32,799 nt of DNA from Frankiaceae bacterium (GTDB lineage Bacteria > Actinomycetota > Actinomycetes > Frankiales > Frankiaceae). This document shows, piece after piece, positions 1 to 32,799 of the stretch (position 1 is its first letter; the number at the start of each line of letters is the position of its first letter). A program made the translations under genes and the position numbers. The notes under the pieces were generated by a model. That model saw nothing but the letters and a program-made list of their open reading frames with translations. It was not told the DNA's origin and ran no database searches. Location of the stretch: positions 1 to 32,799 of the forward strand of contig JADGOW010000006.1 of assembly GCA_017882765.1 (NCBI GenBank), in the 5' to 3' direction.

Positions 1-69
1 GCGGCCGCCCTCACCGCAGTGGCTCGCGCCACCGAACTCCCGGACCGCTACGCCGAAGCGCACCCCTGA
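1..69 (+). CDS. C-terminal fragment of an unidentified protein (partial)
   Basis: An open frame runs from the left edge in frame 1 for 22 codons and ends at TGA 67-69. The residues, ending in ELPDRYAEAHP, are helix-like and Ala-rich, with actinobacterial codon use (G/C in nearly all third positions). The fragment is too short to assign to a family. The bases after it, up to 285, contain no convincing gene on either strand, so it is most likely the end of a + strand gene that faces the minus-strand GGDEF gene convergently. Confidence 0.45.
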   Translation, partial: AAALTAVARATELPDRYAEAHP

Positions 70-285
70 GCCTGGGCCATCCCGTCAGCGCCGGCTCGGC
101 CTGGTCGCGCGTTCCCGCGGGACGGCATGACAGCGTGCCAGTTCGACGTGTCCGCCGGACCGGCGCGGGCCTCGTCTGTCGATGCCCTGATCACATACTG
201 TGGTCTTCCTCGACTGGTCGGGAACTGACTCGGCTCGGGAGCTTGTCAGCGCTTCGGTCAGAGGTTTGGTCCGGCGCTGGGTAGC

Positions 286-1869
286 TCAGGGAGTCGGGGA
301 ATTCCTGCCGCCCGCGTTCCGGCCGCCGGCATTCCCGCCGCCGTGCCTCGGCTCGTCCGCCTCGCGCCAGTCCACCGACATGCGCCGGAGCGGGCGCGCG
401 AGGGCCGGGTCGAAGAGCTGCCACTGCCCGCGCCCGCGGGCCTTGGCCCGGTACATCGCGGCGTCGGCCCGGGCCAGCAGATCCTCGGCGGTCAGTTCGG
501 CATCCAGAGTCAGAGACGCCCCGATCGAGGCGCGTACCGGTACCGCCGTCCCCGCGCCCTCCAGCTCGAACGGTTCCTCGAGGGCAGCGAGGAGGTGGCC
601 GGCGACCAGGGCGACATCCGCCTCGTCGGCAAGGTGCTCGCACAGGATGGCGAACTCGTCGCCGCCGAACCGCGACACCGTGTCCGTGGCTCGTACCGCG
701 GCCTCGAACCGCCGCGCGACCTCACTGAGCAGTTCGTCGCCGGCCGCGTGCCCGAACGCGTCGTTGACGGCCTTGAACCGGTCGAGGTCGAGCCAGAAGA
801 TCGCCAACGGCCGTGGCAGGCGCTGCATCCGAACGAGCGCCGACTCGAGACGGTCCCGGAAGAGCACCCGGTTCGGCAAGCCGGTCACCGGGTCCAACAG
901 GGCGATGCGCTCGAGCCGTTCCTGCTCCGCCTCCCGGGACGTGATGTCACGGAAGGTGACGACCGCTCCAGGCGCACCTCCCTCGGGCAGCGGCGAACTC
1001 ACGTACTCGACAGCGAAATGCGTCCCGTCCCGCCGGCGGAACCGCAAGCCGGTGCAGTAGTCGCCCGCGGCGACCAGCACAACCATGCAGATGGGGCACT
1101 CATCCGGCAGGTAGAGACGGCCTTCCGAGTTGGCATGGCCGAACACCTCGTGGCTGTCGGCTCCGACGACCTGGGCGGCCGCGCGCTCCGGGTCGGCGTA
1201 TCCCATCAGCCGCATAGCGGCCGGATTGGCGAAGCGAATGCGGCCCTCGGTGTCGACGCCGTACACGCCGTCCGTCGCGCCCAGGGCGTGGGCGTGCGCC
1301 TCCCGCGCCTCGTCTGCCACGCGCCACGCGATGAGGTTGACCGCGCTGGCCGCGACCAGGAACCCGACGAACATCGCCGCGGAAGCCAGCGGGGGTCGGG
1401 TCAGCTCCGGTCCCGACACGGCTTCCGGCATGACGACCCCCAACGCTGTCAGGAGGAGGAACGCGAAGCCGGTGCCCAGCAGCACCGAGCGCCAGTCCTG
1501 GTAGAGCGCGAGCAGGCCGATGACCACGAAGAAGGAGTAGGAGCTTTCGGGGAAGACGCCGCTCACGTACATCAGCTGGGCCGCGCAAGTGAGCAGCCCG
1601 AACGACGTGGCGATCGTGCGGGCGAACCGCGGCAACCGCGCCCACGTTGCGAGCCCGGCGGGGATGAGCAGCGCGACGCTGGACGCGACCGCGACGACGG
1701 GCCCTTTCTCGATCAGGATCCAGGGCTCCAAGGACGCGATGCAGGCCCACAGCACGCCGGTGAGGAGACGGTGGCGCTGGCGCCAGACCTCGGCCGGCAG
1801 CCTGCGCCCGCGCGGCCACGCACCCTGGACGCGGGCCATGGCAGAGCCCGCAAGCACGTTGCGCGGCAC
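286..1869 (-). CDS. Membrane-anchored PAS-GGDEF diguanylate cyclase
   Basis: Predicted to make cyclic di-GMP from two GTP at the inner face of the membrane. Read from a GTG at 1869 (527 aa), it has an N-terminal block of about five hydrophobic segments (residues 35-180), a PAS-like sensor (about 190-310, with a Cys pair in DECPICMV) and a GGDEF domain (about 320-485). The active-site loop is GGDEF at residues 402-406. It is preceded by RATD five residues upstream, which matches the RxxD inhibitory I-site, so product inhibition is likely. There is no EAL domain. The tail is a low-complexity Gly/Asn repeat (NAGGRNAGGRN). The start is uncertain: no good ribosome site precedes 1869, and ATG 1839 is an alternative. 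It lies 57 bases after the TAM gene on the same strand, so it may be read through from hisI-trpE. Confidence 0.88.
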   Translation of the reverse strand: MPRNVLAGSAMARVQGAWPRGRRLPAEVWRQRHRLLTGVLWACIASLEPWILIEKGPVVAVASSVALLIPAGLATWARLPRFARTIATSFGLLTCAAQLMYVSGVFPESSYSFFVVIGLLALYQDWRSVLLGTGFAFLLLTALGVVMPEAVSGPELTRPPLASAAMFVGFLVAASAVNLIAWRVADEAREAHAHALGATDGVYGVDTEGRIRFANPAAMRLMGYADPERAAAQVVGADSHEVFGHANSEGRLYLPDECPICMVVLVAAGDYCTGLRFRRRDGTHFAVEYVSSPLPEGGAPGAVVTFRDITSREAEQERLERIALLDPVTGLPNRVLFRDRLESALVRMQRLPRPLAIFWLDLDRFKAVNDAFGHAAGDELLSEVARRFEAAVRATDTVSRFGGDEFAILCEHLADEADVALVAGHLLAALEEPFELEGAGTAVPVRASIGASLTLDAELTAEDLLARADAAMYRAKARGRGQWQLFDPALARPLRRMSVDWREADEPRHGGGNAGGRNAGGRNSPTP

Positions 1870-1926
1870 GGGCCCGGCATCGGCATTTATCGGCGTGACC
1901 TTGAACGCGGCCCGCCGTGACGGCAG

Positions 1927-2703
1927 TCACGGTTCTTGGGTGGGGTCCTCCCCGTCCTCGATGGCCCGCCACGCGTCCGGGCTGACGGCGGCCACGCCTG
2001 CCGTCCCCCGGGCACCGGCGGCACCGGTAGCCCCGTCGGCCGCTCCCGCCGCGTCGCCTCCGGTGGCCGGCGGGGCGGGCGCGCCCGAGCCGGCGGCGGC
2101 GGCATGCCCGGCCGTGCGTGCGGTGTCGGCCGCAGGAAGCTGGTACCGCTCACCCAGAGCACCCCACTGCCAGCCGCGAGCCAGGACGAGCAGCCCCGCG
2201 GCCGCCATCAGCAGCCCACCAGCCACCGCGAGTGCGGGGGCGACACTCGAGTCGACGGCGACGATGACCACCCGACCCGTCCCGGCCTGCCGAACTGCCT
2301 GCGCCGAGGCTGCCGTCCCGCGGGGATCGGCAAGCACCGACACGGCACCGACAAGGACCCACAGACCCACCGCCACCAGGGCCAGTCCCGGAATGAGACG
2401 GCCCCAGCGCCGGGTGGCCACGACCCCCGCCCCGGCCGCCAGCGCAGCCCCGGCCAGCACCGCCGACCCGGGCTGGACGGCGCCGCCGGACAGTACGACG
2501 GTGACCGGCGCCACGCCTTCGATGATCGAGATCCGGACGGTCAGCCAGGTCATGGACCCGGCGGCAGCCGCGAGGCTCGCGCCGAGCAACCCGGCCACGA
2601 CGGCGGCCCACATTTCGGGCCGGCCACGTATCGTCCTGGCCGCCGTACGGAGGCGGGGTGCTTCCGCCCGGTCCTGCGGGTAGACGTCCCGAGCGTCGGT
2701 CAT
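1927..2703 (-). CDS. Trp biosynthesis-associated membrane protein (TAM)
   Basis: This 258-residue protein has four hydrophobic segments (about 30-55, 75-95, 103-125 and 155-178), a long extracellular or cytoplasmic Ala/Gly-rich linker, and a conserved-looking C-terminus (DAWRAIEDGEDPT). That architecture, together with the position straight after trpE, is typical of the actinobacterial tryptophan-operon membrane protein family. Its biochemical role is not established. The start overlaps the trpE stop by four bases (ATGA, 2700-2703), so translation is coupled. In many actinobacteria trpC follows; here the next gene is a diguanylate cyclase. Confidence 0.85.
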   Translation of the reverse strand: MTDARDVYPQDRAEAPRLRTAARTIRGRPEMWAAVVAGLLGASLAAAAGSMTWLTVRISIIEGVAPVTVVLSGGAVQPGSAVLAGAALAAGAGVVATRRWGRLIPGLALVAVGLWVLVGAVSVLADPRGTAASAQAVRQAGTGRVVIVAVDSSVAPALAVAGGLLMAAAGLLVLARGWQWGALGERYQLPAADTARTAGHAAAAGSGAPAPPATGGDAAGAADGATGAAGARGTAGVAAVSPDAWRAIEDGEDPTQEP

Positions 2704-4292
2704 GCCGGCTCCCCTGCGGTGCGGGCGAACTCGTCGACGGTGGCGTCTTCGCCGCCGGGCCCAGCCGGGCGCAAGGTCCCGGCCAGCGAGATGGCGCGCA
2801 GGACAACCGTCGCCTTGTTCACGCTCTCCTGGTACTCGGTGTCGGGATCACTGTCGGCGACAATGCCGGCCCCGGCCTGGACGTAGGCGTGGCCGTCGCG
2901 CAGAACTGCGGTGCGGATCGCGATCGCCGTGTCGAGGTCGCCGCCGAAATCGAGGTACCCGACGACGCCGCCGTAGAGCCCGCGCCGCGTGGGCTCCAGA
3001 TCGTCGATGATCTGCATCGCCCGTGGTTTGGGGGCGCCCGTCAACGTGCCGGCCGGAAACGTGGCAGCCAGGACGTCCAGAGCGTCGTGGCCTTCGGCAA
3101 CGTCGCCGACCACGGTGGACACGATGTGCATGACATGGGAGTACCGCTCGACCGCCCCGAACTCGACGACGGTCACCGAGCCGGGGGTGCACACCCGTCC
3201 CAGGTCGTTGCGGCCCAGGTCGACGAGCATGACGTGTTCGGCGCGCTCCTTCGGGTCGGCGAGCAGCTCGGCAGCCAGCCGCGCGTCGTCCTCGGGCGTG
3301 GTGCCGCGGGGGCGGGTGCCGGCGAGCGGGTGCAGGCGGGCCCGCCGCCCGGTCACGGTCACGTGCGACTCGGGCGAACTGCCCACGACGTCGTGGTCGT
3401 GAAATCTCAGCAGATACAGGTACGGGCTGGGGTTGGAGCTGCGCAGCACCCGGTAGACGTCGAGCGGGGACGCTCCAGTGGACGTCTCAAAGCGCTGGCT
3501 CACCACGATCTGGAACGCCTCCCCCGCCCTGATCTCCTCGATCGCGGCGCGCACTGCGCGCTGGAAGCCCCCGGGTTCGGTTCGGGACCTCGGAACCGCA
3601 TCGGTACCGACCACGGCAGTGACAGAGCCGTCCAGAAAGGCGACGGTCGGCGGCGACGGCTTGGCGAGATCGGCAGTCATCGCGTCGAGCCGGCAGACGG
3701 CCTCGTCGTAGGCCGTGTCGATGGCCTCCCAAGACGCGGCAGGGTGCGCGCCGGGCGTGAACGCATTGGCCACGAGCAGGCATGACCCGTCGTCGTGGTC
3801 GAGGACGGCGAGGTCGGTGCAGAGAAGAAGGCGCAGCTCGGCGAGGCCGAGATCGTCGACGGCGTGCTCCCCGATGCGCTCCAGCCGGCGCACGATGTCG
3901 TAGGAGAGGTATCCCACCAGCCCGCCCAGCAGCGGCGGGTCGCCGGGATACCGTGGCGAGGACAGAGCCGCCTCGGCCGCCCGCAGCACCGCGAACGGCT
4001 CGCCCGTTTCCGGCACGCCCGGGGGCGGCGAACCGTCCGTCCACACCGCCATGCCGTCGCGTTCGGTCAACGTGGCAGCGGAGCGGACGCCCACGAAGGA
4101 ATAGCGCGACCACGAACGCCCGTGCTCGGCGGACTCGAGCAGGAAGGTCCCCGGCCCACCACCCAGCTTGCGGTAGACACCGACGGGCGTCTCCGCGTCC
4201 GCGAGCAGCCTGCGCGTCACGGGAACGACGGTGTACCGGGTCGCCAGTGACCGGAAACTCTCCCGATCGGGGATGACGACACCGCTGACCAT
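2700..4292 (-). CDS. trpE: Anthranilate synthase component I
   Basis: Converts chorismate and ammonia (from the TrpG subunit, not in this window) to anthranilate, the first committed step of tryptophan synthesis. The 530-residue length is normal. The N-terminal domain carries LLESAE, the motif that binds tryptophan for feedback inhibition. The chorismate-binding domain has the SPESHV, HPLAGTRPRG, MLVDLGRNDLGRV and TLTGAPKPRAM blocks, ending in GGVVGYLDFGGDLDTAIAIRT. Its ATG shares one base with the hisI stop (TGATG at 4290-4294), so hisI-trpE-TAM is a translationally coupled unit. No tryptophan-rich leader peptide was found upstream of hisI. Confidence 0.96.
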   Translation of the reverse strand: MVSGVVIPDRESFRSLATRYTVVPVTRRLLADAETPVGVYRKLGGGPGTFLLESAEHGRSWSRYSFVGVRSAATLTERDGMAVWTDGSPPPGVPETGEPFAVLRAAEAALSSPRYPGDPPLLGGLVGYLSYDIVRRLERIGEHAVDDLGLAELRLLLCTDLAVLDHDDGSCLLVANAFTPGAHPAASWEAIDTAYDEAVCRLDAMTADLAKPSPPTVAFLDGSVTAVVGTDAVPRSRTEPGGFQRAVRAAIEEIRAGEAFQIVVSQRFETSTGASPLDVYRVLRSSNPSPYLYLLRFHDHDVVGSSPESHVTVTGRRARLHPLAGTRPRGTTPEDDARLAAELLADPKERAEHVMLVDLGRNDLGRVCTPGSVTVVEFGAVERYSHVMHIVSTVVGDVAEGHDALDVLAATFPAGTLTGAPKPRAMQIIDDLEPTRRGLYGGVVGYLDFGGDLDTAIAIRTAVLRDGHAYVQAGAGIVADSDPDTEYQESVNKATVVLRAISLAGTLRPAGPGGEDATVDEFARTAGEPA

Positions 4293-4726
4293 CAGTGCCC
4301 GTTCCCGCGGGCCGGGCCCCTACCGGCTGGGCCCCCGCCAGGAGGTGCGCCGGGCACCACGTCGAGCTGGTCGGCGTCAAAGCAGGTGCGGTCGCCGGTG
4401 TGGCAGGCCGCGCCGACCTGGTCCACCCGAACCAGCACCGTGTCAGCGTCGCAGTCGAGCGCCACGGCCTTGACCCATTGCTGGTGGCCGCTCGTGTCGC
4501 CTTTCACCCAGTACTCCTGGCGGCTGCGGCTCCAATACGTGCAGCGGCCGGTGGTCATCGTGCGGTGCAGCGCCTCGTCGTCCATCCAGCCGACCATGAG
4601 CACCTCGCCCGTGTCGTGCTGCTGGGCGACGGCGGGGACCAGCCCGTCCGCGTCGCGCTTGAGCCGGGATGCGATGGCCGGGTCGAGAGCAGAAGGGGCC
4701 CGGGGACCGGAAAGGGCTGCAGACAC
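4292..4726 (-). CDS. hisI: Phosphoribosyl-AMP cyclohydrolase
   Basis: Opens the adenine ring of PR-AMP in histidine synthesis. It is a single-function enzyme of 144 residues with no HisE domain fused. The zinc and magnesium ligands are visible: the [12 protein letters not shown] block and [10 protein letters not shown] supply the three conserved Cys. GTG 4726 is chosen as start because AGGATGGGG lies just upstream; a longer frame to 4912 would run into the divergent oxidoreductase gene and its extra residues do not look like HisI. This his gene is physically separated from hisDCBHAF (15811-20923) and placed ahead of trpE, linking the two aromatic/heterocyclic pathways in one transcript. Confidence 0.94.
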
Positions 4727-4833
4727 GTCCCCATCCTGCCAAGCGAAGGCGGGCGGGGCGCGTCGTCCGGTCGGGTCGGCGTCGGTGTGCCTGCGACCCG
4801 AAAGTTGGGAAGACTGGGTCGTCGCGGACCGAC

Positions 4834-4841
4834 CGAGAGGA
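4834..4841 (+). promoter_or_regulatory. Ribosome binding site fixing a TTG start
   Basis: GAGAGGAG sits seven bases before TTG 4849. This strong Shine-Dalgarno sequence is the reason for choosing TTG rather than an upstream ATG at 4669, because the upstream extension overlaps hisI and its promoter region. The residues from TTG onward ([11 protein letters not shown]) match the usual start of F420-dependent LLM enzymes. Confidence 0.7.
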
Positions 4842-4848
4842 GCCGACG

Positions 4849-5763
4849 TTGCAGTTGGGTTTCGCGCTTCCCACGTCCGGCAGCTGGGCGCACCGGGAGA
4901 ACATGGCCGCACTGGGCCGGCGGGCGGATGAGCTCGGGTACGCGTCGCTGTGGACCTTCCAGCGACTGCTCTACCCCCCGGACGCGGGGTGGGCGCCCGT
5001 GTACAGGAGCGTCCACGACCCGCTCATCACGCTGGCCTACGTCGCCGGGCTGACCCGCAGGGCCCGGCTCGGAACGGCGATCGTCAACGCTCCCTTCTAC
5101 TCCCCCGTCGTGCTCGCCAAGCAGCTGACATCTCTCGACGAGGTGACGCAGGGGCGCCTGGACGCCGGGCTCGGGCTCGGGTGGTCGCAGGAAGAGTTCG
5201 CCGCGGCCGGCGTCGGCTACGAGCGGCGAGGGGCCCGGCTCGAGGAGTTCGTCCAGTGCCTGCGCACTATCTGGACCGACGAGGTCGTGGAGTTCGACGG
5301 TGAGTTCTACCGGGTGCCCCGCGCCCGGATAGACCCGAAGCCGGTGCAGCGCCCGCACCCGCCGCTGCTCTTCGGCGGGACGGCAGTACCTGCCCTGCGC
5401 CGGGCCGGCCGGATGGCTGCCGGGTGGATCAGCAGCAGCCGAGCAGACCTGTCCGCCCTGGCAACCTCCATTTCCGTGGTGCGGGATGCGGCCGCGGAAG
5501 CCGGCCGAGACCCCTCCGGCCTGCGCTTCGTAGTGCGTGGCGTGGTGCGGGTGCGGCCCGAGGGCGCGAGCGACCAGCCTCCCCTCACCGGCCCGATCGG
5601 CAAGATTCGCGACGACCTCGCGCGGATCGCGCGGCTCGGGGCGACTGAGCTGTTCGTTGACCTGAACTTCGACCCCGAGATCGGCTCGCCCGATGCCGAC
5701 CCGGCGGACTCACTGCGGCGTGCGCACAAGGTTCTGGAGGCGCTGGCCCCAGCCGGGGGGTGA
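4849..5763 (+). CDS. LLM-class (luciferase-like) F420-dependent oxidoreductase
   Basis: A 304-residue single-domain TIM-barrel protein of the luciferase-like monooxygenase superfamily. It starts [11 protein letters not shown] (first beta strand), contains the family blocks [37 protein letters not shown] and [19 protein letters not shown], and has PHPPLLFGG near residue 175. In actinobacteria such proteins usually use coenzyme F420 rather than FMN; the substrate cannot be read from the sequence. It starts with TTG 4849 and is transcribed divergently from hisI, with about 120 bases between the starts that must hold both promoters. It ends facing the RES toxin gene convergently. Confidence 0.88.
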
Positions 5764-5820
5764 CCGTACCTGCCCACGACTCCAGCCGCGGTTCCCACGC
5801 CCGCCCTCATAGGCGCAGGC

Positions 5821-5887
5821 ATTGGCCCACCTCCCGGGGTCGACCGTCGGCGTTTGCCATGCCGTGAGCGAGGTGTCGGTGGCCAAT
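5821..5887. repeat. Imperfect inverted repeat between convergent genes
   Basis: ATTGGCC-CACCTC (5821-5833) is mirrored by GAGGTG-tcggt-GGCCAAT (5870-5887), giving 13 complementary bases on each side with a five-base bulge and a 36-base loop. It lies between the stop of the LLM gene (5763) and the stop of the RES gene (5918). It could act as a bidirectional transcription terminator or a structured 3' end. There is no T-run, so this is a weak call. Confidence 0.35.
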
Positions 5888-5917
5888 CGGCGCCGTCCCG
5901 AGTGCCTGCCTGGCCGA

Positions 5918-6586
5918 TCATGACAGCAAGCCCGACTCGGACAGGGGGACGACCGGCAGCCGTGGATTGCTACCGGTGATCGTGATGCCGTAACGACGCA
6001 GCGCCGAGGCGACCACCGGATCGCTGTGCAAGGCGTGCTCGGTATGCGGCCAGTCGATGGCTGCCCCGTAGGGCGCGTGCTCGCCGGCCAGGTCGAACAG
6101 CGTCACCGCACGCAACACCCCCGTCGGATCGTGCTGGATGCCCGTCCACAAGGCCCGCCAACCGGCCCGGTGCAGCTGCAGGGCCCAGCGCCGTGTCAGT
6201 GCCCGGTCGGGCCCTGCCCACAGCCCGACCGTGACCCCGAGACCGCGAGCCCGTGCCGACGTCAGGTGCGCGGCCACAGGCGCCGACACGGGGGCCATCA
6301 CCTCGGCGCGGACCCGGTTCCGCAGCTCGACGTCGGGCAGCAGCCCGCGCCCGAACCCCTGCAGCGCCTCCAAGACGCTGGCCGCGACGCTGCTCGCCAG
6401 ATAGCACGCCCCCAGCGGCGGCGGGAGGTCGAACCGGCCTCCCGCCAGGGGGTCGGCGGGGGCGCTGGCGAACCACCAGGGCGAGGCGCGGCCGCGCCGG
6501 TAGACGCGGTGCACACGGATCCCCGCCAGCGGGTGACGTGGCAGCCGCGTCAAGTCAGGAACGGGCGGCGGTGCCAACAGCGGCAT
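5918..6586 (-). CDS. RES-domain toxin (NAD+ phosphorylase/degrading family)
   Basis: A 222-residue protein whose N-terminal half fits the RES fold: HRVYR (Arg27), a GGRFD block (50-53), YLA (Tyr62) and LEAL (Glu73). Members of Xre/RES modules of the MbcT type deplete NAD+ and stop growth. The C-terminal half has GIQHDPTG where the family commonly has a Tyr-Pro-Ser-x-Arg block, so the third signature residue (Ser) is not obvious; see findings. Its ATG shares one base with the antitoxin stop (TGATG, 6584-6588), the tight coupling expected for a toxin-antitoxin pair, with the antitoxin gene first. The RES assignment rests on motif spacing and partner gene. Confidence 0.82.
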   Translation of the reverse strand: MPLLAPPPVPDLTRLPRHPLAGIRVHRVYRRGRASPWWFASAPADPLAGGRFDLPPPLGACYLASSVAASVLEALQGFGRGLLPDVELRNRVRAEVMAPVSAPVAAHLTSARARGLGVTVGLWAGPDRALTRRWALQLHRAGWRALWTGIQHDPTGVLRAVTLFDLAGEHAPYGAAIDWPHTEHALHSDPVVASALRRYGITITGSNPRLPVVPLSESGLLS

Positions 6587-7026
6587 CAGGCCACGCTCGA
6601 CGCCAAGGAACGTGCCAGCGCGAGCGCCGGCGCCACCTCCCCGTCCCGCAGCACATCAATCGGGCGGCGCCCACCGAGCTGGGCATTCGGCGCCGTGAGC
6701 CAGGAGGCGACGGTCAACGGTTCGACCGCGCTGTTCAGCACGTCGACGATTTCGGCCACGCCCGGGAGCAGCCGCCGGCCGTCGAACTGCACCACGGGAT
6801 ACACCGGCCGGCCATCCTGATTACGCAGCCGCAACAGCCGCCCATCCTTGGCGACCGCCTGCTCGGACTTGCCCAGCAGGCGCGCCACATCCCGCTGCGA
6901 CAGGGACGGGCCCAGCTGGGCGCCCCACCGCTGCGTCGCCACATCCTGCTCGAGCACGCGCCGCACGAACGTCTGCGCCGCCGGCGAGGCGGACTTCATC
7001 AGCTGGGCGAGCGCCCGCTCCGTCAT
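6586..7026 (-). CDS. Xre/MbcA/ParS-type (DUF2384) antitoxin
   Basis: A 146-residue protein. The middle contains a helix-turn-helix-like segment (SQRDVARLLGKSEQAVAKDG, about 58-77), and the C-terminus has the toxin-binding domain signature with LTVASWLTAPNAQLGGRRPIDVL. It should neutralise the downstream RES toxin and repress its own promoter. ATG 7026 is chosen because GAGGTG precedes it at good spacing; a frame open to 7068 adds residues with no support. The region just upstream (7070-7092) contains TTGA-GCTA-GTTGA, a short direct repeat that could be an operator, and a possible -10 TATGAT on the minus strand. Confidence 0.85.
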   Translation of the reverse strand: MTERALAQLMKSASPAAQTFVRRVLEQDVATQRWGAQLGPSLSQRDVARLLGKSEQAVAKDGRLLRLRNQDGRPVYPVVQFDGRRLLPGVAEIVDVLNSAVEPLTVASWLTAPNAQLGGRRPIDVLRDGEVAPALALARSLASSVA

Positions 7027-7067
7027 TTCGCACCTCGCTACCTGAACCCTCTCACCTATACCCATCA

Positions 7068-7095
7068 TACTCGGGTTGAGCTAGTTGACCGGGTC
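7068..7095 (-). promoter_or_regulatory. Possible promoter/operator of the toxin-antitoxin operon
   Basis: On the minus strand the sequence before the antitoxin gene reads GTCAACTAGCTCAACC, then GAGTATGAT and GGTATAGG. TATGAT or TATAGG could be the -10 element. The two CAAC-containing repeats spaced ten bases apart could be an autoregulatory binding site. There is no good -35 match, so this is a weak call made on position and repeat only. Confidence 0.3.
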
Positions 7096-7155
7096 CCGGA
7101 TGGAGACCCTCGCTGCCGCTGTCCTTGTGCGGTCACGGCGGGGGCCGCGCCGGCG

Positions 7156-7221
7156 TCACCTGTTGGCGCCGTAGAAGGGCGCGCTCAGGTCCTTGTAGAA
7201 CTGCGAGCGGTCGGCGCGTTC
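7156..7221 (-). pseudogene. Remnant of a non-heme chloroperoxidase-type alpha/beta hydrolase gene
   Basis: Reading the minus strand from about 7221 down to a TGA at 7156-7158 gives RADRSQFYKDLSAPFYGANR. This looks like the conserved segment that lies after the nucleophile region in bacterial chloroperoxidase/arylesterase-type alpha/beta hydrolases, where SQFYKDL..PFYGANRPG is a familiar run. No matching N-terminal or C-terminal sequence is present on either side, so it appears to be about 20 codons of a destroyed gene left between the antitoxin gene and the small Cys-rich gene. The identification is from memory of the family. Confidence 0.5.
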
Positions 7222-7240
7222 ACAGATACGGCGGCCGGGA

Positions 7241-7468
7241 TCATTTGTCTGCCGCGGGCGACACGTCGGTCGCTTTGACGATTATTTGCGTCGTCGGGCA
7301 GGGCCAGTGCTTCCCGCACTCCCGACAGAAAGCGAGACCGGATATGGCGGAGTATCGCGCGTCGACGACATGCAAATTGAGGACGTCTTCAATAGCTATC
7401 GTCAGGACGTCGCAGCCGATGTACCTATTGTGGAGCTGGTCCCTCAGCGGGGTGGCGAGGTCATTCAT
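7241..7468 (-). CDS. Small Cys-rich actinobacterial protein (CxxCG-x4-C motif)
   Basis: A 75-residue protein starting MNDLATPLRDQLHN, with GLAFCRECGKHWPCPTTQ near the C-terminus (CxxC then a third Cys six residues on). Similar short actinobacterial proteins carry a CREC-type knuckle of this kind and often sit near DNA-binding genes; no function is known to me. The Cys pattern suggests zinc binding. ATG 7468 is preferred over ATG 7489 because AAAGGA lies seven bases upstream of 7468, while the longer start has no ribosome site. A codon bias less G/C-rich than its neighbours (for example ATT, AAT and TTG codons) hints at recent acquisition. Confidence 0.7.
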   Translation of the reverse strand: MNDLATPLRDQLHNRYIGCDVLTIAIEDVLNLHVVDARYSAISGLAFCRECGKHWPCPTTQIIVKATDVSPAADK

Positions 7469-7629
7469 CGGTGGGTCCTTTGTCGACATTCTTGAAAGGC
7501 GGCGCTGCTCCAGTTCGGTCTCCCCCGACGCCGCCTGCTCGATGACCGACCACCCAGGCGAACTCGTCTCGGACGAGTCGGGATCGGACTACGTTCTCCC
7601 CCACCTCCTTGGTCCGCAGGTCCTCTTGG

Positions 7630-7959
7630 TCACGTCACGTGGACGCGCGGCGCGTGGGGATCGGCGTCGTCCGGCCGGGCAGAACCCACTCGGGCGAGCA
7701 CGTCGTTTCCGTCCGCACGGTCCCCCCCGGCCGACCGGGAAGGCTGGGCCGCGAGATGGGAAAGCTCGTGCCGGCTGGCTTGTTCGACGAAGATCGGTAG
7801 GTAGACAGTGACGTGGGCGCCCTCCAGCGAGCTCACCCTGCGTCGCACCACCTCCTCGACCACGGTCACCGGGACAGCTCCGAAGTCACGGGTAAGCCGC
7901 GTCTGAACGTCACGGAAGGCGTCGTATTGGTCCGGCCGGTCTCGAAGGCTGGCGCTCAT
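7630..7959 (-). CDS. Three-helix-bundle dimerization domain-like small protein
   Basis: A 109-residue protein. Residues 10-70 (DVQTRLTRDFGAVPVTVVEE, then a VSSLEGAHVTVYLPIFVEQ block) resemble the short actinobacterial three-helix-bundle dimerization family, which usually stops shortly after this point. The remaining 40 residues are hydrophilic, rich in Asp, Arg and Pro, and look like a disordered tail or a lost stop codon. The start is supported by GGGAGAAGAAG directly before ATG 7959. The 5' region carries one copy of the duplicated element described at 7986-8096, shared with the GNAT gene, so the two may be co-regulated. Confidence 0.68.
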   Translation of the reverse strand: MSASLRDRPDQYDAFRDVQTRLTRDFGAVPVTVVEEVVRRRVSSLEGAHVTVYLPIFVEQASRHELSHLAAQPSRSAGGDRADGNDVLARVGSARPDDADPHAPRVHVT

Positions 7960-7985
7960 CTTCTTCTCCCATGCCGCGAGTAGAT

Positions 7986-8096
7986 GATCTATTTAACGGT
8001 ATGCCGGGCGGGTGAACGCGTGGTTGCTGGGCGGGGGCGGTAAGAAGAACCGCTCCCGCCAAAGGTCCGAAGCTCCTCGGGCACAAGGACTTTGCC
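7986..8096 (-). promoter_or_regulatory. Duplicated upstream element, copy A (DosR-like core)
   Basis: Two blocks are shared with 9865-9972. The first is GATCT-(A/T-rich)-ACGGTA-GC-GGG-CGGGT-AACG (7986-8018). The second, 8056-8096, has 35 of 41 bases identical to 9932-9972 and begins CCGCCAAAGGTCCGAAG. On the minus strand the second block contains TTCGGACCTTTGG, and on the plus strand AAGGACTTTGCC; both resemble halves of the DosR/DevR palindrome (GGGACTWWAGTCCC). It lies about 97 bases before the three-helix-bundle start, close to the spacing of copy B before the GNAT gene. The first block, next to the start, may hold the -10 region. Confidence 0.55.
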
Positions 8097-8251
8097 TGTG
8101 CGTCGGCGCGGCCGCCCCGCTGGCTCAGCACCACGGGCAGGGCCCGCGCGAACCCGTGCCGGGCCACTTCAGGCTGTCACTGTGCCGCTGAGTAGCGCGG
8201 CAACGACGTGGCGGCGCACACTGGTCCCGCGACCCATCTGGAGGCCATCTC

Positions 8252-8947
8252 ATGGCACGCGGCCCACAGACTCCCGATCTGGTTCCTCTCTTGTCTCGAG
8301 GCAGGCACCGCAACCCACGCAAGGGCGCCTGCTTCATGGAGCTTGCGTCCTATCTCGCCGGCGAGCGGTGGAGTGATCACCCCGCGTGTACCCATCCCCT
8401 CCTCGGGCTCCTCGCCCGCCTGGTCGACGACCACATCTCCGACTCAGCCCGCCAGCGGCTCACCCTTCTCGTACCGGAGGTCATCGGCCTGACCAGCGAG
8501 GATCTCCGCGTGGACGCGCGCATAACCCTGACCTGCTCGACAACGGCACTACCCGTCGTCTCCGCGGAGCGGCAACGGGTCATGGCGGTGTCGATGCTCA
8601 CCTGCCTCCGCGTCCTGGGCCGCCTCGACGTGGACCCGGTCACCCCGGTGACGAAGCGCACCCGCACTGCGCTCGCGCAGGTCCCCGACGCCACGGACTG
8701 GGCCGAGCGGTTCAGCCGCGACATCACCCCGTCGGCAGCCGTCTTCCGGGGGCGGAGCGCACCGGCCGCGGTCCGGCTCGCGGTGCTGGGCATCGCGGAC
8801 TCCTTCGTCGCGGAGCCGGACGCACTGCTTTGCCAGCTCCTCCATACCGTCATTCTGGAATGGGACAGCTACACCTCGGTTCCACGGGGGTGCCACCCCA
8901 CCGACCCCAACCAGGCGCCAGGCGCCACGCCGCCCTACCCGGTCTAG
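8252..8947 (+). CDS. Conserved actinobacterial hypothetical protein
   Basis: A 231-residue soluble protein preceded by GGAG eight bases before ATG 8252. Its N-terminus (LSRGRHRNPRKGACFMELAS followed by YLAGERWSDHPACTHPLLG) is strikingly conserved-looking and recalls a family seen in many actinobacterial genomes without assigned function. The rest is mostly helical and ends in a Pro-rich tail. The conserved His and Cys residues (HRNPRKGAC, DHPACTHP) could bind metal or form an active site, but that is inference. It is divergent from the three-helix-bundle gene and converges with the GNAT gene, whose stop is 23 bases beyond its own. Confidence 0.75.
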   Translation: MARGPQTPDLVPLLSRGRHRNPRKGACFMELASYLAGERWSDHPACTHPLLGLLARLVDDHISDSARQRLTLLVPEVIGLTSEDLRVDARITLTCSTTALPVVSAERQRVMAVSMLTCLRVLGRLDVDPVTPVTKRTRTALAQVPDATDWAERFSRDITPSAAVFRGRSAPAAVRLAVLGIADSFVAEPDALLCQLLHTVILEWDSYTSVPRGCHPTDPNQAPGATPPYPV

Positions 8948-8970
8948 ATTCGTCGACCTGATCAAGACGA

Positions 8971-9843
8971 TCATGGCCGGACCGCAGGCGAAAAAAGAAG
9001 ACGCTGATCGTCGTTACCTGTGCCGAGTTCCGCGGACACTGGGATCACGTCCCGCCGCCCGGGCTGGGACGACCAGGCCGGCACGACGCGTTCGGCCCGG
9101 GCACCCGAATCCCCACCCTCGTGCGAGGTGGGACCGCGGCGCTTTGTCGGCGCCGGTAGAACGCTCAACTCGACGTCGAGCTCGACCTCGGTACCGTTGG
9201 CTTCCCTTCGGGTGACGCGCCCGGCTTTTTGGAGCATCCGGAGCGAGGGCTGATTCTCCGCGAGCACAGTGGCGGTGAAGGCGGTGACGCCGAGCGCGCC
9301 TGCGGCGATGACCAGGGCCTGCATCAGTAGCGTGCCGACACCGCGACCCTGCCAAGCGTCGGTGACGGTGTAGGCCACCTCCGCGACCGTGCTGTCGGTG
9401 CGAAGTCGGATGAAACGCCCGACGGCTACCGGCACGGTCTGCGCGTCCGGCCAGGACGGCGGCGCGGCGGCGAACGCGGGGAGGGCCGGGACCATTGCGA
9501 CGAACGCCGCGTGCCAGACGCCGTCGACGTCGTCGACGAGCTGGTCGAGCATCCTCGCTGGTAGTTGCGCATGACAGCTGAAGAATCGACGGTACTTGCT
9601 CTGATCCGACAAGGCCGCGGTCCACTGGGCGAACCAGGCGCGGTCCGCGGCGACCAGCGGGCGCACGGACACCGGGGTCCCGTCACCGAGTACTCCTACC
9701 CGCCGGACGTCGTCGGGGGCCGGCAGAGGAGATGGCCGCGAGCAGTGCTGGTATTGCAGCGTCTCGGCCGGGCAGAAGGATCGCCCGCCCACGCGACCCC
9801 CGTGCACGGCTCGCGTGGTGTCACGCACGACCGACCCTTCCAC
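8971..9843 (-). CDS. GNAT-family N-acetyltransferase
   Basis: The core (residues about 50-240) starts LGDGTPVSVRPLVAADRAWF and includes SDQSKYRRFF, the acetyl-CoA pyrophosphate loop region DAWQGRGVGTLLMQAL (Q-x-x-G-x-G/A type) and FTATVLAENQPSLRMLQKAG. The LGDGT..VRPL..DR and LS..S.YRRF pattern is that of actinobacterial Pat-like protein acetyltransferases, but no cyclic-nucleotide-binding domain is attached. GTG 9843 is preferred over GTG 9849 because GGAG lies six bases before it. The C-terminal 50 residues are low-complexity. Copy B of the duplicated element lies just upstream, suggesting stress or redox control. Confidence 0.85.
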   Translation of the reverse strand: MEGSVVRDTTRAVHGGRVGGRSFCPAETLQYQHCSRPSPLPAPDDVRRVGVLGDGTPVSVRPLVAADRAWFAQWTAALSDQSKYRRFFSCHAQLPARMLDQLVDDVDGVWHAAFVAMVPALPAFAAAPPSWPDAQTVPVAVGRFIRLRTDSTVAEVAYTVTDAWQGRGVGTLLMQALVIAAGALGVTAFTATVLAENQPSLRMLQKAGRVTRREANGTEVELDVELSVLPAPTKRRGPTSHEGGDSGARAERVVPAWSSQPGRRDVIPVSAELGTGNDDQRLLFSPAVRP

Positions 9844-9864
9844 CGCCACCTCCAGCAGAGATTT

Positions 9865-9972
9865 GATCTTTACGGTAGGCGGGACGGGTTAACGAGCGGT
9901 TGCCGTATCTGGGGTGGCCCGAACAATCGTGCCGCCAAAGGTCCGAAGTTTCTGGGACTCAAGGACTATGCC
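9865..9972 (-). promoter_or_regulatory. Duplicated upstream element, copy B (DosR-like core)
   Basis: This is the second copy of the element at 7986-8096. The A/T-containing block (9865-9894) is followed by 9932-9972, which shares 35 of 41 bases with copy A. The variable bases fall mainly in the centre, while the outer halves (CCGCCAAAGGTCCGAAG and CAAGGACT-TGCC) are kept, the pattern expected of two protein-binding sites. It lies about 89 bases before the GNAT start on the same strand, and just before the 3' end of the ABC exporter gene. Confidence 0.55.
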
Positions 9973-9997
9973 CTGCCCGCCGCGCTGCCTCCTGCGG

Positions 9998-11803
9998 TTA
10001 CCCCCTCCGCTGCTGGGACGCCCACGACGCATGGAGGCGCCGGTACACCTCGTTGTCCGCGACGAGGTCGGCATGACGTCCCCGGCCGACGATGCGCCCG
10101 GCATCGACGACCAGCACCTCGTCCGCCGCCTCGGCGGTCGACAGGCGATGGGCGATGGTGACGCTGGTACGCCCGGCGATCAGCAGGTCCAGCGCATGGA
10201 TGAGTCGCACCTCGGTCGCCGGGTCCACCGCCGAGGTGGCTTCGTCGAGGATCAACAGATCGGGGTCGGCCAGGTAAGCCCGAGCCACCGCCACAAGCTG
10301 GCGCTCCCCCACCGACAGCGACGACCCGCGCTCGCCGACCCGCGTCGCGAGCCCCCGGGGCAGGGCCTCGACCCAGTCGGTGAGCCCCAGGCCCGCGAAG
10401 GCCTGCGCCACCTCTTCGAGCGTCGCGCCGGGACGACCGAACCGCACATTGTCTGCCACCGTCGCGTCGAACAGGAAGCCGTCCTGAGGAACGAGGACGA
10501 CGCTGTTGCGGAGCGCGGCGAAACTGACGTCCCGCACCGGCACGCCATTGATCGCGACGGAGCCGCGGGTGGGATCCATCAGCCGGGCGAACAGTTTCGC
10601 GAGCGTGGTCTTGCCCGAGCCCGTCTCCCCGACAAGCGCGTAACGGCGGCCGGCCGCAAGCTCGAAGCTGACGTCGCGGAGCACCGGCGGGCCGCCCGGA
10701 TAGGCGAAATCCACACTGTCCACGCTCAGCGCCGCGGGCCCGGCAGGCAGGTCGAGCCCCTCGTCTCCGGGGTCGACGACGTCCGCGGGCGTATCCAGGA
10801 CATCCAGGACGCGGCGCAGCCCTGCCGTCGCCGTCTGGGCGTCGTTGAGCACCTCGGTCGCCACCTGGATAGGGGCCACGAACAACTGCACGAGGAACAG
10901 GAACGCGAGCAGCTCCCCCGCACTCAGGTCGCCCGCCACCCCGAGCAGGACGCCGCCCACCACGACGGCAGCGGTCGCCGCGGCCGACACGAGCTCGCCG
11001 GTGGAGAACACCGCCGCGACCAGTGCCTGGGCACGCGTCGCTGCCGCCTGATGGGCGCCGATGGCAGTGTCGATACGGCGGGCAGTGCGGTCGCGCACCG
11101 CGTACGCCCGGATCACCTCTGCCCCGACCACGGCCTCGCTCACGGCGGAAAGCACATCACCGATCCGCGCCCGCACCCGCCCGTAGGCAACGCCCAAGCG
11201 CGCCTGGAAAACCCGCACGACAACCGCGTACGGCGCGAAGCAGGCCAGGACGAGCAGGCCGAGCTGCCAGGACCACAAGAGCATGAGCGCGGTGGCGAGC
11301 ACGACTTGCCCCACGGAGACGACGAGCAGGATGCCACCCCACTGCATGAACTGGCTGAGCTGGTCGACGTCGCTGGTGACGCGGGACACCAGCGCGCCGC
11401 GCTGGTGCCGGGACTGGGTGAGCATCGACAGGTCGTGCACGTGCCGGAACGCGCGCGTCCGCAAGGCGGCCAGGCCCGTCTCGGTGGTGCGGTAGAGCCG
11501 GACGTTCATCAGATAGGCCGCGCCCGTTGTGATCAGGACTGCCACCGCGGCGAGCGCGACGGACCGCCTTACGAGCGCGAGGTCAGGGCCACCGGTCGCC
11601 CGCAACCCGTCATCGACCGTGCGCTGCACCACGATCGGAACGACCACGCGACCCGCGGTGGCAACCAGTGCCAGCAGCAGCGTGGTCGCGAGGCCGCGGC
11701 GAAACTCCGGAACCAGCCGCAGACCCCGCAGCAGCGTCCGACCGGCGTCCGCCTCGCTTGCGCGCGAGGCGGCGTCGGCGAAGGCGACGGACCGCAGGCT
11801 CAT
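9998..11803 (-). CDS. ABC exporter half-transporter, canonical-ATPase subunit
   Basis: A 601-residue TMD-NBD exporter subunit with six membrane segments in about 35-320 and the ATPase in 355-590. Visible motifs are Walker A GETGSGKTT (392-400), Walker B LLILDEAT with catalytic Glu521, and the H-loop His552 (IAHRLS). The signature is LSVGE (496-500) instead of LSGGQ. Its ATG overlaps the stop of the upstream ABC gene by four bases (ATGA, 11800-11803), so the two make one heterodimer. A degenerate signature here, paired with degenerate Walker B and H-loop in the partner, gives one consensus and one non-hydrolysing ATP site. The substrate (drug, lipid or peptide) cannot be predicted. Confidence 0.93.
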   Translation of the reverse strand: MSLRSVAFADAASRASEADAGRTLLRGLRLVPEFRRGLATTLLLALVATAGRVVVPIVVQRTVDDGLRATGGPDLALVRRSVALAAVAVLITTGAAYLMNVRLYRTTETGLAALRTRAFRHVHDLSMLTQSRHQRGALVSRVTSDVDQLSQFMQWGGILLVVSVGQVVLATALMLLWSWQLGLLVLACFAPYAVVVRVFQARLGVAYGRVRARIGDVLSAVSEAVVGAEVIRAYAVRDRTARRIDTAIGAHQAAATRAQALVAAVFSTGELVSAAATAAVVVGGVLLGVAGDLSAGELLAFLFLVQLFVAPIQVATEVLNDAQTATAGLRRVLDVLDTPADVVDPGDEGLDLPAGPAALSVDSVDFAYPGGPPVLRDVSFELAAGRRYALVGETGSGKTTLAKLFARLMDPTRGSVAINGVPVRDVSFAALRNSVVLVPQDGFLFDATVADNVRFGRPGATLEEVAQAFAGLGLTDWVEALPRGLATRVGERGSSLSVGERQLVAVARAYLADPDLLILDEATSAVDPATEVRLIHALDLLIAGRTSVTIAHRLSTAEAADEVLVVDAGRIVGRGRHADLVADNEVYRRLHASWASQQRRG

Positions 11804-13806
11804 GCCGCGCTTCCCGGCTCGTCGGCACCGGGTTCCGGGCCCGCGACCGCGGCCGCCTCGGCCAGACCCGCGTCCACCCGCTCGACGCTCATGTCGAGGC
11901 CGGGAAGGCCGGCGTCGCCCGTCGTATCCGCCGCGGAGGCCGCCCGGGCGCTCGCGCGAACGCGCGCTGCGCGGCGTTCGTACGCAGTCACCAGATTCCG
12001 GTAGCCCGCGACCTCGGCGAGAAGGGCCTCGTGCCCCCCGGTCGCGACAATGCGGCCGGCCTCCAGGTAGACGACCTCGTCGGCCAGGGCGATCGTGGCG
12101 TTGCGGTAGGCCACCATCACGACAGTGGCGTGGCCGGCGGAGGCCCGCAGCCGCGCCAGAATTGCGCCCTCGACATGAGGGTCGACACTGGAGGTCGCGT
12201 CGTCGAGGACCAGCAGCCGCGGTTGCCGGATCAGCGCCCGCGCCAGGGCAATCCGCTGCCGTTGCCCTCCCGACAAGGTCGCCCCCCGCTCGCCAAGACC
12301 GGCATCGAGGGCGCCGGGAAGGGCCCGGACGAACTGTTCGGCCTGCGCGGCCCGCAGGGCCGCCCACACCTGCCGGTCGTCGTAGTTCGCCCCCAGGGTC
12401 ACGTTGCCCCGCACCGTGTCGTCGAACAGGAATGTCTCCTGCGGAACGAGCGCGACTGCGCCAGCGACCCCCTTGTCGTCGAGCAGGCGGACATCGACAC
12501 CATCGAGGAGCACCCGCCCCGTGGAGGGGTCGACGAGCCGGACGAGCAGGGCCGCCAGGGTCGATTTCCCGGCGCCCGTCGGCCCGACGATGGCGATGGT
12601 GCGGCCCGGCGCTACCTCGAGCGTCACGTCACGAACCGCGGGGGCCGCCCGCCCGACCGCGTCGGGATAGGAATACGAGAGACGATCGAGGTCGACGCGA
12701 ACCGCGGGTGCGGCGACGCCCGCGAGAGCCGCGGGGTCGGTATCGGCCGCTGGCGCCTCCCCGCCACTCGGCTCGGGCTGCAGCCGTCGCGTGCCGTATT
12801 GCATCGCACCGGTCGCGGTCAGCACCGCCTCCACCCGGTCATAGCCCACGACAGCCCGCGGTAGCTCCCCAAGCAACCACCCGATGGCCCGGATCGGGAA
12901 CGCCAGCAGGGTGAACAGATAGGTGACCCGGACGAGATCGCCCGCATTGATCTGCCCAGCATCGACCCGCTGGATGCCGACGAGCAGCACGAGCAGCACC
13001 CCGAGCGTGGGAAGTGCCTCCATCGCCGGGTCGAACATGCCGCGCACGCGCCCGACCCGCACCATGGCGTCGCGCAGCGCCTCGGCGACACGCGCGAACC
13101 GGGCTGTCTCCGCCGCCTCCTGGCCCATGGCCTTGACGACGAGCGCGCCGTCGAACGACTCGTGGGCAACCCCGCTGACCTCTGCCCGCAGTTGCTGGGC
13201 TCGTGCCATCAGCGGGGCGAGGCGCCTGCTGAAGATGACGTTGAGGATCGCGACGCCCGGAAAGACGACGCAGCCGACGAGGGCGAGCACGGGGTCGGTA
13301 CTGACGAGGAAGATCAGTGCGCCGATCACCATGACGACGACGCCGACGGCCATCGGAAACGGGGCGATCGGCCACCAGGCGGCTTCGACGTCGGCGTTCG
13401 CATTGGAGAGCAACTCGCCTGTCGGATGCGCTTGATGCCAGGACAGCGGCAGCCGCAGGTACGCCCTCGTGACGCGCCGGCGGTACTCGGCCTGCAGGCG
13501 GTACTGCATCACCCCCGCCCCCATTCGGCGGGCCACGATGCCTGCCGCCCGGATCACGCCAATGCCGAGAAGCAGGGCAGCAGCACCCGCGAGGGCGCCC
13601 GCGGTCGTGTGGCCGGAGGCGAACGCCGGCAGCACGAGGTTGTTGGTCAGCGTGCCGAGGACGTAGGCGGTGCCGATCGTCATGATCCCGTAGATGCAGC
13701 TCCCGACAGCAGAGACCGTGAAGATCCGTGGCTGTTCCCGCACGGCCCGCCGCAGCAGGCCGAAGCCCCGCCGCAACACCCGCCACGACGACCGCCGCTC
13801 TGCCAT
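11800..13806 (-). CDS. ABC exporter half-transporter, degenerate-site subunit
   Basis: A 668-residue TMD-NBD subunit. The membrane domain spans about 25-310, followed by a linker with low-complexity Pro/Ala sequence and the NBD (about 370-600). Walker A is GPTGAGKST (408-416) and the signature is a perfect LSGGQ (511-515). The catalytic Glu after Walker B is replaced by Asp536 (LVLDDATS), and the H-loop His by Tyr567 (VAYRN). The C-terminal 60 residues are an Ala/Gly/Glu-rich tail. ATG 13806 is chosen because GGAGGTGAC precedes it; an upstream frame to 13938 adds 44 unsupported residues. It is the first gene of the two-gene operon. Confidence 0.92.
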   Translation of the reverse strand: MAERRSSWRVLRRGFGLLRRAVREQPRIFTVSAVGSCIYGIMTIGTAYVLGTLTNNLVLPAFASGHTTAGALAGAAALLLGIGVIRAAGIVARRMGAGVMQYRLQAEYRRRVTRAYLRLPLSWHQAHPTGELLSNANADVEAAWWPIAPFPMAVGVVVMVIGALIFLVSTDPVLALVGCVVFPGVAILNVIFSRRLAPLMARAQQLRAEVSGVAHESFDGALVVKAMGQEAAETARFARVAEALRDAMVRVGRVRGMFDPAMEALPTLGVLLVLLVGIQRVDAGQINAGDLVRVTYLFTLLAFPIRAIGWLLGELPRAVVGYDRVEAVLTATGAMQYGTRRLQPEPSGGEAPAADTDPAALAGVAAPAVRVDLDRLSYSYPDAVGRAAPAVRDVTLEVAPGRTIAIVGPTGAGKSTLAALLVRLVDPSTGRVLLDGVDVRLLDDKGVAGAVALVPQETFLFDDTVRGNVTLGANYDDRQVWAALRAAQAEQFVRALPGALDAGLGERGATLSGGQRQRIALARALIRQPRLLVLDDATSSVDPHVEGAILARLRASAGHATVVMVAYRNATIALADEVVYLEAGRIVATGGHEALLAEVAGYRNLVTAYERRAARVRASARAASAADTTGDAGLPGLDMSVERVDAGLAEAAAVAGPEPGADEPGSAA

Positions 13807-13975
13807 GTCACCTCCGCCGTGACCGCCCTGAGGTAACCCTCGCGCCCAGCCTGCAACACAGCTACGACATCCAGCCTCGGGCTTTGGCATCAGTTCGTCC
13901 GGACTGGGCTGCACTCGTAGCGGCCATTCAGATGACACGCGGTGGGCAGCACTCCCCTGCGATTACGGTGGCGCC

Positions 13976-14269
13976 ATGTGCTGCTTCCTCCTCGTGCTCG
14001 GTGCGCTCGGCCCCCGGCTCGCATTCCTGTACGAATGGATCTTCACGGAACGCGTCAACATCGCGTTTGACAACGGGCTCTTCCTGCCGTTGATGGGGCT
14101 GATCTTCCTGCCCTGGACGTTCATCTGTTACACGCTGGCCTACGCACCGCTCGGGGGGGTGACCGGAATCGGCTGGCTGTTTGTGATCCTCGGCATCCTT
14201 GCCGACGTCAGCATGTGGGCCGGTGGCCCGGCCCGGCGGCAGCGGCGACAGCAAGCGGCCGGGGCCTGA
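13976..14269 (+). CDS. Small actinobacterial membrane protein
   Basis: A 97-residue protein with three hydrophobic stretches: an N-terminal MCCFLLVLGALGPRLAFLYEW, then LPLMGLIFLPWTFICYTL and a GIGWLFVILGILADVSMW segment, ending in a basic RRQRR tail that would be cytoplasmic. The Trp in FLPWT and the opening MCC-LLVL-LGPR recall a small actinobacterial family of unknown function. GGTGG lies just before ATG 13976. It is divergent from the ABC exporter operon, with 169 bases between the starts. Confidence 0.75.
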   Translation: MCCFLLVLGALGPRLAFLYEWIFTERVNIAFDNGLFLPLMGLIFLPWTFICYTLAYAPLGGVTGIGWLFVILGILADVSMWAGGPARRQRRQQAAGA

Positions 14270-14381
14270 CCGAACGCGCAGCGACGGCGCCCGCTGCCCT
14301 GCACACACCGGGAACCCCGGCGTCACGATCTCGATCGGAAGGCGGAGCGCCGAGCCGCCGCGGGGGGTCAGTCGCGGGAGG

Positions 14382-14624
14382 TCAGTCGAGCCCCGGCTCT
14401 GGTCCCTCCACCTGATCGAGATCCACGCCCAGCTCACGCGCCTCGAGTTGATCGAGGTCGAAGCTGTCCTCGAGCCCTTCCTCGTCGCCGGACGCGGCCT
14501 CGCTGTCATGCAGTGACGCGACACCGTCCTGCTCGGTGTGAGCCCGGCGCGTCTCTTCCACGCTGGAGAAGGACTCCGGCCTCGGCTCGTCGGGGTCGGG
14601 CGGGGTCATCCCAGAACGCGTCAC
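14382..14624 (-). CDS. Small acidic hypothetical protein
   Basis: An 80-residue protein with no hydrophobic segment, rich in Asp and Glu, ending DLDQLEARELGVDLDQVEGP. Short actinobacterial proteins with a similar LDQ..A.ELGVDLD end are known to me as hypotheticals only. The start is ambiguous: GTG 14624 has a weak AGG four bases before it, and ATG 14609 would shorten the protein by five residues. It sits between the small membrane protein and the hydroxyacid dehydrogenase gene. Confidence 0.6.
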   Translation of the reverse strand: MTRSGMTPPDPDEPRPESFSSVEETRRAHTEQDGVASLHDSEAASGDEEGLEDSFDLDQLEARELGVDLDQVEGPEPGLD

Positions 14625-14718
14625 ACGACCTATTCTCGCCCTGGGTGCTCACCATGTCACTCCGGCGCCTCCCCTGCCACCCGCGGACGCGGATGGTGTG
14701 GACCGTATCGGGGCCCGT

Positions 14719-15666
14719 TCAGCGAATGATGTTGTGAGGCGTGCCGGTGCGGAAATCCAGCACATCGTCGATCGCACCGTCGATTGCCCGGTACTCGGCT
14801 TCGTAGGTGTAGTACGCGATGTGCGGCGTCACGAGCACGTCGTCGCGTTCGAGCAGGGCGGGATGGCCCGGATCGAAGTCGAAGCCCGCGCCACCGAGCT
14901 TGCCGCTCTCCAGCGCGGCCAGCAGCGCCGTCTCGTTCACTATGGGGCCTCGGGCGGTGTTGATGAGTACGGCCCCGTCGCGCATGAGCGCGAACTCCGC
15001 CGTGGAGATCAGGCCGCGCGTGTGCTCGTTCAGCGGGACGTGGACGGTGACGACGTCCGAACTCGCGAGCACCTCCTCCGGCCGGCCGGTGAACCACACA
15101 TGCGCGATCTCCCCGGTGCCCACACCGGCGGGTATGTGGGGGGAGAATGCGACCACCCGCATCCCGAAACCCGCGGCGATCACGGCGACCGCTCGCCCGA
15201 TCTCGCCGAAGCCGATGATCCCAATGGTTTTGCCGCGAAGGTCGTGCCCCCGCAGGGCCGTGTTGTCGAAATCGCCGGCACGGGTTCGTGCCGCGGCCGG
15301 TACCAGGCGCCGGTAAACCCCGAGAAGCAACGCGAAGACGTGCTCGGAGGTGTTCGTCGTCGCGTAGGACGGGACGTTCGTGACGGTGATTGCCCGCCTG
15401 CGGCAGTAGTCGAGGTCGACGTTGTCGAAGCCGGTATGCCGGACCGTCAGCAGTTTCAGCCGGCCGAAACTGTCGAGCACCTGTGGTCGTAGGTCGCAGT
15501 GGAACGACGTAGTGATCGCCTCGGCGTCCGCATGGGCTCGTGCGGACAGCGCCGTCAGGGGCGCCGCCTCGATCACAAGATGCACACCCACGCCGGCGAG
15601 ACGGCCGAACCGGTCACGAGCCCAGTCCTCGACCTCAAACATGACCACCTTCATGGATGCGGACAC
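14719..15666 (-). CDS. D-2-hydroxyacid dehydrogenase, D-lactate dehydrogenase type, divergent active site
   Basis: NAD-dependent oxidation or reduction of a 2-hydroxy/2-keto acid. The 315-residue protein has the split catalytic domain with a NAD domain between (GIIGFGEIGRAVAVIAAGFG), the catalytic Arg in NTARGPI (near residue 237) and the catalytic His in LVTPHIAYYT (near 281). The usual catalytic Glu (in the -EP motif) is replaced by His268 in FDFDPGHPALLE, so activity may be altered; see findings. The start could be GTG 15666 or ATG 15654, neither with a strong ribosome site. It lies 144 bases after hisF on the same strand, possibly in a separate transcript. Confidence 0.85.
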   Translation of the reverse strand: MSASMKVVMFEVEDWARDRFGRLAGVGVHLVIEAAPLTALSARAHADAEAITTSFHCDLRPQVLDSFGRLKLLTVRHTGFDNVDLDYCRRRAITVTNVPSYATTNTSEHVFALLLGVYRRLVPAAARTRAGDFDNTALRGHDLRGKTIGIIGFGEIGRAVAVIAAGFGMRVVAFSPHIPAGVGTGEIAHVWFTGRPEEVLASSDVVTVHVPLNEHTRGLISTAEFALMRDGAVLINTARGPIVNETALLAALESGKLGGAGFDFDPGHPALLERDDVLVTPHIAYYTYEAEYRAIDGAIDDVLDFRTGTPHNIIR

Positions 15667-15750
15667 TACGACCCGGCCGGGGACGTTCGCCCGGTCGGGG
15701 TCGGCAGTTCGCCGAGATCTGGCACGAGCCGCTTGCCGTCATCGCGCGGG

Positions 15751-15765
15751 GGCGCCAGGGGCGCC
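15751..15765 (-). terminator. Possible GC-rich hairpin after hisF
   Basis: GGCGCC-AGG-GGCGCC forms a six-base stem with a three-base loop, 45 bases downstream of the hisF stop on the transcribed strand. There is no run of U, so it would be a Rho-assisted or structural 3' end at best. Confidence 0.3.
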
Positions 15766-15810
15766 GGGAAGGTAGCAGCGATTCCGCCCGAACCAGCAGC
15801 CGTCGCGGGT

Positions 15811-16578
15811 TCACAGCCGCACCGGGTATCCCGCGTCCCGCAGGGCCTCCTTCACAGCCCGGATCCGCAACACGCCGAAGTGAAAGACGCTGGCAGCGAG
15901 CACGGCATCAGCGCCCGCCGCGACCGCTGGCGGGAAGTGCCCGACGGCCCCCGCCCCGCCACTGGCGATCAGCGGGACATCCACGACCTTCCGGACGTCG
16001 GCCGTCATCTCCAGGTCGAAGCCCCGGGTCGTGCCGTCGGCGTCCATCGAATTGAGCAGGATTTCCCCGGCCCCCAGTGCCACGCCCCGCTCAGCCCAGG
16101 CGACCGCGTCGATGCCCGTGCCGCGCCGCCCCCCATGGGTGGTGACCTCATACCGTGGCCCGTCCGGCTCGGGCGAGCGCCGTGCATCGACCGACAAGAC
16201 GATGCACTGCGAGCCGAAGCGGTCCGCGCATTCGCGCAGCAGCTCGGGTCGGGCGACGGCGGCCGTGTTGATGCCCACCTTGTCCGCGCCTGCGCGCAAC
16301 AGGCGGTCGACGTCAGCGGCGCTGCGCACGCCGCCACCGACGGTCAGCGGGATGAACACCTGCTCGGCGGTGCTTCCCACCACGGTGTAGGTCGTCTCGC
16401 GGGAGCCGCTGCTCGCGGTGATGTCCAAGAAGACCAGCTCGTCTGCGCCTTCGGCGTCGTAGAGCCGGGCCATCTCGACGGGGTCGCCGGCGTCGCGCAG
16501 CGACCGGAAGTTCACGCCTTTGACGACCCGCCCGGCGTCGACGTCCAGGCAGGGGATGACGCGGACCGCGACAGTCAT
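15811..16578 (-). CDS. hisF: Imidazole glycerol phosphate synthase, cyclase subunit
   Basis: Converts PRFAR and ammonia from HisH into imidazole glycerol phosphate and AICAR. It is a 255-residue TIM barrel. The catalytic Asp residues are seen in [16 protein letters not shown] (first strand) and in [10 protein letters not shown] (fifth strand). The phosphate-binding loops are LTVGGGVRS and [13 protein letters not shown]. Its ATG overlaps the hisA stop by four bases (ATGA, 16575-16578), so it is the last gene of a translationally coupled hisDCBHAF string. The heterodimer partner HisH is two genes upstream. Confidence 0.97.
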
Positions 16579-17294
16579 GACGGGGCCGCCGAAACCGCGG
16601 CCAGCGCCTCGGGCAGCGTGAACGCCCCGGAGTACAACGCCTTGCCGACAATCGCGCCTTCGACCCCGACCACCGCGGCGATCGCGGCCAGGTCGTCCAG
16701 ACTGCTCACTCCGCCGCTGGCGATCAGCGGCCGGTCGGTGGCGCGGACGACGGAACGCAGCAGGTCGAGGTTGGGGCCGGTGAGCGTCCCGTCCCGGCGG
16801 ACATCGGTGACGACGTAGCGCGCGCAGCCGTCGGCATCCAGCCGGGCAAGAACGTCGAACAGCTCGCCGCCCTCGCGCGTCCACCCCCGGGCAGCGAGGG
16901 TCCTGCCGCGGACGTCGAGCCCCACGGCGATGCGGTCGCCCACCCGGGCGATGGCGCGGCGCACCCAGGCCGGGTCCTCCAGCGCCGCGGTGCCGACGTT
17001 GACGCGAGCCGCGCCTGTCGCCAGCGCCGCGCCCAGTGACTCGTCGTCGCGGATGCCGCCGGAAAGCTCGACCGCGACGTCGAGGCGACGGACGACGTCG
17101 GCCAGCAGGTCCCGGTTCGATCCCCGGCCGAACGCGGCGTCGAGGTCGACCAGGTGCACCCAGGACGCGCCTTCGCGCTGCCACCGCAGCGCGGCGTCCA
17201 CCGGGTCACCGTAGGCGGTCTCCGTGCCGGCCTCCCCGCGCAGGAGCCGCACCGCCTGCCCGCTCGTCACGTCCACTGCCGGAAGCAGGATCAC
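16575..17294 (-). CDS. priA: Phosphoribosyl isomerase A (HisA/PriA)
   Basis: Isomerises ProFAR to PRFAR; the actinobacterial PriA form also does the equivalent TrpF step on phosphoribosyl anthranilate. It is a 239-residue TIM barrel. PriA-like features are [16 protein letters not shown] (Arg and Gly-rich loop), [17 protein letters not shown], the catalytic Asp in ILLPAVDV and the second acid in [15 protein letters not shown], and AARGWT with the dual-substrate Arg/Trp. The start is GTG 17294, forming a GTGA overlap with the hisH stop (17291-17294). No trpF gene is in this window, consistent with PriA doing both jobs. Confidence 0.94.
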
Positions 17295-17893
17295 AGCGTG
17301 CCCACCCAGTTGCGCAGCAGGTGGGCCCCCGCGTCCCCGGACTTCTCCGGGTGGAACTGCGTTGAGCACAGCGCCCCCCGTTCCGTGGCGGCAGCAAAGG
17401 CCTCACCGTGCTCGGCGGTCGTGTCCCCCGGCGCGGGACGGGCCGCGTAGGAGTGGACGAAGTAGAAACGCTCCCCGGTCACGCCCTCGAAGAGCACCGA
17501 CCCGGGCGGCGGGGACACGGTGTTCCACCCCATGTGCGGCAGGACGTCCGCGTGCAACCGGGTGACCTGCCCCGGCTGTAGGCCGAGGCCGGCGGTTCGG
17601 CGGCCGTGCTCGTAGCCCGTCTCGTAGAGGATCTGCATCCCGACGCAGATCCCCAGTACCGGGCGCCCCGCCGTCACCCGGGCGCGGATGACCGGCCCGG
17701 CACCGATCGCCTCGATCCCGTCCATGCAGGCCGCGAAGGCACCCACGCCCGGAACGGCCAGGCCGTCGGCCGCACGCGCCGCGGCCAGGTCGGCGGTGAC
17801 GATGACCGACGCCCCGGCCCGCGCGAGCGCCCGCTGCGCGCTGCGCAGGTTGCCCGACCCGTAGTCGAGGACGACGACGCTCGGGCTGCTCAC
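17291..17893 (-). CDS. hisH: Imidazole glycerol phosphate synthase, glutaminase subunit
   Basis: Releases ammonia from glutamine and channels it to HisF. It is a 200-residue class I glutamine amidotransferase. The nucleophile Cys lies in [14 protein letters not shown]; the catalytic His and Glu are in [11 protein letters not shown]; the N-terminal strand is [12 protein letters not shown] and the oxyanion strand is PGVGAF. The GTG start at 17893 overlaps the hisB stop by four bases (GTGA). Confidence 0.96.
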
Positions 17894-18477
17894 AGCACGC
17901 CCTTCGTCGACGGGATGCCGGTCTGCCGCGCGTCGAGCGCGACCGCGTCGCGCAGGGCCCGGGCGACCGCCTTGAACTCAGCCTCGACGACGTGATGGGC
18001 GTTACGCCCCGACAGCACCCGCACGTGCAGGGCGATCTGCGCGGACGACGTGAACGACTCGAAGACATGGCGGGTCAGGGTCGTGTCGTAGGTGCCGATG
18101 AGCTCGACCAGCGCCGGCTCCTCGTGGACGCAGTAGGGACGCCCCGACACGTCGACGGCGGCTTGCACGAGAGCTTCGTCGAGGGGCACCAGCGCGTCCC
18201 CGAACCGGCGGATGCCGGCCTTGTCGCCGAGCGCGTCCCGCAGTGCTGCCCCTAGGGCGATCGCGGTGTCCTCGACCGAGTGGTGCGCGTCGACGTGCAG
18301 GTCACCCTTCGTGCGCACCCGTAAGTTGAAACCGGCGTGCTTGCCCAGGGTCGCAACCATGTGGTCGAAGAACGGCACGCCGGTCTGGCTGTCACCTATC
18401 CCCTGTCCGTCGAGGTCGAGCTCGACGACGACGTCGGTCTCCCGCGTCTTGCGCTCCACGCGCGCGGTCCGGCTCAT
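17890..18477 (-). CDS. hisB: Imidazoleglycerol-phosphate dehydratase
   Basis: Dehydrates IGP to imidazole acetol phosphate. It is a monofunctional 195-residue enzyme, without the phosphatase domain of enterobacterial HisB. The two internal repeats of manganese ligands are clear: [18 protein letters not shown] with [15 protein letters not shown], and [20 protein letters not shown]. The ATG at 18477 overlaps the hisC stop by four bases (ATGA). The histidinol phosphatase needed by the pathway is not in this window. Confidence 0.97.
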
Positions 18478-19592
18478 CGGGCGACACCCTCCAGGACGGC
18501 GCCGGCCAAGACCGCGTCCAGCGCGGACAGAAACGCGTCGACCTCCTCGGGCAGGCCGGCGGTGACTCGCAGCCACCCCGGTAGGCCGACGTCGCGGACG
18601 AGCACGCCCCGATCCAGCAGGCCCTGCCACACGATCCGCTGATCGGGAAAGCCGCCGAACAGGACGAAGTTCGCGTCGCTGTCGGCCACCGCCAGCCCCC
18701 GCGCCCGAAGCTCGGCCACGATGCGGTCCCGCTCCGCTTTGACGGCCGCCACCGTGGCGAGCAGATCGTCACGGTGGGCGAGCGCGCTGCGCGCCACGAC
18801 CTGCGTGACCGCGGACAGGTGGTAGGGCAACCGCACGAGGCGCAGCGCATCGACGACCGCAGGCTGCGCCGCCAGGTAACCGACGCGCGCCCCGGCGAAG
18901 GCGAAGGCCTTCGACATCGTGCGCGTCACGATCAGACGCTCATGCCGGGGCAGCAGGGCGAGCGCGCTCGGGACGCCGGCGTGGGCGAACTCGGCGTAGG
19001 CCTCGTCCACGACGACGACGCCGGGCGCGCAGGCGCAGACCGCGCTCACCACGTCCAGCGGCAGGGCGGTCGCCGTCGGGTTGTTGGGCGAGCACAGGAA
19101 CACGATCGACGGGCTGTGCCGGCGTACTGCCGCGGCGGCCTCGTCCGGGTCGAGCGTGAAGTCCGCACGGCGCGATTCGGCAGCCCATCCGGTCGCCGTG
19201 GCCCGCGCGATCAGCCGGTGCATCGAGTAGGACGGTTCGAATCCGAGGGCGACCCGCCCGGGGCCGCCGAAGGCCTGGCACAGCTGCTGCAGAACCTCGT
19301 TCGAGCCGTTGGCCGCCCACACCTGCGCGGCGTCGAGCCCATTGCCGAGGTAACGCGCGAGATCCTCACGGAGGCGGGTGGCCTCCCGGTCGGGGTAGCG
19401 GTTGAGGCCGCGCGCGACGTCGGCGACTGCCGCCGCCATGTCCTCGACCAGGGATTCGGGCGGCGGATGCGGATTCTCGTTGGTGTTGAGGCGCACCGGG
19501 ACGTCAAGCTGCGGCGCCCCATAAGGCTCCAGCCCCCGCAGATCCTCCCGCAGCGGGAGGGCAGACAGGGGGCTGCCGGGCTCGGCGCTCAC
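18474..19592 (-). CDS. hisC: Histidinol-phosphate aminotransferase
   Basis: PLP-dependent transamination of imidazole acetol phosphate with glutamate. A 372-residue fold-type I aminotransferase. The PLP lysine lies in [15 protein letters not shown]; the phosphate-binding segment is [17 protein letters not shown] contacts are [10 protein letters not shown] and [10 protein letters not shown]; the substrate Arg is in [11 protein letters not shown]. It starts at GTG 19592, which overlaps the hisD stop by four bases (GTGA). Its opening residues ([17 protein letters not shown]) are typical of actinobacterial HisC. Confidence 0.96.
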
Positions 19593-20923
19593 GAGTGGTC
19601 TCCCCGCACGCGCACACTCACGGCCTCGACATGCGCCCCCAGATCCTCCGCACCGCCGAGCGCGCGCACGCGCGGAGCCACGGCGGCCAGGGCGCCTCGG
19701 TCGCATTCGACGACGTGGATGCCGCGCAGGAAGGACCCGACCGACAACCCCCCGGAGTGCCTGGCCGTGCCCGCGGTCGGCAACACGTGGTTGGAGCCGG
19801 CCAGGTAGTCGCCGAGACTCACGGGCGCGTACGCGCCGACGAAGATCGCCCCGGCATTGCGCACGGTGGCGGCGACCCTCGCCGCGTCCTCGGTCATGAC
19901 CTCCAGGTGCTCGGGCGCCCAGGCATCGACGACCGCCACGCCTGCCTCGATGTCGTCGACGAGCACAATCGCGGACTGCCCCGCCAGCGCCGCCTCCACC
20001 CGCTCGCGGTGCGGTGTGCCGGGCACCTGCCTGCCCAGCTCGACGTCGACGGCGTCGCCGAGCTCGGCGCTGGTCGTGACGAGCAGGCAAGCCGCCAGCG
20101 GGTCGTGCTCGGCCTGGGCGATGAGATCCGCTGCGACGAACTCTGGATCGGCGGACCCGTCCGCCAGCACCGCGATCTCGGTCGGGCCCGCTTCGGCGTC
20201 GACCCCGACGACCCCGCGCACCAGCCGCTTCGCCGCCGCGACGTACACGTTGCCGGGCCCGGTCACCAGATCCACCCGGGGGCAGCTCGCCGTGCCGTAA
20301 GCGAACATCGCGACCGCCTGTGCCCCGCCGGCCGCGTACACCTCCTCGACGCCCAACAGGGCGCAGGCCGCGAGCACCGCCGGGTGCGGCAGCCCGTCGG
20401 GCTGCGGCGGCGAGGCGACCGCGAGGCTGGCGACCTCGGCGACCTGCGCGGGAACGACGTTCATCACCACCGAACTCGGATAGGCGACGCGTCCGCCGGG
20501 CACGTACAGGCCCACCCTGCCGACCGGCACCCAACGCTCGGTCACGCGGCAGCCAGGAGCGACCTCGACGGTCACGTCGGAGCGGAGCTGGGCCGTGTGG
20601 ACCGCGCGGGCCCGGCGGGCCGCTTCCTCCAACGCGTCCCGAACGGCCGGATCGAGATCGTCCAAAGCGCGCTTCAACGCTGCCGGCGGCACCCGGACGC
20701 TTTCGAGCCGGACACCGTCGAACCGCTCGGTGGCCTCGATCACGGCGGCGTCGCCCCGCGCGCGCACATCAGCGCATACCCGGGCCACCGCGTCCACGGC
20801 CGAACCGACGTCCCCGCCCGCCCGGGGCAACGCGGTCAGGCCGGCAGGGCCGGCAGCTCCAGCAGGGCCGGCAGGGCCGGCAGGGCCCGAGGGCGTACGC
20901 CGATAGTCGATGCGGGCCAGCAC
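19589..20923 (-). CDS. hisD: Histidinol dehydrogenase with a Gly-Pro-Ala insert
   Basis: Zinc-dependent, NAD-linked four-electron oxidation of histidinol to histidine. Motifs are [39 protein letters not shown] (zinc ligands) and [10 protein letters not shown] (catalytic Glu/His). The start GTG 20923 gives MLARIDYRR, the usual HisD opening. A longer start at GTG 20965 has a better ribosome site (GGAG, five bases) but adds 14 unusual residues; which is used is unsettled. Right after the start come several repeats of GPAGPA (residues 13-28), absent from ordinary HisD. It is the first gene of hisDCBHAF and follows the fused asparagine synthetase gene by 110-150 bases. Confidence 0.94.
20838..20887. 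repeat. Tandem GGCCGGCAG-type repeat inside hisD
   Basis: About five near-perfect nine-base units of the form GGCCGGCAG lie in the 5' part of hisD, with one degenerate unit (CTCCAGCAG). Read in the gene direction the repeat encodes Gly-Pro-Ala or Gly-Ala-Ala. The unit length is a multiple of three, so gain or loss of units keeps the frame. Confidence 0.6.
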
Positions 20924-21076
20924 AACATCGAGCCTACGGGCGCGTTCCACAACGCGCTCACCCACGGCGGCTCCGACACTCTGCTCGTCATCCGGCTGTC
21001 GGCGCGGCGTAACGGGTTTGCCGGCGCCTGGCAGGTGGCTGTCGCTGGCACCCGCCGCATGAGTCTTTCGCGGCGC

Positions 21077-23743
21077 CTATGCGGCTGCTGATCGCGTCGG
21101 CTCGGACGCGCCGACATCGAGGGAACGCACGAGCAGGAACGGCGTGGACTCGCCGCCCTGGCCCAGTGGATTGTCGGCGAGCAAGTCCGCGAGCAGCCGT
21201 TCGTCCACGCCCGGGCTGGCACCCAGGATGTTGGCACCGATGTCGTTGACGTCGATGACCGCCACCTCGACCGGGCCGCCCGCGTCGGCGCTGAGCGCGC
21301 GCGACAGGGCGGCCGCGACCCCGGCCGGATCCTCGGGGGCGCGCTTGGCGTGGGTGTTGTACGGGGGGATCGTGTGCGGCGTCGGGCCGTCGATCGCCGA
21401 CACCTGCGGGCCGACGATCCGGTAGAACACGCCGTGGACGCCGAAGGGCCTGGTCACCGCCGCCGCGACGGCCGCCCGGACAATGCGTGCCGGGCCCACC
21501 TCATCAAGGGCCAGCTGCATCGTCTCGGGCACGCCCAGCCCGATGCCGACGGGCGTTCGGCTGACGAAGCGGCTCAGGGTACGGGCGAGCCGCGTCGGGT
21601 GGATCTCGGCGAGCGGCAATGAGCGCCCCTGGCTGATCGCGACGACCTTCTCGCTGGTCGCCAGCAGGTCACCGGGGCGCAGCCCGGCACCGGACGTGGC
21701 GAGCGCCTCCCGCAGCGCCGCAGTCAGGTCGTCCCCGCTGCTGATGAGCCTGCTGCGCAGCGGCGCGCGCAACCACGGGCGGGCGGGCTCGCCCGCGACC
21801 AGGACCAGATGGCGCCCCTCGTTCGCGGCCAGAGTGCCGACAGCCGCGCGAGTCTCCGCCGGCTGCTGGGCGAGGTAGGCCTCGTCGCCGATCGCCTGGA
21901 ACGACGACTGGACGGTGTGTTTGCGGCTGCGCAGCCGGCCCTCGTCGAAGAACACGCGTAGCCAGATCTCCAGAGCGACGACCCGCCAGAAGAACAGGTG
22001 CGGCTCGATCTCTCCGGCGCAGGCGCGGCGCCACATCTCGGCGATCTTCAACCCGTCCCAGTACGGACGGCTGACGAACGCCGGGGAGCGGTAGATGCTC
22101 TGCAGGATCACCCGACGCGCCTTGAGCCAGCGTGCCTCCGGCGTCGTGAACCCGATCTTCTTCCGGCGGTTGCGGATCTTCTCCGGCAGCATGTCCCGAA
22201 GGCCCTCGCGGTTGATCCAACGGCTCCACCCGTCGCGGATGATGACGTCAGGCGGCAGCGAGAGCACCCACTCCACGAGCTCCTGGTCGAGGTAGGGCAG
22301 GCGGGCCTCGAGGCTGTGCGCCATCGAGTTGCGGTCCTCGTAGCGCAGCGCGGACGGCAGGCTGTACTGCAGGAGGTCCTGCAACAGGCGCAGCTTCAGG
22401 TTGTCGGTGCTGCGCGGGTCCTGCGGAGGGTCGAGCCGGCCCACCCACTCCGCGTTCAGCAGCGACCGGATGGGCAGCGCGTGCCGCCGGTTCTCCAGCT
22501 TGCGCCGGACCAGGGGCCCGACGGTGTCGCGCGCCCCCCACGCCTCGCGGGCGAAGACGCCGAACTTGCGCTCCTTGAGCAGTTGGCGCAGGTAGAAGAA
22601 CTGGTAAGGCACGTAGCCGGCCAGCAGCTCGTCCCCGCCCTGACCGTCGAGGAGTACCGTCACCTGCTCGCGCGCCTCCCGCTGAACGCACCACTGCGCG
22701 TACGGGCCGGTGCTCACGGTCGGTTCCTCGACGTGCCAGATGAAGTCTTCGACCTCGGTGAAGAAGCGCTCACTCGTCGGCCGAACTTCATACGACTCCG
22801 CGCCGGAGGCCGCGAGCACCACGTTGATGTACTCGCTCTCGTCGATCGGGTCACCGTCGAAGAGGGCGCTGAACGTCTTCAGCCGGTCCCCCATGCTGGC
22901 GGCGTCGGGCGCGTGCTCACGCAACAACTGGGTCATCGCCATCACGATGGAGCTCGAGTCGATGCCGCCGGACAGGCACGTCCCGACCGGCACGTCGGCG
23001 ATGAGGCGGCGCTCGATCGAGCGCAGGAACAGCTCGCGGAACTTCTCTGGGCGCCCGTCGCCGTCAGTGGTGAGGACAGGCTCCCAGTAGGCCTCGTCGT
23101 GCACGTCACCTGCACCGTGGATGCTCATCCAGTGGCCCGGCTGGAGCTGGTGGACGCCGGCGAAGAACGTCTCGCTTGTGTGGTCGTGGATGCCGGTCAC
23201 CAGGTAGTCCAGGATGCGCTGGTCGTTCGGGCGGACGTGCATCGACGGGTCCTGCAGGAGCGCCTTGATCTCTGAGGCGAACAAGAGGCGATCGCCGCTT
23301 CGCGCCCAGTACACGGGCTTGATCCCGAAGTGGTCGCGGCAGAGGACCAGCTTCGGGGCGGCGCCCCGCCGGTCGAGGATGCCGATCCCCCACATCCCGT
23401 TGAACCGGCGGAATGCGTCGGTTCCCCACTCTTCGTACGCGTGGACGATGGCCTCGGTGTCGCAGTCGGTTCGGAACGTGTGGCCGAGTGTGCGCAGCTC
23501 ACCGCGCAGGTCACGGTAGTTGTAGATCTCCCCGTTGAAGACCACCTGAACGCTGCCGTCTTCGGTGCCCATCGGCTGCGCCCCGTGGGCGATGTCAATG
23601 ATCGACAGGCGGCGGAAGGCCAGGCTGGCCTCCTCCGACTCCAGGAAGCCGTCATCATCGGGGCCGCGGTGACACTGCACCTCGGCCATCGCGGCCAGCA
23701 GCGCACGGTCCGGCGCACCCCAGAAACCGGCGATCCCGCACAT
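21077..23743 (-). CDS. Asparagine synthetase (glutamine-hydrolysing) fused to an F420-0:L-glutamate-ligase-like domain
   Basis: An 888-residue protein. Residues 1-620 form an AsnB: N-terminal Cys2 (MCGIAGFWG), HRGPDDDG and FNGEIYNY for glutamine hydrolysis; SGGIDSS (258-264) for the ATP pyrophosphatase site; and DGQGGDELLAGY. After a linker (about 620-660), residues 660-885 match a CofE/F420-0 glutamyl-ligase-like fold: GDLLATSEKVVAISQGR (698-707 in the core), VSRTPVGIGLGVPETM, TRPFGVHGVFYRI, PHTIPPYNTHAKRAPEDP and DVNDIGANILGAS (Asp831, Asp834). AsnB enzymes alone are about 600-640 residues, so this is a true in-frame fusion. AGGGG lies before ATG 23743. Its substrate is unknown; the C-terminal half could be ATP/GTP-dependent ligase or a diverged relative. 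Confidence 0.82.
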   Translation of the reverse strand: MCGIAGFWGAPDRALLAAMAEVQCHRGPDDDGFLESEEASLAFRRLSIIDIAHGAQPMGTEDGSVQVVFNGEIYNYRDLRGELRTLGHTFRTDCDTEAIVHAYEEWGTDAFRRFNGMWGIGILDRRGAAPKLVLCRDHFGIKPVYWARSGDRLLFASEIKALLQDPSMHVRPNDQRILDYLVTGIHDHTSETFFAGVHQLQPGHWMSIHGAGDVHDEAYWEPVLTTDGDGRPEKFRELFLRSIERRLIADVPVGTCLSGGIDSSSIVMAMTQLLREHAPDAASMGDRLKTFSALFDGDPIDESEYINVVLAASGAESYEVRPTSERFFTEVEDFIWHVEEPTVSTGPYAQWCVQREAREQVTVLLDGQGGDELLAGYVPYQFFYLRQLLKERKFGVFAREAWGARDTVGPLVRRKLENRRHALPIRSLLNAEWVGRLDPPQDPRSTDNLKLRLLQDLLQYSLPSALRYEDRNSMAHSLEARLPYLDQELVEWVLSLPPDVIIRDGWSRWINREGLRDMLPEKIRNRRKKIGFTTPEARWLKARRVILQSIYRSPAFVSRPYWDGLKIAEMWRRACAGEIEPHLFFWRVVALEIWLRVFFDEGRLRSRKHTVQSSFQAIGDEAYLAQQPAETRAAVGTLAANEGRHLVLVAGEPARPWLRAPLRSRLISSGDDLTAALREALATSGAGLRPGDLLATSEKVVAISQGRSLPLAEIHPTRLARTLSRFVSRTPVGIGLGVPETMQLALDEVGPARIVRAAVAAAVTRPFGVHGVFYRIVGPQVSAIDGPTPHTIPPYNTHAKRAPEDPAGVAAALSRALSADAGGPVEVAVIDVNDIGANILGASPGVDERLLADLLADNPLGQGGESTPFLLVRSLDVGASEPTRSAAA

Positions 23744-23909
23744 AGCCGTTCACCCCTCGCTCGCGCACGCGGCAGCCTCGCCGCCCCTGGAAGCTTATTT
23801 CGGTGGGACTCAGGTTCGAGGGTTGGCAGGCCGGTTGCCTGCGCGCCGGTCCGGGCCGGTGCTGGGCCGGAACGGCATGCGTGCCCCGCCCGATTCGTGA
23901 TCGGGACGC

Positions 23910-23931
23910 CCGACAAAGTAGAACTTGTCGG
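23910..23931. promoter_or_regulatory. Perfect 7+7 inverted repeat upstream of the fused synthetase gene
   Basis: CCGACAA-agtagaac-TTGTCGG (stem seven, loop eight) lies 167 bases before the fused asparagine synthetase start, in the 264-base gap after the leuA-linked membrane protein. It has the form of a repressor operator or weak terminator. The gap otherwise shows no gene. Confidence 0.3.
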
Positions 23932-24007
23932 CCTAATCCGGGCGCCGCAGGACCTTGATCGGAAGAGCTTGCATGCAGTTCCGGCCAACCTCACGTGGTG
24001 CGGCCGA

Positions 24008-26397
<2,390 letters not shown>

Positions 26398-26432
26398 TCA
26401 ACTGCGCTGTCGGCTTCGGGTTTGTTGGGGGG

Positions 26433-26495
26433 CTCGGGAAGACTCGCCCGAGTGCAACGGCCGGCGCGCAAAGCCCCGCGGCGAGGAAGCCGGCC
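26433..26495 (-). promoter_or_regulatory. leuA leader hairpins (candidate attenuator)
   Basis: On the transcribed strand, just after the leader-peptide stop, GGCCGGC (26489-26495) can pair perfectly with GCCGGCC (26459-26465), a seven-base stem. Next is CTCGGG-cgagtctt-CCCGAG (26433-26452), a six-base stem followed by a run of C rather than U. The first hairpin starts inside the leader-peptide stop codon, so ribosome stalling or release there would change its folding. This arrangement fits attenuation but the exact alternative structures were not computed. Confidence 0.5.
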
Positions 26496-26542
26496 TAAGA
26501 GAGGCCCCCGCCACGGCGGCTAAGGAGAAGCAGCGCGAACAT
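26495..26542 (-). CDS. Leucine leader peptide
   Basis: A 15-codon open frame read from ATG 26542 to TAG 26495 encodes MFALLLLSRRGGGLS, with four consecutive Leu codons (CTG CTT CTC CTT) and a fifth near the end. Two of the four are the less used CTT, which increases sensitivity to charged leucyl-tRNA. It lies 106 bases before leuA on the same strand. Leader peptides of the form ..LLLLSRRGG.. before leuA are known in actinobacteria, where leucine shortage stalls the ribosome and lets leuA be expressed. Confidence 0.85.
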   Translation of the reverse strand: MFALLLLSRRGGGLS

Positions 26543-26551
26543 GATGTCTCG

Positions 26552-26557
26552 ATGGTA
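26552..26557 (-). promoter_or_regulatory. Possible -10 of the leuA leader promoter
   Basis: TACCAT on the minus strand ends nine bases before the leader-peptide ATG, so the transcript could begin at or very near that ATG (a leaderless start). No good -35 hexamer is seen, so the call rests on position. Confidence 0.3.
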
Positions 26558-26584
26558 CGCCACGCCACATCGGGGGGCGAGCCC

Positions 26585-27229
26585 TCAGGCCGCGCTGCTC
26601 GTCCACACCACGATGTCGAGAACGCGCAACGGTGACAGTGGGGGGCCGTCGGGAGGGACGAGCCGCGAAAACCTGCGCAGCTCGTCGGCGTTGGCCCGCA
26701 GGTCCTCCTGCATGGCCCGCAGCAGCAGCTGCATGTAGTCCCGCCAACTCCGGCCCAGTTTCGGTGCCGGCGGGACGCACGATTCGTGCTGGTAGAACAC
26801 CCGCACCTTGCTGTCGAAGAGCGGGACGAGAGATGGCCGCTTGCGGTGGAGCACCTTCGCAAGCAGGGATCCCTTGACGTCACGATCCTCGACCGAGGGG
26901 TCATCCAGCGGGTCGTAGAGGGAGGCCACGAGATCCAGAGTGGTCTCGTCCGCCGAAGCCAGGTCGATGCCTGGCGACAGCGCGTCCAGCGATCGCTGCA
27001 GCAGCGGCATCAGCCGGGTGAGCGTGTGCATGCGGTCCAAGCTGACGCTGACGCCGAGCAGCGCCGGGGCCAGCAGGTCTCCGGTGCACAACGTCTGGTT
27101 GTCATTGTTGGTGACGAGACCGTCGTAGTACGGGTAGGCGTAGCGCAACCCGGGCTTGTGCGGGCTGACGTACTCGGTAACGAGGCTCTCGGCGTCGAGA
27201 ACCTCGCGCGTGCCCCGGGCGAGCTTCAT
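26585..27229 (-). CDS. Conserved hypothetical protein (DUF6308-like)
   Basis: A 214-residue soluble protein with no membrane segment. It includes YAYPYYDGLVTNNDNQTLCT near the N-terminus, DLLAPALLGVSVSLDRMHTL, and SLYDPLDDPSVEDRD with KVLHRKRPSLVPLFDSKVRV. The combination of a TNND segment, a DLLAPxLL block and a K-x-L-H-x-K-R-P-x-L-x-P-L-x-D motif recalls a DUF6308-type actinobacterial family of unknown role. The start at ATG 27229 is fixed by AGGAGG nine bases before it; a longer frame to 27406 is unsupported. It lies directly upstream of the leuA leader on the same strand. Confidence 0.65.
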   Translation of the reverse strand: MKLARGTREVLDAESLVTEYVSPHKPGLRYAYPYYDGLVTNNDNQTLCTGDLLAPALLGVSVSLDRMHTLTRLMPLLQRSLDALSPGIDLASADETTLDLVASLYDPLDDPSVEDRDVKGSLLAKVLHRKRPSLVPLFDSKVRVFYQHESCVPPAPKLGRSWRDYMQLLLRAMQEDLRANADELRRFSRLVPPDGPPLSPLRVLDIVVWTSSAA

Positions 27230-27341
27230 GGCGCAGTGCCTCCTGGCGACGACGTTGTCCAGACCCCTGGCAGCTTCCCACGGCCCACCCCGCTGTGGAC
27301 GGCAACGCGGCCCTACCGCGCGACGCGTATAACTTGGGGAC

Positions 27342-27539
27342 GTGACGACGGCGCAGGGCTGGACGCTGCTGAGCATCCTGGCGGTGTTCGCGAGCCTGGT
27401 CGTCACGCTCGTCCTCGCCCAGATCCACAGTCTGCGCAGCTACATGGACGCCCGCTTCGACGCCGTCGATGCGCGGCTCGACCACCTCGACCGCGACGTA
27501 CAGGCCGTCGTGAACCGGGTCTTCCGGCGCGACGAGTAG
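27342..27539 (+). CDS. Small membrane-anchored coiled-coil protein
   Basis: A 65-residue protein with an N-terminal membrane segment (WTLLSILAVFASLVVTLVLA) followed by an acidic, heptad-patterned helix ending HLDRDVQAVVNRVF. Short actinobacterial proteins of this form, with the xLDRDVQALxxRVF end, are common and uncharacterised. GTG 27342 lies eight bases after a TATAAC -10-like element (27328-27333), so the mRNA may be leaderless. It is divergent from the DUF6308-like gene and converges with dnaE. Confidence 0.72.
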   Translation: MTTAQGWTLLSILAVFASLVVTLVLAQIHSLRSYMDARFDAVDARLDHLDRDVQAVVNRVFRRDE

Positions 27540-27566
27540 GCAGGTTGGCCGTCAGCCCACGGTGCC

Positions 27567-30500
27567 TCAACCTACGACGCAGCCCGCGCCCAGCAGTTCC
27601 TTCAAGTCACCCATCAGGCTCGCCGTGACCTGCACCCGCAGCCGCTCGTCCAAGCGCAGGACGGTGCTACGCGCCGGCCCGAGCAGCTGAAGTCGCACCT
27701 CCGTCGTGCCCGGGTGGGTCGCGAGGACGTCCTTGAGCCGCTCGACCAGAGGCGGGGTACACCGTGCGGCCTGGAGGCTGATGGTGAGCGGCCCGCGCGG
27801 GCCCTGCGAGATGTCGGGCAGCGTCACCCCGGAGGCGATGAGGCGGGGAACCTCGTCGCGCTTTTCGACCCGGCCCCGGACCAGCACCACCTCGTCCTCG
27901 GCAAGCGAGATGCCGCACTGGGCGTACGTGGCCGGAAAGAAGAACACCTCGACACTGCCGTCAAGATCCTCCAGGAGCGCCGTGGCCCAGGGGCTGCCCT
28001 GTTTCGTGACCCGGCGGCTGAGGCCGGCCAGGATTCCCCCGACGGTGACCGTCGCCCCGTCGTCCACTTCGTCCGCGGCGAGCCGGCGGACGGTACAGTC
28101 GGCGGACGCTGCGATCACGTGCTCGACCCCGAGGAGCGGGTGGTCGCTGACGTAGAGGCCGAGCATCTCCCGTTCGAAGGCGAGCAGCGACTTCTTGTCC
28201 CACTCCCCGACGGGGATGCTGTGCTCGAACAGGGCGCCGGCCTCGCCCTCAGCCGGTTCCGGGGCCTGCTCCGGCTCGCCGAACAGCGAGAACTGCCCGG
28301 CGGCCTCGGCCCGCTTGGTGTCCAGGCAAGCATCGATGGCCTCGGCGTGGATGTGCAGCAGCCCGCGCCGGGAGTGCCCCAGCGAGTCGAACGCCCCGGC
28401 CTTGACCAGCGACTCGACGACCCGCTTGTTGCAGGCGACGGGCTCCACCTTGCGCAGGAAGTCGTGGAATGAGGCGAACCTGCCTTTGGCCCGGCGGGTA
28501 CCGATCAGCGACTCGACGACGTTCGCCCCGACGTTGCGCACGGCGGAGAGCCCAAACCGGATGTCGGTACCGCGCGGCGTGAAGTCGGAATCGGAGTCGT
28601 TGACGTCCGGTGGCAGCACCTTGATGCCCATCCGCCGGCATTCGGCCAGGTAGACGGCACTCTTGTCCTTGTCGTCGCGGACCGAGGTGAGTAGGGCCGC
28701 CATATATTCGGCCGGGTAGCGCGCCTTGAGGTAGGCCGTCCAGTAGGAGACGAGCCCGTATCCCGCCGAGTGCGCCTTGTTGAAGGCGTAATCAGCGAAG
28801 GGGACGAGCACCTCCCACAGCTTGGTGATCGCGGCGTCGCTGAACCCGTTGCTGCGCATGCCCGCCGCGAACGGGACGTACTCCTGGTCGAGGATGGCTT
28901 TCTTCTTCTTGCCCATCGCCCGGCGCAGCAGGTCGGCCTGACCCAGGGTGTAACCGGCGACCTTCTGGGCGGCCGCCATCACCTGTTCCTGGTAGACGAT
29001 GACGCCGTAGGTCTCGCCGAGGACGTCGGCGAGCGGCTCGGCCAGCTCGGGGTGGATCGGGTCGCGGGGGCGCCGCCCGTGCTTGCGCTCGACGTAGTCG
29101 AGGTGGGCCCCGACACCCATCGGCCCCGGCCGGTACAGCGCGATGAGTGCGGAGATGTCGTCGAACGTCGTGGGCTGCATCGCGCGCATGAGCGAGCGCA
29201 TGGGCCCGCCCTCGAGCTGGAAGACGCCGACCGACTCGCCTCGGCACAGCAGCGCGTACGCCTCCGGGTCGTCGAGCGGCAGCTCTTCGATCACGACCTG
29301 CTCGCCCCGGTTGGCCTCGAGGTGGCGCAGGCAATCGTCGAGCACGGTCAGGTTGCGCAGCCCGAGGAAATCCATCTTCAGCAGGCCCAGCTTTTCCACG
29401 GTGCCCATGTCGAACTGCGTGATCACCGCGCCGTCGGCCTCGCGGCGCCACACCGGGATGTGCTCGGTCAGGGGGTCGCGGCACATGACGACCCCGGCCG
29501 CGTGCACCCCCGCCTGCCGTTTGAGGCCCTCAAGGCCACGGGCGGTCTCGATGACACGCTTCGCGTCCGGATCGGTTTCGAAGGCCTGCCGAAGTTCGGC
29601 CGCCTCCCCGTACCGGGACGACGAGGAGTCGAAGCACTCCTTCAGCGACATCTCGCGGCCCATGACCGGCGGAGGCATCGACTTGGTCAGCCGGTCACCC
29701 ATCACGTAGGGGAAGCCCAGCACGCGCGCCGAGTCTTTGATCGCTTGCTTCGCCTTGATGGTGCCGAAGGTGATGATCTGGGCGACCCGGTCCTCGCCGT
29801 AGCGCTCGGTGGCATACCGGATCATGTCGCCGCGCCGGCGTTCATCGAAATCCATGTCGATGTCGGGCATCGACACGCGTTCTGGGTTGAGGAAACGCTC
29901 GAAGATCAATCCGTAGCGCAGCGGGTCGAGTTCGGTGATGCCCAGGCAGTAGGACACCGTGCAGCCGGCCGCGCTGCCCCGGCCCGGGCCGACCCGAATG
30001 CCGTGCTCCTTTGCGTAGCGGACCAGGTCGGCGACGACGAGGAAGTAGGACGGGAAGCCCATCTGGACGATGACGCCGACCTCGTAGTCGACCTGCCGGC
30101 GCACCTCGTCGCCGGGATGGTCCCCATACCGGCGGCGCATGCCCTCGATCACCTGCTTGCGGAACCAGCTCTCCTCATCCTCGCCCGCCGGTACGGGGAA
30201 ACGCGGCAGCAGGTCACGCTTCTCGAACACGGGCGGGACCACGCGCTCCGCTATGGCGAGGGTGTTGTCACAGGCCTCGGGCAGCTCGGCGAACAACTCC
30301 CGCATCTCGGCCGGGCTCTTGAGGTAGAACTCCTCGGCCTCGAAGCGAAACCTCGACGGATCAGCCAGGGTCGCGCCCGTCTGCACGCACAGCAGCACCT
30401 CGTGCGGCTGGGAGTCGGCCCGCCGGGTGTAGTGCAGGTCGTTCGTCGCGAGCATCGGCAGCCCGAGCTCGCCGGCCAGCCGCACCAGGTGCGGAAAGAC

Positions 30501-31079
30501 CCGCTTCTCGATCCCGATGCCGTGCTGCATCAGCTCGACGAAATAGTTGCCCGGACCGAAGATCTCCGCATACTCCCCCGCGGTTCTCTTCGCCCTCTCG
30601 TAGTCGCCGCGCTCGATGAGCTGGCTCACCTCGCCACCCGGGCATCCCGTGGTGGCGATGAGCCCTCCGCTGAAGCGGCTCAGCAGCTCACGGTCCATCC
30701 GTGGCTTGTAGTAGTACCCCTCCAGGCTGGCGAGGCTGGAGAGCTTGACCAGGTTCGCCCAGCCCTGCCCGTCCGCCGCCAGGAGTGTCATGTGGCTGTA
30801 CTTGTCGGTCTTGGCATTGCCGCCGTCGGGCAGCCGCTTGTCGAACCGGCTGCCGGGGGCGATATAGGCCTCCGTGCCGAGGATCGGTTTGACCCCGGCG
30901 GCCGCGCCCTGGCGAGCGAAGTCGTAGGCGCCGTAGAGGGAGCCGTGGTCGGTCATGGCCAGGGCGGGCATCCCCAGCTGCGCGCAGGACTCGAACAGCT
31001 CGCTGAGCCGCGCCGCCCCGTCCAACATCGAGTACTCGGTGTGCACGTGCAGATGCACGAACGACTCGCGGGACGACAT
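27567..31079 (-). CDS. dnaE: DNA polymerase III alpha subunit
   Basis: The main replicative polymerase, 1170 residues. The N-terminal PHP domain is complete (HLHVHTEYSMLDG, residues 9-21; AMTDHGSLYG), and in actinobacterial DnaE1 this domain proofreads. The polymerase catalytic acids are in PDIDMDF (405-411), with the palm and thumb blocks GPGRGSAAGCTVSYCLGITE and FNKAHSAGYGLVSYWTAYLK. A clamp-binding QFSLF motif is at 929-933, and an OB-fold nucleic-acid-binding domain follows (about 1010-1090). AGAGGAGG precedes ATG 31079 but with a 12-base gap, longer than usual. It converges with the small membrane protein gene. Confidence 0.98.
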   Translation of the reverse strand: MSSRESFVHLHVHTEYSMLDGAARLSELFESCAQLGMPALAMTDHGSLYGAYDFARQGAAAGVKPILGTEAYIAPGSRFDKRLPDGGNAKTDKYSHMTLLAADGQGWANLVKLSSLASLEGYYYKPRMDRELLSRFSGGLIATTGCPGGEVSQLIERGDYERAKRTAGEYAEIFGPGNYFVELMQHGIGIEKRVFPHLVRLAGELGLPMLATNDLHYTRRADSQPHEVLLCVQTGATLADPSRFRFEAEEFYLKSPAEMRELFAELPEACDNTLAIAERVVPPVFEKRDLLPRFPVPAGEDEESWFRKQVIEGMRRRYGDHPGDEVRRQVDYEVGVIVQMGFPSYFLVVADLVRYAKEHGIRVGPGRGSAAGCTVSYCLGITELDPLRYGLIFERFLNPERVSMPDIDMDFDERRRGDMIRYATERYGEDRVAQIITFGTIKAKQAIKDSARVLGFPYVMGDRLTKSMPPPVMGREMSLKECFDSSSSRYGEAAELRQAFETDPDAKRVIETARGLEGLKRQAGVHAAGVVMCRDPLTEHIPVWRREADGAVITQFDMGTVEKLGLLKMDFLGLRNLTVLDDCLRHLEANRGEQVVIEELPLDDPEAYALLCRGESVGVFQLEGGPMRSLMRAMQPTTFDDISALIALYRPGPMGVGAHLDYVERKHGRRPRDPIHPELAEPLADVLGETYGVIVYQEQVMAAAQKVAGYTLGQADLLRRAMGKKKKAILDQEYVPFAAGMRSNGFSDAAITKLWEVLVPFADYAFNKAHSAGYGLVSYWTAYLKARYPAEYMAALLTSVRDDKDKSAVYLAECRRMGIKVLPPDVNDSDSDFTPRGTDIRFGLSAVRNVGANVVESLIGTRRAKGRFASFHDFLRKVEPVACNKRVVESLVKAGAFDSLGHSRRGLLHIHAEAIDACLDTKRAEAAGQFSLFGEPEQAPEPAEGEAGALFEHSIPVGEWDKKSLLAFEREMLGLYVSDHPLLGVEHVIAASADCTVRRLAADEVDDGATVTVGGILAGLSRRVTKQGSPWATALLEDLDGSVEVFFFPATYAQCGISLAEDEVVLVRGRVEKRDEVPRLIASGVTLPDISQGPRGPLTISLQAARCTPPLVERLKDVLATHPGTTEVRLQLLGPARSTVLRLDERLRVQVTASLMGDLKELLGAGCVVG

Positions 31080-31231
31080 GGCCGCGGTCGACCTCCTCTG
31101 AGCATGGGGTTAACTCGCCCACTGCGCCGAGCAGGCTCCCCTCGGGAGGGAGGCTTCGGGTGGGCAGACCCTCAGTCTCGCACCGGGGCGCGACGTTTCG
31201 GCCCTGCCGCGGCCGTGGCGCGAGGGACCGG

Positions 31232-32799
31232 TCAGTACGTGCACGCGTTGGCAGGGTCCGCCGCGGTCACTTGCGGCGGGCTCAGCGATGTGGGCAAGGC
31301 CGACGGGGCGGGCGCCGGCGGGAGCGCGCTGGATGGCGCGGCAGCCGGCGCACCGGGGGCGGCGACGTGCACCAGCGACGTGAACGAGCTGCCGACCACA
31401 AGGACGATTCCCGCCGCCGCCGGGTCCTCGCGCAGCTGGGCGCCGGGGACTGCCGCCGCGACGGTGCGGGCGGCCTCGACCGAACCCGGTGGGTAGCTCA
31501 CGACCGAGTCGGCGTAGTCATGGCGGTCGGCGTTGGCATAGGCACCCACGTGGAAACCCTGGGCCGCGAGGCCTTGAGTGACGCTTCGCGCGATGCCGGG
31601 TGTCCCACTGCCGTTCTGCACCGTCACCGTCACCGCCGCCGGGGCCACCGTCACCGGCCTGCCGTCACCTGCGGTCGGACCCGGACTGGGCGAGGCGGCT
31701 GGCGACTGCGACTGCGACGATGGACGCAGCGGAGCGAAGAACGCGTCCACCGCTGGCTGGTCGTACATCAGGACCGAGCCGATTCCCCGCAGCTCCCAGA
31801 ACCCGTTGGCGTCCCGGAAGGTGCCGGGATCGGTGCTGCGGAGCTCTCGCACGGGGATGGTTGCAAAATGGATTTTGGCTGCATCGTTGCCGCGCAGCCG
31901 CCCGCTCAGCGACACCAGATCCCGTACGGACGTCGCGTCGTCGGTGGTCAGCGAGGACGCGGCCGAGTTCGCCAGCGACAGCAGCCGGTCCGGGTGGAAC
32001 AGATTGCTGCTGGCGCTGGCCTTGCGGAACACCGCACCGAGGAACTGCTGCTGGCGCTGGATTCGGGCCAGGTCGCCGCGGGGCAGACCGTGACGCTGCC
32101 GCACGAACGCCAGCGCCTGCGTCCCGTCGAGGTGGTTCATACCGGGATGACCGTGGAAACCGCTGAAGTCGTCGTTGAGGTTGTCGAACCCGACGGCCTT
32201 GCGCACGCAGACATCCACACCGCCGATCGCGTCGGTCATGCGCTGGAAACCGGCGAGATCGATCTGGACGTAGTGGTCGACGCGCACGTCGCTCAGGCGC
32301 TCCACCGTCTGCACGAGCAGCGCCGGGCCGCCCAGATCGAGGGCCACGTTGATGCGATTGCGGCCCTCGGGGTGGGGCCGCCCGGACGGGTCGGTGTAGG
32401 CGGGGATGGTCACCACCGTGTCGCGCGGGAAGGAGATCAGCGTCGTCGTGCCGTCGCTGTCCAGGTGCGCCAGGATGAGCGAGTCGGAGCGCTGGCCGGT
32501 GACGTGGTCGCGCCCGTTCCCCTGGTACGTCGAGCCGGTGCCCGCGCGGCTGTCGGAGCCGACGAGAAGGTAGTTCTGGTCGCCGGCGGCCCCGGCCGGC
32601 CGCAGCCCGCCGGGCAGGTGGAACCTGCCGATCTGGCCGTCGTAGTACTTGTAGATCACCCAGCCGCCCAGGGAAATCACGAGCGTGCCCACCGACAGCG
32701 CGATAGCGACCCGTCGCAGCCAGCGCCGCAGCACCGACGGCCGAGACCCTCGGCGGGCAGGCGTCGGACGGTAAGAGGCGGGCGAGCCTGCCGGCCGCT
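31232..32799 (-). CDS. LCP-family cell-wall polymer ligase with LytR_C domain (N-terminus at or beyond the window edge)
   Basis: LytR-CpsA-Psr proteins transfer wall polymers (arabinogalactan-like, teichoic acid) from lipid carriers to peptidoglycan. Shown here are a membrane anchor (near RRVAIALSVGTLVISLGGWV), the LCP domain with VGSDSR, SDSLILAHLD, SFPRDTVVTIP (catalytic-region Arg) and RIQRQQQFL, a Ser/Pro linker, and a LytR_C domain (VTVQNGSGTPGIARSV). The Pro/Ala-rich tail ends in Cys-Thr-Tyr. A GTG at 32734 gives 500 residues, but the frame stays open to the edge with a basic, disordered sequence typical of LCP N-termini, so the true start may lie outside. Confidence 0.9.
   Translation of the reverse strand, partial: RPAGSPASYRPTPARRGSRPSVLRRWLRRVAIALSVGTLVISLGGWVIYKYYDGQIGRFHLPGGLRPAGAAGDQNYLLVGSDSRAGTGSTYQGNGRDHVTGQRSDSLILAHLDSDGTTTLISFPRDTVVTIPAYTDPSGRPHPEGRNRINVALDLGGPALLVQTVERLSDVRVDHYVQIDLAGFQRMTDAIGGVDVCVRKAVGFDNLNDDFSGFHGHPGMNHLDGTQALAFVRQRHGLPRGDLARIQRQQQFLGAVFRKASASSNLFHPDRLLSLANSAASSLTTDDATSVRDLVSLSGRLRGNDAAKIHFATIPVRELRSTDPGTFRDANGFWELRGIGSVLMYDQPAVDAFFAPLRPSSQSQSPAASPSPGPTAGDGRPVTVAPAAVTVTVQNGSGTPGIARSVTQGLAAQGFHVGAYANADRHDYADSVVSYPPGSVEAARTVAAAVPGAQLREDPAAAGIVLVVGSSFTSLVHVAAPGAPAAAPSSALPPAPAPSALPTSLSPPQVTAADPANACTY

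Follow-up and report, generated by a model that had tools for sequence, protein, structure and literature searches.

A leucine leader ORF and a predicted pseudoknot upstream of leuA in a Frankiaceae bacterium: a candidate translational attenuator

A short open reading frame (ORF) with four consecutive Leu codons ends 106 nt before the start of leuA in a Frankiaceae bacterium. The question raised by this locus is whether the ORF is a genuine leader gene and, if so, whether it acts on the transcription or on the translation of leuA. The window analyzed here is the whole 32,799-nt stretch of contig JADGOW010000006.1 (assembly GCA_017882765.1), and the leader, the promoter hexamer, the hairpins and leuA all lie on its minus strand (Table 1). 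The four-leucine mini-gene is real and very probably functional and, judged by sequence comparison, is a member of the LEU element class that has already been described across actinobacteria (Seliverstov et al., 2005; PMC1262725). Together, the leader and the pseudoknot make up this element, which we consider moderately likely to control leuA by translational attenuation.

Table 1. Features of the leuA leader region, with positions in the window.
Feature	Position	Strand	Basis
-10-like hexamer TACCAT, 9 nt from the leader ATG	26557-26552	minus	Sequence; TANNNT conservation
Leader peptide ORF, MFALLLLSRRGGGLS and stop	26542-26495	minus	Translation; equivalents at 106/110 leuA loci
Leu codon run CTG CTT CTC CTT	26522..26533	minus	Sequence
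Putative base stem, 5' strand CUCCUUAGC, overlapping the Leu codons	26527-26519	minus	Helix search
P1 hairpin, 5' arm CCGUGGCGGGG, within the leader ORF	26516-26506	minus	97% paired over 106 loci; compensatory changes
P1 hairpin, 3' arm CCUCGCCGCGG	26486-26476	minus	Alignment of leaders
P2 pseudoknot helix, 5' strand GGCCGGC, in the P1 loop	26495-26489	minus	Arm comparison across loci
P2 pseudoknot helix, 3' strand GCCGGCC	26465-26459	minus	Arm comparison across loci
Local six-pair hairpin CTCGGG-cgagtctt-CCCGAG	26452-26433 (arms 26452-26447 / 26438-26433)	minus	Sequence and fold
Putative base stem, 3' strand GUUGAGGAG, which includes the Shine-Dalgarno GAGGAG of leuA	26402-26394	minus	Sequence and helix search
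leuA, 2-isopropylmalate synthase, 573 aa	26388-24667	minus	NCBIfam PRK03739, E 5e-269

The initial annotation had read the ORF as a four-Leu leader peptide, and both its translation and its conservation bear this out. Searches with the leuA protein in 40 relatives and a named genome collection gave 110 leuA loci with upstream sequence across Actinomycetes. At 106 of these, leuA is preceded by a short ORF that has three or more Leu codons in a row. The run is present in the close relatives and likewise in distant ones, contrary to the lack of conservation that the initial annotation had named as a refutation; two of the nearest relatives duplicate Frankia records (L034 is L021 and L061 is L015, with equal identities and upstream sequences). 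After the Leu run, the 106 leaders usually continue with a motif such as SRRGGA, RCRGGA, SCRGEG or GRRDGV. Three of the four exceptions (L009, L037 and L106) keep the structured RNA region, though their Leu runs are weaker; in the fourth, L079, whose upstream sequence spans 220 nt, no such region is present. Upstream of leuA in L106 (Austwickia), the region of the P1 hairpin described below is retained and other residues take the place of the Leu run, so that the in-frame translation ends in TSWWRLRCRDGA; the weakened in-frame readings of L009 and L037 are MPRPLLPEPLSCRGGA and one that ends in EGLLRCRSEA. The Gulosibacter leader MLVFGTLLLLCRDEA (L098) has one codon fewer between the Leu run and CRDEA than other leaders. 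A record titled 'UNVERIFIED_ORG: Bacillus sp. AZ43' (L039) contains an actinobacterial leuA preceded by a complete LEU element, and its label is probably wrong.

Among ORFs of 8-30 aa on both strands of the whole window, the leader alone contains four consecutive Leu codons. A genome search with a degenerate pattern of the Leu run and P1 gave a zero-mismatch match at the leuA copy only; matches with three mismatches were dismissed as chance (16 in all versus 11 with the reversed pattern). An Rfam search returned no family at gathering score, the lone weak match being a microRNA far below threshold.

The upstream gene ends at 26585, leaving a gap of 42 nt to the leader, and the promoter is therefore placed in this gap, perhaps reaching into the upstream gene. 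That neighbor (26585-27406, minus strand) encodes a DUF6308 protein (PF19827, E 3e-34), no copy of which lies beside leuA within the stored flanks of the other loci. Further along the window, 21077-23743 (minus strand) encodes an 888-aa protein that joins asparagine synthase domains (PF00733 and PF13537) to a C-terminal stretch that matches F420-0:gamma-glutamyl ligase (PF01996, E 1.6e-12); this fusion looks rare, since nearly all matches in 24 relatives span only about residues 1-600. A sigma-70 promoter scan found nothing, although the scan requires a -35 element, which is weak in actinobacterial promoters. The hexamer pattern TANNNT lies 6-10 nt upstream of the leader start at 101 of 106 loci; the count is two of 106 when a position 40 nt farther upstream is taken as control. 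Because of this spacing, leaderless translation of the leader is well supported; the start site in this genome is predicted from the 9-nt distance to the -10 hexamer, in agreement with the suggestion of the initial annotation that almost no 5' UTR remains. In Streptomyces lividans, leuL1 is leaderless by RNA-seq (PMC8079986).

Alignment of the leaders revealed an 11-bp hairpin (P1). Its 5' arm falls within the codons that follow the Leu run, and its loop holds the stop codon. In the 106-locus P1 count summarized in Table 1, in which cells of the alignment were scored for pairing, the Gulosibacter leader is misregistered. Watson-Crick pairing reaches 91%; when the 3' arms were shuffled among loci 500 times, it averaged 83% and never exceeded 85%. 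Furthermore, pairs 6 and 9 switch between G-C and A-U (Fisher p 1e-8 and 1e-17, values that ignore relatedness), and the changes on the 5' side alter the encoded residue (Gly/Asp and Gly/Glu), so that at these two pairs it is RNA pairing rather than the peptide that is conserved. The stop codon TAG (26497-26495) shares its final base with the first G of GGCCGGC, as the initial annotation had observed, and the perfect complementarity of GGCCGGC and GCCGGCC was confirmed. However, these strands do not form an independent seven-base hairpin, as had been supposed; they constitute P2, a helix from the loop of the previously unlisted P1 to downstream sequence, and hence the second helix of a predicted pseudoknot. 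The window copy has 11 of 11 pairs in P1 and seven of seven in P2, both of which lie downstream of the Leu codons. Scored in fixed narrow windows, the arms of P2 from the same locus give -13.4 kcal/mol, against -11.5 kcal/mol when swapped among loci (p 4e-8) and -10.2 kcal/mol when shuffled (p 6e-15); a longest-helix search in wide windows gave ambiguous registers at many loci. By these comparisons the putative pseudoknot is strongly supported, and the P2 helix is conserved, less strongly than the leader ORF, the promoter position and P1. The folding energy of the naked leader is not unusual (z 0.49).

A second possible interaction links the Leu codons to the Shine-Dalgarno (SD) sequence of leuA, forming a base stem that was predicted earlier for this class (PMC1262725). 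In the window, a nine-position helix between CUCCUUAGC and GUUGAGGAG is possible, and the minimum free-energy fold prefers a neighboring register, GCUUCUC with GAGGAGU. The Leu codons of the 106 leaders are CTT (46%), CTC (35%) and CTG (18%), whereas those of the same leuA ORFs are CTT (2.8%), CTC (20%) and CTG (72%); the share of CTT and CTC is thus 81% in the leaders versus 23% in leuA. By a contiguous-helix score between the Leu run and the SD region, the observed runs exceed both synonymous runs drawn by codon usage (p 6e-7) and random CTT/CTC runs (p 4e-8). When scored by duplex energy, however, they beat random CTT/CTC runs only: the Leu run and SD give -9.68 versus -9.96 for synonymous runs at normal codon usage (p 0.56), the observed run is slightly worse than synonymous runs over a wider SD region (p 0.04), and runs swapped among genomes leave the genome's own run hardly better (p 0.14 and 0.008). 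A first duplex test of this stem had likewise found no difference from synonymous runs, with the window's own run below most. The base stem is therefore without clear covariation, and we regard it as plausible. It is conceivable, and we suggest it only tentatively, that the Leu codons double as leucine sensor and anti-SD strand, a dual role that, if true, would explain the strong preference for CTT and CTC; this preference could instead reflect isoacceptor tRNA.

Under translational attenuation, ample leucyl-tRNA would allow the ribosome to read as far as the stop codon, which lies in the P1 loop, leaving the Leu codons uncovered, and the uncovered codons would pair with the SD of leuA and close the gene. 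When leucyl-tRNA is scarce, the ribosome would stall on the Leu codons and block this pairing, so that the SD would be kept free and leuA translated. We infer this switch at the SD, and the pseudoknot and the conservation come from sequence comparison. From the end of the Leu run to the stop codon there are at least 18 nt at 104 of 106 loci; judged from the size of the ribosome footprint, this is about the distance at which a terminating ribosome uncovers the run. Folding with a ribosome mask, a check that the initial annotation had suggested, gave an SD unpaired probability in the window of 0.23 for the naked leader, 0.57 when the ribosome was stalled at the last Leu codon, and 0.02 when it stood at the stop. 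The corresponding means of the 106 loci are 0.29, 0.40 and 0.33 (stalled versus naked, p 5e-9; stalled versus stop, p 3e-5; 0.33 with a mask of the same size elsewhere), a locus-averaged change that is modest and comes from fold predictions that exclude the pseudoknot.

An alternative mechanism is premature transcription termination, in which the leader would govern a Rho-dependent or intrinsic stop between 26494 and 26389 and a stalled ribosome would favor readthrough, as in the classical trp and leu attenuators. A leader with a Leu run and alternative RNA structures is what such a system would have, terminators are present in ilvB leaders of the same phylum (PMC1262725; Mtb ilvB1, PMC13236596) and Rho-dependent termination is possibly compatible with the sequence. 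The initial annotation likewise took a second hairpin to complete a two-hairpin attenuator. The hairpin, CTCGGG with CCCGAG, does exist, but the sequence after it, CCCCCCAACAAACCC, has no T/U run, and inspection of the relatives' sequences by eye found no counterpart. In addition, a scan of the region between the leader and leuA found no intrinsic terminator, and a T5 run occurs there at only six of the 106 homologous loci, which tells against the complete attenuator as first drawn. S. lividans leuL1 is also without a terminator (PMC8079986), and the conserved structure is the pseudoknot with a putative SD-overlapping base stem rather than a terminator and antiterminator. Termination control is thus unlikely. 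The gap of at least 18 nt, the SD accessibilities under the ribosome mask, the lack of a terminator and the rarity of T5 runs fit translational attenuation, and control probably falls on the translation of leuA, at its SD, rather than on an early end of transcription.

A further proposal, made by Seliverstov et al., is that a regulatory protein, or some other factor, binds the RNA and that the leader peptide is secondary. The strong conservation of the pseudoknot would suit such a binding site. Moreover, that paper states that published mutations of the leuA leader in S. coelicolor, reportedly including its Leu codons, gave results inconsistent with classical attenuation (Seliverstov et al., 2005; PMC1262725); this mutagenesis, known at second hand, counts in part against control by a leader peptide. 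A binding site would, however, leave unexplained the Leu run at 106 of 110 loci, the start codon 6-10 nt from the -10 hexamer, the frame kept up to the stop codon and the minimum spacing that separates this codon from the Leu run, and we judge it quite improbable. That the ORF is a chance product, although Leu residues are abundant and GC-rich DNA often contains CTG repeats, is so improbable as to be negligible, and is already refuted by its conservation with matched flanks at 106 of 110 loci and by its being the sole such ORF in the window.

The locus resembles the published LEU element in its leucine leader ORF, pseudoknot, putative Leu codon-SD base stem, position before leuA and lack of an obvious terminator, and differs in that the window ORF is two codons longer than the usual form, which closes with GGA and stop, and itself closes with GGGLS and stop; in a comparison with the written description, no further difference was found (PMC1262725). 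S. lividans leuL1 (MRFGLLLLSCRGEGL) is similar in its four consecutive Leu codons, C-terminal motif, 15 residues and lack of a terminator, and its leaderless start is known from RNA-seq whereas that of the window copy is predicted (PMC8079986). The leuA leaders of Corynebacterium (C. glutamicum cg4015, PMC4046766; C. diphtheriae MNRANLLLLRRGGSQA, PMC5784534) also have four consecutive Leu codons before leuA, and that of C. diphtheriae shares an RRGG motif; however, transcriptional attenuation is discussed for them, while the window copy is without a terminator. The run of end-product codons in a leader peptide is shared with the leu, trp and ilv transcriptional attenuators of the Escherichia coli type, in contrast to which the window copy is without an intrinsic terminator or antiterminator and probably without a 5' UTR. 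In Mycobacterium abscessus, a ribosome-protected uORF before leuA has been reported.

This locus adds one more genome to a widespread control element of leucine synthesis, and as a single instance it is ordinary. The codon bias, the distance from Leu run to stop codon and the compensatory changes that alter amino acids are nevertheless testable details that separate translational from transcriptional control. If the Leu codons do play the dual role suggested above, the LEU element would be, throughout Actinomycetes, a leaderless translational attenuator that senses leucine, and a mechanism that has been open since 2005 would be settled.
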